In this document: positions 1 through 64,000 of the stretch, piece after piece
Layout: every line of letters starts with the position of its first letter
Numbering within the stretch: position 1 is the first letter of the stretch
Source: Acidobacteriota bacterium
GTDB lineage: Bacteria > Acidobacteriota > Vicinamibacteria > Vicinamibacterales > CAVVIG01
Length of the DNA: 64,000 nt
NCBI GenBank assembly: GCA_020850715.1
Contig: JADZED010000027.1
Location: 124,001 to 188,000, forward strand
Reading direction: 5' to 3'
Position numbers and translations under genes: made by a program
Notes under the pieces: generated by a model
Told to the model about the DNA's origin: nothing
Database searches by the model: none
What the model saw: the letters and a program-made list of their open reading frames with translations, nothing else

Positions 1-130
1 TATACTCGGGCGGACGCCACGACGACTACGATCGACGGATACATTAGCGAGGCCGGGGTTCACGCCCGGCGCGGGCGCGAGTCGAGCCCGAAACGGGCGG
101 GTCCGGCACCGGCGCGAGCGGCGCTCGACG

Positions 131-568
131 CTACTTGAGGCTCCAGGGCAGACGCACGCCGCCGATGGCAAGCGCCAGCGTGGAGCCGAGCACCGGCAGA
201 CCGTAGCCGCTCGACCAGAAGGCGTAGCGGAACAGCGCGCCGCTGGCGAACTGGAAGTTCAACGCCATCAGGAACAGCACCAGCGCGAACAGCGGCGTCC
301 AGACCCCGAGCACCAGCGCGAGACCACAGCCGAATTCACCCAGCGGAACCAGCCGCGCGAAGAACGGAACGCCGGGAATCGCGAAGCGCTCCAGATAGCC
401 GGCAACGATGGAGCCGGCCGGCACGCTCTGATGCCACGCGTCCAGTTGCGCCCGCAGGATCGACGAGTCGATGAACCAGCGAAGCTTGCCGAGCGCCTCG
501 AAGATGAAGAAGATGCCGATCGCGATGCGCAGAATCGAAAGGCCTGTGCCCTGTCTGTCGATCGCCAT
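131..568 (-). CDS. DoxX family membrane protein
   Basis: 145-aa ORF, four hydrophobic segments, DoxX-like pattern (LRIAIGIFFIFEALGKL...PLGEFGCGLALVLGVWT). Confidence 0.75.
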   Translation of the reverse strand: MAIDRQGTGLSILRIAIGIFFIFEALGKLRWFIDSSILRAQLDAWHQSVPAGSIVAGYLERFAIPGVPFFARLVPLGEFGCGLALVLGVWTPLFALVLFLMALNFQFASGALFRYAFWSSGYGLPVLGSTLALAIGGVRLPWSLK

Positions 569-595
569 GTCAGCCGCACCTCCCCGGCGCGCGCG

Positions 596-964
596 TCATC
601 GCACGCGGCGGAAGTAGTCGTCCGTGTGGTCGAGCCAGTCCTGCCGGATGGGGCTGAACACGTCGAGCTCGAACGTGTCCTCGAGCGCCTCCGCCTGGTG
701 CTCCACCCAGGACGGGATGTGCAGCACTTCCCCCTCGCGCACCGTGATCGCCTCGCCGCCGACGAGAAACCTGAGCGCCCCCTGCAGGATGTACGACATC
801 TGCTCGCTCTCGTGGGCGTGCATCGGCACCAGGCAGCCGCGCTTCACGTAGACCTGCGCGAGCATCTCGCGTTCGCCGGTGACGAGTTTCCGTGAGACCA
901 TCTCGGTGACCTTTTCGAGCGCGATCTCGTCCCATCGATACAGGCGCACGGGCTGAACGGCCAT
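596..964 (-). CDS. cupin domain protein
   Basis: [14 protein letters not shown]...[48 protein letters not shown]; cupin motifs. Confidence 0.8.
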
Positions 965-997
965 GGCGGGCGGAAGCATATACCATCCGGGCCGGGG

Positions 998-1003
998 TAT
1001 AAT
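998..1003 (+). promoter_or_regulatory. -10 box (TATAAT) 7 nt before the E1 start codon
   Basis: GGGGTATAATCCGCTCGATG. Confidence 0.6.
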
Positions 1004-1010
1004 CCGCTCG

Positions 1011-3140
1011 ATGAAGGCGAGCGTCGCCAGTCGGCCGCCCGATCGCGCGGCCGATTTCGAGGGTCTCGACCGCACCGCGCTTCTCGCCGCCTACCGCTGC
1101 ATGCTCCTGTCGCGGCGGCTCGACGACAAGGAGATTCAACTCAAGCACCAGAGCCAGATGTTCTTCCAGATCAGCGGCGCCGGCCACGAGGCCGTGCAGA
1201 TCGCCGCCGGTCTCGTGCTCCAGCCCTCCTACGACTGGTTCTATCCGTATTACCGCGACCGCGCGCTCTGCCTGCAGCTCGGGATGACGCCGCTCGAGAT
1301 GCTGCTCGGCGGCGTCGCGTCGAGGGACGATCCAAGCTCCGGCGGCCGCCAGATGCCTTCTCACTGGGGACACAGGGCGCTGCACATCGTGTCGGAATCG
1401 AGCGCCACCGGCACGCAGGTGCTGCAGGCGGTCGGCGCCGCCGAGGCCGGCGTGATCTTCAGCCGCGTCGTCGGCATTCCGGATCGCGACGCGCGCTTCA
1501 AGGCCGACGAGATCGTCTACACCTCGCTCGGCGAGGGCGCGACGAGCGAAGGCGAGTTCTGGGAGGCGATCTGCGCGGCATGCGAGCGGCGCCTGCCGGT
1601 GCTCTTCCTCGTCGAGGACAACGGCTACGCCATCTCCGTCCCGGTGGAGGTGCAGACGCCCGGCGGAGACATCTCGCGGCTGCTGCGCAACATGCCGGGC
1701 CTGCACCTCGGCTCGATCGACGGCACCGACTTCTTCGCCAGCCTGCGCGCCATGCGCGAGGCGGCCGCATACGTGCGCGCCCGCAAGGGGCCGGCGCTCG
1801 TGCACGCCCGCGTGGTTCGTCCGTACTCGCATTCGCTCTCCGACGACGAACGCCTGTACAAGACGCCGGCCGAACGCGAGGCCGAGGCCGGACGCGATCC
1901 GATCGCGCGCTTCACCGGGTTCCTGCTCGCGAATCAGCTCGCGACGCAAGCCGACCTCGCGCGGATCTCGGCCGAGATCGACGACGAGGTGAACGCGGCC
2001 GCCGCACGCGCGCTCCAGGCCGAAAAGCCGCCGCGGCACACGGCGGAGTGGTGGGTCTACTCGCCCGACGTCGACCCGACCTCGGCGGCGTTCGACACGC
2101 CCGCGCAGCCCGAGGGCAAGCCGGACACGATGGTCGCGGCGATCAACCAGACGCTCGGCGACGAGATGGCGCACGACCCCCGGATCGTCGTGTTCGGCGA
2201 GGACGTCGCCGATGCGAGCCGCCGCGACGCGCTGGCCGTCGTCCCGGGCAAGGGGGGCGTCTTCAAGCTGACCCACGGGCTCCAGCGCCGGTTCGGCGAC
2301 GACCGCGTGTTCAACACGCCGATCGCAGAGGCCGCGATCATCGGGCGCGCCGTCGGCATGGCGACGCGCGGCCTCAAGCCGGTCGTCGAGATCCAGTTCT
2401 TCGACTACATCTGGCCGGCGATGATGCAGCTGCGCGACGAGATGTCGATGCTGCGCTATCGCTCGGGGAACAACTTCTCCTGTCCGATGGTCGTGCGCGT
2501 GCCGATCGGCGGATACCTCCGCGGCGGCGGGCCCTACCACAGCCAGTCGGGCGAGAGCATCTTCGCGCACTGTCCGGGTATCCGGATTGCGTTCCCGTCC
2601 AACGCCGTCGACGCCGCCGGCCTGCTGCGGACCGCCATCCGTTGCGACGACCCCGTGCTCTTCCTCGAGCACAAGCACCTGTACAGGCAGACGTACAACA
2701 AGGGCCAGTATCCGGGCAGAGACTTCATGATCCCGTTCGGGAAGGCGAGCCTCCGCCGCGACGGCGACGACGTGACGCTGGTCACCTGGGGCGCGCTGGT
2801 CCAGCGATCGCTGATTGCCGCGCAGCAGGCCGGGAAAGACGGCATCAGCGTGGCGGTGCTCGACCTCCGGACGATCGTGCCGTACGACTGGCCTGCGATC
2901 GCGGCGCACGTGAAACGGACCAGCCGTGTGATCGTGGCCCACGAGGATCAGCTGATGTGCGGCTTCGGCGCCGAGATCGCCGCGCGCATCGCCGGGGAGC
3001 TGTTCGACGCGCTCGACGCGCCGGTGCGGCGCGTCGGCGCGCTGAACTGCCCGGTGGCGTACTCGCCGGACCTGGAAGAGGCGATCCTGCCGCAGTCGGC
3101 CGACATCCTGGACGCCATCCGCGAGACCGCCCGGTACTAG
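1011..3140 (+). CDS. 2-oxoacid dehydrogenase E1 component, alpha-beta fusion
   Basis: TPP-type alpha half ([13 protein letters not shown]) followed by transketolase-like beta half (FGEDVAD...[27 protein letters not shown]). Confidence 0.88.
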
Positions 3141-3372
3141 TCGACCGTACTCGCTGAAGTACCGCCACCGGGGCGACGGGCGGCCGCGAACGTGGTGCGC
3201 GGCCGGACGCGGAGCCGGCAGCCGAGACACCCGCTCTTCGGAGCACCCCGGTGGGGCTGTTCGCGGACGGGACCCGGCGCCCGGCGGCACTGATTCAGCC
3301 GGGACAGTCCACCAGCGGCGCCCCGGCATCCCGCCCCCGGCGCGAAGCGCCGGCGCCGAGTATCCTTGGGAC

Positions 3373-4446
3373 GTGCGTGTCGCGCTGACCGCATCGCTCG
3401 CCGCCCTGCTCGCCGCCCCCTGGGCGCGCTCCGCCGCGCGGCCGGTCGACGAGATCCGATCGATCCGCGCGGTGCCGGCGCACGTCGCCGGCCGTTTCCG
3501 CAATCCCGCCGGCTTCCAGCAGTCCGCCTCGGGCCAGTACTTCGTGTTCGATCGCGGCGCGCACGTCGTGTACGGCCTCGATGCGCAGCAGCAGAGCTCG
3601 TGGGCCATCGTCCACATCGGCTTCGAGGAGGGGCGGATCATCGATCCGACCGCCTTCTCGGTCGAGCCCGGCGGCACCTTCGCGGTCGCCGATGCGCCGA
3701 ACAACCGCCGGCGCATCCAGATCTTCTCGCCGGCCGGCTTCCGCATCGGCGGCTTCCTGCTGCCCGGCGGCGCGCCGATGCGCATCGTCTTCGACAACGT
3801 CGCCGTCAGCGGGATTGGCGCCCTGCAGTACACGGGCGAGTCGATCCTGATCTCGCAGCCCGACACCGGCGCGCTCATCACCGAGTACGCGCTGTCTGGC
3901 GCCGTGAAGCGCCAGATCGGCCGTCTCCGGCCTACCGGCCACGAAGACGACCCCGACGTGCACGTCGCGCTGAACAGCGGCATCCCGCTGGTCGATCCGG
4001 CCGGCGGCTACTACTTCGTGTTCCAGACCGGCGTCCCCATGATGCGGAAGTACGACGAGGCCGGCGATCTCGTGTTCGAGCGCGTCATCCAGGGACGCGA
4101 GATCGACGACCTGGTCGCGCGCCTGCCGACGACCTGGCGGCGGCCGTCGAACGGTCCGGGCCGGGCGCCCTCGACACGCCAGGACCGGGGCGCTTCGACA
4201 GGGCCGGCGCGCGCGGAGGACGAATTGCCGCTGGTCGGACCGACGGTGCGCTCGGCCGCCGTGGACGCGAAGGGCAGCCTGTGGGTTGCGTTCGTCGTCC
4301 CTTACATCTACGTGTTCGATCGGGACGGCGACAAGATCCGCACGCTGCAGTTCCGCGGGGCGGGCATCGTCTCGCCCAACAGCATGTTCTTCGGCCGGGA
4401 CGGCCGACTGCTCGTGACGCCGGGCCTCTACGAGCTCAGGCCGTGA
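3373..4446 (+). CDS. secreted beta-propeller-like hypothetical protein (GTG start)
   Basis: N-terminal signal-like segment, NHL-like repeats (GGTFAVADAPNNRRRIQIFSPAG; GRDGRLLVTPGLYEL). Confidence 0.6.
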   Translation: MRVALTASLAALLAAPWARSAARPVDEIRSIRAVPAHVAGRFRNPAGFQQSASGQYFVFDRGAHVVYGLDAQQQSSWAIVHIGFEEGRIIDPTAFSVEPGGTFAVADAPNNRRRIQIFSPAGFRIGGFLLPGGAPMRIVFDNVAVSGIGALQYTGESILISQPDTGALITEYALSGAVKRQIGRLRPTGHEDDPDVHVALNSGIPLVDPAGGYYFVFQTGVPMMRKYDEAGDLVFERVIQGREIDDLVARLPTTWRRPSNGPGRAPSTRQDRGASTGPARAEDELPLVGPTVRSAAVDAKGSLWVAFVVPYIYVFDRDGDKIRTLQFRGAGIVSPNSMFFGRDGRLLVTPGLYELRP

Positions 4447-5366
4447 TTGCGGCGCAGGGCCTCTCGCGCGCCTTCGGCGGCCGCACGGTGGTCGATGCGG
4501 TCTCGTTCGAAGTGAACCGGTCGGAGATCGTCGCGCTGCTCGGCCCCAACGGCGCCGGGAAGACGACGACCATGCGGATGCTGGCGGGCCTGGTGAAGCC
4601 GACGCGCGGGAGCGTGCACGTGCTCGGGGTCGAGCTCACGCGGGCGACCGGGCCGGACCTGCGGGCGCGCATCGGCTTCCTCACCGAATCGCCGGGGCTG
4701 TGGGACCGGCTCACCGTGCGGGAGAACCTGCGCGTGTACGCGTCGATCTACGGCATCGCGGACGCGGATCGCGTCATCGCCCGGGCGCTCGATCTGTTCG
4801 AGCTGACGCCGCACGGCCTCGCGCGGGCGGCCGAGCTGTCCAAGGGCATGCGCCAGAAGGTCGCGCTCGCACGCGCGCTGCTGCACGAGCCGCCGGTCCT
4901 GCTGCTCGACGAGCCCACCTCGGGCCTCGACCCGGAGATCGCGCGCAGCGTGCGCGCGCTGCTGCGGGAGCGGCGCGCGGCCGGCTGCGCGATCCTCGTG
5001 TCCACGCACAATCTCGACGAGGCCGAGCGCGTCGCCGACCGCGTCGCCGTGCTGCACGGGCGCCTCGTGGCCATCGATCGCCCCGCCGCGCTGCGCCAGC
5101 GGCTGATGACCGGCCGGGTCGTCGTGCGCCTGGCCGGCGACCCGGCGCCGCACCTGCCGATCGTCCGCCGGTTCGACGCCGCACCTGAGGTCGACGGCGC
5201 CTCTCTCACGCTCTCGCTTCCGCGGGCCGAACAGGAGGTGCCGGCGCTGGTGCGCGCGCTGGCCGCCGCCGGCGCCGGGATCGTGGAGGTCCGCCACGAG
5301 ATGCCGGCGCTCGAGGACGTCTATCTGCGCCTGCTCGGCGAGGATCGCGGGAGGCCGGCGTCGTGA
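4443..5366 (+). CDS. ABC transporter ATP-binding protein
   Basis: Walker A GPNGAGKTT, LSKGMRQK signature, LLLDEPTSGLDP. Confidence 0.92.
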   Translation: MIAAQGLSRAFGGRTVVDAVSFEVNRSEIVALLGPNGAGKTTTMRMLAGLVKPTRGSVHVLGVELTRATGPDLRARIGFLTESPGLWDRLTVRENLRVYASIYGIADADRVIARALDLFELTPHGLARAAELSKGMRQKVALARALLHEPPVLLLDEPTSGLDPEIARSVRALLRERRAAGCAILVSTHNLDEAERVADRVAVLHGRLVAIDRPAALRQRLMTGRVVVRLAGDPAPHLPIVRRFDAAPEVDGASLTLSLPRAEQEVPALVRALAAAGAGIVEVRHEMPALEDVYLRLLGEDRGRPAS

Positions 5367-6163
5367 AGAAGTACCGTGTGCGCGCGCTCGTCGGGAAGGA
5401 ACTGCGGGAAGTGTCACGCAACCTCGCCGTGCTGCTGCCGGTCGGCATCGTCACCATGGTTGCCCTCGTGCTGCCGTTCGTCGTGGCGATGGGGATCCCG
5501 GCGATCACGGGGCACCCGCTCGGCGACGATCGCGATCTGGTCAACGTCAGCGGCGCGATCCCGGGCCCCGGCTATCTGGCCGGCGAGGCGAGGGTCCAGT
5601 ACTTCCTGTTCCAGCAGTTCCTGCTCGTCTTCCTGCTGATGCCGATCACCGGCGCGATGGCCCTGGCCGCGCACGCCGTGGTCGGCGAGAAGCAGGCGCG
5701 CACGCTCGAGCCGCTGCTGGCGACGCCGGTCACGACCGCGGAGCTGCTCGTCGCGAAGGTGCTCGGCGCGCTGGCGCCGACGCTGGGGATTGCCCTGCCC
5801 GGCCTCGTGCTGTATTTCGCCGGCATCGCCGCGCTCGCCGAGCCTGGCGTGCTGCGCGCGATGCTCGTGCCGCGCACGCTGCTGATGATCGGCCTGCTCG
5901 GCCCGGCGGCGGCGCTCGTCTCGCTGCAGGCGGCGATCGTCGTCTCGTCGCGCGTGAACGACGCGCGCACGGCGCAGCAGTTCGGCGTGCTGCTGATCCT
6001 GCCGCTCACGGTCGTCCTCATCGCGCAGTTCACCGGAAGCCTGTGGCTCACCACCGCGCAGCTCGCGCTGATCGGCCTCGGGCTGCTGGCGTTGTGGGCC
6101 GCGCTGACGCTGGTCAGCGTCGTGCTGTTCGAGCGGGAGACGATTCTCACGCGGTGGAGATAG
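5363..6163 (+). CDS. ABC-2 type transporter permease
   Basis: Multi-TM protein translationally overlapping the ATPase; ARTLEPLLATPVTTAELLVAK motif. Confidence 0.85.
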   Translation: MKKYRVRALVGKELREVSRNLAVLLPVGIVTMVALVLPFVVAMGIPAITGHPLGDDRDLVNVSGAIPGPGYLAGEARVQYFLFQQFLLVFLLMPITGAMALAAHAVVGEKQARTLEPLLATPVTTAELLVAKVLGALAPTLGIALPGLVLYFAGIAALAEPGVLRAMLVPRTLLMIGLLGPAAALVSLQAAIVVSSRVNDARTAQQFGVLLILPLTVVLIAQFTGSLWLTTAQLALIGLGLLALWAALTLVSVVLFERETILTRWR

Positions 6164-7042
6164 GACGGTCGGGCTCCGCCCGGCCGCCGCCGGCCTCCGG
6201 GAACGCGGCGGCGCCGCCCTCAGCCGGATGCCCGCTCGACACAGTCCGACCACGATCGGCGAGCGCCGTGCTATCTGCGGGCAATCCCCGGTTGGTTCGC
6301 CAACCCGGCCAGGCGCGGGTCAGCGGTCCACGCCTGCAGGCGCCCGACCAGCGCGGGCGCCAGCAGGTGCGCCGCAATTCAGCCCATTCCGCGTCCGTGC
6401 AGCCGGCGCTCGCGCACGAACGCGACGCGGCACGGTGAGGCACCTCGGGTGCCTGATGCATCCACTCATCACTCGCCAACGGACGCTGGCGGCCGCCTTG
6501 GTCCCCGACGCGAAGCTCCCCGCAGACAAGCGCATGACCGCGCGCGTCGTCCCGGCTCGAGAGCCGGTTCAGCGCGGCCGCGCAGGACGCGCGATTCGAC
6601 AGGAAGCGGGGCCAGATCGAGGTGTCGGCGGAAGACGATTACGCGGAAGACTCGCCGGCCCTCGCGGCATCCTCGCGCCGGCGTCTGGGCTCTCGCGCGT
6701 GCGGCTCCGATCCGTGCACCGACGAAGACGCTCGTGCGCGCCATGCCGTACCGGCGCCTCGAAACCGAGTCGGACAGCACGTATCGATCTTCGCGCCCGC
6801 GAGGTGCAGCGTCTTCTTCCTCCATACGGCTATTCCATGCGTAGAGGGCTCATCGAGATGGCCTGGCGCGATCCCTTCCCGTCTGCCGGTGCCGCGCGCG
6901 GACCGGGGCACGCCTGGCTCGTCCTGCGGGGCCTGCCGCCTGGATCCGCGACCCGGCGCGGCATGACGGCAGAAGGGGTGCCGGCCAGGCAGAGGCGCGG
7001 CCGAAGACGCACGAACCGCCACAACGACTATGCTGTAGTCCG

Positions 7043-9304
7043 ATGATCACGACTCCCATCCGCAGCGCCGCCGTCCTCGGCGCCGGCACCATGGGCGCAC
7101 AGATCGCCGCCCACCTGGCCAACGCCGGCGTGCCGTCGCTTCTGCTCGACGTGACCTCCGCCGCCGCGCGCGAGGGGCTGGCGCGCGCGCGCGGGCTGAA
7201 GCCCGATCCGTTCTTCGCGCCCGAGGCGGCGGCGCTCGTCTCGATCGGCGGCTTCGACGAGGACCTGCCGCGCATCGCCGAGGCCGACTGGATCGTCGAG
7301 GCGATCGTCGAACAACTCGACGCCAAACGCGCGCTGCTCGAGAGGGTCGACGCGCTGCGGCGCCCCGACACGATCGTCACCTCGAACACCTCGGGCATCC
7401 CGATTGCCGCGCTCGCCGAGGGCCGCAGCGAGGGATTCCGGCGCCACTGGCTCGGCACGCACTTCTTCAATCCGCCGCGTTACCTCCGGCTGCTGGAGGT
7501 GATCCCGACCTCCGACACCGACCCGGCGGCCGTCGAGCGGATCTCGCGCTTCGCCGGCCTGCGCCTCGGCAAAGGGGTCGTCGTCGCGAACGACTCGCCG
7601 AACTTCATCGCCAACCACATCGGCCTGTTCGGGGCGATGCTGCTCCTGCAGGCGCTCGCAACAGGCACCTACACGATCGAGGAGATCGACGCGATCACCG
7701 GCCCGGTGCTGGGCCGGCCGAAGAGCGCGACGTTCCGCACGTTCGACATCGCGGGCATCGACGTCCTCTGGCACGTCTGGAAGAACCTGCGGCTCGAGAT
7801 TCCTCCGCTCGTGGCGGCGCTCGTCGAGCGGGGATGGGTCGGCGACAAGACGGGCCAGGGCTTCTATCGCAAGGAGAAGCGCGGCGGCGAGACCGGGATC
7901 CTCACGCTGGATCCGGCGACGATGACCTACCGCCCGCGGCAGACGCCGCGCCTGCCGTCGCTCGAGGCGGCGGCCGCGATCGCGGACGTCTCCGAGCGCG
8001 TACGCACGCTCTTCGCCGGACAGGACAAGGCGGGAGCGCTCCTGCGGACCACGCTCGCGCCGACCCTCGTCCACACCGCCGCGGTCGCCCCCGACATCGC
8101 GCACTCGATCGACGATGTCGACCGCGCGATGAAGTGGGGCTTCGGCTGGGAGCTCGGCCCCTTCGAGCTGTTCGATGCGATCGGCGTCCGCGAAGTCATG
8201 GCCGCCGTGCCGGATGTACCGGCGCCCCCGCTGGTCGCCGCGCTCCTCCGCGCCGGCCGCAATCGCTTCCGCGACGGCGGCGTGCCGCCGGCCGGTCCGG
8301 ATCTCGAGATCCTCAGGGGCGCGAAGGAACGCCGCCAGATCGTGCGCCGGAACGCCGGCGCGAGCCTCGTCGATCTGGGCGACGGCGTTCTCGCCGTCGA
8401 GTTCCATTCCAAGCTGAACACGATCGGCGGCGACACGATCGAGATGCTGCACGCCGGCGTGAAGGAGGCCTCGACGAACTTCTGCGCGCTGGTCGTCGGC
8501 AACGACGCGGCGAACTTCTGCGCCGGCGCGAACATCATGCTGCTCCTCCTCGAGGCGCAGGAGGGCAACTGGGACGAGATCGATCTGATGGTGCGGGCGT
8601 TCCAGGGCGCCACCGCGGCGCTGCGCTACGCCGACGTGCCCGTGATCGTCGCGCCCGCCGGCCTGACCCTCGGCGGCGGCTGCGAGGTCGTGCTGCACGG
8701 CGATCGCGTGCAGGCGGCGGCCGAGAGCTACATCGGCCTGGTCGAAGCGGGCGTCGGGCTGATCCCGGCCGGCGGCGGCACCAAGGAAATGCTCGCACGC
8801 AGCGTCGAGGACCTGCCGTCGGCCCAGGCCGACCTGCTGCCGTACGTGCGGCGCGTGTTCGAAGCCATCGGCATGGCGACCGTGTCGACCAGCGCGGCCG
8901 GCGCCCGCACGCTGGGCATGCTGCGCGAGGTGGATCGCGTCACGATGAATCGGGAGCGGCTGATGGCCGATGCGAAGGCGGCGGCGCTCGAGCGGGTCCG
9001 CGAGGGCTACCAGACACCGCGGCCGCGCACGAACATCCCGGTCGGCGGCGAAACGGTGCTGGCGGCGCTCGAGCTCGGCGTCCACCTGGCCTGGCGCGCC
9101 GGGCGGCTCACCGATCACGACAAGGTGATCGGCCGCGCCCTCGCCAACGTGCTGGCGGGCGGCGCGCTGCCGCACCGCACCACCGTGTCCGAATCCCACC
9201 TCCTCGATCTCGAGCGCGAAGCGTTCCTGAAGCTCTGCGGCGAGCGCAAGACCCTGGAACGGATCCAGCACACGCTGAAGACGGGCAAGCCGTTGAGGAA
9301 CTGA
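7043..9304 (+). CDS. 3-hydroxyacyl-CoA dehydrogenase / enoyl-CoA hydratase fusion
   Basis: VLGAGTMGAQIAAHLANAG Rossmann motif; C-terminal crotonase segment (FCAGANIMLLL). Confidence 0.9.
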   Translation: MITTPIRSAAVLGAGTMGAQIAAHLANAGVPSLLLDVTSAAAREGLARARGLKPDPFFAPEAAALVSIGGFDEDLPRIAEADWIVEAIVEQLDAKRALLERVDALRRPDTIVTSNTSGIPIAALAEGRSEGFRRHWLGTHFFNPPRYLRLLEVIPTSDTDPAAVERISRFAGLRLGKGVVVANDSPNFIANHIGLFGAMLLLQALATGTYTIEEIDAITGPVLGRPKSATFRTFDIAGIDVLWHVWKNLRLEIPPLVAALVERGWVGDKTGQGFYRKEKRGGETGILTLDPATMTYRPRQTPRLPSLEAAAAIADVSERVRTLFAGQDKAGALLRTTLAPTLVHTAAVAPDIAHSIDDVDRAMKWGFGWELGPFELFDAIGVREVMAAVPDVPAPPLVAALLRAGRNRFRDGGVPPAGPDLEILRGAKERRQIVRRNAGASLVDLGDGVLAVEFHSKLNTIGGDTIEMLHAGVKEASTNFCALVVGNDAANFCAGANIMLLLLEAQEGNWDEIDLMVRAFQGATAALRYADVPVIVAPAGLTLGGGCEVVLHGDRVQAAAESYIGLVEAGVGLIPAGGGTKEMLARSVEDLPSAQADLLPYVRRVFEAIGMATVSTSAAGARTLGMLREVDRVTMNRERLMADAKAAALERVREGYQTPRPRTNIPVGGETVLAALELGVHLAWRAGRLTDHDKVIGRALANVLAGGALPHRTTVSESHLLDLEREAFLKLCGERKTLERIQHTLKTGKPLRN

Positions 9305-9322
9305 CACCTGGTCGAGCGGAAC

Positions 9323-10270
9323 ATGAGGGAGGCGATCGATCGCGGCGGCGGCGTACCGCTCGTGCTGGTGCCCGGGATCCAGGGGCGGTGGGAGTACGTG
9401 CGCCCGGCGATCGACGCGCTCTCCTCCCGCTTCCGCGTAATCGCCTTCTCGCTCGCCGGCGCTTCACCGTTCGCGCGGCCGGCCGCGGACAGGCCTGCGC
9501 CGGACCGTCCCTGGTTTCGGCGCAATGCGCCAGACGATCGCGGCAGGCGTGAGGGCCTGCGCGACGACAGGCTCGACGACCGCGGCGAACCTGAAGGCCT
9601 GCCCGACATGCCAGGCGAGCGCGCGCTGACCAAGGACGCCGCCGGGGTCGCGCGGGTCCTGGACGATCGCGGCATCGATCGTGCCGTCGTCTGCGGCATC
9701 TCGTTCGGCGGCCTCGTCGCACTGCGCTTCGCGGCCATGCACCCGGATCGCACGATTGCCCTCGTGCTGGCGTCGACGCCGGGACCATCGTTTCGGCTCC
9801 ACCCGCGGCATCGGCTCTACGCGCGGCTGCCGTGGCTGTGCGGCCCGCTCTTCCTGGCCGAATCGCCCTGGCGCCTGCGCGCCGAGATCTGTCGCGCGCT
9901 GCCGCGCTGGCCCGATCGGCTGCGCTTCTCGGCCTGGCAGCTGGGCACAATCGCGGCGGCGCCGCTCTCGCTCGGGCAGATGGCGCGGCGCGCCGGCAGC
10001 ATCGAGAGCGCGGACCCTCGGGCCGACGCACGTGCGGTCTCCGCGCCGACGCTGATCGTCACGGGCGAGCCGGGCCTCGACCGCGTCGTGCCCGTCTCGG
10101 GCACCCTCGAGTACGCGACACTGGTACGGGACGCGCGCGCCGTCGTGCAGCCCGATACGGGACATCTCGGCTCGATCACCCGGCCCGGGGCGTTCGCGTC
10201 GCTCGTCGGCCGCTTCGTCGACGATGTGCGGCAGCGGTCCGGCACGCGCCGGCAGGGGCGCGCGTCGTGA
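9323..10270 (+). CDS. alpha/beta hydrolase
   Basis: GISFGG nucleophile elbow, C-terminal GHLGSI; carries an unusual R/D/P-rich insertion. Confidence 0.75.
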   Translation: MREAIDRGGGVPLVLVPGIQGRWEYVRPAIDALSSRFRVIAFSLAGASPFARPAADRPAPDRPWFRRNAPDDRGRREGLRDDRLDDRGEPEGLPDMPGERALTKDAAGVARVLDDRGIDRAVVCGISFGGLVALRFAAMHPDRTIALVLASTPGPSFRLHPRHRLYARLPWLCGPLFLAESPWRLRAEICRALPRWPDRLRFSAWQLGTIAAAPLSLGQMARRAGSIESADPRADARAVSAPTLIVTGEPGLDRVVPVSGTLEYATLVRDARAVVQPDTGHLGSITRPGAFASLVGRFVDDVRQRSGTRRQGRAS

Positions 10271-10938
10271 TGCTCGTCGAAATCGACGGTCCGGCCGGCC
10301 GGCTCGAAGCCCGCCTGGATCTCCCGCCGGAGGTGCGCGGGGTCGGCGGCGACGGGCAGCTTGCGCAGGCGGCGCCGTCGGGACCGCGCGCGGCGGTGGT
10401 CCTTGCGCACCCGCACCCGAAGCTCGGCGGGACCATGCACACGAAGGCCGTGTATCAGGCGGCCAAGGCGCTGACGCGGATCGGCTGCGCCGCGCTCCGC
10501 TTCAACTTCCGCGGCGTCGGCGCCAGCGCCGGCAGCTACGCCGATGGCCCTGGCGAGATGGACGACTGCCGCGCCGCCCTCGACTTCGTGCGCCGGCGGT
10601 TTCCGGACGCGCATCTCTGGTGCGGCGGCATGTCGTTCGGCGCGTGGATCGGGCTCACGGCCGGCGTGCAGGATCCGCGGGTGTCGGCGCTCATCGGCAT
10701 CGCGTCGCCGGTCACGCGCTACGATTTCGAGATGGTGCGCGCGAGCGCGAAGCCGAAGTTCTTCGTCCACGGCGAATTCGACGACATCTGCCCGCTGAGG
10801 GACATGAAGGCGTTCTACGCGCGCGCGGCCGATCCGAAAGAGCTCGTCGTCATCGAAGCGGCCGATCACCTGTTCGACGGCAAGGTGGGCGAGGTCGGCG
10901 ACGCCGTCGAAGACCTCCTGGGAGACTGGAATGGCTGA
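10270..10938 (+). CDS. alpha/beta hydrolase (dienelactone hydrolase-like)
   Basis: HPHPKLGGTMHTKAVYQAAKAL, FRGVGASAGSYADGPGE, GGMSFGAW. Confidence 0.82.
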   Translation: MLVEIDGPAGRLEARLDLPPEVRGVGGDGQLAQAAPSGPRAAVVLAHPHPKLGGTMHTKAVYQAAKALTRIGCAALRFNFRGVGASAGSYADGPGEMDDCRAALDFVRRRFPDAHLWCGGMSFGAWIGLTAGVQDPRVSALIGIASPVTRYDFEMVRASAKPKFFVHGEFDDICPLRDMKAFYARAADPKELVVIEAADHLFDGKVGEVGDAVEDLLGDWNG

Positions 10939-12115
10939 GGCGTTCATCGTGTCGGCCGCGCGCACGGCGGTCGGAAAGGCGCCCGGCGGCACGCTGCGCG
11001 GGACGCGCCCCGACGATCTCGCGGCGGCGGCGATCGGCGAGGCGCTGCGGCGCGCGCCCGGCATCGAGCCTGGCGACATCGAAGACGTCATCCTCGGCTG
11101 TGCGATGCCGGAGGCCGAGCAGGGGCTGAACGTGGCCCGCATTGCCAGCCTGCGGGCCGGTCTTCCATCGAGCGTCTCGGCCGTTACCGTCAACCGGTTC
11201 TGCGCGTCGGGTCTCCAGGCGATTGCGTTCGCCGTCGAGCGGATCCGGAGCGGGTCGGCGTCGGCCATCGTCGCCGGCGGCACCGAATCGATGAGCATGG
11301 TCCCGATGGGCGGCAACAAGTTCGCGCCCAATCCGACGCTGGCCGATGTCCATCCCGACGTGTACCTCAGCACGGGGCTCGTCGCCGAGAACCACTGCCG
11401 CGAGGCGGGCATCACGCGCGAGCAGCAGGATGCATTCGCGCTGCGGAGCCACCAGCGGGCGGTCGCCGCGATTGCCGCGGGCCGTTTCGCCGACGAGATC
11501 GTGGCGGTCGAGGCGAGGCTCGTCGATCCGGTCGTGGACGGCGCGGCCGGACCGGCGACGCGCGAGGTGACGTTCGCCGTCGACGAAGGTCCGCGGCCAG
11601 ACACGTCGCTCGACGCGCTCGCGAAGCTGAGGCCGGCCTTCCGCGTCGGCGGAAGCGTGACCGCCGGCAACTCGTCGCAGACCAGCGACGGCGCGGCGGC
11701 CGTGGTCGTCGCCTCCGCCGAGCTCGTCCGCGAGCGTGGCTGTTCGCCGATGGGCCGGCTGGTCGCGTATGCGACGGCGGGAGTCGAGCCGGAGCGCTTC
11801 GGCATCGGCCCGGTGCCGGCCATGCGGAAGGCGTTGAAGCTGGCCGGGCTCACGCTCGATCGGATCGACCTCATCGAGCTGAACGAGGCATTTGCCGCCC
11901 AGGTGCTGGCGTGCCTGAAGGAGATGCCGCTCGATCCCGAGCGGCTCAACGTCAACGGCGGCGCCATCGCGCTCGGCCATCCGCTGGGGTGCACCGGCGC
12001 CCGGCTCACGACGTCGCTGCTCTACGAGATGCGGCGGCGCGGCGCGCGGTTCGGAATGGTCACCATGTGCGTCGGAGGCGGCATGGGCGCCGCCGGCATC
12101 ATCGAGAGACTCTGA
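10931..12115 (+). CDS. thiolase (acetyl-CoA acyltransferase)
   Basis: NRFCASGLQAIAFA, NVNGGAIALGHPLGCTGARL, CVGGGMGAAGI. Confidence 0.92.
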   Translation: MAEAFIVSAARTAVGKAPGGTLRGTRPDDLAAAAIGEALRRAPGIEPGDIEDVILGCAMPEAEQGLNVARIASLRAGLPSSVSAVTVNRFCASGLQAIAFAVERIRSGSASAIVAGGTESMSMVPMGGNKFAPNPTLADVHPDVYLSTGLVAENHCREAGITREQQDAFALRSHQRAVAAIAAGRFADEIVAVEARLVDPVVDGAAGPATREVTFAVDEGPRPDTSLDALAKLRPAFRVGGSVTAGNSSQTSDGAAAVVVASAELVRERGCSPMGRLVAYATAGVEPERFGIGPVPAMRKALKLAGLTLDRIDLIELNEAFAAQVLACLKEMPLDPERLNVNGGAIALGHPLGCTGARLTTSLLYEMRRRGARFGMVTMCVGGGMGAAGIIERL

Positions 12116-12116
12116 C

Positions 12117-13901
12117 ATGACTGGCGCGACGACATCCGATTCGCAGACCACGCTGCGCGGCGGCGAGTGGCTCCTGACGCCCGCGATGGCCGGCGCCGTG
12201 ACGACGCCGGAGACGCTCACCGACGAACAGCGGCTCATCGGCCGCACCGCCTCCGAGCTGGTCGACAGGGAGATCGTCCCGCGCATCGAGAGCCTCGAGC
12301 AGAAGGACTGGGCGCTCGCGCGCGCGCTGATGCGCCGCGCCGGCGAGCTGGGGCTGCTCGGCGTCGACGTCGCCGAGGCGTACGGCGGCGCCGGCCTGGA
12401 CAAGGTCGGCTCGCTCATCGTCAGCGAGCGGCTGGCGCGGTCGGCGTCGTTCGGCGCCACCTTCGGCGCGCACACCAACCTCACCGTCGTGCCGATCTTC
12501 CTCTTCGGGACCGAGGCGCAGAAGCAGAAGTACCTGCCGCGGCTGCTCGACGCCGGGCTGATCGGCGCCTACGGGCTGAGCGAGACCGGATCCGGATCCG
12601 ACGCGCTCGGCGCGCGGACGACCGCCGCCCGGCAGGCCGACGGCGGCTTCGTGCTGAACGGCGAGAAGATGTGGATCACCAACGGCGGGTTCGCCGATCT
12701 GTTCGTCGTGTTCGCGAAGGTCGACGGCGAGCACTTCACGGCGTTCCTCGTGGAGCGGGCGGCGGGCGTGAAGAGCGGCCACGAAGAGCGCAAGATGGGG
12801 CTGCACGGATCGTCGACCACCGCGCTGATCTTCCAGGACGTGAAGATCCCGGCCGACAGCGTGCTCGGCGAAGTCGGCAAGGGCCATCGGGTCGCGTTCA
12901 ACGTCCTCAACTTCGCGCGCTTCAAGCTGGGCGCGGCCTGCGAAGGCGGGTCGCACCAGGCCATCCGCGAATCGGCCAGGTACGCCGCCGAGCGTCGGCA
13001 GTTCGGGCAGCCGATCGCGTCCTTCGGCGCCATCAAGCACAAGATCGGCGAGATGGCGGTCCGCACGTATGCGATGGAGAGCCTGCTGTACCGCATCGCC
13101 GGGCAGGTCGATCGGCGGATTGCGGCGCTGCCCCACGACGGGCGGGAGGGGGCGGCGGCGGTGGCCGCGTTCGAGGAGTACGCCGTCGAGGCGTCGATCG
13201 CCAAGGTCGCCTGCAGCGAGGCGCTGAACTTCGTCCTCGACGAGAACATCCAGATCCATGGCGGCAACGGCTACGTGCGCGACTACCCGGCCGAGCGGCA
13301 CTTCCGCGACGCGCGGGTGAACCGCATCTTCGAGGGGACCAACGAGATCAACCGGCTGCTGATCCCGGGCATGCTGGCCCGGCGCGCCGTCAAGGGCGAG
13401 CTGCCGCTCGTCGCGGCCGCGAAAGCGCTGCGCGACGAGCTGCTCGGGCCGCCGGCGCCGCCGGACCCCTCCGACATCCCGCTCGCCGCGGAACGCCGCG
13501 CCGTCGACGCCATGAAGAAGACGGCGCTGATGGTGCTCGGGACCGCGATGCAGACCTTCGCGGCGACGCTGGCGGACGAGCAGGAGGTGCTGATGCACAC
13601 GGCCGACATCCTGATCGACGCCTTCGCGGCCGAGAGCGCGCTGCTGCGCGCCGCCGCGGCGCACGGCGCAAGCTCGGCCCTTCACGAGGCGGCGGCCCGG
13701 GTCTTCGTCAACGACGCCGCGATGCGGATCGACGCCTCGGCCCGGCAGGCGCTGGCCGCAATGGCCGGCGGCGATGCCCTCCGGACGCTCCTGGCGGCGC
13801 TCCGGCGGCTCTCGAAGGCCGTGCCCGTCAACACGGTTGCGCTCCGCCGGCGGCTGGCGGATGAAACTGTCGCCCGCGGGGGTTATCCTTTTGTGAGTTG
13901 A
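12117..13901 (+). CDS. acyl-CoA dehydrogenase
   Basis: GAYGLSETGSGSDA, EKMWITNGGFADLFVVFA, QIHGGNGYVRDYPAERHFRDARVNRIFEGTNEI. Confidence 0.92.
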   Translation: MTGATTSDSQTTLRGGEWLLTPAMAGAVTTPETLTDEQRLIGRTASELVDREIVPRIESLEQKDWALARALMRRAGELGLLGVDVAEAYGGAGLDKVGSLIVSERLARSASFGATFGAHTNLTVVPIFLFGTEAQKQKYLPRLLDAGLIGAYGLSETGSGSDALGARTTAARQADGGFVLNGEKMWITNGGFADLFVVFAKVDGEHFTAFLVERAAGVKSGHEERKMGLHGSSTTALIFQDVKIPADSVLGEVGKGHRVAFNVLNFARFKLGAACEGGSHQAIRESARYAAERRQFGQPIASFGAIKHKIGEMAVRTYAMESLLYRIAGQVDRRIAALPHDGREGAAAVAAFEEYAVEASIAKVACSEALNFVLDENIQIHGGNGYVRDYPAERHFRDARVNRIFEGTNEINRLLIPGMLARRAVKGELPLVAAAKALRDELLGPPAPPDPSDIPLAAERRAVDAMKKTALMVLGTAMQTFAATLADEQEVLMHTADILIDAFAAESALLRAAAAHGASSALHEAAARVFVNDAAMRIDASARQALAAMAGGDALRTLLAALRRLSKAVPVNTVALRRRLADETVARGGYPFVS

Positions 13902-14536
13902 CCATCAAGGCCGGGATCGCCGTGGAAACCCCGTTCGGGAGACGACTCGTCGCGCTGGCCGCGGCCGCCGCCGTGCTGGCCGCCGCCTGCAGCGGCAGGC
14001 CGCCGGAAAAGGGCGCCGGCTACGCCGCCGGGATCGCCGCCGATCGCGCGGCCAAGGACGCTGCGTTCATGGAGAACCCCGATCCGATCCCGGACGAGAA
14101 GAAGGCCGAGTTCCTCCCGCTGGCCTACTTCCCCATCGACCCCGACTACGCGGTCCCCGCGGCGCTCGCGCCGTCGGACGACGCCACGGTGGTCGAGATG
14201 CCGACCTCCACGGGCACCATCCGCAAGCTGCGCCGCGCCGGCATGCTCGAGTTCGTGCTCAAGGGGCAGCCGCTCGCGCTCATGGCGTTCGTGGAGCCGG
14301 GGGCGAACACGCTGTTCGTGCCCTTCAGCGACATGACGAGCGGCACCGAGACCTACGCCGCCGGACGGTTCATGGATCTCGCGCCCACGGCCAACAACGT
14401 GTACGTCGTGGACTTCAACAAGGCCTACATTCCCTACTGCTATTACAACTTCACCTACGAGTGCCCGTACCCGCCTCCGGAGAACCGCCTCGACATCCCG
14501 ATCCGCGCCGGCGAGCGGATGAAGAAGCGCGGATGA
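13898..14536 (+). CDS. DUF1684-like lipoprotein (TTG start)
   Basis: Lipobox-like LAAACSG; C-terminal FMDLAPTANNVYVVDFNKAYIPYCYYNFTYECPYPPPENRLDIPIRAGERM. Confidence 0.75.
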   Translation: MTIKAGIAVETPFGRRLVALAAAAAVLAAACSGRPPEKGAGYAAGIAADRAAKDAAFMENPDPIPDEKKAEFLPLAYFPIDPDYAVPAALAPSDDATVVEMPTSTGTIRKLRRAGMLEFVLKGQPLALMAFVEPGANTLFVPFSDMTSGTETYAAGRFMDLAPTANNVYVVDFNKAYIPYCYYNFTYECPYPPPENRLDIPIRAGERMKKRG

Positions 14537-14543
14537 TCGCGTA

Positions 14544-15221
14544 GTGCTGCGCGCGATTGTCTTCGACTTCGACGGCGTGATCGCCGACAGCGAGCCGCTC
14601 CATTTCGCCGCCTTCCGCGACATCCTGGCGGAGGAGGGGGTCGCGCTGACGCGCGACGACTACTATGCGCGCTACCTCGGCTTCGACGACCTGGAGATGT
14701 TGAGGGCGATCGGCGACGACCGCGGACGAGGATGGCCGCCCGGTGCGATCGATCGACTGGCGGCGCGCAAGGCCCGCCGCCTCGAAACGCTCGAGCGCGG
14801 CGGCTCGATCCTGTTTCCGGGCGCCGCCGAGGCGATCCTGCGGGCGTCGGCCGCCGTGCCAATCGCGATCGCGTCGGGCGCGCGCGGCGACGAGATCGAG
14901 CGGGTCCTCGAGCGCGAGCGCCTGCGCCGCTGCTTCCACGCGATCGTGGCGGCCGGGGACACGCCGGCGGGCAAGCCGGCTCCCGATCCTTACCTGCGTG
15001 CGGTGGCGCTGCTGGCGCCGGCGGCTGGCGGCGCGCTGGCGGCGCGCGAGTGCGTGGCCATCGAGGATTCACGGTGGGGCATCGAGTCGGCGCGCGGCGC
15101 GGGGTTGCGCACGGTCGGCGTCGCCAGCAGCTACGCGGCCGGAGAGCTCGGCGATCCCGACCTCGTCATCGGATCGGTGAAGGAGCTCGATCTGCGCGCG
15201 TTGGCGACCCTGTGCCGGTGA
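14544..15221 (+). CDS. HAD family phosphatase
   Basis: VFDFDGVIADSEPLH, AIASGA, KPAPDPYL, IEDSRWGIESARGAG. Confidence 0.9.
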   Translation: MLRAIVFDFDGVIADSEPLHFAAFRDILAEEGVALTRDDYYARYLGFDDLEMLRAIGDDRGRGWPPGAIDRLAARKARRLETLERGGSILFPGAAEAILRASAAVPIAIASGARGDEIERVLERERLRRCFHAIVAAGDTPAGKPAPDPYLRAVALLAPAAGGALAARECVAIEDSRWGIESARGAGLRTVGVASSYAAGELGDPDLVIGSVKELDLRALATLCR

Positions 15222-15405
15222 ACCTCGCAGCTGCAACCCGCCGATCCAAGCAGTTGGAGCGGAGACACCGCGGATCCGTCGCGACTGCGCCCCCCTCTAC
15301 ACTTTCGATGCCGGCTTCCCGATAGTCTTTGTACCGGAGTGTGGCCGACACTGCGCCGCCTTCGGCAGGATTCGACGGCCTCGACTCATACCTTCAGGAG
15401 GACGG

Positions 15406-18333
15406 ATGCGGTCTCGTTGCGCAACCCTCGCGCTGCTGGCCCTGATTGCGGCAGGCGTCGACGCCCGCGCGCAGGTGCAGGGCGGCACGATTTCGGGGAC
15501 GGTCACCGATGAACAGGGAGGCCGGCTGCCCGGGGCGGTCGTCATCGCGCAGGGCCTGGACGCCACCTTGAGCATCAACGCCGATGCCGCGGGGGAGTAC
15601 CGGTTCCTGAACCTCGCGCCCGGCCCTTACAAGGTGAGCGCCGGCCTGAACGGCTTCACGACCGTCGTGCGCCACAACGTGATCGTGATGGTCGGGCGCA
15701 ACGTCGACCTGCCGATGAGCCTGCGGGTGGCGGTTGTCGCCGAGACGGTGACCGTCACCGGCGAGTCGCCGATGGTCGACCCGCTCCCGATCGGGACGGC
15801 GGTGAACTTCTCGGCCGACGAGCTCGAGAAGATTCCGACGTCTCGCGATCCCACGGCGCTGCTGCGCGCGGTTCCCGGCGTGCTCATCGATCGAATGAAC
15901 ATCGGCGGCAACGAGACCGGGCAGGCGGGCAACTTCGTCTCCAAGGCGACGCGCGCGCAGGATCAGGTCTGGACGCTCGACGGGGTGAACATCACCGATA
16001 TGGCGTCGACCTCCACGCCGACCTACTACAACTTCGACAATTTCGAGGAGATCCAGGTCTCGACGGCGGGCCAGGACGTGCGGCAGCCGACCGGCGGCCT
16101 CGGCATCAACCTCGTGATCAAGCGGGGGACCAACGCCTACCGCGGCAACGTGCGCGGCTACTATTCCGGCGAGCGGCTCGAGTCGGACAACACGCCGGCC
16201 GCGCTCAGGGATCTGGGCGTGCGGCACATCTGCCCGGCCGGCCTCGCCGGCTGCGTCGAGGCCGATCACAATCGCCGCATCAGCGACTACGGGTTCGAGG
16301 CCGGCGGACCGCTGGTCCGCGACAAGGCCTGGTTCTTCGGGTCCTACGCCGTGCAGGACATCCAGCTCGTGCGGCGGGCCGGCGCGCTGGTCGACAAGAC
16401 GCTGCTGAAGGATCCGAACCTCAAGATCAACTGGCACGCGACCGGGCGCGACATGGTCAGCTTCCTGTACTTCGACGGGTTCAAGATCAAGGACGGGCGG
16501 AGCCCCAACACCTTCGGGATCGCGAACGACGCCTTCACCGCCACGTTTCACCAGGACAACGCCTACAGCGCCGGACGGCCGCACGGCCTCTGGAAGATCG
16601 CCGATGATCGCACGTTCGGATCCACGCTGTTTGTCTCGGGTACCTTCGCCTACTACAACACCGGCTTTGTGCTCGAACCGGAGGGCGGGCTCGACATGCA
16701 GGCGGGCCGCAGCCTGGTGACCGCGAGCTCGTACGGGTCGTACTCAGAGAGCCGGAACGTCCGCCCGCAGAAGACCGTCACGGTGGACGCCAACGCGTTC
16801 CTGGCCGGCATGGGAACGTCGCACGATCTGAAGTTCGGCGCCGGCTTCCGGCGCGTCGACGCGTTCACGGGCACGCGATGGCCGGGCAACATGATTCTCG
16901 CCATCGAACAGGCGCGGGGCGACCTGCGGGCGCAGCTGTTCCGCCAGGGGTACGGCGGCAACCAGACCAGCTACTTCGACGCCTACGCCGCCGACAAGAT
17001 CTCGCGCGATCGCATGACGATCGATCTCGGCCTCCGCTTCGATCGCCAGGGCGGCAAGGCGCTCCCCAGCGCCACGCTGCCGAACGAGGCGTTCCCGCTG
17101 ATCGTGCCCGGCATCGAGTTTGCCGGATACGACGCGCCGTTCACCTGGCGCAACCTCTCGCCGCGGGCGGGCCTCAGCTACGCGCTGAACGAGAGCCGCC
17201 GGACCGTCGCGCGGCTGACCTATTCGCGCTTCGCCGGCCAGCTGCCGACCGGCATCGTCGGCATCGAGAATCCGACGTCGGTCGCCGGATCGGTCACCTA
17301 CCGCTGGACCGACCTGAACGCGGATCACTTCGCGCAGGCGGAGGAGGTCGATCTGACGCGGCAGGTGGGCAGCCCGGCGGGCGGATTCGACCCGGCCAAT
17401 CCGACTGCGGTCACCTCGTCGAGCCGGATCGATCCCGCCCTGCAGGCGCCAATCACCTCGAGCCTGGTGGCCGGGATCGAGCACGAACTGATGCCGGCGA
17501 TGGCGCTGCGCCTCGCTTACAGCTACAGTCGGACATCGCGGCTGTACGGCAATCTCGGATCCAACACCACGCCGCGCCGCGCGGTCGGGCTCGAGGATTA
17601 CGCGCCCGGGCCCGGGTTCAGCGGCACGCTGCCCGACGGGACGACCTACGACGTGCCGACCTACATCCCGAGCGCCGCGAAGATCGCTGCGGGCCCCTCG
17701 GGCTTTCTCACGACCACGATTCCAGACTTCTATACCGACTATCACGGCGTCGAGGCCGGACTGGTCAAGCGGCTGTCGAACCGGTGGATGGCGCAGGCCA
17801 ACATCGCCTGGAACAGCGCCCGGGAGCACTTCACGTCGGCCGCGGGGATGTACGACACGAACGGGAATCCGACCCGGACGCTCGCCGAGCCGCTGATCGA
17901 CGGCGGGCAGTTCGCGCCGCAGGTCGGCAACGTGTTCCCCAACGCCAAGTGGAGCCTGAACGCCAGCGGGATGTACGTCGCGCCGCACGAGGTCGAGATC
18001 AGCGCCAACGTGTACGGCCGGCAGGGGTTTCCATTCCCGCTGTTCCGCCCCGGGTCGGCGGCGGCGCTCGGCGCCGACGCGAGCCTCGCCGTGCTGGTGA
18101 CGCCGCGCATCGACTACTTCCGCTACCCCAATCTGTGGAACACCGACCTGCGGCTGGCGCGCACGTTCCGGGCGGGCCGCGCGAGCGTCCGGCTGATCGC
18201 CGACCTCTTCAACGCCTTCAACGCCGGCACGACGCTGGTCAAGGGCAACAACGTCACGGCCGCCAACCTGAACGTCATCACGCAGAACCTGAGCCCCCGG
18301 ATCGCCCGCTTCGGCGTGGTTGTCGGTTTCTGA
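15406..18333 (+). CDS. TonB-dependent receptor with carboxypeptidase-regulatory-like N-terminal domain
   Basis: GGTISGTVTDEQGGRLPGAVV, plug region, long beta-barrel, preceded by AGGAGG SD. Confidence 0.9.
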   Translation: MRSRCATLALLALIAAGVDARAQVQGGTISGTVTDEQGGRLPGAVVIAQGLDATLSINADAAGEYRFLNLAPGPYKVSAGLNGFTTVVRHNVIVMVGRNVDLPMSLRVAVVAETVTVTGESPMVDPLPIGTAVNFSADELEKIPTSRDPTALLRAVPGVLIDRMNIGGNETGQAGNFVSKATRAQDQVWTLDGVNITDMASTSTPTYYNFDNFEEIQVSTAGQDVRQPTGGLGINLVIKRGTNAYRGNVRGYYSGERLESDNTPAALRDLGVRHICPAGLAGCVEADHNRRISDYGFEAGGPLVRDKAWFFGSYAVQDIQLVRRAGALVDKTLLKDPNLKINWHATGRDMVSFLYFDGFKIKDGRSPNTFGIANDAFTATFHQDNAYSAGRPHGLWKIADDRTFGSTLFVSGTFAYYNTGFVLEPEGGLDMQAGRSLVTASSYGSYSESRNVRPQKTVTVDANAFLAGMGTSHDLKFGAGFRRVDAFTGTRWPGNMILAIEQARGDLRAQLFRQGYGGNQTSYFDAYAADKISRDRMTIDLGLRFDRQGGKALPSATLPNEAFPLIVPGIEFAGYDAPFTWRNLSPRAGLSYALNESRRTVARLTYSRFAGQLPTGIVGIENPTSVAGSVTYRWTDLNADHFAQAEEVDLTRQVGSPAGGFDPANPTAVTSSSRIDPALQAPITSSLVAGIEHELMPAMALRLAYSYSRTSRLYGNLGSNTTPRRAVGLEDYAPGPGFSGTLPDGTTYDVPTYIPSAAKIAAGPSGFLTTTIPDFYTDYHGVEAGLVKRLSNRWMAQANIAWNSAREHFTSAAGMYDTNGNPTRTLAEPLIDGGQFAPQVGNVFPNAKWSLNASGMYVAPHEVEISANVYGRQGFPFPLFRPGSAAALGADASLAVLVTPRIDYFRYPNLWNTDLRLARTFRAGRASVRLIADLFNAFNAGTTLVKGNNVTAANLNVITQNLSPRIARFGVVVGF

Positions 18334-18551
18334 CGCGTTCCCGGGCGCGGGCGCCGCACGCGGCGGCGCCGCGCGGGCGGGCGCGGCGCTCCGCGACTGA
18401 TGCCACGATCCACTGGGACGGGACACTAGCGGCTCTCAGGCCGTGCAGGCCATCGGGCCGGCGGCGCTCGGGGGGTGGAGCGCGCAGGCCTTCGGACCTG
18501 CCGCAGCGGAGATCCAGTGGTCGGCCCTCCGTCGGCGGGATCGGAGAGGCC

Positions 18552-19229
18552 TCAATTCGCGCGGTCCATCCGGGCCTTGCCGTCCGGGCAGTCAGCCAGC
18601 AGCGGACAGACGTGGCAGTGCGGGTCCCGTTCGGTGCAGGTCGCGGCGCCGTGATGGGCCAGGTACAGATACGCGCGGCGAAAGGCGTCGGCGGAGGCGG
18701 GCAGCTGGCCGGCGACGTCGGCGCGCACGGCCCGCGCCTGCTTGCGCAGGCTGCCCGCCGCGTCGCGACCGTAACCGAGCCGCCGGCCGACGCGCAGCAC
18801 GGGCGCGTCGATGGGCAGCAGCGCGTGATCGGCGGCAAACAGCAGCATGCGGTGCGCGCCGATCTCGCCGAGCTGCGGGAGCGGCTTCAACGCGCGCCTG
18901 GCGGCGGCAAGCGGTCCGCGGATGAGGTCGGCCAGCCGGGGCGACCGGCGAAACAGCGCGGCACCCGCCCTGAGCGCGTCGATCCGCGGCTCGGTGTAGG
19001 CGCCGGCCAGGCGCGCGCTGTCCTCGAGCTTCTTCTGCGGCGCCCTCGACAGCGAGTCGGGCGTCAGCGCCGGAATGCGTCTGAGCGAGGCGAGAGCAGC
19101 GTCGCGCCGGCGCGGCGTCGAATGCGCCGACAGCACTTCCCAGACAAACAGCGTGAACGGATCGCGCGGCGGCGGCGTCAGCGGCCCGTAGAAGCGGTGC
19201 AGCGCCTCGACCAGGTCGTCGAGCCTCAC
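18552..19229 (-). CDS. HhH-GPD / endonuclease III-like DNA glycosylase
   Basis: LPQLGEIGAHRMLLFA..., C-terminal FeS cysteines CTERDPHCHVCPLLADC; GTG start overlaps M20 stop. Confidence 0.7.
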   Translation of the reverse strand: MRLDDLVEALHRFYGPLTPPPRDPFTLFVWEVLSAHSTPRRRDAALASLRRIPALTPDSLSRAPQKKLEDSARLAGAYTEPRIDALRAGAALFRRSPRLADLIRGPLAAARRALKPLPQLGEIGAHRMLLFAADHALLPIDAPVLRVGRRLGYGRDAAGSLRKQARAVRADVAGQLPASADAFRRAYLYLAHHGAATCTERDPHCHVCPLLADCPDGKARMDRAN

Positions 19230-20608
19230 GCCCGTCCTGGCGCGGCGCGCCCGATCTCGTCGTAGAGCATGGCCGACGCGATGATGCCGCCGTGGAAGTT
19301 GGCCACGTCGAGCTTCTCGTTGGGCGCGTGGGCATTCTCGTCGGGCAGCCCGACGCCGAAGAGCACCGACGGCAGCCCGAGCTCCTCCTGAAAGGTCGAG
19401 ACGACCGGGATCGAGCCCCCTTCGCGCGTGAAGACCGGCGTGCTCCCGAAGCCGCGCTCGATGGCGCGCGCCGCCGCCTGCACGAACGGATTGTCGTACG
19501 AGGTCATCCACGGCTTGCCGCCGTGCATGCGCGTGATCTTCAGCTCCACGCTCTTGGGCGCGATCCGGCGGACGAACGCCTCGAACTGGGCGGCGATCCG
19601 GTCTGGCTGCTGGTTCGGGACCAGGCGCATGCTGACCTTGGCCATCGCGACGGCCGGCAGCACCGTCTTGGCGCCCTCGCCGGTGAACCCCGAGAGCAGC
19701 CCGTTCACCTCGAAGGTCGGCCTCGCCCACGTGCGTTCGAGCGTGGAGTAGCCGGACTCGCCGAACAGCTTCGGGATGCCGAAGTCCTTCCGGTAGCGCT
19801 TCTCGTTGAACGGCAGCGTCTCCCAGGCCTTCCGCTCCGCGTCGGTCAGCGGGACGACCTCGTCGTAGAAACCGGGGATCCTGACGCGGCCGCCGCGATC
19901 CTTCATCTGCGCGAGCATCTGCGCCAGCGCGAACGCCGGGTTCACGACCGCGCCGCCGAAGGAGCCGGAGTGCAGATCGGTGCTGCTGCCGCGCAGGTCG
20001 ATCTGGAAGTACACGAGGCCGCGCAGCCCGTAGCAGATCGAAGGGACGCCGCGGGCGAACATCGGCGAATCCGAGATGACGACGACGTCGGCGCGGAGAT
20101 CCTGCTTGTGCGCGCGCACGAACTCGTCGAGGTGGACGCTGCCGACTTCCTCTTCGCCCTCGAGAATGATGCGGATGTTCACAGGCAGGCGGCCGCTGGT
20201 CCTGAGATGCGCCTCGATGGCCTTGAAGTGCATGAAGACCTGCCCCTTGTCGTCGGCGGCGCCGCGGGCGTAGATCTCGCCGTCGCGGACGGTCGCCTCG
20301 AAGGGAGGCGACTGCCACAGATCGAGCGGATCCACGGGCTGGACGTCGTAGTGGCCGTAGAAGAGGATCGTCGGCGCGCCCGGGGCGCCGATCCAGTCGC
20401 CGTAGACGACCGGATAGCCCGGCGTGTCGATGAGCCGGACGTTCTGCAGCCCGATCCGCCGCATCTCCTCCGCACACCAGTCGGCGCATCGTTTCACGTC
20501 GGCGACGTGGGCCGGCAGCGCGCTGATGCTGGGTATCGCGAGCAGCGTCTTGAGCTCCTCGAGGTGGCGCTCGCGGTTCACGTTGATGAAGTCGATGACG
20601 TTGTCCAT
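19226..20608 (-). CDS. M20 family dipeptidase
   Basis: ILFYGHYDVQPVDPLDLWQSPPFEA, YARGAADDKGQVFMH, GEEEVGS. Confidence 0.9.
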   Translation of the reverse strand: MDNVIDFINVNRERHLEELKTLLAIPSISALPAHVADVKRCADWCAEEMRRIGLQNVRLIDTPGYPVVYGDWIGAPGAPTILFYGHYDVQPVDPLDLWQSPPFEATVRDGEIYARGAADDKGQVFMHFKAIEAHLRTSGRLPVNIRIILEGEEEVGSVHLDEFVRAHKQDLRADVVVISDSPMFARGVPSICYGLRGLVYFQIDLRGSSTDLHSGSFGGAVVNPAFALAQMLAQMKDRGGRVRIPGFYDEVVPLTDAERKAWETLPFNEKRYRKDFGIPKLFGESGYSTLERTWARPTFEVNGLLSGFTGEGAKTVLPAVAMAKVSMRLVPNQQPDRIAAQFEAFVRRIAPKSVELKITRMHGGKPWMTSYDNPFVQAAARAIERGFGSTPVFTREGGSIPVVSTFQEELGLPSVLFGVGLPDENAHAPNEKLDVANFHGGIIASAMLYDEIGRAAPGRA

Positions 20609-20718
20609 GTCGTGCCTCGCTCCTGCACCGCCGGCGGCCGGGGCGCTCCGGTGCAGAACATCATAGCGCCTCGGCCACCCGCGACCGCGCTTCACGGCCG
20701 GCGGCGACAGTCCGCCGC

Positions 20719-21957
20719 TCAGAAGCTGTACCTGAGCGCCAGCGAGACGTGCGCGTTCCGCCGGTACTGACCCAGGAAGTCGCCGTCCCTGCCGGCGACC
20801 AGCGATCCGCCGAGGGTGGCCCGCCAGTGCGCGCCGCGCGCCTGCGAGTACTCGAGCCGCAGGTACGCCCCGTCGCCGTCCTGCCGCACCGCGCCCTCGA
20901 CGGCGGCGCTGCGGTTCACGTCGATCGTGTACGACGCCCGGCCGACCAGCGCGCGCGCCAGGCCGCGATCGGGCGCGAACCCCGGCTCGACGCGCCGCTC
21001 CACGATCGCCTCACCGGCATAGCCGCCCGCCAGCACCCACTCGCCCGCCAGACGTTCGAGCTCGACGACGTACAGCACGTACTCGTCGGCCTGACGATCG
21101 GGCGACGCGAAGTACGCCGATTCGACCTTGACGGTGAACCAGCGCGTCGGTATCGCGGCATCGGCGCCCAGCGAACGGATGTGCGGGTACACGCGCGTGA
21201 GAACGAGCGCGCCCGGCACGATCGGCACGCGCACGTCGATGTTCGGGAGATGGTTGAAGCCGTCGAAGTACGACAGCGAGTACTCGACCGCCGATCCCGC
21301 GTGCGACCAGCGCACGCCGGCCTGCACGCCCTCCGGATAGCGCGCGCCGTTGTCGACGATCCGGATCCCTGCCGCTGCGGGGAGCGTAACGCCCCAGCGC
21401 TGCGCGAACAGCGGCATGCGGCTCGGCGTGAACCGCGGCACGACGACCGCGTCGATCGTCTCGGCGCCCGCCTCGACGGTGCCGCGCACGCCGGTCACCG
21501 CCAGCAGCTCGTTGTCCACGACGTTCAGGAAGTCGCGCGGCGCGAAGCGGTCGGTCGGCGTCACGATATCGGTCCTGCCCCAGCGGACGAACTGCTTGCC
21601 GAGATCGATCGTGAGGGCCCCGCGGTGCAGGGTGACGCTCAGCTGGCGGATCGACCAGGGCGGCCGGCGCGCGCTCCGATCCCAGAAATCGGGCGCCCAG
21701 CGCGCGCCGACCTGATCGTGCGTGTTGCCCCGCAGCGCGAGGCCGCCGGCCAGTTGCAGCCAGGGGGTGGGCGCGGCGAACACCTCTTCGCGGGCCAGCA
21801 GATCGCCGACCGCACGGGTCGGGTCGGAGGGCGCCGCCTGCGGGTACAGCGCCGCCCGCGCCTCGACAAAGCCGCGCTGCGTCGCCCGCTGCGCCCGCGC
21901 GTCGGCGGCGGAAGCCATCAGCGCGGCGGCCAGGCACGCGCGGCACAGCCTCGTCAC
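20719..21957 (-). CDS. outer-membrane beta-barrel protein
   Basis: Signal peptide, beta-barrel pattern, terminal ...LALRYSF (OMP C-terminal Phe). Confidence 0.65.
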   Translation of the reverse strand: MTRLCRACLAAALMASAADARAQRATQRGFVEARAALYPQAAPSDPTRAVGDLLAREEVFAAPTPWLQLAGGLALRGNTHDQVGARWAPDFWDRSARRPPWSIRQLSVTLHRGALTIDLGKQFVRWGRTDIVTPTDRFAPRDFLNVVDNELLAVTGVRGTVEAGAETIDAVVVPRFTPSRMPLFAQRWGVTLPAAAGIRIVDNGARYPEGVQAGVRWSHAGSAVEYSLSYFDGFNHLPNIDVRVPIVPGALVLTRVYPHIRSLGADAAIPTRWFTVKVESAYFASPDRQADEYVLYVVELERLAGEWVLAGGYAGEAIVERRVEPGFAPDRGLARALVGRASYTIDVNRSAAVEGAVRQDGDGAYLRLEYSQARGAHWRATLGGSLVAGRDGDFLGQYRRNAHVSLALRYSF

Positions 21958-22793
21958 CGGACCGGGCGCCGGATCGCCTGCAGCGTGAATGCGTCGTCGC
22001 TCATCGGCGCGTTGTATTCGAGCTGGTCGAGGGTGAGGCGCGTGCGGCTGCCGCGGCGCAGATCGGCCATCTCGAGACGCCGGGCGGTCCAGATGCCCTG
22101 CGCCTGGACGAAGTCGGAGTAGTCCAGCCGCCGGACCGCCTCTCCCCCGACGTAGCTCTCGACGCGCGCCACCGCGTAGGTGTCCTTGCGGATCCAGACG
22201 ATCGACCGCGTGTACTGCGAGGACTTCGATTCCCTGGGCGTCGACTCGATCTTCCAGCAGGCCGCCGCGCCGACCTCGTCGTCTCCGAGCATCCGGTAGT
22301 CGTACTGGCCGACATCGCGCGCCTCGAGATCCTCGAAGCTGAAGTCGGTGCCGAAGAAGCGGGTCGACCGGTCCTGCAGCGCGATGCGCCGGTCGCGTTC
22401 GACCGCGGGCGTCCACATCCACTGGTCGGAGGCGCGGTCGGGATGGTTCACGATGAGCAGCGCGACCCCCTTCACTTCGGCGGGCGAGGTGAAGCGCAGC
22501 ACGGCCTTGCTCCGCCCGTACGAGCCGAGCCGCTCGAAGGTCCAGCGCTTGTCGGCGATCCGGCCTCGGGCGTCGAACACCTGCAGGAGCCCTTCGTAGC
22601 GCTGCGAGGCCGCGTCGGTGCGCTTCTGCGCCTCCTCGACGATCTGGCGCGGATCGCGGGCCTGCGCGCCCGGGCGTGCCTGGAAGAGGCCGCCCCAGGA
22701 AGACACGACGAGCATGCCGAGGACTGCGCACGCCCCTTTCCGACGCCTCCGGGTGCCCGTCCGTGCCGGCCGCATCCGCGCGGTGTCATTCAT
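21954..22793 (-). CDS. outer membrane lipoprotein-sorting (LolA-like) protein
   Basis: RWTFERLGSYGRSKAVLRFTSPAEVKGVALLIVNHPDRASDQWMWTPAVERDRRI. Confidence 0.75.
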   Translation of the reverse strand: MNDTARMRPARTGTRRRRKGACAVLGMLVVSSWGGLFQARPGAQARDPRQIVEEAQKRTDAASQRYEGLLQVFDARGRIADKRWTFERLGSYGRSKAVLRFTSPAEVKGVALLIVNHPDRASDQWMWTPAVERDRRIALQDRSTRFFGTDFSFEDLEARDVGQYDYRMLGDDEVGAAACWKIESTPRESKSSQYTRSIVWIRKDTYAVARVESYVGGEAVRRLDYSDFVQAQGIWTARRLEMADLRRGSRTRLTLDQLEYNAPMSDDAFTLQAIRRPVR

Positions 22794-25362
22794 ATTCGAG
22801 CGCCTCGACGAGCGAGCGGCGGACGGCCGACTCGGCCGGCCAGATCGCGGCGACCAACGCCGCGGCGAGTATGGCCGGCACCAGGCCGAGCGCCACGTTG
22901 ACGGGAAACGTGTAGTCGAGCCGCATCCCCGCGATGTCGTAGCGGATCATCTGCAGCAGGTAGTGCAGGTTCACCGCCCCCAGCGCGAAGCCCAGCGCGA
23001 GGCCGATGCCGCCGATGCTGAGCGCCTCGATCCAGATGGTGCGCCGGATCTGCCCGCGCAGCGCGCCCACCGCCTTCAGCACGCCGAGCTCGCGCCGGCG
23101 GTCGATGATCGACACGGTCAGCGTGTTGACGATGCCGAGGATGGCGACGAGCACGGCCACCGCAATCTGCACGGAGGTGAGGCCGAACCACTGGTCGGTG
23201 ACGCGCAGGATGTACGCCTTCAGCTCGGCGTTCGTCATCACGAACACCTGGCGCTCCCCGGCGAACCGCTCGACGATCCGCTGCCGCACTCCGGCCGCGC
23301 TCGCGCCGCGGCGCACGTAGACGCGAAACACGTTGACCGAGTCGTCCTGCCAGTACTTCCGGAAGACCTGGCGGTCCATCAGGATCGTGCCCTGCTGGTC
23401 CGAATAGTCGACGACGATGCCGACGATCGGCAGCCGGATCACGCCGTAGGGCGCCGGAATCTCGAGCAGCTCGCCGATCTTCAGGCCCTGGAGCTGGGCG
23501 AGATTGTCCGACACCATCAGCCCTTCGCCCGCGGCGGTGAGCCGGTACATGCTCGCCGCGTCGCCCTCCACCGGGTCGCGCCGCGCGGTCTGCTCGAGGC
23601 TGTCGATCTCCACCGCGACCACCATGACCGGCGTCTGCCGGAAGACGATGCGCGCGTCGCGCACCATCTGGACGCGCTCGACGCCGTCGATCGCGGCAAT
23701 CTCCGGTCCCATCCCGGGCGGGAACCTGATCGTGCGCACCACGATGTTCTGGGAGGGCATGACGAACAGATCCGGATTCAGCGCCGTCTCCAGCCAGTCG
23801 ATGATCGAGTCGTAGCTGGCGCGCGCCATCCCGCCGAACGCGACGACGAGCGCCAGCGAGAGCATCAGCGCGGCGACGCTGGCCGACGTGCGGCGGGGCG
23901 CCTGGATCAGGCTGTCGGCGGCCAGGGCGCCCTCGACCGGCCGGAGGCGCTTCAGCAGCGGCCGGAGGGCGCGCGCGAGCATCAGCGAGAGCAGGGGACT
24001 CAGGAGCAGGGCGACGAGGATGGCGAGCAGGTAGCCGAGGTAGAAGATCGCCCGCGACCCCCCCACCCACGCGGGCGCCATCCGCGGCGCGGCCAGGCAC
24101 GCCAGCGACAGGGCGCCGCAGGCGGCGGCCACCCCGATGCGCGCGCGGCTCTCGCCCGCCGACAGCACCTGGTGGCGCCCCTTCTGCAGCGCCTGCACCG
24201 GGTCGACCCGCGCCGCGCTGCGCGCGGGAATCAGCGCGGCCGCGACGCTCGTGGCGAGGCCGATGGCGAGCGCGGCGGCGAGCAGCGCCGGGTTGGTCGC
24301 GATCTCGTCCGCCTGCCGGGCCACGCCGTAGACGTCGCTGATGAGGACGCCGATCGACGCGGCGATGAGGCGCGCGACGAGCAGGCCGAAGCCCAGACCC
24401 AGCAGCGACCCCGCGAGACCGGTCACGGCGCTCTCGCCGAGGAACAGCCAGCGGATCTGCCGCCGCGTCGCGCCGAGCGCCCGCAGGATCCCGATCTCGG
24501 CGCGGCGCTCGGTCACCGCGATCGAGAACGAGTTGTAGATGATGAACATGCCGATGAAGAGGGCGAACAGGCTCGAGATGTCCACCATCATCGAGTAGGC
24601 GGCGAGGATCGCCTCGAACTGCTGGCCGCGGCCCGCGGGGGGATCGATCTGGAAGCCAGGGCCGAGCAGGGCGCCGAGCTCCGCCTGGGCCTCCGCGATC
24701 GTGCGGCCGCTCTTCAGCGCGAGGTCGATCCGATCGAAGGTCCGCCCCCGGCCGAACATCTTCTGGGCCGCGTAGACGTCCATGATCGCGAGATTGCCGC
24801 CGAACGCGCTCGCCAGGCCGGACGCCTTCATCACGCCGCGGATGGTGAAGCGCTTCTCCCCTTCGGCGGTGAGCAGCGGCAGCCCGCTGCCGGCGCCCAG
24901 ATCGAGGCGGTCGGCGAGCGCGCGCGACACGATGATCGAGTCCGGCTGCGCGATGAAGGTCAGCGGATCGTCGACAATCGCCTCGTCGCCGCTCTCGAGA
25001 TCGTAGTCGCGCAGGCTGCGGTCGCCCGTCATGTCGACGCCGAGCACCAGCAGGCTGCCGATGCCGCGCTGCCGCGTGTCGGCGACCGCCTCGACGACCG
25101 GCACCGCGACGCGCACGGTCGAGGCCGACTGCACGCGCTCGAGCACTTCTTCGGCGAAGCCCGTCTCGCCGGCGGTCACCTGCAGCTCGGTCTTCCCGGC
25201 GATCCGGTCGACGGTGCGCGAGAAGGCGTACAGCACGCTCTGGTTGGCCGTGTGCATGCCGACGAACACGGCCACGCCGAGGACGATGCCGGCAATGGTG
25301 AGGATCGACCGGAGGACGTGCCGGCGGAAGTAGGGCCAGCTGATCAGCCGCAGGAGGATCAA
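22786..25362 (-). CDS. ABC transporter permease, FtsX/MacB-like
   Basis: Two FtsX modules (EIGILRALGATRRQIRWLFLGES; ELGVLKAVGALRGQIRRTIWIEAL). Confidence 0.88.
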   Translation of the reverse strand: MILLRLISWPYFRRHVLRSILTIAGIVLGVAVFVGMHTANQSVLYAFSRTVDRIAGKTELQVTAGETGFAEEVLERVQSASTVRVAVPVVEAVADTRQRGIGSLLVLGVDMTGDRSLRDYDLESGDEAIVDDPLTFIAQPDSIIVSRALADRLDLGAGSGLPLLTAEGEKRFTIRGVMKASGLASAFGGNLAIMDVYAAQKMFGRGRTFDRIDLALKSGRTIAEAQAELGALLGPGFQIDPPAGRGQQFEAILAAYSMMVDISSLFALFIGMFIIYNSFSIAVTERRAEIGILRALGATRRQIRWLFLGESAVTGLAGSLLGLGFGLLVARLIAASIGVLISDVYGVARQADEIATNPALLAAALAIGLATSVAAALIPARSAARVDPVQALQKGRHQVLSAGESRARIGVAAACGALSLACLAAPRMAPAWVGGSRAIFYLGYLLAILVALLLSPLLSLMLARALRPLLKRLRPVEGALAADSLIQAPRRTSASVAALMLSLALVVAFGGMARASYDSIIDWLETALNPDLFVMPSQNIVVRTIRFPPGMGPEIAAIDGVERVQMVRDARIVFRQTPVMVVAVEIDSLEQTARRDPVEGDAASMYRLTAAGEGLMVSDNLAQLQGLKIGELLEIPAPYGVIRLPIVGIVVDYSDQQGTILMDRQVFRKYWQDDSVNVFRVYVRRGASAAGVRQRIVERFAGERQVFVMTNAELKAYILRVTDQWFGLTSVQIAVAVLVAILGIVNTLTVSIIDRRRELGVLKAVGALRGQIRRTIWIEALSIGGIGLALGFALGAVNLHYLLQMIRYDIAGMRLDYTFPVNVALGLVPAILAAALVAAIWPAESAVRRSLVEALEYE

Positions 25363-26081
25363 CGCCGGACGTCCTCCACGATGCGGCCATCGCGCAGCGC
25401 AATCGTGCGGCCGCAGCTCGCGGCGACCTTCAGGTCGTGGGTCACGATGACGACGGTCGATCCGAGGCGCGCGTGCAGCGCCTGGATGAGCGCGAGGATC
25501 TCGCCGCCGGTGCGCGTGTCGAGATTGCCGGTGGGTTCGTCGGCCAGCAGGATCGGCGGGTAGATCGACAGCGCCCGCGCGATGGCGACGCGCTGGCGCT
25601 CGCCGCCCGACAGCTCGTCGGGCAGGTGCTGCAGGCGGTGGCCGAGCTGCACCAGCGCCAGCAGCTCGTGCGCACGCGCGGCGACCCTGGCGCGCGGCCA
25701 GCCGCGCAGGTGCAGCGGCAGGCCGACGTTCTCGACGCTCGACAGGGTCGGCAGCAGGTTGAAGAACTGGAAGATGAAGCCGATCTTGTCGCGCCGCACC
25801 CGCGTCAGCCCATCGTCGGACAGGCCGTCGAGCGCCTCGCCGTCGACCCGGACCCGGCCGGAGGTCGGCCGGTCGAGGCCGCCGATCAGATTGAGGAGCG
25901 TCGACTTGCCGGAGCCGGACGGTCCGATGATGGAGACCATCTCGCCGCGCGGGATGTCCAGGGAGACCTGGTCGAGCGCGGTGACCTGGCGCGTGCCGTC
26001 GAACCGCCGGGTGACCAGATCGAGCGCGATGGCGGGAGGCGGCGTCCCCGACGCCGCCGGGGTGGAGGTCTCAGGGACCAT
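25359..26081 (-). CDS. ABC transporter ATP-binding protein, LolD/MacB-like
   Basis: GPSGSGKSTLLNLIGGLDRPTSG, LSGGERQRVAIARAL, LLADEPTGNLD. Confidence 0.93.
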   Translation of the reverse strand: MVPETSTPAASGTPPPAIALDLVTRRFDGTRQVTALDQVSLDIPRGEMVSIIGPSGSGKSTLLNLIGGLDRPTSGRVRVDGEALDGLSDDGLTRVRRDKIGFIFQFFNLLPTLSSVENVGLPLHLRGWPRARVAARAHELLALVQLGHRLQHLPDELSGGERQRVAIARALSIYPPILLADEPTGNLDTRTGGEILALIQALHARLGSTVVIVTHDLKVAASCGRTIALRDGRIVEDVRR

Positions 26082-26090
26082 GGCGTATGC

Positions 26091-26106
26091 TGTGAATCAT
26101 TTCACA
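26091..26106. promoter_or_regulatory. CRP/FNR-superfamily-like operator
   Basis: TGTGAATCATTTCACA = TGTGA-N6-TCACA, 9 bp before the ABC ATPase start; extra TTTCACA half-site at 26114-26120. Confidence 0.55.
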
Positions 26107-26144
26107 ACAATCGTTTCACACTCGATGTCGAATCAGGCCGCACA

Positions 26145-26576
26145 TCAGCCGGCCTGCACCGGGGGCGCGTCCCGCAGCGCTTCGAGCCGGGCCCGCACCA
26201 CCGGCGGCACCGGCATCGACCGGTTCGCCGCGTAGTCGAAGGTGACGATCACGGCCCTGGCCGAGGCCAGGCGCGCGCCGCCGCCGGCCCGGACGATCTC
26301 GTAGTCCATGGCGATGCTCGAACGGCCAAGGTGCGCGATGCCCACGCGCACGTCGATCCGATCGTGCGCGGAGGCCGGCGCGAGGAAGTCGATCTCGGTG
26401 CGTGCGAGGATGGTGCCGACGCCCGGCAGGCCCCCCTCGCCGAACAGATCGCGCCACAGCGCGAGCCGCGACTCCTCGAGGTAGGTGTGATAGGCGGCGT
26501 TGTTCACGTGCCCGCGCGGGTCGCAGTCGCGGAATCGAACGTCGATTGGGTGCGCGAACACGAAGCGGGCCGGCAC
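26145..26576 (-). CDS. acyl-CoA thioesterase (4HBT family)
   Basis: IDVRFRDCDPRGHVNNAAYHTYLEESRLALW hot-dog motif; ATG at 26609 is an alternative start. Confidence 0.85.
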   Translation of the reverse strand: MPARFVFAHPIDVRFRDCDPRGHVNNAAYHTYLEESRLALWRDLFGEGGLPGVGTILARTEIDFLAPASAHDRIDVRVGIAHLGRSSIAMDYEIVRAGGGARLASARAVIVTFDYAANRSMPVPPVVRARLEALRDAPPVQAG

Positions 26577-26582
26577 GGATAG

Positions 26583-26589
26583 TAGAATA
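26583..26589. promoter_or_regulatory. shared bidirectional -10 (TAGAAT + / TATTCT -)
   Basis: TAGAATA between thioesterase (-) and thyX-like (+) starts. Confidence 0.5.
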
Positions 26590-26599
26590 CCTGACCATC

Positions 26600-28219
26600 G
26601 TGATCTCATCGAGCGCGCCCTCCGAACGATTCACGCCCGACGAAGCGCGCGCCCTGGCGCCCTACTTCACCAACGTCGATCGCCCGGTGTTCGCGCTCGT
26701 GAACCTGCCCGAGACGGTGAAGGGCGCGCTCTTCGCGCGCTATTCCCGCTCGGCCAGGTCGCTGCGACGGCTCTTCCTCGACGAGTTCCGCGCGCAGGTC
26801 CCGGCGCCGGACGCCGCGGGCGCTCCCCGCGCCGACCAGGTCGGCGCCGCCCGCGCCGACCGGCTCTACGCCCGGATGCTCAACGAGTATGGAGACGACT
26901 CGGTCGCACAGCTCGGATCGGCGCACCTGGCCTGCGAGGGCGTGTCGAACGTCCTGACGAAGGTGCTCGAGCGGGGCCGGCTGATGGCGTACCTCGAGCA
27001 GTCGACGCGCTACGTGCCCTACACCGATCGTCCGGGTGGGGGCTGGAGGTACCGCGTACCGCCTGAAATCGAGCGGTCGCCGCTGCGCGGCGCCTACGTG
27101 CGGACGATGGATGAGGCCTTCGAGACCTATGCGCGGTGGATTCCGGCCATGGAGGCGCACTTCCGCGCGCGGTACCCGAAAGCGGCCGGCGACTCGGACG
27201 CGGTCTATCGTTCCGCGATTCGCGCGAAGGCGCTCGACACGCTGCGCGGCCTGCTCCCCGCCGCCACCACCTCGAACGTCGGGCTGTTCGGCACCGGCCA
27301 GGCCTACGAAGCGCTGCTGCTGCGGATGTTCGCCCACCCGCTCGAAGAGGTGCGCGATCACGCCGGGGCGATGCTCGTCGAGTTGCGGCAGGTCATCCCG
27401 GCCTTTCTCACGCGCGTCGATCAGCCGGATCGCGGCGGGCGCACGATCGACTATCTGACCGGGACGCGCGAGATCTTCGCGCGCGCGAGCGCCGGGCTCG
27501 TCGCCGGTCTCGAAGAGGGCGACGCGAGCGTCGAGGTGGCGCTCACCGATTTCGATCCCGACGGCGAGTCGAAGGTCGTCGCGTCGGCGCTGTATCCGGT
27601 GTGCGACCTGCCGGATGCCGAGATCTCGCGCGCCGTCGGCCGCCTGTCCTCCGACGACCGCGCCGCGCTGCTGCGCGCCTACGCTGGCGCGCGCACGAAC
27701 CGCCGGCAGAAGCCCGGCCGCGCGTTCGAGCGGACGTCGTACCGCTTCGACATCCTCGCCGACTATGGCGCGTTCCGCGATCTCCAGCGCCATCGGCTGC
27801 TGACGCTCGAATGGCAGCCGCTCAGCACGCGCCACGGGTACGTCGAGCCGGCGGCCATCGAGGACGCTGGCGCGCTGGAGGAATGGCGCGCGGCCATGGC
27901 GCGATCGGCGGAGCTGTACGAGTCGCTGGTCGCCGCCGGGCTCGCGCAGGCCGCGCCGTACGCCGTCGTCATGGCGTACCGCGTCCGCTTCTACATGGAG
28001 ATGAACGCCCGCGAGGCGATGCACGTGATCGAGCTCCGGACCTCGCCGCAGGGGCACCCGTCGTACCGGCGCATCTGCCAGCAGATGCACCGGGCGATCG
28101 GCGAGGTGGCCGGCCATCGGGCGATCGCGGCCGCGATGGCGTTCGCCGATCACTCGGAGGTGGAGCTCGAGCGGCTGCAGGCGGAGCGGAGGCTGGAGAG
28201 GAAGCGGGCTAGTCCTTAG
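26600..28219 (+). CDS. FAD-dependent thymidylate synthase-like protein, tandem ThyX domains
   Basis: N-half YLEQSTRYVPY; C-half LQRHRLLTLEWQPLSTRHGY and VIELRTSPQGHPSYRRICQQMH. Confidence 0.75.
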   Translation: MISSSAPSERFTPDEARALAPYFTNVDRPVFALVNLPETVKGALFARYSRSARSLRRLFLDEFRAQVPAPDAAGAPRADQVGAARADRLYARMLNEYGDDSVAQLGSAHLACEGVSNVLTKVLERGRLMAYLEQSTRYVPYTDRPGGGWRYRVPPEIERSPLRGAYVRTMDEAFETYARWIPAMEAHFRARYPKAAGDSDAVYRSAIRAKALDTLRGLLPAATTSNVGLFGTGQAYEALLLRMFAHPLEEVRDHAGAMLVELRQVIPAFLTRVDQPDRGGRTIDYLTGTREIFARASAGLVAGLEEGDASVEVALTDFDPDGESKVVASALYPVCDLPDAEISRAVGRLSSDDRAALLRAYAGARTNRRQKPGRAFERTSYRFDILADYGAFRDLQRHRLLTLEWQPLSTRHGYVEPAAIEDAGALEEWRAAMARSAELYESLVAAGLAQAAPYAVVMAYRVRFYMEMNAREAMHVIELRTSPQGHPSYRRICQQMHRAIGEVAGHRAIAAAMAFADHSEVELERLQAERRLERKRASP

Positions 28220-28736
28220 TCCAGTAGCGCGCGTGCTCGTCGAGGAACGTCAGCGACTGGAACGACTTCATCCGATCGAGGAAGAGCACGCCGTCGAGGT
28301 GGTCGTACTCGTGCTGGATGACGCGCGCCGGAAAGTCCTTCGCGTCCAGCTCGATGCGCTCGCCCTTCCGGCCGAGCGCGCGCACCCTCACCGTCCGCGG
28401 CCGCGCGACCCTGCCGCGGATGTCCGGAATGCTGAGGCAGCCCTCCCAATCCTCGATCGCCTCCGATCCGGCCGCGACGATCTCCGGGTTCAGGACGGCC
28501 ACCGGCTCCCCGTCCGCGCCCGACGCGCCCTCCTCGTCGAGCGACGCGACAAAGAGCCTGAGACCCTCGTGCACCTGCGGCGCCGCGAGGCCCACGCCGC
28601 GGTACTCGAACATGGTCTCGATCATGTCGTCGATCAGCTGCTGCACGCGCGGGCTGCCGATCTCGGCGCGATCGAGCGCACGCGCCTTCGCCCGGAGGAC
28701 CGGGTGGCCCATACGCGCGACTTTCAGGATTGCCAT
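28209..28736 (-). CDS. def: peptide deformylase
   Basis: GVGLAAPQVHEG, EDWEGCLSIPDIRG, IQHEYDHLDGVLFLDR. Confidence 0.95.
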   Translation of the reverse strand: MAILKVARMGHPVLRAKARALDRAEIGSPRVQQLIDDMIETMFEYRGVGLAAPQVHEGLRLFVASLDEEGASGADGEPVAVLNPEIVAAGSEAIEDWEGCLSIPDIRGRVARPRTVRVRALGRKGERIELDAKDFPARVIQHEYDHLDGVLFLDRMKSFQSLTFLDEHARYWTKD

Positions 28737-28745
28737 ATCCGCGGA

Positions 28746-28753
28746 ATTATACT
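28746..28753. promoter_or_regulatory. shared bidirectional -10 (TATACT + / TATAAT -)
   Basis: ATTATACT; exactly 9 nt to GTG 28763 (+) and 9 nt to ATG 28736 (-). Confidence 0.65.
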
Positions 28754-28762
28754 TGGTCCGAC

Positions 28763-29314
28763 GTGGCCGATACGGCTCCGCACCCGCACGACGACGCGCA
28801 TCTCTACCGGTTCTGTCCGCGCTGCGGCGGCGAGCTCGTCCGGCGCACGCTCAGGGCCGCCGAGCCCGCGCGGCCGGTGTGCACGCGCTGCGGCTTCGTG
28901 TTCTACATCGATCCCAAGATCGCCGTGGGCACCATCATCCGCACCGCGGCGCAGCGGCTCGTGCTCGTGCGCCGGGCGATCGAACCCGGCTACGGCAAGT
29001 GGGTGTTTCCCGGCGGCTACGTCGATCGCGGCGAGACGCTGACGGCGGCCGCGGTCCGCGAAGCGCGGGAGGAGTGCGGGCTCGATGTCCGCCTGAACGG
29101 GCTCGTCAACATCTACTCGTACGCGGGGCGCGCGCCGGTGATCGTGGTGTATGCCGCGGTCGCGCTGGGCGGCACGCTGTGCCCGGACGAGGAGTGTCTG
29201 GAAACGGCCGAGTTCGCGGCGGACGCGCTGCCGTGGCACGAGCTCGCCTTCGACAGCACGCACGAGGGGCTGCGCGACTATCTCGCGGGACTCCTGCACC
29301 CGCTGCAGCACTGA
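28763..29314 (+). CDS. zinc-ribbon Nudix hydrolase (GTG start)
   Basis: CPRCGGELVRR...CTRCGFVFYIDPKIA; Nudix box GGYVDRGETLTAAAVREAREECGLDV. Confidence 0.88.
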   Translation: MADTAPHPHDDAHLYRFCPRCGGELVRRTLRAAEPARPVCTRCGFVFYIDPKIAVGTIIRTAAQRLVLVRRAIEPGYGKWVFPGGYVDRGETLTAAAVREAREECGLDVRLNGLVNIYSYAGRAPVIVVYAAVALGGTLCPDEECLETAEFAADALPWHELAFDSTHEGLRDYLAGLLHPLQH

Positions 29315-29343
29315 CAGGCCGGCGGGGCGGAGCAGCCGTGGCA

Positions 29344-29375
29344 GGCGGGACTGGCAGCGGCGTGCGAGTCCCGCC
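29344..29375. terminator. hairpin between convergent Nudix and FBA genes
   Basis: GGCGGGACT-N14-AGTCCCGCC, perfect 9-bp stem; no T-tract. Confidence 0.5.
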
Positions 29376-29390
29376 CTTGCGGCCCGGTCC

Positions 29391-30461
29391 CTACGCTACC
29401 GTGACGTCGCGATTCAGGTACACGTCCTGGATCGCGTGCAGCAGCCGCACGCCGTCGTTCATCGGCCGCTGGAACGCCTTGCGGCCCGAGATGAGCCCCA
29501 TCCCGCCGGCGCGCTTGTTGATGACGGAGGTGCGCACCGCCTCCTTGAGATCGCTCTCGCCGGACGAGGCGCCGCCCGAGTTGATGAGTCCGGCGCGCCC
29601 CATATAGCAGTTGGCCACCTGGTAACGCGTCAGGTCGATCGGGTGATCGGTGGTGAGATCGCTGTAGACCTTCCGGCTGGTCTTGCCGAAGTTCAGCGCG
29701 TTGTAGCCGCCTTTGCACTCCGTCAGCTTCTGCTTGATGATGTCGGCCTCGATCGTCACGCCGAGGTGGTTGGCCTGGCCGGTGAGATCCGCGGCGAGAT
29801 GGTAGTCGGCCTCCTTCGTCTTGAAGGCGCCGTTCCGGAGATAGCACCACAGGATCGTGCACATCCCGAGCTCGTGCGCCTGCTGGAACGCCGCGGTCAC
29901 TTCCTGGATCTGCCGCTTCGACTCCTCCGACCCGAAGTAGATCGTCGCGCCGACGCCGGTCGCGCCCATCTCGAACGCCTGCCGGACGCTGGCGAACCCG
30001 ATCTGATCGTAGCTGTTCGGGTAGGAGAGGAACTCGTTGTGGTTGATCTTGAGGATGAAGGGAATCCGGTGGGCGTAGCGCCGCGCGGTCGCGCCGAGCA
30101 CGCCGAGCGTCGACGTCACCGCGTTGCAGCCCCCTTCGATCGCGAGGCGGACGATGTTCTCGGGATCGAAGTACATCGGGTTGGGCGCGAAGGAGGCGCC
30201 GGCTGAGTGCTCCACGCCCTGATCGACCGGCAGGATCGAGAGATAGCCGCTGCCGGCCAGGCGGCCGTGGTCGAACAGCGTCTGGAGGCTTCGCAGCACG
30301 CGCGTCGGCCGGTCCGACGCGCCCCAGGCCCGTTCGACGTAGTCGGGACCCGGCAGCAGCAGCATCTGCTTCGGCACCGTCTTGCACTGGTGCTGCAGGA
30401 GCGGCGCGGCGTCGCCGCCGAGAATCTGCTCGAGATTAGTGCTCAATTCCTGAACCGCCAT
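29391..30461 (-). CDS. class I fructose-bisphosphate aldolase (DhnA/FbaB type)
   Basis: [42 protein letters not shown]. Confidence 0.88.
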
Positions 30462-31647
30462 GGCTGCCTCCCGGCGCATATTTTATCATCGGAAACTCGA
30501 GCTCCTCGACGGCGGCGCCCTCCACGGCGGCCTCGACCATCGCTTCGATCGGCAGCGCGCGCTCGGCCGCCTCGATCCGCTCGAGGCTGACCCGCGTCGC
30601 GGGGTGCCGCGGCGTGAACAGCTGGCAGCAGTCCTGATCGGGCACGATCGAGATCGAGTGCGTGCCGATACGCCGCGCCTCGGCGATGATCTCGTCCTTG
30701 TCGAGGCCGACGAGCGGACGCAGGATCTCGAGCCCCGACGCCTGCGCGATCGCCGTGAGGTTCTCGAGCGTCTGGGAGGCGACCTGTCCGACGACCTCGC
30801 CCGTCACCAGCGCGCGCGCGCGCCACGCGCGCGCCAGCTTCTCGGCAATCCGCAGCATCAGCCGCCGGTAGAGCACGACCCGCAGCGGCGGCGGGGCCAG
30901 CAGGACGACCTGCTGCTGCAGCTCGCCGAAGGGGACGAGCACCAGCCGGGACCGGAGCTGCGACCGCGTGAGCAGCGCGGCGATCTCGCGGACCTTCTCC
31001 TGCGACGCGCGCGACAGGATCGGGTAGCTGTGGAAGTGGATCAGCAGCACACGGCAGCCGCGCCGCATCATCCGGTACGCCGCGACCGGCGAATCGAACC
31101 CGCCCGACAGCAGGCAGGCGACGCGCCCGCCGGTCCCGGTCGGCAGGCCGCCGGCGCCCGGTGCCTTGCCGAAATAGTAGAACGCGTGGTCCATCATCAG
31201 CTCGACGAACACCTCGAGCTCGGGTCCGGCCAGGTCCACGCGCCACCCGGTCGCCTGCTTGATCAGGCCGCCCACGTGGCGCTCGATCTGCGGCGAGGTG
31301 AGCGGGAAGCTCTTGTCGGCGCGGCGGGCCGACACGCGGAACGACGCGGGACGCCGATCTCCCAGGTCGGCCAGAATCGCCGCGGCCATCCCGCCGGGAT
31401 CGCGCGGCGCCCTCCCCGCATACGAGTAGTTCGCAATCCCGAACACGCGCGCGATGCGATCGCCCGCCTCCTGCGGCTCCGCCCCCGGGCGCAGCTCGAT
31501 CTCGATCCGGCCCATCGCATGGCGCACGGACCGCACGTCGAGGCCGCCGAGCGCGGCGCGCAGGTTCCGCACCAGGTGCCGGATGAACCAGGGGCGGTTG
31601 TTCCCCTTGAGCGCGAGCTCCTTGTAGTGGACGACGATCGCGTTCAT
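30436..31647 (-). CDS. thiI: tRNA 4-thiouridine synthase ThiI
   Basis: THUMP then [44 protein letters not shown]. Confidence 0.9.
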
Positions 31648-33005
31648 GTGTCGGACGTCAGGAGGGCGTGGGCCGCCATGTGGCCGCTGCGCACCGCGCT
31701 CTCGATCGTAGCCGGCAGGCCGGTGTCGATCCAGTCGCCCGCGAGGTAGAGCCCGCGCACGCCGGTACGGGTGCCGGGCCGCGCCGGTTGCCCAGGCGCG
31801 ACCGAGAACGCAGCGTTCGGTTCGCGGATCACCGTCCCGCGCAGCAGCCGCGCGGCGCGCACCGCAGGCAGCGCCTCCAGCATCTCGCGGTGGGCGATCC
31901 GGACGAGCTCGTCGTTGCTCAGGCGAAGCGCCGAGACGGCGCCGCTCGACACGAGCGACAGATGCGACGCGCCGCCCTCGAACACCACGCTCTTGTCGAA
32001 CGCCCACTGCATGACGCGCCCGGGCAGCCCGACAAACGGCTCGTCGGCGACTCTCCGATCGAACCACAGATTCACCGTGACGATCGGCGTGGCCTCGGTC
32101 CGGCGCGCCCGGTCGAAGACCTCCGCCAGTGCCGCCGGCGGACGCTCGAAGAGATCGGGCAGGGCGAACCAGGGCACCGCCGCGATCGCGCGCGGCGCGC
32201 GCCACGTCTGCTGCGCCCCGACGGCGGCAATCATGCCGTCGCCGTCGATCCGGAGTCTGACGGCGGCGCCGGTGACGACCTGGCCCGCGCTCCGCTCGAT
32301 GTACTGGCGGGCCGGCTCCGCATACATCAGGTGCAGCGGCCGCGTCGGCAGCACGAGGGCCGCCGCGCCGGCGTCCGACCCGAACGCCTCGGCGAGCACG
32401 CGCGCGAAGACCGGCGCCGCGGCCTGCCGTGGCGACTGGTTGAGCGCCGCGAGGGCGAGCGGCTCCCAGAGCAGCTCCCGCAGCCTCGGCGTCTGGCCGT
32501 TGCGGATCAGCCAGTTCTCCACGGTCTCGCCCGGCGAGGCCGCGATGGTGCGGGACCCGGGGCGCATCGCCTGCCGCGCCAGCCGCAGCGGCGCCGCCAT
32601 CTTCAGCGCCGCCAGGCGATCGCGCCACGCGAGCGCCTCCCATTCGAGCAGGCCCGCCAGCAGGTGGAACGGCGCCGGCAGATCCGCGCACTGCAGGCGC
32701 GAACGGCGGCCGCGGGTGTCGACGATCGGCACCGTCAGCACACGCTGCGCGCGCACGTGGTCGCCGGCGCCGATCTCCTGCAGGAACGCCAGCGTCGCCG
32801 TGTAGCAGCCGAGCAGCACGTGCTGGCCGTTGTCGACCAGCTCGCCCGTCTCGCGATCGGGAAACGCGGTGGCGCGCCCGCCGAGCCGCGCGCTCGCCTC
32901 GAGCACCAGCACCGCCTTGCCGGCCCGCGCGAGGCGGACCGCCGCGCTCAGGCCGGCGCACCCGGCGCCGACGACGATCGCGTCGGGCGCGCTCAGGAGG
33001 GCCAT
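31644..33005 (-). CDS. hpnE: hydroxysqualene dehydroxylase HpnE
   Basis: FAD motif VVGAGCAGLSAAVRLARAGKAVLVLEASARLGGRATAF; adjacent to hpnC/hpnD. Confidence 0.88.
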   Translation of the reverse strand: MALLSAPDAIVVGAGCAGLSAAVRLARAGKAVLVLEASARLGGRATAFPDRETGELVDNGQHVLLGCYTATLAFLQEIGAGDHVRAQRVLTVPIVDTRGRRSRLQCADLPAPFHLLAGLLEWEALAWRDRLAALKMAAPLRLARQAMRPGSRTIAASPGETVENWLIRNGQTPRLRELLWEPLALAALNQSPRQAAAPVFARVLAEAFGSDAGAAALVLPTRPLHLMYAEPARQYIERSAGQVVTGAAVRLRIDGDGMIAAVGAQQTWRAPRAIAAVPWFALPDLFERPPAALAEVFDRARRTEATPIVTVNLWFDRRVADEPFVGLPGRVMQWAFDKSVVFEGGASHLSLVSSGAVSALRLSNDELVRIAHREMLEALPAVRAARLLRGTVIREPNAAFSVAPGQPARPGTRTGVRGLYLAGDWIDTGLPATIESAVRSGHMAAHALLTSDT

Positions 33006-33808
33006 ACCCATTCCCTCAGCGCAATCGCCGCCTGCCGCGCACGCGGCACGCGGACGCGCGTCGTGAACACGTCGTAGCCGCCGCGCTCGACGCGCCGCAA
33101 GGTCTCGAGATATACCGCACGCATGATCGCGGCGGAGGTGAGCCGGCGCCGCTCCGCGCGCGGCATCGCCCGGTCCGCGCGCGCGTAGAAGTCGCGGGCG
33201 CGCCCGCACTCGAGCTCGAGCAGGCGGCGCACCGCCGGCGTCACCCGGCCGGCGCGCAGATCCTCGATCCTGCAGCCGCACGCCGCCAGGTCCTCGAGCG
33301 GAAGATACACCCGGCCGCGCTCGAGATCGCCGCCGACATCCCGGATGATGTTGGTCAGCTGCAGCGCGACGCCGAGGTTCAGTGCGTACTCGCGTGCCTG
33401 TGCGCTGCGGCATCCGAAGATGCTGATGCAGATCATGCCGACCGCCGACGCCACGCGCCGGCAGTACTCGAAGAGCTCGTCGAACGTCCGGTACCGCGAC
33501 CGGTCCAGGTCCATCGCCACGCCGTCGATGACGTCCTCGAAGGCCTGGCGCGGCAGGTCGAAGCGGCCGATGAACGGACCCAGGGCGCGGCCCTGCCGCG
33601 TCGACGCCGGCGCGCCCTCATAGCAGCGCGCCAGCTCCGCGCGCCAGAACGCCACCGCCTCCCGTCCCGATGGGCCGAGGTTCGCCTCGGGCGCCTCGTC
33701 GACCGCATCGTCCACCGCGCGGCAGAAGTCCCAGACGGCGCCAATCGCGCGGCGCTGGTCCGGCGGGAGCACGAGGAAGGCATAGTAGAACGAGGTCTTG
33801 CGGGCCAT
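32993..33808 (-). CDS. hpnD: presqualene diphosphate synthase HpnD
   Basis: SFYYAFLVLPPDQRRAIGAVWDFCRAVDDAVDE, LGVALQLTNIIRDVGGDLERGRVYLP. Confidence 0.9.
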   Translation of the reverse strand: MARKTSFYYAFLVLPPDQRRAIGAVWDFCRAVDDAVDEAPEANLGPSGREAVAFWRAELARCYEGAPASTRQGRALGPFIGRFDLPRQAFEDVIDGVAMDLDRSRYRTFDELFEYCRRVASAVGMICISIFGCRSAQAREYALNLGVALQLTNIIRDVGGDLERGRVYLPLEDLAACGCRIEDLRAGRVTPAVRRLLELECGRARDFYARADRAMPRAERRRLTSAAIMRAVYLETLRRVERGGYDVFTTRVRVPRARQAAIALREWVWPS

Positions 33809-34707
33809 CAGGCGGCCCCCTTCCAGCGCATCGCCCGCCAGAGCAGCCGGGGCGCGTCGGTCTTCGCGAGCACGGGGCGGATGCGCAGGAGATCGGCGCG
33901 GCCGCGCGCCACCCGGTCGAGGATCAGGACGCCGCCGACCCAGGTCGCGCGCAGCTCGAGGCCGAGCCGTCCCCCGATCGCCTGGCACACGGCGCGCCCA
34001 TCGTCGAACTGCCGGCGCGTCACCTCGACGCAGCACGCGATGGCCTCGGCCCACGCCGGCGTCAGCCGGCCCTCCGACAGGTCCGCCTCGCGGGCGCCGC
34101 AGGCGTCCTGCACCTCGCGCGGCACGTACAGGCGCCCGGCGCGCCAGTCCAGGCCGAAGTCCTGCCAGAAGTTGGTGAGCTGCAGCGCGGTGCACACGGC
34201 ATCCGACGATCGATCGAGCGCCTGATTGCGATAGCCGGCGATCCGCAGGACGAGGCGGCCGACCGGATTGGCCGATCGCCGGCAGTAGTCGAAGATGCCG
34301 GCCCACGAGGCGTAGCGATCCGTCGTGGTATCCTGGCCGAACGCGCTGATCAGATCGTCGAACAGCTCGAGCGGCAGGTCGAGCTCGCGGATCGAGTGTG
34401 CGAGCGCGCCCAGCATCAGGTCGTCGCGGCCCGCGGCCGGGTCGTCGATCGGCGGCCGGTCCACCGCGTCGTGCAGCCGGCGCTGCCACGCCGCCAGCGC
34501 GGACTGCCGCTCGGCCGCCGGCGCGCACCCCAGGTCGGCCATGTCGTCTGCGACGCGTGCGAACGCATAGACGGCGGCGACGTGCGGACGCATCGAGGGC
34601 GGCAGCAGCCGCGAGGCGACCGGGAAGTTCTCGTAGTGCGAGCGTGCGAGCGCGCGGCACGCCGCGTATGCGCGGGCGAGCGGCGCCGAGCCGTCTGACG
34701 GGACCAT
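33808..34707 (-). CDS. hpnC: squalene synthase-like HpnC
   Basis: YENFPVASRLLPPSMRPHVAAVYAFARVADDMADLG, CTALQLTNFWQDFGLDWRAGRLYVP. Confidence 0.9.
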   Translation of the reverse strand: MVPSDGSAPLARAYAACRALARSHYENFPVASRLLPPSMRPHVAAVYAFARVADDMADLGCAPAAERQSALAAWQRRLHDAVDRPPIDDPAAGRDDLMLGALAHSIRELDLPLELFDDLISAFGQDTTTDRYASWAGIFDYCRRSANPVGRLVLRIAGYRNQALDRSSDAVCTALQLTNFWQDFGLDWRAGRLYVPREVQDACGAREADLSEGRLTPAWAEAIACCVEVTRRQFDDGRAVCQAIGGRLGLELRATWVGGVLILDRVARGRADLLRIRPVLAKTDAPRLLWRAMRWKGAA

Positions 34708-34751
34708 CGAGTGACGGACGAGTATCCCACCACGCCTTTCCCGCTGTCACC

Positions 34752-35279
34752 ATGCGCGACCTGCTGGCCGGCCTAGTCGCCCTGCTGCTGCTCGGGGCGG
34801 CCGCGAGCCTCGCCACGACGCTGCACGACGTCCGCCAGCGGCGCCGGCGCCGGTTCGAGGCGGAGCGGGCGCGCGGCCGCGCGGTCGTGGCGGAGGTGCC
34901 CACCGGCGAAGATCTCGTCCTGGTGACCGAAGACGAGGACGGCTTCTACTACGGCGGCCAGGCGGTCGCCAAGCACGACATCGCCCTCGTCCGCGTGCTG
35001 ATCAACGGCGCGCCAATCGCGGAGTACGTGTCCCGCCGCCGCGCGCACGAGCGCGCGGCGCGGTCCGCCGGCTTCGAGGATCGGCCCGAGGGGATCGCCG
35101 CCGATCGATGGGACGTGGAGATCGAGGCCTCGGGCGGAACGCTGCGGATCGCGTGCGGCGCGATCCGGGAGCGGGTCTCTCAGGAGCTGGCGCGATCGAT
35201 CTTCGATCGGGTGAAGGCCGCCCTGGAACGCCTGGACGCGCTCACCATTCCGTCTCCGGGATCCGGCGCCGGTGATTGA
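34752..35279 (+). CDS. hypothetical protein with N-terminal TM segment
   Basis: MRDLLAGLVALLLLGAAASLATTLHDV...; divergent from hpnC. Confidence 0.55.
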   Translation: MRDLLAGLVALLLLGAAASLATTLHDVRQRRRRRFEAERARGRAVVAEVPTGEDLVLVTEDEDGFYYGGQAVAKHDIALVRVLINGAPIAEYVSRRRAHERAARSAGFEDRPEGIAADRWDVEIEASGGTLRIACGAIRERVSQELARSIFDRVKAALERLDALTIPSPGSGAGD

Positions 35280-35778
35280 CCGCGCGCGCGAGCACGAACA
35301 GCAGATCCGAGAGCCGGTTCACGTAGCGCACCAGGACGCGATCGACCGGCGGGTCGAGGGCGACGATGCGCCGCTCGGCGCGGCGGCAGACGGCGCGGGC
35401 GACGTGCAGCGCCGCCGCCTCGCCGGCGCCCCCGGCGAGGATGAACTTCCGCAGCGGCGGCAGCTGGCTGTCGAAGAAGTCGATGTGCTGCTCCAGCCGC
35501 TCGACGCCGGGGTCGTCGACGACGGCCTTCTCCACGCGCGGCGCGAGCCGGTCGTGCGGGTCGGCCAGCTGCGCGCCGAGCGCGAACAGGTCGCGCTGCA
35601 CGCGTTCGAGCGCGTCGGCGACGCGGTCGTCGAGATCGCCCGACAGCACCAGCCCGATCCACGCGTTCAGCTCGTCGACCTCGCCGCAGGCGTCGATCCG
35701 CGGATCGTCCTTCCGCACGCGCGCGCCGCCGAACAGCGACGTCTCGCCCGTGTCGCCGGTCTTCGTGTAGATTTTCAA
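35242..35778 (-). CDS. cob(I)yrinic acid a,c-diamide adenosyltransferase, PduO type
   Basis: KIYTKTGDTGETSLFGGARVRKDDPRIDACGEVDELNAWIG; RYVNRLSDLLFVLAR. Confidence 0.92.
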   Translation of the reverse strand: MKIYTKTGDTGETSLFGGARVRKDDPRIDACGEVDELNAWIGLVLSGDLDDRVADALERVQRDLFALGAQLADPHDRLAPRVEKAVVDDPGVERLEQHIDFFDSQLPPLRKFILAGGAGEAAALHVARAVCRRAERRIVALDPPVDRVLVRYVNRLSDLLFVLARAVNHRRRIPETEW

Positions 35779-35788
35779 CGCGCCCCGA

Positions 35789-35794
35789 ATTATA
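35789..35794. promoter_or_regulatory. shared bidirectional -10 (AATTATA; TATAAT on -)
   Basis: ATTATA between PduO-type ATR (-, start 35778) and mutY (+, start 35799). Confidence 0.5.
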
Positions 35795-35798
35795 CGAG

Positions 35799-36506
35799 AT
35801 GCCAGCCGCCCCGGCCCGCCGCCGCCCACCGCCGCCGCTGCCGCCGCCCGCCGATCGCCAGCGGTTCCGGCGCCGCCTGCTCGCGTGGTACGCCCGCCAT
35901 GGACGCGACCTGCCGTGGCGCAAGACCGGCGATCCGTACCACATCCTCGTGTCCGAGATCATGCTGCAGCAGACGCAGGTCGACCGCGTGCTGCCGAAGT
36001 ACGACGAGTGGCTGCGGAAGTACCCGACGCTGGACGCGCTGGCGGCGGCGCCGGAGCGCGACGTGACCGCCGCCTGGTACCCGCTCGGCTACAACATCCG
36101 GCCGAAGCGGCTGCAGACGATCGCGCGCGAAGCGGTCGCGCGCTACGGCGGCAGACTGCCCGCAGACGAGGCGACGCTGCGCTCGTTCAAGGGAATCGGC
36201 GCCTACACCGCCGGCGCGATCCGCAGCTTCGCCTTTCGCGAGCGCGCGGCGATCCTCGACACCAACGTGGCGCGGGTGCTGTTCCGCGTTTTCGTGGGCG
36301 AGGGCGATCCGAAGAGCCATGCGATGACGCGCCGTCTCTGGACGCTGTCGGAGACGCTCGTGCCCACGCGGCGCGTCTTCGACTTCAATCAGGCGCTCAT
36401 GGATCTGGGCGCGATGGTCTGCGTCGCCCGCGCGCCGAAGTGTCCGGTGTGCCCGATGGCGAAAGGCTGCCGGACCGTGAGCGCCGGGGGGGCCGCGGCA
36501 TCGTGA
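35799..36506 (+). CDS. mutY: A/G-specific adenine glycosylase (short form)
   Basis: LPWRKTGDPYHILVSEIMLQQTQVDRVLPKY; FNQALMDLGAMVCVARAPKCPVCPMAKGC. Confidence 0.9.
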   Translation: MPAAPARRRPPPPLPPPADRQRFRRRLLAWYARHGRDLPWRKTGDPYHILVSEIMLQQTQVDRVLPKYDEWLRKYPTLDALAAAPERDVTAAWYPLGYNIRPKRLQTIAREAVARYGGRLPADEATLRSFKGIGAYTAGAIRSFAFRERAAILDTNVARVLFRVFVGEGDPKSHAMTRRLWTLSETLVPTRRVFDFNQALMDLGAMVCVARAPKCPVCPMAKGCRTVSAGGAAAS

Positions 36507-36901
36507 GCGCGATCACCGTCGCCGCGGCGGTCGTCGAACGCGGCGGCGCGTTTCTCGTCACGCGCCGGCGCAAAGGCACCCACCTCGCGGGCTTCTGGGA
36601 GTTTCCCGGCGGCAAGTGCGAGCCGGGCGAGTCGTGCGCGGCGTGCCTCCAGCGCGAGATGCGCGAGGAGCTGGCGGTCGACGTCATCGTCGGCGAGGAG
36701 ATGCTCGCGACCTTTCACGCCTACGCCGACCGCCGCGTCGAACTGCACTTCCTCCGGTGCGCGCTGGCCGGAGAGCCGGAGCCGCAGCTCGGGCAGCCGA
36801 TGCGATGGGTGCCACGGGCCGCGCTTCGGCGCCTGCGGTTTCCGCCGGCCGACGGGGAACTGATCCGCCGGCTCGCCGGCGGGAGACGGCCGGCGCGGTA
36901 A
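36503..36901 (+). CDS. (deoxy)nucleoside triphosphate pyrophosphohydrolase, MutT-like Nudix
   Basis: GKCEPGESCAACLQREMREELAVDV Nudix box; GTG start overlaps mutY stop. Confidence 0.85.
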   Translation: MSAITVAAAVVERGGAFLVTRRRKGTHLAGFWEFPGGKCEPGESCAACLQREMREELAVDVIVGEEMLATFHAYADRRVELHFLRCALAGEPEPQLGQPMRWVPRAALRRLRFPPADGELIRRLAGGRRPAR

Positions 36902-37182
36902 GGTTGCGGAGCGAAACGGGCGGATGTCGCGCGTTCCCCGGGCGAAGCCGGATGGCGACACGGGACGCGACCGCGTGAGCCTGGCACGCTCGCCCGCGCG
37001 GCGCAGAATCGCATGCGTGACGACCGCCCCCTCCGGGCGCCTGGGTATCGGGTCGCCGCGGCTGCGCCTCGCACGGCCCGCGCCCGGTATCGTGCGGCCG
37101 TATGGATGTGGCAGTCGGTGACGGTTCCGTCACGTGATGGCGACCTCGAGGCAACCAGCCCGCTCGGGCGCCGGCCGGTGTA

Positions 37183-38202
37183 CTACCTGGGCACGAACGG
37201 CAGGGCCGCGACGCTCGCCGGCGCATCACCGACGGTCACCATGGTGCCCGGTGATGCGCGATCGCGGTGCACGTACCCGAGCGCGATGGGCCGGCCGAGC
37301 GCCGGCGAAGCCGTCACGCTCGTGAGGCGCCCGATCGCCTGACCCTCCAGGGTGATGGCGCTGCCCGCGGCGGCGGCCGCGCCCGGGTCGAGCAGCAGGC
37401 CGACGAGGCGGCGCGCCACCCGGCCGTGCCCGCGGTGCAGCACGCGCACGATCACCTCCTGCCCGACGTAGCAGCCCTTCGTGAAGCTGATCGCGCGCTC
37501 TTCGATCCCCGCCTCGAGCGGAATGGTCTCCTCGTCCATGTCGCGGCCGAATTCCGGGATGCCGGCCTCGATCCGCAGGGCGTCGGCGGTTGCGGGGTCC
37601 AGCAGCAGCGCGCCGGCCGATCCGAGCGCCGCCATCAGCGCGCTCAGCGCCTCGCGATCAACGAAGATCTCGAACCCGGGCTCGCCGGTATCGGTCACGC
37701 GGGCCACGATCGCGGCCCCGGCGCCCAACTGCGCCCGAAGATTGCCGTGCTCGGGGAGCGCGCGCAGCGCTTCCCCGGCCGCGCCCGCGAGCACGCGCGA
37801 AACGATGCCGGCCGATGCGGGGCCGACCACCGCGACCTGCGCGAAGGTGCCGGTGAGGTCGTCGAAGCGCACGTCCTCGGAGAAGACGAACTGCTCGAAT
37901 CTCGCGAGCACCGCCTGGCGCACGTGCGCGGCCATCGTCAGCAGCATCGCGTCGCCGAGCTCGTACGCGTGGAGATCGGCGATCATCCGCCCCTGCGGCG
38001 TCAGGTAGGCCGCGTAGCAGCCGCGCCCTGCCGTGAGCGCCGCGACGTCGTTGGTCAGCAGCCCCTGCAGATAGACGGCGCGATCGGCGCCCGATGCGAC
38101 GAGGCGTGCGCGGGCCGAGCGATCGATCGCGGCGGCGTGCTCCCGCGCGCGGCGGTACGCGTCGAGCGGGACCGCCTGAGGCGTGATGCTATGCTGAGGC
38201 AT
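37183..38202 (-). CDS. ygfZ: folate-binding protein YgfZ (GcvT-like)
   Basis: YLQGLLTNDV, KGCYVGQEVIVRVLHRGHGRVARRLVGL signature. Confidence 0.88.
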   Translation of the reverse strand: MPQHSITPQAVPLDAYRRAREHAAAIDRSARARLVASGADRAVYLQGLLTNDVAALTAGRGCYAAYLTPQGRMIADLHAYELGDAMLLTMAAHVRQAVLARFEQFVFSEDVRFDDLTGTFAQVAVVGPASAGIVSRVLAGAAGEALRALPEHGNLRAQLGAGAAIVARVTDTGEPGFEIFVDREALSALMAALGSAGALLLDPATADALRIEAGIPEFGRDMDEETIPLEAGIEERAISFTKGCYVGQEVIVRVLHRGHGRVARRLVGLLLDPGAAAAAGSAITLEGQAIGRLTSVTASPALGRPIALGYVHRDRASPGTMVTVGDAPASVAALPFVPR

Positions 38203-39874
38203 GCCCGCCTCCTATTGTAGCCGCGCGTGCGCGCTCGCTCTGTGCGTGGCGCTGCCCGCGGCTGCGGCGGGAGCGCAGGCGGCGCCCTTGCAATCCGAAT
38301 CGCGCGAGTCGAGCTACACCGTCTTCGTCCGCGGCGTGCCCGTCGGCAGCGAACAGACGACGCTGGCCCGGACGCCCGATGGCTGGACGATCACGTCGAC
38401 CGGCCGCATGGGGCAGCCGGTCGACCTCGTCCAGCGGCGGGTCGAGGTCCGCTACACGGAGGATTGGAAGCCGATCGAGCTGCGCGTCGACGCGAGCCTC
38501 CGCAATCAGCCGCTGAGCGTCTACACGACCGTGAAGGACACGCTCGCGGTGACCGACTTCAGCCAGGACGGCCGGTCGGGGCGCAAGTCCGACACGATCG
38601 CCGCCGACGCACTCCTGCTGCCGAGCCCCTTCTGGGGCCCGTTCGAGGCGCTGGCGCTGCGCCTGCGGGGGGAGGAGGCCGGCGCGTCGGTCCCCGCCTA
38701 CGTCATCCAGGCGCCGATGCAAATCCGGGTCGGCACCTCGACGAGCGAGCAGATTCAGACCGCCGATCGCCTCGTCACGGTGCGGCGCACGCCGCTGACG
38801 CTTCAGGCCGGCGGCGCGCCGCTCGAGGCCGAGCTGTGGGGTGACGAAGCGGGGCATCTCGTACGCCTGACGATCCCGGCGCAAGGCGTCGACGTCGTCC
38901 GCCAGGACGTCGCGTCGGTCTCGGCGCGGCGCGTGCCGGTCTCGCGCGCGAACGACGAGCAGGTGCGCATCCCGTCGAACGGCTTCTCGCTCGCCGGCAC
39001 GCTGTCCAAGCCGCTCGACTCCGGCACAACACCGCGGCCGGCCGTGATCCTGGTCGGCGGATCCGGACCGATCGACCGCGACGCGCTCGTCTTCGGCATC
39101 CCGATGCTCGGCCAGCTCGCCGGCGCCATCGCCGACGCCGGATTCATCGTCCTGCGCTACGACAAGCGCGGCGTCGGCCAGAGCGGCGGGCGGATCGAAT
39201 CGGCCGGCATCGACGACTACGCGCAGGACCTGCGCGCGGCCGTGGAGCTGCTGGCCGATCGCCCGGACGTCGATCGCCGCCGCATCGCCGCGATCGGCCA
39301 CAGCGAAGGCGGCATCGTCGTCCTCGACGCGGCCGGGCGCGATCGGCGCATCGCCGCCGTCGGGCTGCTGGCGACCCCGGGGATGATTGGCGCCGAACTC
39401 ATCCTGCAGCAGCAGGCGCACCTGCTCGATCTCGCGAAGACGGGCGAGGCCGAGCGGAGGGAGAAGATCGCGCTGCAGCGCCGGATTCACGACGCGGTGA
39501 TCACCGGCAGGGGCTGGGAGACGCTGCCGCCCGCACTGCGCCGGCAGGTGGACAACCCGGAGTTCCGCAGCCTCCTGCTGTACGATCCGGCCGAGCTCGT
39601 GCCGCAGACGCGGCAGCCGAGTCTCATCGTGCAGGGCGAGCTCGACACGCAGGTGGTGCCCTCGAACGCCGACCGGCTCGCCGCGCTCGCGCACCGGCGC
39701 CGGGGGCGCGCCGTCGAGGTCGCGAAGCTCCCGGGCGTGAACCATCTGCTCGCCCCGGCGGCCACGGGCGAGGTGGACGAGTACCTTACGCTTCCCGACG
39801 CACGCGTCAGCGGCGCCGTCGTCTCGGCCGTCACGGCGTGGCTGCGCAAGACGGTGGGCGCACCGGCGCGATAG
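38201..39874 (+). CDS. secreted alpha/beta hydrolase
   Basis: Signal peptide; VGGSGPIDRD, RYDKRGVGQSGG, IGHSEGG, GVNHLL. Confidence 0.85.
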   Translation: MPASYCSRACALALCVALPAAAAGAQAAPLQSESRESSYTVFVRGVPVGSEQTTLARTPDGWTITSTGRMGQPVDLVQRRVEVRYTEDWKPIELRVDASLRNQPLSVYTTVKDTLAVTDFSQDGRSGRKSDTIAADALLLPSPFWGPFEALALRLRGEEAGASVPAYVIQAPMQIRVGTSTSEQIQTADRLVTVRRTPLTLQAGGAPLEAELWGDEAGHLVRLTIPAQGVDVVRQDVASVSARRVPVSRANDEQVRIPSNGFSLAGTLSKPLDSGTTPRPAVILVGGSGPIDRDALVFGIPMLGQLAGAIADAGFIVLRYDKRGVGQSGGRIESAGIDDYAQDLRAAVELLADRPDVDRRRIAAIGHSEGGIVVLDAAGRDRRIAAVGLLATPGMIGAELILQQQAHLLDLAKTGEAERREKIALQRRIHDAVITGRGWETLPPALRRQVDNPEFRSLLLYDPAELVPQTRQPSLIVQGELDTQVVPSNADRLAALAHRRRGRAVEVAKLPGVNHLLAPAATGEVDEYLTLPDARVSGAVVSAVTAWLRKTVGAPAR

Positions 39875-39885
39875 GGACCGTGGCG

Positions 39886-40179
39886 ATGTGGATTCTGAAG
39901 GGCGAGGCCGATTCCGATCCGTTGACGTTCCGCATCCGGTCCGGCACCGTGAAGACGGTCGGCCGCGCGCCGCGCGCCGACTTCATCGTCGACGCCGCCC
40001 TCGTCTCGAGGCTGCACTGCCGGCTGACCGCGACCGACGATTCGCTGGAAGTGGAGGATCTGAAGAGCACGAACGGCACGTTCGTGAACGACCGGCGGGT
40101 GCAGCGGGCAACGCTCGCCAACGGCGACCTGCTGCGCGTCGGCCGCTTCGCGCTCAAGGTCGAACAGCAGGCCTCATAG
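39886..40179 (+). CDS. FHA domain protein
   Basis: VGRAPRADFIVDAALVSRLHCRL...LEVEDLKSTNGTFVNDRRV. Confidence 0.9.
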   Translation: MWILKGEADSDPLTFRIRSGTVKTVGRAPRADFIVDAALVSRLHCRLTATDDSLEVEDLKSTNGTFVNDRRVQRATLANGDLLRVGRFALKVEQQAS

Positions 40180-40222
40180 GGACCTGGGGAGGCCGCCGTG
40201 CCTCCTCGAGGCCCGGGAACCC

Positions 40223-40876
40223 CTACCTCCCCAAGTCCTCAATCAGAAAGGGGTTCGTCCGCCGCTCCGCGCCGATCGTCGTCCGCGGTCCGTGCCCGGG
40301 ATAGACCCGCGCGTCGTCGCCGAAGGCGAACAGCACCCGCCGGATCGAATCGATGAGCGTTGCGTAGTCGCCGCCCGGCAGGTCGGTGCGGCCGATCGAT
40401 CCGGCAAACAGCGTGTCGCCGACGAAGAGATCCTGCCCCGGCTCGCCGCGCGGTCCGATCTGCAGGCAGACGCCGCCCGGACAGTGGCCCGGCGTATGGT
40501 GCGGCCTCGCCTCGTACTCGCCGAACCGGATGACGTCGCCGGGCGCGTAGAAGCGATCGATCGGCGGCTGCGGCTCCACGGTCAGCCCGAACATCCGCCC
40601 GCTCTCGACCGCCCGCTCGTAGAGAAACAGATCGTCGCGGTGCAGGTAGACGGGCGCGTCGAGCACCCGCCTGGCCGCGGCCACGCCGGTGACGTGATCG
40701 ACGTGCGCGTGCGTCAACAGGATATGGCGGATGGCGAGGGCGTGGCGCTCGGCCGCCGAGAGCAGCTGGTCGACTTCGTCGCCGGGATCGATGAGCGCCG
40801 CCTCGTGCGTGGCCTCACAGCCGATCAGGAACCCGTTCTTCATGAACGGGCCGACGGCTCTGGTCTCCAGTATCAT
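40223..40876 (-). CDS. MBL-fold hydrolase (glyoxalase II-like)
   Basis: LLTHAHVDHVTGV, HHTPGHCPGGVCL, FVGDTLF, VYPGHG. Confidence 0.9.
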   Translation of the reverse strand: MILETRAVGPFMKNGFLIGCEATHEAALIDPGDEVDQLLSAAERHALAIRHILLTHAHVDHVTGVAAARRVLDAPVYLHRDDLFLYERAVESGRMFGLTVEPQPPIDRFYAPGDVIRFGEYEARPHHTPGHCPGGVCLQIGPRGEPGQDLFVGDTLFAGSIGRTDLPGGDYATLIDSIRRVLFAFGDDARVYPGHGPRTTIGAERRTNPFLIEDLGR

Positions 40877-40882
40877 GGTGTG

Positions 40883-41233
40883 GTGATCCTCGCCGTCCTC
40901 GACGATCTCCTGTTCACGTCGAAGATCCGGAATGCCGCAGCGCGGCTCGGCGCCTCGATCAAGTTCGCCAGATCGTCGGCCGATGCGCTGGCCGAGATGC
41001 GGCAGACGCCGCCCGCGCTGGTGATCTTCGATCTCAACAGCGCGCGCGCCGAACCGCTGGCCACCCTCGCCGCAATGAAGAAGGACCCGGCGCTCGCCAC
41101 CGTGCCAACCCTCGGCTTCGCCTCGCACCTGCAGACCGAGGTCTTCGAAGCCGCCCGCGGCGCCGGCATGGACAGCGTGCTCGCGCGTTCGGCGTTCGTG
41201 CTGCAGCTCGGCGACATCCTGCGCAACGTCTAG
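40883..41233 (+). CDS. stand-alone receiver-like domain protein (GTG start)
   Basis: CheY-like beta/alpha pattern (ALVIFDLNSARAEPL...VPTLGFASH). Confidence 0.5.
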   Translation: MILAVLDDLLFTSKIRNAAARLGASIKFARSSADALAEMRQTPPALVIFDLNSARAEPLATLAAMKKDPALATVPTLGFASHLQTEVFEAARGAGMDSVLARSAFVLQLGDILRNV

Positions 41234-41288
41234 AGCCGCGGCGATCCGTGGCGCGCCGCCGGCCGATCGTGTCCGCGGACCGCCCGGC

Positions 41289-42200
41289 TCAGCCGCCCCA
41301 CTTCCACCACCCCGCCGCCGCGAGCGCGCCGAGCAGCGCCAGCAGCAGCGCCCAGCCTGCGGAGGGACCTCGCCGCGCCGACCGCGGCGGGCTTGCCGCT
41401 TCCGCCGCTTCGCTGCGGACGTCGAGGATGGCCGCCACGGCACGAAGCTCCGCGGCCAGCAGGGCCGCCGATTCCGCGCGCTGATCGAGGCTCTTGGCGA
41501 GCGCCTTCGCGACGATCGGATCGAGCTCCCGCGGCAGCGCGGGATTCACGCTGCTCGGCGCCGGCACCGTGTCCCGGACGATCTGCAGCGCCAGCGCCTC
41601 CGGCGGGGCCGCCGGGAACGCCCGCCGCCCCGTCAACATCTCGAACAGGACGACGCCCAGCGAGAAGATATCGGTCCGGGCGTCGGTTCGTTCGCCCAAT
41701 GCCTGCTCCGGCGATCGGTACGCCCCGGCCTCGCGTCCCATCCATCGCGACAGCCCGAACCCGAGCACTTTCGCGTTCCCCTTGGGGGTGATGGCAATCG
41801 TCTCGGTGTCGATGCCGCCATGGACGACATCGGCCGCGTGCGCGTCGGCCAGGGCGTCGGCCACCTGGATCGCGATGTCGAGCGCGTGCCGCGTGTTCAC
41901 CGGCTGCCCCGCGATCAACGTCTTCAGCGGCTCTCCGGCGACGAACTCGCAGGCGAAGAACAGCCGGCCCTGGTCTTCGCCGATCTCATAGAGTGCCGCG
42001 ATGTTCGGGTGCGACAGCGCGGCCCCCGCCCGCGCGTCCTGCAGCAGCGCCTCCCGGCGCCGCGAATCGGACGCCAGGTCGGGCGCGATCAGCTGGAGCG
42101 CGACCGTGCGGCCGCGGCGCGTGTCGCGCGCGCGGTAGACCTCGCCCAGCGCGCCCGCGCCCGCGCGCTCGAGCAGGTTGTAGTCACCGACGGTCTGCAT
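41289..42200 (-). CDS. membrane-anchored Ser/Thr protein kinase homologue lacking catalytic residues (predicted pseudokinase)
   Basis: PKN-type fold (GAGALGEVYRARD...YRSPEQ...TDIFSLGVVLFEMLTGRRAF) with VALQ, HGGIDTET and GFG in place of VAIK, HRDxKPxN and DFG; C-terminal TM. Confidence 0.85.
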   Translation of the reverse strand: MQTVGDYNLLERAGAGALGEVYRARDTRRGRTVALQLIAPDLASDSRRREALLQDARAGAALSHPNIAALYEIGEDQGRLFFACEFVAGEPLKTLIAGQPVNTRHALDIAIQVADALADAHAADVVHGGIDTETIAITPKGNAKVLGFGLSRWMGREAGAYRSPEQALGERTDARTDIFSLGVVLFEMLTGRRAFPAAPPEALALQIVRDTVPAPSSVNPALPRELDPIVAKALAKSLDQRAESAALLAAELRAVAAILDVRSEAAEAASPPRSARRGPSAGWALLLALLGALAAAGWWKWGG

Positions 42201-42447
42201 CTGCGCGCAGCTCCGCCATCGCGCTCTGCACGAGCTGCTTGGCGTCGTCCAACTGCTCGAGCACCAGCGCAACGTCCATCTTTGGCCGTCCCGGCTGACG
42301 CTCGCTCCGGCAGTACACGCCGTGCTGCCCGACCAGCGCCAGCGCATCGGTGAGCAGATCCAGGGCCACGGCGAGCCGCCCGCGCGAGGGGCCCATCTTC
42401 GTCTCGTGATGTTCGAGCGTCGCGCGATGTTTCTCGAGGATGCTCAT
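42184..42447 (-). CDS. small hypothetical protein (87 aa)
   Basis: MSILEKHRATLEHHETKMGPSRGRLAVALDLL...; overlaps SDR stop and pseudokinase start. Confidence 0.5.
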   Translation of the reverse strand: MSILEKHRATLEHHETKMGPSRGRLAVALDLLTDALALVGQHGVYCRSERQPGRPKMDVALVLEQLDDAKQLVQSAMAELRADADRR

Positions 42448-43184
42448 CGGCGCGGCTTGGACGGCCGCAGCTCCACGCGGCTGGGCAGGCTGCGGCGGGG
42501 ATGCTTCAACAGATGGATCACCACCTCGGCGACTTCGTCCGGGGCGATCTTCCAGTCGTCGTCTCGGCTGCCGGCGCCGCCGGGCGCCGCCGAGTGTCCG
42601 GCAAACCCGGTCGCCACCGATCCCGGCATCACGTAGCTGACGCGGATGCCGTCGTAGCGCAGCTCCTGCATCAACGCCTCGCTGAAGGCGTTCAGGCCGG
42701 CCTTCGACGCGCAGTAGGCGGCGCCGCCCTTGAAGGCGTTCGCGCCGGCCAGGCTGCTGATGTTCACTATGAAGCCGCCGCCGCGCCGGCGCATCGCGGG
42801 AATCGCTGCCCGGCACGCGTTGAAGACGCCGGTCAGGTTCGTATCGATGACCGTCGACCACTGCTCCGGCGTCATGGCTTCGACCTCGGCGAACGCGCCG
42901 ACGCCGGCGTTGGTGATCAGGATGTCGAGGCCGCCGAACCGCTCGGCGGCGGCGGCGACCGTTCGCGCCATGTCGCCGGCGCGGGTCACGTCGGCGCCGA
43001 GCGTCTCCACGCGGCCGGGGCCGGCGCCGTCGAGGTCGCGGCGGGCCTCGGCGAGCGCTCCAGCCCCACGCGCCGTGATGACGACGTGAGCGCCGTCGCG
43101 GACGAGCGCGCGGGCAATGGCCAGCCCGATGCCGCGCGACCCGCCGGTAACGATTGCAACCTTGTCCTGCAGCGACTCCATCAC
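42444..43184 (-). CDS. short-chain dehydrogenase/reductase
   Basis: VTGGSRGIGLAIARALVRDGA, NAGVGAF, YCASK. Confidence 0.92.
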   Translation of the reverse strand: MMESLQDKVAIVTGGSRGIGLAIARALVRDGAHVVITARGAGALAEARRDLDGAGPGRVETLGADVTRAGDMARTVAAAAERFGGLDILITNAGVGAFAEVEAMTPEQWSTVIDTNLTGVFNACRAAIPAMRRRGGGFIVNISSLAGANAFKGGAAYCASKAGLNAFSEALMQELRYDGIRVSYVMPGSVATGFAGHSAAPGGAGSRDDDWKIAPDEVAEVVIHLLKHPRRSLPSRVELRPSKPRR

Positions 43185-43418
43185 GTGGCGCCCTCGCGCC
43201 TGGCCGTCCGGGCGCGACGCTCCGCGACTTCCGCCGCGATTCGCCGGTCCGGCACGCCAGCGTCCCGTACCGTGGTTTGCGACACCACTCCCCGGGCGGG
43301 GCGTCCCGGCTGGCGGCGTGGCTCCTCCCTCGAATACTCACGGTATTCCCGGTCGTCGCGCCTTGCCATCCGGGCGCCGCGCCCGGGACGTGTGCCACGC
43401 TCCACGGTGACGGCACAT

Positions 43419-43424
43419 TAGAAT
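43419..43424 (+). promoter_or_regulatory. -10 box (TAGAAT) 9 nt before MDH-like start
   Basis: TTAGAATAGCGCAGCGATG. Confidence 0.5.
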
Positions 43425-43433
43425 AGCGCAGCG

Positions 43434-44276
43434 ATGAGCGACGTGGCGATCATCGGCGCGGACGACCTCGGCGGCGCGATTGCGCACCTGCTGGCCGGAC
43501 GCAATCTCGTCCGTGCCATCCGCCTCGCCGACGATCGCGGCCGGGTCGCGGCCGGAAAGGCGCTCGACATCGTGCAGGCGGGCGCCATCGAGGCTCACGC
43601 GACGCGCATCGACGCCAGCGCCGATCCGCTCGAGGTGACCGGCGCGCGCATCGTGGTCGTCGCCGGCGGCGCGGGGCGGGGCGAATGGCAGGGCGACGAG
43701 GGGCTCAGGCTGATCCGGGCGGTCCTGCAGCGCACCGCCAACCCGATCGTGCTGTGCGCCGGCGCCTCGCACCGCGAGCTGGTCGAACGCGGCTGCCGCG
43801 AGCTGCGCGTGCCGCGCGCGCGGCTGATCGGATCGGCGCCGCACGCGCTGACCGCGGCCGCCCGCGCGCTCGTCGCCCTCGAGACCGACAGCTCGCCGCG
43901 CGACGTGGGACTGACGCTGCTCGGCGTTCCGCCCGGCGGGATCGTGATCCCATGGACCGACGCGACCATCGGCGGTTTCAACGCCGTCCGCGTCGTCGGC
44001 GAGCCGCAGCGACGACGCATCGCGAGCCGCCTCCCCGCGCTCTGGCCGCCAGGGGCCTACGCGCTCGCGGCGGCGGCCGTCGACGCCGTCGCCGCGCTCG
44101 TCGGCCGATCGCGCGCGACGCTGAGCTGCTTCGTGGGACCGGACCTCGCGTCGGGCGCACGCACGCGCGCGGCAGCGCTGCCGGTGCGCCTGGGCCTCGA
44201 AGGGATCGAGCGGGTGGCCGTGCCGGAGCTGAGCGCGCTCGAGCGCGTAGCGCTCGAGAATGCGATGAACCTGTAG
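43434..44276 (+). CDS. malate/lactate dehydrogenase-like protein with degenerate active site
   Basis: Rossmann VAIIGADDLGGAIAHLLAG...KALDIVQAGAIEAH; canonical GxHGD His region reads GVPPGGIVIPW. Confidence 0.7.
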   Translation: MSDVAIIGADDLGGAIAHLLAGRNLVRAIRLADDRGRVAAGKALDIVQAGAIEAHATRIDASADPLEVTGARIVVVAGGAGRGEWQGDEGLRLIRAVLQRTANPIVLCAGASHRELVERGCRELRVPRARLIGSAPHALTAAARALVALETDSSPRDVGLTLLGVPPGGIVIPWTDATIGGFNAVRVVGEPQRRRIASRLPALWPPGAYALAAAAVDAVAALVGRSRATLSCFVGPDLASGARTRAAALPVRLGLEGIERVAVPELSALERVALENAMNL

Positions 44277-44295
44277 GGCCGGCGGACTGCCGATC

Positions 44296-44916
44296 CTAGG
44301 TGCCGTAGACCGGGCGGTGCAGCGCCAGTCCGCCCGCAAAGTCGGCCAGTTGCCGGCGCAGGATGAGCCGGCCGCGGTGCAGGCGCGACTTGAGCGTCTG
44401 ATTCTTCACGCGCAGCATCGCGCTCGCTTCCTCGGTCGACATGCCCTGGATGTCGCGCAGCATCACCGGCGCCCGATAGATGGCCGGCAGCTCCAGGATC
44501 GCAGCGAGGACCCGCTGCCTGAGCTCGGCGCGCAGCACGCGCTCGTCGGCGAGATCGCTCCAGTCGGCGACGTCGGCCCGCGGCTCCTGCCGCCCGTCGT
44601 TCGCCTCGCCGGCCACCAGCCGGTCCTCGCTGCGCGCACGCTGCGCCTTCGCCGTCCGCAAGCGCGACATCGCGGCGTTGAAGGTGATCCGGTAGATCCA
44701 GGACGACAGCGCCGCGTCGCCGCGGAACGCGCCGACCTTCCGGTAGATCTTGTACAAGACGTCCTGCGCGACTTCTTCGGCGTCTTCCCGGTTCCGGAGA
44801 TACCGGAACGCGAGCTGGTAGATCCTCGCGCCGTACGCATCGGCCAGCTCGCCGAGCGCACCCTCGTCGCCAGCCTGGAGCCGTTCGAGCAGCGCAGTGT
44901 CCCTGGGTTCCCGCAT
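44296..44916 (-). CDS. RNA polymerase sigma factor, ECF type
   Basis: YLRNREDAEEVAQDVLYKIYRKVGAFRGDAALSSWIYRITFNAAMSRLR; region 4 LPAIYRAPVMLRDIQGMSTEEASAMLRVKNQTLKSRLHRGR. Confidence 0.92.
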   Translation of the reverse strand: MREPRDTALLERLQAGDEGALGELADAYGARIYQLAFRYLRNREDAEEVAQDVLYKIYRKVGAFRGDAALSSWIYRITFNAAMSRLRTAKAQRARSEDRLVAGEANDGRQEPRADVADWSDLADERVLRAELRQRVLAAILELPAIYRAPVMLRDIQGMSTEEASAMLRVKNQTLKSRLHRGRLILRRQLADFAGGLALHRPVYGT

Positions 44917-45044
44917 CGGAGGTGTCCTCGTGCCGGTGAAAACACCGGACGGGGGCCGAATATTCCAGCGGCGCGCGGGCGAGCATCGGATGGGCCGTGC
45001 GGCGAAGGAATCTGCCTGGGACCGATTCGGAGATATTCTCCAAG

Positions 45045-45761
45045 TTATTGATAACCGAACACTTCACGAAATTGATGAGCGACCGCCTCCTCGACGGCGG
45101 CGCGGTCGACCTGGCGGCCGAGCAGCCGCTCCAGCGAGGTGACGCCGCGGTCCTGGATCCCGCAGGGCACGATCAGCCCGAAATCCGCCAGATCGGTGGA
45201 CACGTTGAGGGCGAACCCATGGCTGGTCACCCAGCGCGCGATCCGCACGCCGATGGCCGCGAGCTTCTCGCCGCCAACCCATACGCCCGTCAGCCCGTTC
45301 ACGCGCCCGGCCTCGACGCCTGAGCTCGCCGCCGCGCGGATCAGCACCTCCTCGAGATCGCGCACGTAGCGGTGCACATCCTGCCGGTCGGGCTTGAGAT
45401 CGACGATGGGGTAGCCGACGAGCTGGCCTGGACCGTGGTAGGTGACGTCGCCTCCGCGCCCGGCCTCGAAGACGTCGATGCCGCGCGACCGGAGCGCCTC
45501 GTCTGACGCGAGGATGTGGCTGCGGCCGCCGTCGCCGCGGGCGCCCAGCGTGAGCACCGGCGGATGTTCGACGAGCAGCAGCACGTCGGAGACCGCCCCC
45601 GCCTGCCGATCGGCAACCAGGGTCCGCTGGAGCGCCAATGCCTCGCCATAGCCGATCCGGCCGAGGCGCCGGATGTCGAGCGTCTTCGTGGACTGCCCTG
45701 GTGACAGACGCCGCGGGGCCGGCAGTGACTGCCGTGAGCCGCCGCTAGGCGTCGCTGGCAT
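45045..45761 (-). CDS. lipB: lipoyl(octanoyl) transferase LipB
   Basis: GGDVTYHGPGQLVGYPI, GEKLAAIGVRIARWVTSHGFALNV, PCGI. Confidence 0.93.
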   Translation of the reverse strand: MPATPSGGSRQSLPAPRRLSPGQSTKTLDIRRLGRIGYGEALALQRTLVADRQAGAVSDVLLLVEHPPVLTLGARGDGGRSHILASDEALRSRGIDVFEAGRGGDVTYHGPGQLVGYPIVDLKPDRQDVHRYVRDLEEVLIRAAASSGVEAGRVNGLTGVWVGGEKLAAIGVRIARWVTSHGFALNVSTDLADFGLIVPCGIQDRGVTSLERLLGRQVDRAAVEEAVAHQFREVFGYQ

Positions 45762-47097
45762 CCCAATTCTCCAGCGCCTGCTTCAGGTGCGCCAGGAACT
45801 CGTCGGCGACGGCGCCGTCGATCAGGCGGTGATCGTAGCCGAGCGTCAGATACGCCATCGGCCGGATCGCGATTGCATCGTCGACGACGACCGGACGCTT
45901 CTCGACATGGCCGACGCCGAGAATCGCCACCTGCGGCTGGTTGATGATCGGCATGCCGAACAGCGCGCCGAAGACGCCCGGGTTGGTGATCGTGAAGGTT
46001 CCGCCGGCGACCTCGTCGGGCTTCAACTGCTTCGCCCTGGCGCGCGCGGCGAGATCGGCGGCGCTGCGGCTCAGGCCGAGAAGGCTCTGCTCGTCCGCCC
46101 GCTTGATCACGGGGACGATCAGCCCCCAGTCGAGCGCGACGGCGATCCCGAGGTTCACGCTCTTGTGGTACACGATGCGGTCGCCGTCGATCGAGGCGTT
46201 GACGACCGGAACGGCGCGCAGGGCGCCGACCGCCGCCTTCATGATGAAGGACAGATAAGTGAGGTTGCCGCCCGCCCGCTCGTACTCGGCCTTCTTCGCC
46301 GCGCGGATCTGCGCGACGCGCGAGAAGTTCACCTCGAACACTGAGTGCACGTGGGCGGAGGTCCGCCGGCTCGCGATCATGTGCTCGGCGATCCGCTTCC
46401 GCATCACCGACATCGGCACGACGTCGGTGTCGGGAGCGGCGGGAGCAGGAAGGGCGGGAGGGGCAGGAAGGGCGGGAGAGGCGGCACGGGACGTTCCGGA
46501 TCCCTCGATGAACGCGAGGATGTCGTCTTTCGTTACGCGGCCGCCGAGCCCGGTGCCCTGGATCTGCGAGATGTCGACCTGGTGTTCCCTGGCAATCTTT
46601 CTCACGACCGGCGAAGACCGCTGGTGCGAAGCTTCGTCCGAGCCGGGAGAGGCGGGAGGGACGGGAGGAGCCGCAGCCGAAGATGGCGGCGTGGAAGCGG
46701 GCGCGCCTGCGCCATCCGCCTGCGGTTGCGGCTCGAGGGGCGCGGCCGTTTGCGCAGCGGGTGCCTCGGGAGGCCTGGCCGCAGCCGGCGCCGGGGGAGC
46801 CGGCGCATCGGCAGGCGGCGCGGAAGCCGCGCCGGCTGTTGAGGGCACGACCGGCTTCGCGCGCGCCGGCTCGATCACGGCAACGACGCTGTTCACCGGC
46901 ACGGTGTCGCCTTCCTTCGCGCGAATCTGCGTGACCACGCCGGCGGCCGGCGACGGGATCTCGGCGTCGACCTTGTCGGTGGAGATTTCGAAGAGCGGCT
47001 CGTCGCGATCGACCGTGTCGCCGACCTTCTTGATCCAGCGGACGATCGTGCCTTCCGCAACCGATTCCCCCATCTGGGGCATCACGACATCGGACAT
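45745..47097 (-). CDS. 2-oxoacid dehydrogenase E2 acyltransferase
   Basis: Lipoyl domain (ETDK-like EISTDKVDAEIPSP), A/P-rich linker, peripheral binding domain, catalytic domain YDHRLIDGA. Confidence 0.92.
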   Translation of the reverse strand: MSDVVMPQMGESVAEGTIVRWIKKVGDTVDRDEPLFEISTDKVDAEIPSPAAGVVTQIRAKEGDTVPVNSVVAVIEPARAKPVVPSTAGAASAPPADAPAPPAPAAARPPEAPAAQTAAPLEPQPQADGAGAPASTPPSSAAAPPVPPASPGSDEASHQRSSPVVRKIAREHQVDISQIQGTGLGGRVTKDDILAFIEGSGTSRAASPALPAPPALPAPAAPDTDVVPMSVMRKRIAEHMIASRRTSAHVHSVFEVNFSRVAQIRAAKKAEYERAGGNLTYLSFIMKAAVGALRAVPVVNASIDGDRIVYHKSVNLGIAVALDWGLIVPVIKRADEQSLLGLSRSAADLAARARAKQLKPDEVAGGTFTITNPGVFGALFGMPIINQPQVAILGVGHVEKRPVVVDDAIAIRPMAYLTLGYDHRLIDGAVADEFLAHLKQALENWDASDA

Positions 47098-47196
47098 GGC
47101 AGCCTCACATCACGATTGCAGGCGGCCGATTGCGACACGATCGCCCGGGCCCGGCAGCTCGGGCCGCAATCCGCACCTGCGGCTCAATCCGTCATT

Positions 47197-48630
47197 CTAG
47201 CTGTGGATCGCCGCGCCGTGCGCGGCGTGCGCCGCCTCGGCCACCGCCTCGGCCATGGTCGGGTGCGCGTGGATCGTGCGGATGAGCGATTCGACGGTGG
47301 CTTCGAGCCGCAGCGCCAGCGTGGCTTCGGCGACCAGCTCGGTCGATCGCAGCCCGATCATGTGCACGCCGAGGATCTCGTCGTACTTCCGGTCGGCGAC
47401 GATCTTGACGAAGCCGTCGGTCTCGCCCGCCATCTTCGCGCGGCCGAGCACGCCGAAGGGGAAGGTGCCGACGCGCACGTCGAACCCCCGCTCCCGCGCC
47501 TTCTGCTCGGTGAGGCCGACGCTGCCGATCTCGGGATCGCAGTAGGTGCAGCCGGGCACGTGGTCGTAGTTGATCGGCGGAGGGTTCCGGCCGGCGATCC
47601 GCTCGGCGACGAAGAGGCCCTCCGCCGACGAGACGTGGGCGAGCTGCGGATGGACCGGCGTGCCCAGCGTGATGACGTCGCCCAGCGCCGAGATGCCGGG
47701 CACCGTCGTCCTGTACTCGGCATCGACGCGCACGTACCCGCGCTCGAGCTGCAGCCCGGCGTCCTCGGCGCCGAGCCCGGCGGTCACCGGACCGCGTCCG
47801 GTCGCGACCAGCAGGTAGTCGGCGCGGATCTGCTGCGTCTGCCCGTCCCCCAGCAGCACGTCGATCGCGACGGCGTTGCCGTCGACGACGGCCGAGGTCA
47901 CCTTCGCGCCGGTGTGCGCGGCGATGCCCTGCTTGCGGAACGACTTCGCCAGCTCCGCCGACACCGCCTCGTCTTCGACCGGCACCAGCCGCGGGAGCAG
48001 CTCCACGATGGTCACGTCGCTGCCGAACCGCTTGAAGATCGACGCGAACTCGACGCCCACGGCGCCGCTGCCCATGATCGCAATCGAGCCGGGCACCTCC
48101 TTCAGGTGGATCGCCTCGTCGCTCGTGATGATGCGCCTGCGATCGATCTCGATGCCGGGCACGCCGCGCGGCTGCGACCCGGTGGCGACGACGATCTCCC
48201 TGGTGGCGCGCAGCGTCTGCTTCTCGCCCTCGAACACGTCGACGCCGCCGTTGCCCGTGAGACGCGCGGTCCCCTTGATCCAGGCCACCTTGTTCTTCTT
48301 GAACAGGAACTCGATCCCCCTGGTCAGGCCCGAGACGATCCGGTCCTTGCGCGAATGGACCTGCGCCATGTCGATCCCGATGGTCTGGCCCGGGGCCGCC
48401 CCCGGGATCGTGACGCCCCAGGTCTTCGACGCCTCCTGCACGACCTTCAGCGCGTGCGCGTGCTCGAGCAGCGCCTTGGTCGGAATGCACCCCCACAGCA
48501 GGCAGGTGCCGCCGAGCGCCTTCTGTTTCTCCACAACGGCGACCGACAGCCCGAGCTGCGCGGCGCGGATCGCCGCCACGTACCCGCCGGTGCCGCCGCC
48601 GATGATGACTACGTCGTATTCGTGTGCCAC
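47197..48630 (-). CDS. lpdA: dihydrolipoyl dehydrogenase
   Basis: VVIIGGGTGGYVAAIRAAQLG, GGTCLLWGCIPTKALL, HAHPTMAEA. Confidence 0.93.
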   Translation of the reverse strand: MAHEYDVVIIGGGTGGYVAAIRAAQLGLSVAVVEKQKALGGTCLLWGCIPTKALLEHAHALKVVQEASKTWGVTIPGAAPGQTIGIDMAQVHSRKDRIVSGLTRGIEFLFKKNKVAWIKGTARLTGNGGVDVFEGEKQTLRATREIVVATGSQPRGVPGIEIDRRRIITSDEAIHLKEVPGSIAIMGSGAVGVEFASIFKRFGSDVTIVELLPRLVPVEDEAVSAELAKSFRKQGIAAHTGAKVTSAVVDGNAVAIDVLLGDGQTQQIRADYLLVATGRGPVTAGLGAEDAGLQLERGYVRVDAEYRTTVPGISALGDVITLGTPVHPQLAHVSSAEGLFVAERIAGRNPPPINYDHVPGCTYCDPEIGSVGLTEQKARERGFDVRVGTFPFGVLGRAKMAGETDGFVKIVADRKYDEILGVHMIGLRSTELVAEATLALRLEATVESLIRTIHAHPTMAEAVAEAAHAAHGAAIHS

Positions 48631-48781
48631 GGATTCCTCGCGTTCGGAGTAGCGTCCGGCGCCAGCCGGACGTCGCGGGCGATTCGCCCGCGGAAAGGGC
48701 CTTGTATGCGGTCGTCTCGCCTTCAGACGTCCGGCTGAAGGCGGACGTCTGAAGGCGTTGCCGCCGCACGCGGATCCCGCA

Positions 48782-49042
48782 TCACGGCGATCGCTTGAGC
48801 GTAGAGAGAGGGACGAAGGCGGCCGGCTCTCCGCCCGGCGCCGGCGCTTCCGGGTCCGCCCCCGCGTCGGGCGGCGGCTCGAGCCGCGCCAGGCGCGCAC
48901 GGAGCTGCGCGGCCTCGTAGCGGAGCTCCCAGTAGGACTCGGTGAGCCGCTCGACGCGCCTGGAGGCGCGGCGCGCGAGCACGGCCGACGCGAGGCCGGC
49001 GCACAACGCCGCTGCCGTGAGCAGCCACAGGAGGGTCAGCAA
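48782..49042 (-). CDS. small TM/coiled-coil hypothetical protein
   Basis: TTG start, LLTLLWLLTAAALCAGLASAVLARRASRRVERLTESYWELRYEAAQLRARLARLE. Confidence 0.5.
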   Translation of the reverse strand: MLTLLWLLTAAALCAGLASAVLARRASRRVERLTESYWELRYEAAQLRARLARLEPPPDAGADPEAPAPGGEPAAFVPLSTLKRSP

Positions 49043-49114
49043 AACCTCACCATAGCGAACGGCTTGCAACGGTGTCAACCGCCTGCCACAATACGCGCGC
49101 CCCGCGGCCACGCG

Positions 49115-50506
49115 ATGAGCCACAAGCCGAAGACGGTCCTCATCGTCGACGACGATGAGGGGATGCGAGACACGCTGACGGCGATCCTCAAGCGCGAGTA
49201 TCGCGTCCTGCGCGTCTCGAGCGGGGAAGCGGCCCTCCCCATCCTCAACAAGGAGGATGTCGACCTCGTGCTGCTCGACGTCCGCCTGCCCGGCATCAGC
49301 GGCTTCGAGGTGCTGCGCATCATCAAGGAGAACTACGGCCTCGTCGAGGTGCTGATGATCTCGGCGATTGCCGACATCGAGACCGCCGTGCAGGCGATGA
49401 AGCACGGGGCCTACCACTACGTCACCAAGGAGTTCGACTACGACCAGCTCCGATCGCTGGTGCGCAACGCGAGCGAGCGCCAGGATCTGAACCGGCAGGT
49501 GATGACGCTGTCGGCGCAGGTGGCCGACCAGGCCGAGCGCGAGTTCGTCGTCGGGCCGAGCAAGGCGACGCGCGAGATCGTCGATCTGGTGGGCCGGATC
49601 GCCAAGCTGTCGGCGACGGTGCTGATCCTGGGCGAGAGCGGGACCGGCAAGGAGCTGCTCGCGCGGCTGATCCACCGCGGGGCGGGCGATCCCGACGCGC
49701 CGTTCATCGCCGTCAACCTCGCCGCGATCCCGCGCGAGCTCGCCGAGAGCGCGCTGTTCGGCCACGAACGCGGCGCCTTCACCGGGGCGCACCGGCAGCA
49801 GCTCGGCAAGTTCGAGCTCGCGTCCAACGGCACGCTGTTCCTCGACGAGATCGGCGACCTGCGGCTCGATCTGCAGGCCAAGCTGCTGCGCGCGATCCAG
49901 GAGGGGGAGATCGAGCGCGTCGGCGGCACCAAGCCGATCAAGACCGAGTTCCGCCTGATCGCCGCGACCAACGTCGATCTCGAGAAGGCGGTGAAGGAAG
50001 GGCGCTTCCGCGAGGATCTCTACTACCGGATCAACGTCATCCCGATCAAGATGCCGCCGCTGCGCGAGCGCGCCGACGACATCCCGCAGCTCGCCGAGTT
50101 CTTCCTGCGGCGCTACACGGCCCGCTTCCGCAAGCGCATCCTGGGGATCAGCGAGCCGACGATGGCGATGCTGAAAAAGTACTGGTGGCCGGGCAACATC
50201 CGCGAGCTGGAGAACCTGATCGAGCGGCTCGTCGCGGTGAGCGACAGGGACTACCTCTCGGAAGAGGATCTGCCGCTCGAATTCCACTTCGCGCAGCTCG
50301 AGCCGCAGCGCGCCGCGCGCGGCACCAGCCTGTTCGACGAGGCGACCAACGCGTTCGAGCGGAACTTCATCCTGCGTGCGCTGGAGAAATGCGGGTGGAA
50401 CGTGACCGGCACCGCCGAGTATCTTGGAATACCACTGAGTACGCTGAAGTACAAGATGGACAAGCTCGACGTACGCCAGCTCGCCCGGAAACTGCGCGGC
50501 GCTTGA
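49115..50506 (+). CDS. NtrC-family sigma54-dependent response regulator
   Basis: REC (VLIVDDDEGMRDTL, LVLLDVRLPG), AAA+ GESGTGKELLARLIH with GAFTGA loop, Fis-like HTH C-terminus. Confidence 0.95.
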   Translation: MSHKPKTVLIVDDDEGMRDTLTAILKREYRVLRVSSGEAALPILNKEDVDLVLLDVRLPGISGFEVLRIIKENYGLVEVLMISAIADIETAVQAMKHGAYHYVTKEFDYDQLRSLVRNASERQDLNRQVMTLSAQVADQAEREFVVGPSKATREIVDLVGRIAKLSATVLILGESGTGKELLARLIHRGAGDPDAPFIAVNLAAIPRELAESALFGHERGAFTGAHRQQLGKFELASNGTLFLDEIGDLRLDLQAKLLRAIQEGEIERVGGTKPIKTEFRLIAATNVDLEKAVKEGRFREDLYYRINVIPIKMPPLRERADDIPQLAEFFLRRYTARFRKRILGISEPTMAMLKKYWWPGNIRELENLIERLVAVSDRDYLSEEDLPLEFHFAQLEPQRAARGTSLFDEATNAFERNFILRALEKCGWNVTGTAEYLGIPLSTLKYKMDKLDVRQLARKLRGA

Positions 50507-50520
50507 CAAAAGCCAACAAC

Positions 50521-50628
50521 TTGGCCGGCTCGGCCAATCGCTTGTCCCGCCGGGCAATCCCCTGAGCACGCAGCAGTAGCCGCCGCTTCCCGCGCGCGCG
50601 CCGTCCTCGCGCGGACAAGCGCTTGCCC
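50521..50628. promoter_or_regulatory. candidate enhancer (UAS) dyads for the adjacent NtrC-type regulator
   Basis: TTGGCC-N5-GGCCAA (50521-50537), TTGTCCCGCCGGGCAA (50542-50557), GGACAAGCGCTTGCCC (50613-50628). Confidence 0.4.
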
Positions 50629-50725
50629 GCGCGATCGCGCGCTCCCGCCATCGGCGAACGGACTCCACGCGACACGCGATCGAAATCGCCAGCGATCTCG
50701 CGCGCCTGCGCGGAAGCGCGCGCGC

Positions 50726-50741
50726 TGGAACACGCGTTGCT
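50726..50741 (+). promoter_or_regulatory. sigma54 (-24/-12) promoter upstream of the radical SAM gene
   Basis: TGGAACACGCGTTGCT: GG-N10-GC spacing with TGG and TTGCT core, about 50 nt before ATG 50791. Confidence 0.65.
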
Positions 50742-50790
50742 ATCCCGTGCGGCAGCGCGATCGCGCCGATCGCTACCAAGAATCGATCCC

Positions 50791-52215
50791 ATGCAGCCGT
50801 CGATCTTCAACCTGCGCGTGCCGCTGCCCGAGCGCGGCGAGGTGTTCCTGATGAACACGCTCACCGACGCGCAGGTGGTCGTCTCCTCCGACGTCGCCGA
50901 TCTGCTCGATCGCGTGGCGGAGCTGGAGGGCGGCGCTTCGATGGACGACGAGGCGCGCGGGGCGCTGCGGCTGCTCGCCGATCACGGCTTCGTGGTCGAG
51001 AGCCGCGATGCCGATCGCCAGGCGCTGGACCGGCACCTGTGGACGGCGAAGAGCGACGCGTCGGAGCTGCACGTCACCATTCTCACCACGCTGCAGTGCA
51101 ACTTCGCGTGCGACTACTGCTTCCAGGGCGACCACGGCGATTACAACAAGTTCGCCCAGAAGATGTCGATGGAGACCGCGCTGAAGGTGGCCGGCTGGAT
51201 CGAGCGCGAGCTCGATCGCGTGCGCCCCGAGCGGCTGGTCGTCCAGTTCTTCGGCGGGGAGCCGCTGCTGAACCTGCCCGCCATGTACGCGATTGCCGGG
51301 CGGGCGTGGGCGGCGGCCGGGGCGCGCGGCGTCGAGATGAAGACCAGCATCATCACCAACGGCCTGCTGCTCACCGGGGAGGTCGTCGACCGCATGATCC
51401 CGTTCGGGCTGAAGGGCGTGAAGGTGACGCTCGACGGCGACCGCGATGCGCACAACCGGATGCGGCCGCTGCGCGGCGGCCAGGGCACCTTCGACCGGAT
51501 TGTCGAGAACATCCGGCGCGTGGCCGATCGGGTGCCGATCTCGATTGGCGGGAACTTCGACGAGCAGAGCGCCGGCAGCTTTCCGGCGCTGCTCGACTTC
51601 CTGCGCGAGCAGCAGTTCGCCGACAAGCTGGTGAAGGTCAACTTCAAGCCGGTGGTGCGCACGGCCGAGCCGGCCGCGGCGGTTTCACGCCCGAAGGGCG
51701 TCTTCCCGCTCACGCTCGTGAGCGGCGACAACCGGCCGCTCGGCGGCACCTGCATGACCACGGCGGGGGCGGGCGGCGGGCTGGGCAAGGCGTGCGACTC
51801 GTGCAACGTGCTGGACGACCAGATGACGACGCTGCGGAGCGAGATCAAGCGGCACGGCTTCCCGACGCCCGACGGCGTGCACAACGGCCCCTGCCACCTG
51901 CACATGCGGCACGCCCACACCATCGGGCCCGACGGCTCGCTGTACGCCTGCCCCGGCTTCACGGGCGAGCTGTCGCAGTCGACCGGGCACATCGACGATC
52001 GGCCCGACCCCGCGCGCGCGCGCGCGCGCGAACGCTTCGACGCGCTGGATCCCTGGCGGGAGTGCGGGGACTGCGCGTTCATCCCGGTCTGTGCGGGAGG
52101 GTGCCTGGTGGCATCGCACACAGAGCTTGGCGACGCGAACCTGCCGACGTGTCACAAGCGGACGTACGAATCGGCGCTCATCGCGCTGGCGCACGAGGCG
52201 GCCGGCGCGGCTTAG
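50791..52215 (+). CDS. radical SAM/SPASM peptide maturase
   Basis: CNFACDYC (CxxxCxxC), N-terminal precursor-recognition-like region, SPASM cysteines including CGDCAFIPVCAGGC (CX2CX5CX3C). Confidence 0.93.
   Translation: MQPSIFNLRVPLPERGEVFLMNTLTDAQVVVSSDVADLLDRVAELEGGASMDDEARGALRLLADHGFVVESRDADRQALDRHLWTAKSDASELHVTILTTLQCNFACDYCFQGDHGDYNKFAQKMSMETALKVAGWIERELDRVRPERLVVQFFGGEPLLNLPAMYAIAGRAWAAAGARGVEMKTSIITNGLLLTGEVVDRMIPFGLKGVKVTLDGDRDAHNRMRPLRGGQGTFDRIVENIRRVADRVPISIGGNFDEQSAGSFPALLDFLREQQFADKLVKVNFKPVVRTAEPAAAVSRPKGVFPLTLVSGDNRPLGGTCMTTAGAGGGLGKACDSCNVLDDQMTTLRSEIKRHGFPTPDGVHNGPCHLHMRHAHTIGPDGSLYACPGFTGELSQSTGHIDDRPDPARARARERFDALDPWRECGDCAFIPVCAGGCLVASHTELGDANLPTCHKRTYESALIALAHEAAGAA
52011..52030. 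repeat. (CG)10 dinucleotide tract inside the radical SAM ORF
   Basis: CGCGCGCGCGCGCGCGCGCG encoding ...DPARARARERF... Confidence 0.9.
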
Positions 52216-52224
52216 GAGAAGACA

Positions 52225-52317
52225 ATGAAGATCAAGGTCATTCAGGCCAAGTCGAACGCGAAGCCGAGCGGGTACTGCAACTTCATGATCGACGAACCGC
52301 CGATGAACAAGAAGTAG
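52225..52317 (+). CDS. candidate RiPP precursor peptide, 30 aa: MKIKVIQAKSNAKPSGYCNFMIDEPPMNKK
   Basis: Starts 9 nt after the rSAM stop with AGGAGA SD at 52214-52219; single Cys in SGYCNF core; below the ORF-track length cutoff. Confidence 0.75.
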   Translation: MKIKVIQAKSNAKPSGYCNFMIDEPPMNKK

Positions 52318-52328
52318 AATTCCATGGA

Positions 52329-53840
52329 ATGAGCTCCCAGCAGAAACGGCGGCCGGTTCGGGCGGCCGCCGCCGCGATTCGTGTCTTATTCGCGCTGCTT
52401 CTGCTGGCGGGCACGGCCCGGTGCGATCGAAGCGCCGGCCCGGCGCGCCAGGATGGTGACGCTGTCGTCCGACTGGGTGTAAGTAGCGGCCAGGCTGCGG
52501 CTGCGAATCCCCTAAATGGGGTTGTGCAGATAATGCAGAATCTGTCGATCGAATCGCTAGCCCGCATCGGCGACGATGGACACCCTGAGCCGCAACTTGC
52601 GCAGAGCTGGACGGTTTCTGGGGACGGAAAGTCTGCAATCGTCGTCCTTCGATCTGGGGTTCAATTCAGCGATGGCACCCCGTTGCTCGCAGGGCCGATT
52701 GCAGATTTGCTGATTAGTACGCTCAAGAAGACAATGGGGCCGGCGTTCGAGGACGTGGACAAGATCGTGGCACTCAACGATAGCCAGATCAGCATCCAGT
52801 TTCGTCGGCCGTCGCCCTTCCTGTTGGAGTCCCTCGAAGTTCAGATCAGCAAGCCGGGTGCGTCTGATATCGGGACAGGCCCATTCGCCCTCGCCGGTCC
52901 GCGCGCCCCAAACGAACTCCGCGCGAATGACTCCTACTATCGCGGCCGGCCGAGCATCGATCGCATTGTGGTGGATTCCTACCCATCCGTGCGCGCCGCA
53001 TGGGCCGACTTGCTGCGTGGTCACCTCGACATGCTGTACGAAACGGGCGTCGATGCCCTCGACTCGCTCCAGTCGTCGTCGAGCGTGAATGTCTACACGT
53101 TCACCCGCCGATATCAGTATGAGGTGGTGCTTAATACCGATGCCCCCGCTCTCAGGTCGCCTCGGCTCCGCAGAGCGCTGAACCTGGGAATCGATCGTCA
53201 GGCCTTCGTTCGCGATGCGCTCAAAGGACAGGGACTGCCGTCTTATGGCTTCGTGTGGCCGAAGCATTGGGCTCTTGGCGGTAGTGTCGACACCTTTAGC
53301 TATAATCCTGAGCTCGCGTCACGACTTCTGAAAGCAGAGGGCAAGCAGGTGCGCTTCACTTGCCTCGTCCCGCCGGATTATGAGCGGCTTGCACTGATCG
53401 TTAAGCAGCAGTTGCAGGCATACGGTGTGGAAATGCTGCTCAAGCTCACGACGCCAATGGACGCGTCGAAGGCAATAGCGACGGGGGACTTCGAAGCCGT
53501 ATTGATCGATGTGATCAGTGGAGCCAGTCTCTTTCGCCCCTATCGGATTTGGCATACGGGCGGCTCCATGAACCCGGGCCACCTGGGCAGCCCGGCCCTG
53601 GACCGGGTCCTCGACGGCATCCGCCACGCCGCCTCCGACGACGACTACCGCGCCGCGGTCGCCGCCCTCCAGCAGCAGGTCGCAGACGACCCGCCCGCCC
53701 TCTTCCTCGCCTGGAGCGCCCGCGCGCGCGCCGTCAGCAGCCGCTTCGTCGTTCCGCCGACCGAGCCGGGGCGCGACATCCTCGCCTCGCTCCCCTACTG
53801 GACCCTGAACGGCGAGTACCCGGTCGCCAGAGTCCACTGA
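52329..53840 (+). CDS. extracellular solute-binding protein family 5 (peptide-binding type), orphan
   Basis: Hydrophobic export signal; LAQSWTVSGDGKSAIVVLRSGVQFSDGTPL; RRALNLGIDRQAFVRDAL; no permease or ATPase gene adjacent. Confidence 0.88.
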   Translation: MSSQQKRRPVRAAAAAIRVLFALLLLAGTARCDRSAGPARQDGDAVVRLGVSSGQAAAANPLNGVVQIMQNLSIESLARIGDDGHPEPQLAQSWTVSGDGKSAIVVLRSGVQFSDGTPLLAGPIADLLISTLKKTMGPAFEDVDKIVALNDSQISIQFRRPSPFLLESLEVQISKPGASDIGTGPFALAGPRAPNELRANDSYYRGRPSIDRIVVDSYPSVRAAWADLLRGHLDMLYETGVDALDSLQSSSSVNVYTFTRRYQYEVVLNTDAPALRSPRLRRALNLGIDRQAFVRDALKGQGLPSYGFVWPKHWALGGSVDTFSYNPELASRLLKAEGKQVRFTCLVPPDYERLALIVKQQLQAYGVEMLLKLTTPMDASKAIATGDFEAVLIDVISGASLFRPYRIWHTGGSMNPGHLGSPALDRVLDGIRHAASDDDYRAAVAALQQQVADDPPALFLAWSARARAVSSRFVVPPTEPGRDILASLPYWTLNGEYPVARVH

Positions 53841-53841
53841 C

Positions 53842-55605
53842 ATGGGCCTGCGCATCAGGCACCTTGCGACCCGCTTCGCCCTCCTGCTCGCCCTCGCGGC
53901 CATCGTCCCGCTCGTCGGCTACGGCGCCATCTCCATCCTCTCGCTGCAGCGCGCCACCCGCGAATCGGTCGTCGCCGGCAACGAGAACGTCGCCACCCGC
54001 GCCGCCGAGGAGATCCGCCGCTACATCACGACCGATGCCGAGATCCTCAAGGCGCTCGCCGCCGACCTCCAGGACACCGGGCTCACGCAGGCCCAACAGG
54101 ACCGCATCCTGAAGAACTACATCCTGCAGTTCCAGGAGTTCCACGAGCTGACGCTGTTCGACAAGGACGGCCGCCCGCTCGCCACGAGCCGCATCGGCGA
54201 GGCGACCGTCCCGATCCCGTCGCGCGCGACAACGACGGTCAACGACGTGGAGATGTCGCCGATCCGCGTGGACGACGACCTGCTGCCGACCGCTCTCTTC
54301 GCCGTCCGCCTGACGCACCTGAACCAGCCGGCCGGCTGGCTCGTCGGCGAGATCAGCGTCGAAGAGATGTGGCGCATGGTCGACCGGATCCGCATCGGCC
54401 GACGCGGCTTCGCGCTGGTCGTCGCGCCCGACGGCCAGCTCGTCGCCCACGGCGACCCCGACAAGAAGACGCTCATCGCCCAGGCCACCAACCTGTCGGC
54501 GCACCCGCTCGTGCAGGCGGCGGGGCTGCCGGGCGCCAAAGGTCCGATCTCGCTCGAGTACCTCAGCGCCGAGGGCTTCACCGATCTGGGCGCCGCGGCC
54601 AGGATTCCCGGCCTCGACTGGACGGTGATCGTCGAGCAGCCGACCGAGGAAGCCTATGCGGCCGCCGATCAGCTCCGGCGGCAGCTCGTCGCCGCCATCT
54701 CGATCGCGCTCTTCGCGATGATTGCCGCCGGCTGGGTGTGGGGACGCTCGTTCATCACGCCGATTCTCGCGCTGAAGCGCGCCACGCACGAGGTGGCATC
54801 GGGGCAGCTCGAGACGCGCGTGCGCATCGACCGGGCCGACGAGCTCGGCGACCTGGAGCAGTCGTTCAACACGATGGCGGAACGGCTGGTCAAGCTGCAG
54901 GAGGAGGTGAAGCGGCAGGCGCAGCACGCGATGTTCGGCCGGCTCGCCGCCGGCCTGGTCCACGATCTCTCGCACCCGATCCAGAACATCGGCAACAGCA
55001 CGAAGCTGATGATGCGCGACGACGTGGACGCCGAGTCGCGGGAGATGTTCCGCCGGACCGTGGATCGCGAGATCGCCACGCTCAAGCGCTTCCTCGACGA
55101 TCTGCGCAACGTGGTCAAGCCGAAGCCGATCGAGCGTTTCGCGATGGACGTCAACGCCGCGGTCGCCGAGATCGTCGACTCGATGCGCCCGCAGGGCGAG
55201 CGCAGCGGCGTCGGCGTGGAAGCGCAGCTCGCGCCGGGGCCGCTCGCGATCGAGGGCGATCGCTTCGCGCTCGGCCGCGTGTTCCGCAACCTGATCGCCA
55301 ACGCGATCCAGGCCACCGCGGCCGGCGGCCGCGTCCTGGTGACGACGGTCCGCGAGGGCGGCGTCGTGCAGATCTCGGTGGCCGACACCGGCAGCGGCAT
55401 CCCGGCCGACCGGCTCCCGACCATCTTCGACGAGTTCGTCACCACCAAGGCGCGCGGCCTCGGCCTCGGCCTCGCGATCTCCAAGCGCATCGTCGAACAG
55501 CTCGACGGCACGATCGCCGTGGCGAGCGAAGTCGGACACGGCACCGCGTTCACCCTCCGGTTCCCGGCCCGCGACGACGACGCCGCGCAGGCGGCCGCGA
55601 GTTGA
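53842..55605 (+). CDS. sensor histidine kinase with extracytoplasmic Cache-like domain and HAMP
   Basis: Two TMs, HAMP (ITPILALKRATHEVASGQLETRVRIDRADELGDLEQSFNTMAERL), H box LAAGLVHDLSHPIQNIGNS, HATPase NLIANAIQATAAGG...DTGSGIP. Confidence 0.93.
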   Translation: MGLRIRHLATRFALLLALAAIVPLVGYGAISILSLQRATRESVVAGNENVATRAAEEIRRYITTDAEILKALAADLQDTGLTQAQQDRILKNYILQFQEFHELTLFDKDGRPLATSRIGEATVPIPSRATTTVNDVEMSPIRVDDDLLPTALFAVRLTHLNQPAGWLVGEISVEEMWRMVDRIRIGRRGFALVVAPDGQLVAHGDPDKKTLIAQATNLSAHPLVQAAGLPGAKGPISLEYLSAEGFTDLGAAARIPGLDWTVIVEQPTEEAYAAADQLRRQLVAAISIALFAMIAAGWVWGRSFITPILALKRATHEVASGQLETRVRIDRADELGDLEQSFNTMAERLVKLQEEVKRQAQHAMFGRLAAGLVHDLSHPIQNIGNSTKLMMRDDVDAESREMFRRTVDREIATLKRFLDDLRNVVKPKPIERFAMDVNAAVAEIVDSMRPQGERSGVGVEAQLAPGPLAIEGDRFALGRVFRNLIANAIQATAAGGRVLVTTVREGGVVQISVADTGSGIPADRLPTIFDEFVTTKARGLGLGLAISKRIVEQLDGTIAVASEVGHGTAFTLRFPARDDDAAQAAAS

Positions 55606-55625
55606 CAGTTGTGAGGAGGCAGGTC

Positions 55626-55868
55626 ATGTCCAGAACGCTCGTCAAGACCGAACAGGTCGCCGTCGGCACGCAATCGGTGTCGGTGCGCTACTTCGCGCTG
55701 CGGACGCCGCGCGGCGCGAAACGCTACAGCGCCGAGATCCTGCTGGCGCCCGGCGACCGCGTCATCCTCGACGACGACTCGGTCGTGAAGCTCGAGGCGA
55801 AGACGGCGCGGCTGGTGCCGGCCACGCTCTACAGCCGGACGCTCGCCGGCCGCGCGCACGCCGCGTAG
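55626..55868 (+). CDS. small hypothetical protein (80 aa)
   Basis: MSRTLVKTEQVAVGTQSVSVRYFALRTPRGAKRYSAEILL...; strong SD GAGGAGG, 20 nt after kinase stop. Confidence 0.65.
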   Translation: MSRTLVKTEQVAVGTQSVSVRYFALRTPRGAKRYSAEILLAPGDRVILDDDSVVKLEAKTARLVPATLYSRTLAGRAHAA

Positions 55869-55908
55869 CGCGCGCCGCACGCACGGCGGAACGGCGCGGG
55901 GGAGCAGC

Positions 55909-55928
55909 GGGCCGGCCGGAGCCGGCCC
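55909..55928. terminator. GC hairpin between convergent genes
   Basis: GGGCCGGC-CGGA-GCCGGCCC perfect 8-bp stem; no T-tract. Confidence 0.45.
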
Positions 55929-55980
55929 CTGCCGGGGCGTCAACTGTTCGAGGGAGGGGGAGACGCGCGAGTGGCGCGAA

Positions 55981-56280
55981 CTACTTCCTGGGCAGAACGG
56001 CGTCCTTCAACTGCTTGGCGATGCGCGCCTTCACGACGGTCTTCGCCGGAATCTTGATGGCTTCGCCGGTCGCCGGGTTGCGGCCCATGCGCGCCTTGCG
56101 CTTCTGCACCACCAGCTTCACCATCCCGGGCAGCACGAACTCGCCCGAGCGCTTCAGCTCCTTTTCCGCGAGCGTCGTCAGCTCGTCGAAGTACTCGCGG
56201 GCCTGCGTCCGCTTCACCTCGAACCGCTCGGCGAAGTGCGAAAACAGCTCCGATTTGCCCATCCTGCGGGCGTCAGCCAT
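55981..56280 (-). CDS. HU family DNA-binding protein
   Basis: MGKSELFSHFAERFEVKRTQAREYFDEL...GRNPATGEAIKIPAKTVVKARIAKQLKDAV. Confidence 0.93.
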   Translation of the reverse strand: MADARRMGKSELFSHFAERFEVKRTQAREYFDELTTLAEKELKRSGEFVLPGMVKLVVQKRKARMGRNPATGEAIKIPAKTVVKARIAKQLKDAVLPRK

Positions 56281-56433
56281 GGCCTCCCCCTTCACGTAGT
56301 GCGCGTCGAATGCTTGCGACCGCGAGCGTCCGCGCGTTCGAAGATCGCGGTTTTGTTCGAAAAACGCCGTATCCTAGTCCGCGCGCCGGCCAGTGTCAAA
56401 CCCGCGCGGACCGTACGGTGCCGTTCTCCGGTT

Positions 56434-56439
56434 TAGAAT
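56434..56439 (+). promoter_or_regulatory. -10 box (TAGAAT) 9 nt before queF start
   Basis: GGTTTAGAATTTCGATTGTATG. Confidence 0.5.
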
Positions 56440-56448
56440 TTCGATTGT

Positions 56449-56799
56449 ATGCCAGACACGCCGCTCGAGACGTTCCCCAATCCGCGCCCCGAGCGCGACT
56501 ACGAGATCGCGATCGACTGTCCCGAGTTCACGTCGGTCTGTCCGAAGACCGGGCTGCCCGATTTCGGCGAGATCCGCATCGCCTACGTGCCCGATCGCGC
56601 GTGCATCGAGCTGAAGTCGCTCAAGTACTACCTGATCGAGTTCCGCAACCGCGGGATCTTCTACGAGAGCGTCACCAACCAGATTCTCGACGATCTGGTC
56701 GCGGCGCTCCGGCCGCGGCGCATGACGGTCGTCGGCGATTTCTCGGTGCGCGGCGGGATCAAGACGGTCGTCACCGCCCGGTACGAGTCGGCGGGATGA
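56449..56799 (+). CDS. queF: NADPH-dependent 7-cyano-7-deazaguanine reductase
   Basis: [47 protein letters not shown]. Confidence 0.95.
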
Positions 56800-56836
56800 C
56801 CATGCCCGCCGGACCGGCGCCGCGGGCCCCCAGGGC

Positions 56837-57109
56837 ATGACCGTGCGGCTGCCGATCGACGGCGAGCTCGATCTGCACGCGTTCGCTCCGCGCGACATCC
56901 CATCGGTGGTCGCCGAGTACGTGGATGCGGCGGCGGCGGCGGGGCTGTCCGAGATCCGGCTGGTTCACGGACGCGGCCGCGGAGTACAGCGCGGCATCGT
57001 GCAGCGCACGCTGGACGGGCACCCGCGGGTCGAGGCGTTCTGGGACGACGAGCGGTCGCATCTCGGCGCGACGATCGCGCGCATCGCGCCGGCGGCACGA
57101 CATTGGTAA
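56837..57109 (+). CDS. Smr domain protein
   Basis: ELDLHAFAPRDI...EIRLVHGRGRGVQRGIVQRTL. Confidence 0.9.
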   Translation: MTVRLPIDGELDLHAFAPRDIPSVVAEYVDAAAAAGLSEIRLVHGRGRGVQRGIVQRTLDGHPRVEAFWDDERSHLGATIARIAPAARHW

Positions 57110-57211
57110 CCGCAGGCGACAAATCCGTCAGAAGAGACGCCGCCTGAGGGGCGATCGCCGCGGCAATCCCGCGCGCTTCCCGCGGGCACGCGCCTTGCCA
57201 CACCCGCCGGC

Positions 57212-57376
57212 GTGGGCCATCCAGACGCCAAGCGCGCCGCGCCGCCGGCTCGTCCCGTCAAGGACGAGTGGGGCATCTACGATCCGGAGCAGGCCGGCTT
57301 TGCGGCCATCCTGAAGAAGCTCGCCGATCCCGGCAAGGCGGATGGCGTCGCCGGGCCGTCGCTCGATCGCACGTAG
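57212..57376 (+). CDS. small hypothetical protein (54 aa)
   Basis: VGHPDAKRAAPPARPVKDEWGIYDPEQAGFAAILKKLADPGKADGVAGPSLDRT; protein-like composition, overlaps the 3' end of the DUF192 ORF in antisense. Confidence 0.5.
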   Translation: MGHPDAKRAAPPARPVKDEWGIYDPEQAGFAAILKKLADPGKADGVAGPSLDRT

Positions 57377-57705
57377 AGCCGGTCGCCCGCCTGCACCCGG
57401 CGCAGCGCCGCCGCGCCGGCGGCGAGCTCGACGGCCGCGTAGGCCCCGCGCGCGAACGCCGCGCGCCACGGCGGCAGCGGGCCGGCGACCTTCATCACCA
57501 CGCCCTCGGCATCGACGAAGAGCACGTCGATGGCAAACCGCATGAACGCGGTGTGAACCGCCCAGCAGGGGGCGATGATCAGGGCCGACGCGGGATCGAT
57601 CGCGTCCTGTCCGAGCAGGCCGCGGCGGCGCGCCGTGCGGGTGTCGGCGATCTCCACGGCGCTCGCCAGCATCTGTCCGGTGCGCGCGTTCACCAGCTCG
57701 ATCAT
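57277..57705 (-). CDS. DUF192 family protein
   Basis: TRRRGLLGQDAIDPASALIIAPCWAVHTAFMRFAIDVLFVDAEGVVMKV. Confidence 0.88.
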   Translation of the reverse strand: MIELVNARTGQMLASAVEIADTRTARRRGLLGQDAIDPASALIIAPCWAVHTAFMRFAIDVLFVDAEGVVMKVAGPLPPWRAAFARGAYAAVELAAGAAALRRVQAGDRLYVRSSDGPATPSALPGSASFFRMAAKPACSGS

Positions 57706-57706
57706 C

Positions 57707-58321
57707 TCAGAACACTCCCGGCACGAGGTGCCATTCGACGCGCCGGCTGTACCGCTCGTAGCTCGTGTCGCGCGCGAGAATCCGCTCTTCGAGCAGCGCG
57801 CGGCGCACGAGCGCCAGGTCGGCCAGCGCCGCGATCGCGGCGTTCCACGGACGCGGGTGCGCGAGCAGGAACGCGACGTGCGTGACGAGATACCCGGTGT
57901 AGATCGGATGCCGGACGATGCGGTAGGGGCCGCCCGCCACCACGCCGCGGTTCGCCGGGATGAGGCCGAAGCTGCGTCCGAGGGCCAGCTTGCCGGCGAT
58001 GACGAGCGCCAGTCCGCCCGCCGTGAGCCACAGCGTGACGGCGTCGGGGGCGAGCCCCGGTCCCTCGGCCGCGCGCATCAGGGGCGGGCCTGCAATCGAC
58101 AGCGCGGTCGTGGCGCGCGAGACGGTCGACCGGTCGACGGCGAGCGCGCGGCGGCGGAACACGGTCAGCGGCACCACCAGGCCCTCGCTGACCAGGAGCA
58201 GCAGGCTGGTCAGCCGGCCGGTCTGCAGGAAGTGCTGCAGCAGGTTCACCGAGAAGAGCGTCAGCAGCACGGCCACGGCGGCCCGGGCGGCGAGATCGCG
58301 CCGGGCGGACCGGCCGGCCAT
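57707..58321 (-). CDS. isoprenylcysteine carboxyl methyltransferase-like membrane protein
   Basis: GGPYRIVRHPIYTGYLVTHVAFLL, ERILARDTSYERYSRRVEWHLVPGVF. Confidence 0.85.
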   Translation of the reverse strand: MAGRSARRDLAARAAVAVLLTLFSVNLLQHFLQTGRLTSLLLLVSEGLVVPLTVFRRRALAVDRSTVSRATTALSIAGPPLMRAAEGPGLAPDAVTLWLTAGGLALVIAGKLALGRSFGLIPANRGVVAGGPYRIVRHPIYTGYLVTHVAFLLAHPRPWNAAIAALADLALVRRALLEERILARDTSYERYSRRVEWHLVPGVF

Positions 58322-59706
58322 CAGTGCACGTCCAGGCTGCGGCGCCCCGCCCGCCGGCGCACGACCGGCGGGGCGGGGGTGGAGCCGGGCTCGGGGTCGA
58401 CGAAGTACGAGCCGCAGGCGGCATCCAGCAGCTCGCGCGTGATAATCGGCTCGATCCCGCGATAGCGGCAGAGCGCCGCGACCTGGTCGAGCAGGTCGCG
58501 CGGGTGGCACGCCCGCAGCGGGCGCCCCTGCGGGCGGTAGTGCCGCCGCTGCAGGTAGGCGACCATCACCTGGTGGAAGCGGAGGTTCCTGCGCCGGCAG
58601 TTGAGCTCGAAGATTCGCGAGAAGGCCTCGACCGAGGGGTCGTCGATCGCGATCTTGTAGGGGATGCGGCGGAGAAACGCCTCGTCGGCGAGCGAGGCGG
58701 GATCCAGGTTGGTCGCAAAGACGGTGAGCACGTCGAACGGCACCTGGAACTTCTTGCCGGTGTGCAGCGTCAGGAAGTCGATGCGGCTCTCGAGCGGCAC
58801 GATCCACCGGTTCAGCAGGTCCTGCGGGCGGATGCGCTGCCGCCCGAAGTCGTCGACGAGGAAGACGCCGCCGTTGGCTTTCAACTGGATCGGCGCCTCG
58901 TAGAACTTCGACGTCTGGTTGTAGGTCAGGTCCAGCATGTCGAGCGTGAGCTCGCCGCCCACCATCACCACCGGCCGGCGGATGCGGACCCAGCGCCGAT
59001 CGCGCGGCGCCTGGGCCACCACGCTGGTCGATTCCGCGTCGGCCTCGAGCGAATCGTGGTTGATCGGATCGAACATCGTGATCACGTGACCGTCGACGTC
59101 GATCGCGTACGGCATGTACATGTCGCCGCCGATCGCGCGGCCCATCCCCTCGGCGATCACCGTCTTGCCGTTGCCGGGCGGCCCGTACAGGAACACGGCC
59201 TTGTTCGCGTTCACGGCCGGGCCGAGCTGTTCGAGCACGGGATCCGCGATGACGAGGTGCGAGAATCCGCGGCGCAGCCGCTGCCGATCCATGTAGCCGC
59301 GCGCCGAGGCGAGCGCGGTCATGCCGGCGACGTAGGCCGACAGCGGCACCGGCGAGGCGCCGACGTAGTGACAGGCGGCCAGGTACTGCTGCGCGCGATC
59401 GCGTCCGAGATCGGTCAGCACGTAGCGGTACCCGGCCGAGCCGGATCCGGTCGTGCCGCGGACCTCGACGAGCCGCTCGGCCCGGGCGCGCTCCACCAGC
59501 GGCTCGAGGATCGGGAACGGCAGCCGGATCCGCTCGGCGAGCGAGAGGCCGGTCGCCTCGCCGCCATACAGCGTCTTCACCAGGAGCTGTTCGATCTGAT
59601 CGATCGCGATCCCGGCCTCCTCGAGCGTCGCCGGCACGCGCGGCACGGCGGCGGGAGAGGGTTCGTCGGACGGCGCGGGCGGCGCGGCGGCGGCGATCGC
59701 GGTCAT
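58321..59706 (-). CDS. AAA+ ATPase of the Tad/Flp pilus locus
   Basis: [58 protein letters not shown]-terminal winged-helix-like segment. Confidence 0.85.
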
Positions 59707-60608
59707 TTGTCCGCCATCGGTCCGAAGACCTCGAGGAACTTGATGACGGCCGATCCGATCGTCACGATCCAGATCGCGGGGAAGATGCAGAAGACGAGCG
59801 GGAAGATCATCTTGACGCCGATCTTGGCCGCCGCCTCCTCGGCGCGCTGGCGCCGCTTGGTACGGAGCGTCTCGGAGTGCACCCGCAGCGACTGCGCCAC
59901 GCTGGTGCCGAACTTGTCGGTCTGCACGAGCATGGCGACGAGCGACGCGATGTCGTCGACGCCGGTGCGCTCGGCCAGGTTGCGCAGGGCGTCGGCGCGC
60001 CCCTTGCCGGCGCGCAGCTCGAGGTTGATGAGCCGCAGCTCCTCCGACAACTCGGGGTGCGCGAACGGCAGCTCCTCGGCCACGCGCTGGATGGCCTGGT
60101 CGAGGCCGAGGCCCGCCTCCACGCTCACGACGAGCAGGTCGAGCGCGTCGGGCAGGCCGAGCCGGATGCGGTGCTGCCGCTTGCGCGCCATCCGCCCGAC
60201 CGCCATGCCCGGCAGCAGGTAGCCGAGGCCGCACGCGCCGGCGGCCAGCAGGAGGTTGGGCCGCATCAGCACCGGCGTCGCGAACAGCACGAAGCAGAGC
60301 ACGGCGACGCCGGCGCGCAGGCCGAAGAACACCGCCACCGCCTCCGGGCTGCGGTAGCCGGCGTTCACCAGCTTGCGCTGGAGCTTCCCCATCTCCGACG
60401 CCGATCGCGGCGCGGCATTGCCGAGCCGCTTCAGCGTGTCGACCACGCGCGCGTACGAAGGCTTGTCGTCCGCGGGCCGCTCGTGCGCCCCCCCGACGAC
60501 CTCGCCGAGCCGCCGCTCGATGGTGGCGGCCTCGCCGGGCGCGAAGGCCAGCGCGGCGGCGGCCACGAGCAGCGAGACGAAGATGAAGGCGAGGACTGGA
60601 ATCAGCAT
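59703..60608 (-). CDS. tadC: type II secretion system F / TadC
   Basis: [30 protein letters not shown]...[51 protein letters not shown]. Confidence 0.88.
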
Positions 60609-60614
60609 GCCGGC

Positions 60615-61588
60615 TTACACCTCGATCCGGATGACCTTGCGAATCCAGAAGTAGCCGATGGTCTGCATGACCATCGCGCCGATGAGCATCATCTGCCCGA
60701 GCCGCTCGTGGAACAGCGGCGCCATGTGCTCGGGATTCATCATCGACAGCGCCACCGCCAGGCAGGCCGGCAGCGCGAGCAGGACGTAGCCGGTGAAGCG
60801 CCCGTGCGCGGTGTGGACGCGGATCTGCCGGCGGATCTTGAAGCGGTCCCGCACCACCGCGGCGAGGTTCTCGAGGATCTCCGACAGGTTGCCGCCGGTG
60901 TCGCGCTGGATGAGCACCGCGGTGACGAAGAAGCGGACGTCGAGCAGCGGCATCCGCTCCGGCATCGCGTTCAGCGCATCGCGCAGCGGCAGGCCGAAGT
61001 TCTGCTGGTCGAACGCGATCTTGAACTCGGGGCCGACCGGGTCGTCCATCTCTTCGGCCGCCATGCCCATCGCGGTCTGGAACGCGTGGCCGGCGCGAAT
61101 GGCGCGCGCGAGCAGATCGAGCGCCTCCGGGAACTGCTCCTCGAAGCGCTTCAGGCGCACCGATCGGCGGTGCATCAGCCAGAGCACGGGGAGGCACGCG
61201 GCGAGCAGGGCGGCGGCCGGCGCGGCCAGCGCCTGCCCGGTGAACAGCCACGCGAGGACGCCGGCCGCCACACCGCACCCGAGGCATCCGACGATCACGG
61301 CGCTCGGCGTCGTCCGGCTGCCGGCCTGGAGCGTCAGGCGCCCGAGCCACGCGCCGGCGCGGGTGCGCGCCATCAGCCGATCGACGCCGGGCAGCGGCCC
61401 CTCGGCCACCCGCCGGACGATCGTGTTCTCGGCCGGCGCCGCCTCGACATCGGCGGCGCCGGAGGCGATCTCCTGCAGCCGGCGATCGAGGCGGCGGCCG
61501 GCGAGCGCGCCCGGCAGGCGCACCGCCGCCGCGTATACCCCGACGACCAGGCCGGCGACGAGCACGAACACGACGAGGGCGGGCACCA

Positions 61589-61589
<1 letters not shown>
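60615..61589 (-). CDS. tadB: type II secretion system F / TadB
   Basis: [29 protein letters not shown]...[45 protein letters not shown]. Confidence 0.88.
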
Positions 61590-62938
<1,349 letters not shown>

Positions 62939-62944
62939 GCGCGG

Positions 62945-64000
62945 TTACCAGAGGGATGCGAGCCGCTCGAGACCGAGGCGCGCGCGGCGCGCGGGCGGCG
63001 GCGGGGCCTCGGTCCCGGCGGCGGGATCGATGAGACGGCGCGTGAAGGCGTCGAACTGCGACGCGATCTCGCTGCTGCCGGCGAGCGCGAGCGGCACGCC
63101 CGAGTTCAGCGCGTTGGACACCGTCTTGTAGTCGCTGGTGAAGACGTGATGGATCGGATGGCCGAGCGCCCCCTCGATCTGCTTGGCAGGAATCGGGCTC
63201 GGCTCGGCGGCGCGGTTCAGCAGCACGCGCACGCGCTCGCCGCAGGCGCCGAGCTGGCGGACGCGATCGAGCAGCCGCTGCGCGTTGCGCACCGACGGCA
63301 CGTCGGGGTTCGCGACCAGGAACATGATGTCGGCGGTGTAGAGCGCCGCCACGGTGCACGAGTTGATCTGGCTGCCGGCGTCGACCAGGATGTACTCGTA
63401 CTGGCGCGCGAGCAGCCGGAACAGCTCCTCGATCGCGCCCCCGTCGGTCGCGCCCGGGCGGTCGAACTGATCGGACCCGCCGAGGATCTCGAGGCCCGAC
63501 TTGTGCTTTGCCACCAGCTCGCGGAGGAACTCGCGATCGAGACGGTGGAGGTTGTCGATCGCGTCGAGCAGGCTGTAGCGCGGGCGCATGCCGAGGAACA
63601 GCGCCACCTCGCCGAGACCCGGCTTGAGGTCGACGATCACCGTCGGCCGCTTGCCGAGGCGCGCGAGCTCGACGCCGCAGTTCACCGACAGGGTGGTCGT
63701 GCCCGCGCCCCCCTTCGCGCCAAAGAACACCAGCGTCGTCGCCGCCGGCCGCGATCCCTGCGTCGTCTCGCGCCGCGCGGCCGTGCGGCGCACGGCCCCG
63801 TGGAACGTCTCCTCCGACGGAGGCCAGGGGAAGAACTCGTTCGCCCCGGCGCGCATGCACTGCAGGATCAGATCCGGGTCGGCCGAGAGCGCGAGGGCGA
63901 AGATCCCGGCGCTCGGCGCTCCGGCACGGAGCCGCTCGATCGTCGCCATGGCCGACGAGGCGTCGCCGCGCGTGTCGACGATCACCAGATCGGCGGCGGC
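62945..64000 (-). CDS. CpaE/TadZ-type pilus localisation ATPase (truncated by window edge)
   Basis: Receiver-like N-terminus, MinD-like VFFGAKGGAGTTTLSVNCGVELARLGKRPTVIVDLKPGLGEVALFLG; frame open to window end. Confidence 0.88.
   Translation of the reverse strand, partial: AAADLVIVDTRGDASSAMATIERLRAGAPSAGIFALALSADPDLILQCMRAGANEFFPWPPSEETFHGAVRRTAARRETTQGSRPAATTLVFFGAKGGAGTTTLSVNCGVELARLGKRPTVIVDLKPGLGEVALFLGMRPRYSLLDAIDNLHRLDREFLRELVAKHKSGLEILGGSDQFDRPGATDGGAIEELFRLLARQYEYILVDAGSQINSCTVAALYTADIMFLVANPDVPSVRNAQRLLDRVRQLGACGERVRVLLNRAAEPSPIPAKQIEGALGHPIHHVFTSDYKTVSNALNSGVPLALAGSSEIASQFDAFTRRLIDPAAGTEAPPPPARRARLGLERLASLW

Follow-up and report, generated by a model that had tools for sequence, protein, structure and literature searches.

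A Conserved Operon Joining a Radical SAM/SPASM Maturase and a Short Cysteine Peptide to a Solute-Binding Protein and a Sensor Kinase: A Putative Peptide-Sensing System in Acidobacteriota and Other Phyla

Introduction

The arrangement in which a periplasmic solute-binding protein (SBP) shows a signal to a membrane kinase feeding an NtrC-family regulator is known from LuxP-LuxQ-LuxO. For the locus described here a comparable path from SBP to membrane kinase to NtrC-family regulator is proposed, but in the Lux case the signal is AI-2, the kinase is a hybrid working through a phosphorelay and the SBP is of another family, and the two are not homologous as systems. Geopeptide systems (TIGR04280) resemble the locus in placing a short Cys peptide with a leader strand beside a radical SAM (rSAM) protein, which belongs to a related but separate clade. 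However, in the TIGR04280 loci examined the precursor lies upstream of the rSAM gene and has a CC core, whereas here it lies downstream and has a single invariant Cys. Moreover, the geopeptide loci carry neither an SBP nor a dCache kinase of the present type.

SCIFF/ranthipeptide systems, for which we know of no SBP or kinase, share a Cys-centred core with the locus, and the rSAM/SPASM fold of our structure model, with its predicted leader-binding domain, is nearest to that of CteB. They differ in that SCIFF has six Cys, as opposed to the single Cys, short core and putative thioether of the present peptide. A part of SCIFF-derived ranthipeptides in the quorum sensing of clostridia has been reported (Chen et al. 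2020, as cited in PMC8102284), which gives a precedent for an rSAM RiPP in cell-cell communication. Methanobactin, whose TonB-dependent return has been proposed to regulate its own mbn operon, is also made from a 23-35-aa precursor with a Lys/Arg-rich leader and a Cys core (PMC3621798). There, MbnB/MbnC perform the chemistry instead of an rSAM enzyme (no mbnB/C was seen in the module loci read), and regulation is of the FecIRA sigma type instead of kinase-NtrC; copper binding is not indicated here. In the streptococcal Rgg/SHP-RaS-RiPP circuits, the rSAM RiPP is the output of Rgg/SHP sensing (PMC13361665, PMC8092268), and its production is thus tied to a peptide quorum circuit, but those bacteria are Gram-positive, whereas the present ones are of Gram-negative type and encode the sensor unit together with the RiPP. 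A literature search, mostly without subscription papers, returned no description of an rSAM-peptide-SBP-kinase system.

Organization and Conservation of the Operon

The window, i.e., the whole stretch of 64,000 nucleotides that was analysed, comes from a member of the Vicinamibacterales, an order that is widespread in soil and groundwater and whose signalling and RiPP biology are scarcely described. The six open reading frames claimed in the first-pass annotation are all present (Table 1), and the tight spacing downstream of the rSAM gene is confirmed, with gaps of 9, 11, 1 and 20 nt. From the regulator to the 80-aa protein the stretch measures 6.8 kb in total; peptide, maturase, putative receptor, kinase and regulator within this length make up a hypothesis that is complete and whose parts are open to testing one at a time.

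Table 1. Genes and candidate regulatory sites of the locus (positions in the window).
Feature	Position	Strand	Remarks
NtrC-type response regulator	49115..50506	+	receiver, sigma54 AAA+ with GAFTGA loop, Fis-type HTH
Palindrome AGCCAACAACTTGGCC	50511..50526	.	candidate regulator enhancer site, 1 mismatch
Palindrome GGCCAATCGCTTGTCC	50532..50547	.	candidate enhancer site, exact
Palindrome GGACAAGCGCTTGCCC	50613..50628	.	candidate enhancer site, exact
Sigma54 (-24/-12) promoter TGGAACACGCGTTGCT	50726..50741	+	65 nt before rSAM start
Radical SAM/SPASM peptide maturase	50791..52215	+	predicted N-terminal beta3-alpha3 leader-binding (RRE-like) domain
Precursor peptide, 30 aa, MKIKVIQAKSNAKPSGYCNFMIDEPPMNKK	52225..52317	+	
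Orphan family-5 SBP, SBP_bac_5 (PF00496)	52329..53840	+	
Histidine kinase	53842..55605	+	periplasmic dCache, HAMP, HisKA, HATPase
80-aa accessory protein	55626..55868	+	without assigned function

Among 34 Vicinamibacterales loci, the order regulator-rSAM-peptide-SBP-kinase is fixed in every one that is sufficiently complete, with regulator orthologues 62-90% identical and in the same position. The 80-aa protein is present in many of the order-level loci, not in all, and none was found in module loci of other phyla. With different flanks, rSAM-peptide-SBP-kinase (the module) recurs in seven Nitrospirota genomes and in one genome of a third phylum. These four genes are lost jointly as a unit and the regulator remains, as in eight genomes without the module; the kinase is absent together with the rSAM protein, the exceptions being contig edges and one frameshifted remnant. 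Outside the order, an orthologous regulator was found in 5/8 module genomes and in 2/17 genomes without the module. Since the regulator persists alone, the view that regulator and module always go together one to one is rejected. The circuit proposed earlier is supported in part: the reading of rSAM-peptide-SBP-kinase as a single unit is well supported in sequence comparisons by cross-phylum synteny, joint loss and a single rSAM clade, and the regulator has to be regarded as separable.

Maturase and Precursor Peptide

The CX3CX2C motif of the rSAM protein (C103/C107/C110) is invariant in 28 orthologues, as is the SPASM set CX9-15GX4C...CX2CX5CX3C...C (C368/G382/C387/C425/C428/C434/C438/C454). 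A structure model predicts the N-terminal beta3-alpha3 unit with good confidence, and the solved fold nearest to the model is that of thioether-forming CteB (5wgg/5why). The best family match is the geopeptide maturase TIGR04280, with 251 bits versus a cut-off of 400; the scores against the PapB family model (121 bits, cut-off 340) and the SCIFF maturase model (94 bits, cut-off 425) also fall short. In the tree, the module rSAMs form one clade, with support 99/98, separate from the geopeptide maturases. Simple membership of the geopeptide system is rejected on the grounds of the score below the cut-off, the clade of its own and the single-Cys precursor located downstream.

In the module loci the precursor gene follows the rSAM gene directly. 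The 30-aa ORF of the window has a ribosome site, AGGAGA, and a GC3 of 0.93 versus 0.94 in the neighbouring genes. A homologous 23-35-aa ORF occupies the same position in practically all loci that are long enough to show it, being about 30 aa long in Vicinamibacterales and 23-26 aa in the module loci of other phyla. Counting differences by codon position among six peptides of equal length gave no information (199, 164, 203), so GC3 and conservation were used as coding evidence. Ribosome site, GC3 and positional homologues mark the 30-aa ORF as a genuine gene. Lack of conservation of the 30-mer beside orthologous rSAM genes had been set beforehand as refuting, and the peptide is conserved; the recurrence of homologues at this place leads us to reject a chance ORF. 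Across 36 peptides one Cys is the sole invariant residue, within a core motif C-x-hydrophobic-x-[IVL] that is followed by D/E in most Acidobacteriota, and the leader is a K-rich N-terminal beta-strand, MKIxVVKK. The peptides constitute a newly defined rSAM precursor family, deeply conserved, whose core is some six residues long and which has no NCBIfam model, and this holds whatever the ligand is.

Probable Regulation by Sigma54 and Palindromic Sites

A sigma54 site comparable to that of the window precedes the rSAM gene in 27/29 order-level loci and in 7/7 tested loci of other phyla. Phased copies of a palindrome with consensus GGNCAA-N4-TTGNCC lie between regulator and rSAM gene. In pattern searches of the 3.6-Mb genome, the only two exact matches were those of this intergenic region (Table 1), the reversed control giving six. 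With the palindrome relaxed to GGNCARNNNNYTGNCC, 24 sites were found genome-wide versus 30 for the control; as this is no better than the control, sites carry information only when exact or clustered. In 19/27 regulator-rSAM intergenic regions there are 1-4 sites, where about 0.1-0.3 would be expected. The sigma54 promoter and the unique palindromes give strong, if circumstantial, support to the earlier claim that the regulator activates the operon. The enhancer palindromes are found at the module promoter in part of the order only: in families f4, f5 and f6 this promoter carries no GGNCAA palindrome, although the subtilase promoters of these families retain one, so a different regulator might bind at the module promoter.

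The regulator seems, from the distribution of sites, to control a secreted protease besides the module operon. Weaker, phased palindromes precede a secreted subtilase gene, often divergent from a peptide importer of the SBP5-DppBC type; pairs about 20 or 96-120 bp apart were found in 28/30 loci. The orthologous subtilase loci of two genomes that lack the regulator (G035, G055) showed no clustered sites. The genome of the window has weak sites before its subtilase gene, and scoring gave no strong sigma54 match at this place.

Solute-Binding Protein, Kinase and Nature of the Ligand

The SBP is a probable lipoprotein in most orthologues, the lipobox of the window copy (TARC) being atypical, and its fold is akin to those of peptide binders such as AppA and of AapF, which was solved with a signalling molecule. 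SBP and periplasmic-domain kinase are always co-encoded in module loci. The first-pass annotation had described the SBP as an orphan that could pair with the kinase, and this agrees with the module neighbourhoods examined, in which no permease or ATPase adjoins it, though a permease may be encoded at a distance. Pairing of the SBP with permeases and never with this kinase had been named as refuting; in the module loci the reverse holds.

We think, with confidence evenly balanced between belief and doubt, that the operon may make and sense a small rSAM-modified peptide, with NtrC feedback on the operon and on exoproteolysis. Gram-negative bacteria may thereby have a new means of perceiving their own kind or nearby cells and of switching on a secreted protease. 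The N-terminal domain of the rSAM protein would bind the leader strand, and the enzyme would modify the short C-terminal core around the invariant Cys, most likely with a ranthipeptide/sactipeptide-type thioether. The modified peptide would arrive in the periplasm directly or, once secreted, by re-entry, for which the adjacent TonB receptor could serve in two Nitrospirota loci. The lipoprotein SBP would then bind the modified peptide and present it to the dCache kinase, which would signal to the regulator; this would bind GGNCAA-N4-TTGNCC and activate the sigma54 promoter of the operon, closing a positive feedback, and in Vicinamibacterales also the subtilase, often together with the divergent importer. 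In favour of this reading are the fixed gene order, the recurrence of the module with other flanks outside the order, the single rSAM clade, the conserved peptide, the sigma54 promoters, the distribution of the palindromes, the joint loss of the four genes, the fast evolution of the SBP and its co-variation with the peptide core (figures below), the TonB receptors beside some rSAM or regulator genes, and the folds to which SBP and rSAM are related. Against it are the operon's want of a conserved exporter or leader peptidase, the absence of a TonB receptor beside the Acidobacteriota operons, the module promoters without palindrome in f4, f5 and f6, the weak subtilase sites in the genome of the window and the incomplete match between regulator and module outside the order. 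Modification, ligand identity, kinase-regulator pairing, export and self-sensing role are all putative.

A further-reaching reading, which we hold to be possible but rather doubtful, is that bacteria with an outer membrane use the peptide as an autoinducer, which is released and re-enters the periplasm (through a dedicated TonB receptor in some lineages), with the rapidly diversifying lipoprotein SBP as receptor and the dCache kinase and NtrC regulator providing self-amplification and control of secreted proteolysis. If so, Acidobacteriota, Nitrospirota and a third phylum would share a pheromone system based on a RiPP, with receptors specific to each lineage. Should the peptide be the ligand at all, radical SAM peptide chemistry would be joined to SBP-kinase signal reception in diderms, and a modified peptide might govern extracellular proteolysis in soil.

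Several traits would also suit a nutrient sensor, in which SBP and kinase detect environmental protein-derived oligopeptides and switch on subtilase and importer, the modified peptide being an accessory (e.g., a stand-in for the ligand, a competitor that tunes the response, or a cofactor) and no pheromone: the SBP is a member of the oligopeptide/nickel binder family, the second target predicted for the regulator is a subtilase, in many cases divergent from the SBP5-DppBC importer, and the regulator is retained without the peptide module. We find this unlikely, as in three phyla the intact sensor unit never occurs without the peptide-maturase pair. Moreover, the SBP is the fastest-evolving component of the module (within-family identity 43%, versus 69% for rSAM, 69% for the kinase and 88% for the regulator) and evolves far faster than a transporter SBP (62%), unlike a general peptide binder. 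In addition, the peptide core co-varies with the SBP: with rSAM distance controlled, the partial r between core and SBP distances is 0.28 (permutation p 0.0005), and for the kinase it is 0.13 (p 0.04), in a test that permutes taxa and removes shared ancestry only partly.

The presence of TonB receptors brings up a metallophore-like RiPP, in which the Cys peptide binds metal, is secreted and returns through TonB to the SBP, the kinase reporting the metal-peptide complex. A BtuB-like TonB receptor lies immediately upstream of the rSAM gene in L241 and L246 (both Nitrospirota) and adjoins the regulator in L246, L361 and L362; a related rSAM locus, L279, has the order TonB receptor-SBP5-peptide-rSAM; NikZ/NikA are among the nearest SBP folds; and the methanobactin precursor model TIGR04071 weakly resembles the leader (E 0.13, 2/36 peptides). 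Nevertheless, we judge it quite improbable: the core has a single invariant Cys and is poor in other metal ligands, above all in Nitrospirota, a protease rather than metal genes is the inferred second target, a metal permease is lacking, and the Acidobacteriota operons were found to have no TonB receptor beside them. As antimicrobial and redox-cofactor kinds both occur among rSAM/SPASM short-peptide pathways, a secreted antimicrobial or cannibalism peptide with its sensor, or a PQQ/mycofactocin-like cofactor pathway, may be thought of, but either is very improbable, since no conserved immunity or dehydrogenase genes, nor exporter or peptidase, were found in the operon and neither explains the constant SBP-kinase pair.

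A minor observation concerns the low GC3 of the SBP gene. Recent import of this gene is rejected as its cause, since SBP GC3 is lower than kinase GC3 in nearly all orthologous loci.

Gene content and conservation

All six open reading frames proposed in the first-pass annotation are present at their positions, and its domain assignments were borne out as well, namely an NtrC-type regulator, a radical SAM protein (rSAM), a family-5 solute-binding protein (SBP) and a histidine kinase, in which dCache, HAMP, HisKA and HATPase domains were identified. The rSAM of the window is claimed by no curated NCBIfam model, its top match there being the geopeptide maturase family TIGR04280 (251 bits, cut-off 400), and no family was found for the 30-mer peptide by family and profile searches. 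GC3 steps from about 0.69 to 0.93 at the 3' end of the window's SBP gene, a possible recombination boundary.

Positions of the module features in the window
Feature	Positions	Sequence	Basis
NtrC-type regulator	49115-50506		
sigma54 element	50726-50741	TGGAACACGCGTTGCT	-24/-12 scoring against shuffles
rSAM	50791-52215		
Precursor peptide	52225-52317		
SBP	52329-53840		
3' end of SBP gene after GC3 step	53529-53840		
Histidine kinase	53842-55605		

Orthologues of the rSAM with at least 53% identity are present in more than half of 60 relatives, and matches at 1e-60 are limited to the order Vicinamibacterales among 396 sampled Acidobacteriota genomes; Vicinamibacterales MAGs are among the named records matching. 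The synteny and the small peptide, on whose conservation the first-pass reading hinged, both held: tblastn with the window genes around 34 rSAM orthologues gave the order regulator-rSAM-peptide-SBP-kinase wherever the sequence suffices, and a 29-35-aa peptide lies 3' of rSAM at essentially all order-level loci. In many families of the order the operon is flanked by lpd/odhB on one side and by HU/queF/a MutS2 C-terminal-like gene on the other. The peptide frame overlaps the rSAM stop at a few loci (L058, for example, as read by eye), and at L057 the precursor is duplicated in tandem downstream of rSAM in nearly identical copies (..CPWILDEPPAAKN and ..CPWILDEPPASKQ).

Promoter, regulator and a possible second target

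A -24/-12 sigma54 element was found in 27 of 29 order-level loci (p at or below about 0.03 against shuffles), in most of them 30-120 nt upstream of rSAM, and in 7/7 tested loci of other phyla. Upstream of it, 19 of 27 regions carry phased palindromes GGNCAA-N4-TTGNCC with spacings of about 21 bp and about 60-80 bp. The exact palindrome has two copies in the window's whole genome, both at this promoter (reversed-pattern control, 6). It was not found at the module promoter in three families of the order (f4, f5, f6), and some of their members have there a different, TTGCAGAAATTGCAA-like palindrome. Such a TTGCAGAAATTGCAA-like palindrome lies between regulator and rSAM, instead of GGNCAA-N4-TTGNCC, at L055, L056, L060 and L062. 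We think it likely that transcription of the operon depends on the NtrC regulator.

Related genomes also have clusters of GGNCAA-N4-TTGNCC in front of a gene for a secreted subtilase (PF00082) with TIVWG repeats at its C-terminus; an SBP5-DppBC importer often lies divergently next to this gene. At least one site within two mismatches is present at 28 of 30 subtilase loci, against a chance expectation of 0.1-0.5; two or three sites with the phasing of the operon are common, and many of the 30 loci have a sigma54-like element too. The paired sites are weak at the subtilase locus of the window's own genome, and no clustered sites were found at the orthologous loci of two regulator-less genomes (L346/L366 and L367). 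This correlation, with a negative control of two genomes, suggests that the regulator may bind the sites upstream of the subtilase. The order has a large paralogous family of secreted subtilases whose C-termini carry TIVWG/DTIVWGS repeats (L359:5100-6818 on G000:C1, L309, L311, L312). In several genomes the palindrome-bearing subtilase is followed by a membrane protein with an apparent HD-GYP domain, as read by eye.

Loss as a unit and distribution in other phyla

Eight rSAM-less genomes retain the regulator between lpd/odhB and HU, and at that position rSAM, peptide, SBP and kinase are gone together. Elsewhere, kinase genes lacking an rSAM are confined to contig ends and to one genome (G021), in which the kinase is a frameshifted remnant and the decaying locus (L077:7225-11078) keeps the regulator and the palindrome, with rSAM, peptide and SBP gone. 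Thus, the four genes form a unit, with the regulator as a separable partner, and very probably they operate as one system.

A Nitrospirota contig (L109) bears an rSAM (35% identity), a 23-aa peptide, an SBP (28%) and a kinase (37%) among unrelated flanking genes, the regulator being absent. The same four-gene set was found in six further Nitrospirota genomes by the phylum search, and also in one genome (L277) of a third phylum, the phylum to which a Desulfobacterales genome belongs. More distant rSAM matches in these two phyla are without such an SBP or kinase, and geopeptide-like CC peptides precede many of them. A maximum-likelihood tree built from 64 rSAMs places the 24 module enzymes in a single group (support 99/98, in 200/200 bootstrap trees), outside which the geopeptide enzymes fall. 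One Nitrospirota module (L241:5294-8568) has its SBP gene in two tandem copies. At L278:2961-8850, a distant rSAM accompanies a CYCC peptide; its neighbours, read by eye, look like a FecCD/BtuC-type permease, a BtuF-type binding protein and cobalamin biosynthesis genes.

Precursor peptide and probable maturation chemistry

The sole invariant residue across 36 peptides is a Cys, within the frame M-K-I-x-V-V-K-K ... K-P ... C-x-[hydrophobic/aromatic]-x-[I/V/L]. Most Acidobacteriota peptides continue with D/E after this frame, at whose end the Nitrospirota peptides stop; the core is therefore of about six residues. The leaders of A6 members, M[KT]I[KR]IVK[KR], resemble those of methanobactin precursors (TIGR04071, E 0.13), a likeness that is possibly convergent.

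Almost certainly, the rSAM modifies the peptide. The closest match to its structure model (pLDDT 78) is CteB, across both domain and core, followed by TigE, and the beta3-alpha3 unit at the N-terminus of the model resembles a leader-binding domain. A thioether is therefore the favoured, putative chemistry.

The binding protein as a possible receptor

The SBP model (pLDDT 90) matches NikZ, AppA, CtaP and other family-5 binders, among them AapF, whose structure was determined together with a signalling molecule. Averaged over pairs from the window's family, regulators share 88% identity, rSAMs and kinases 69% each, and module SBPs 43%; for the transporter SBP adjoining the subtilase the figure is 62%, compared over its N-terminal part only. 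Peptide-core distance correlates with SBP distance when rSAM is controlled (0.28, p 0.0005) and less with kinase distance (0.13, p 0.04), the p values coming from permutation, in which shared ancestry is not fully removed. Both the fast divergence and the correlation would fit an SBP that acts as receptor of a diversifying peptide.

A BtuB-like TonB receptor gene lies directly 5' of rSAM in L246 and L241 and 3' of the regulator gene in L246, L361 and L362, which points to a product that would have to cross the outer membrane inward. The Acidobacteriota operons hold no TonB receptor gene. A related set (L279:3741-8695) with TonB receptor, SBP5, 47-aa CC peptide and rSAM in a row, no kinase being seen on this short contig, supports the TonB/SBP link for such peptides.

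We lean slightly towards the peptide product, or its complex, as the ligand of the SBP. Action of the product as an intercellular pheromone, in a loop of the kind proposed in the first-pass annotation, is rather doubtful. The main rivals of the mechanism as a whole are a sensor of nutrient peptides and a metallophore loop.

Each part of the system is of a known kind, and no description of the gene combination or the precursor family was found in the literature searched or in NCBIfam. By the tests run, the module is no member of its three closest functional analogies, of which LuxPQ-LuxO resembles it in architecture. For methanobactin, a RiPP, self-regulation through return via a TonB receptor has been proposed (PMC3621798). 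SCIFF ranthipeptides are reported, in work cited in PMC8102284, in clostridial quorum sensing.
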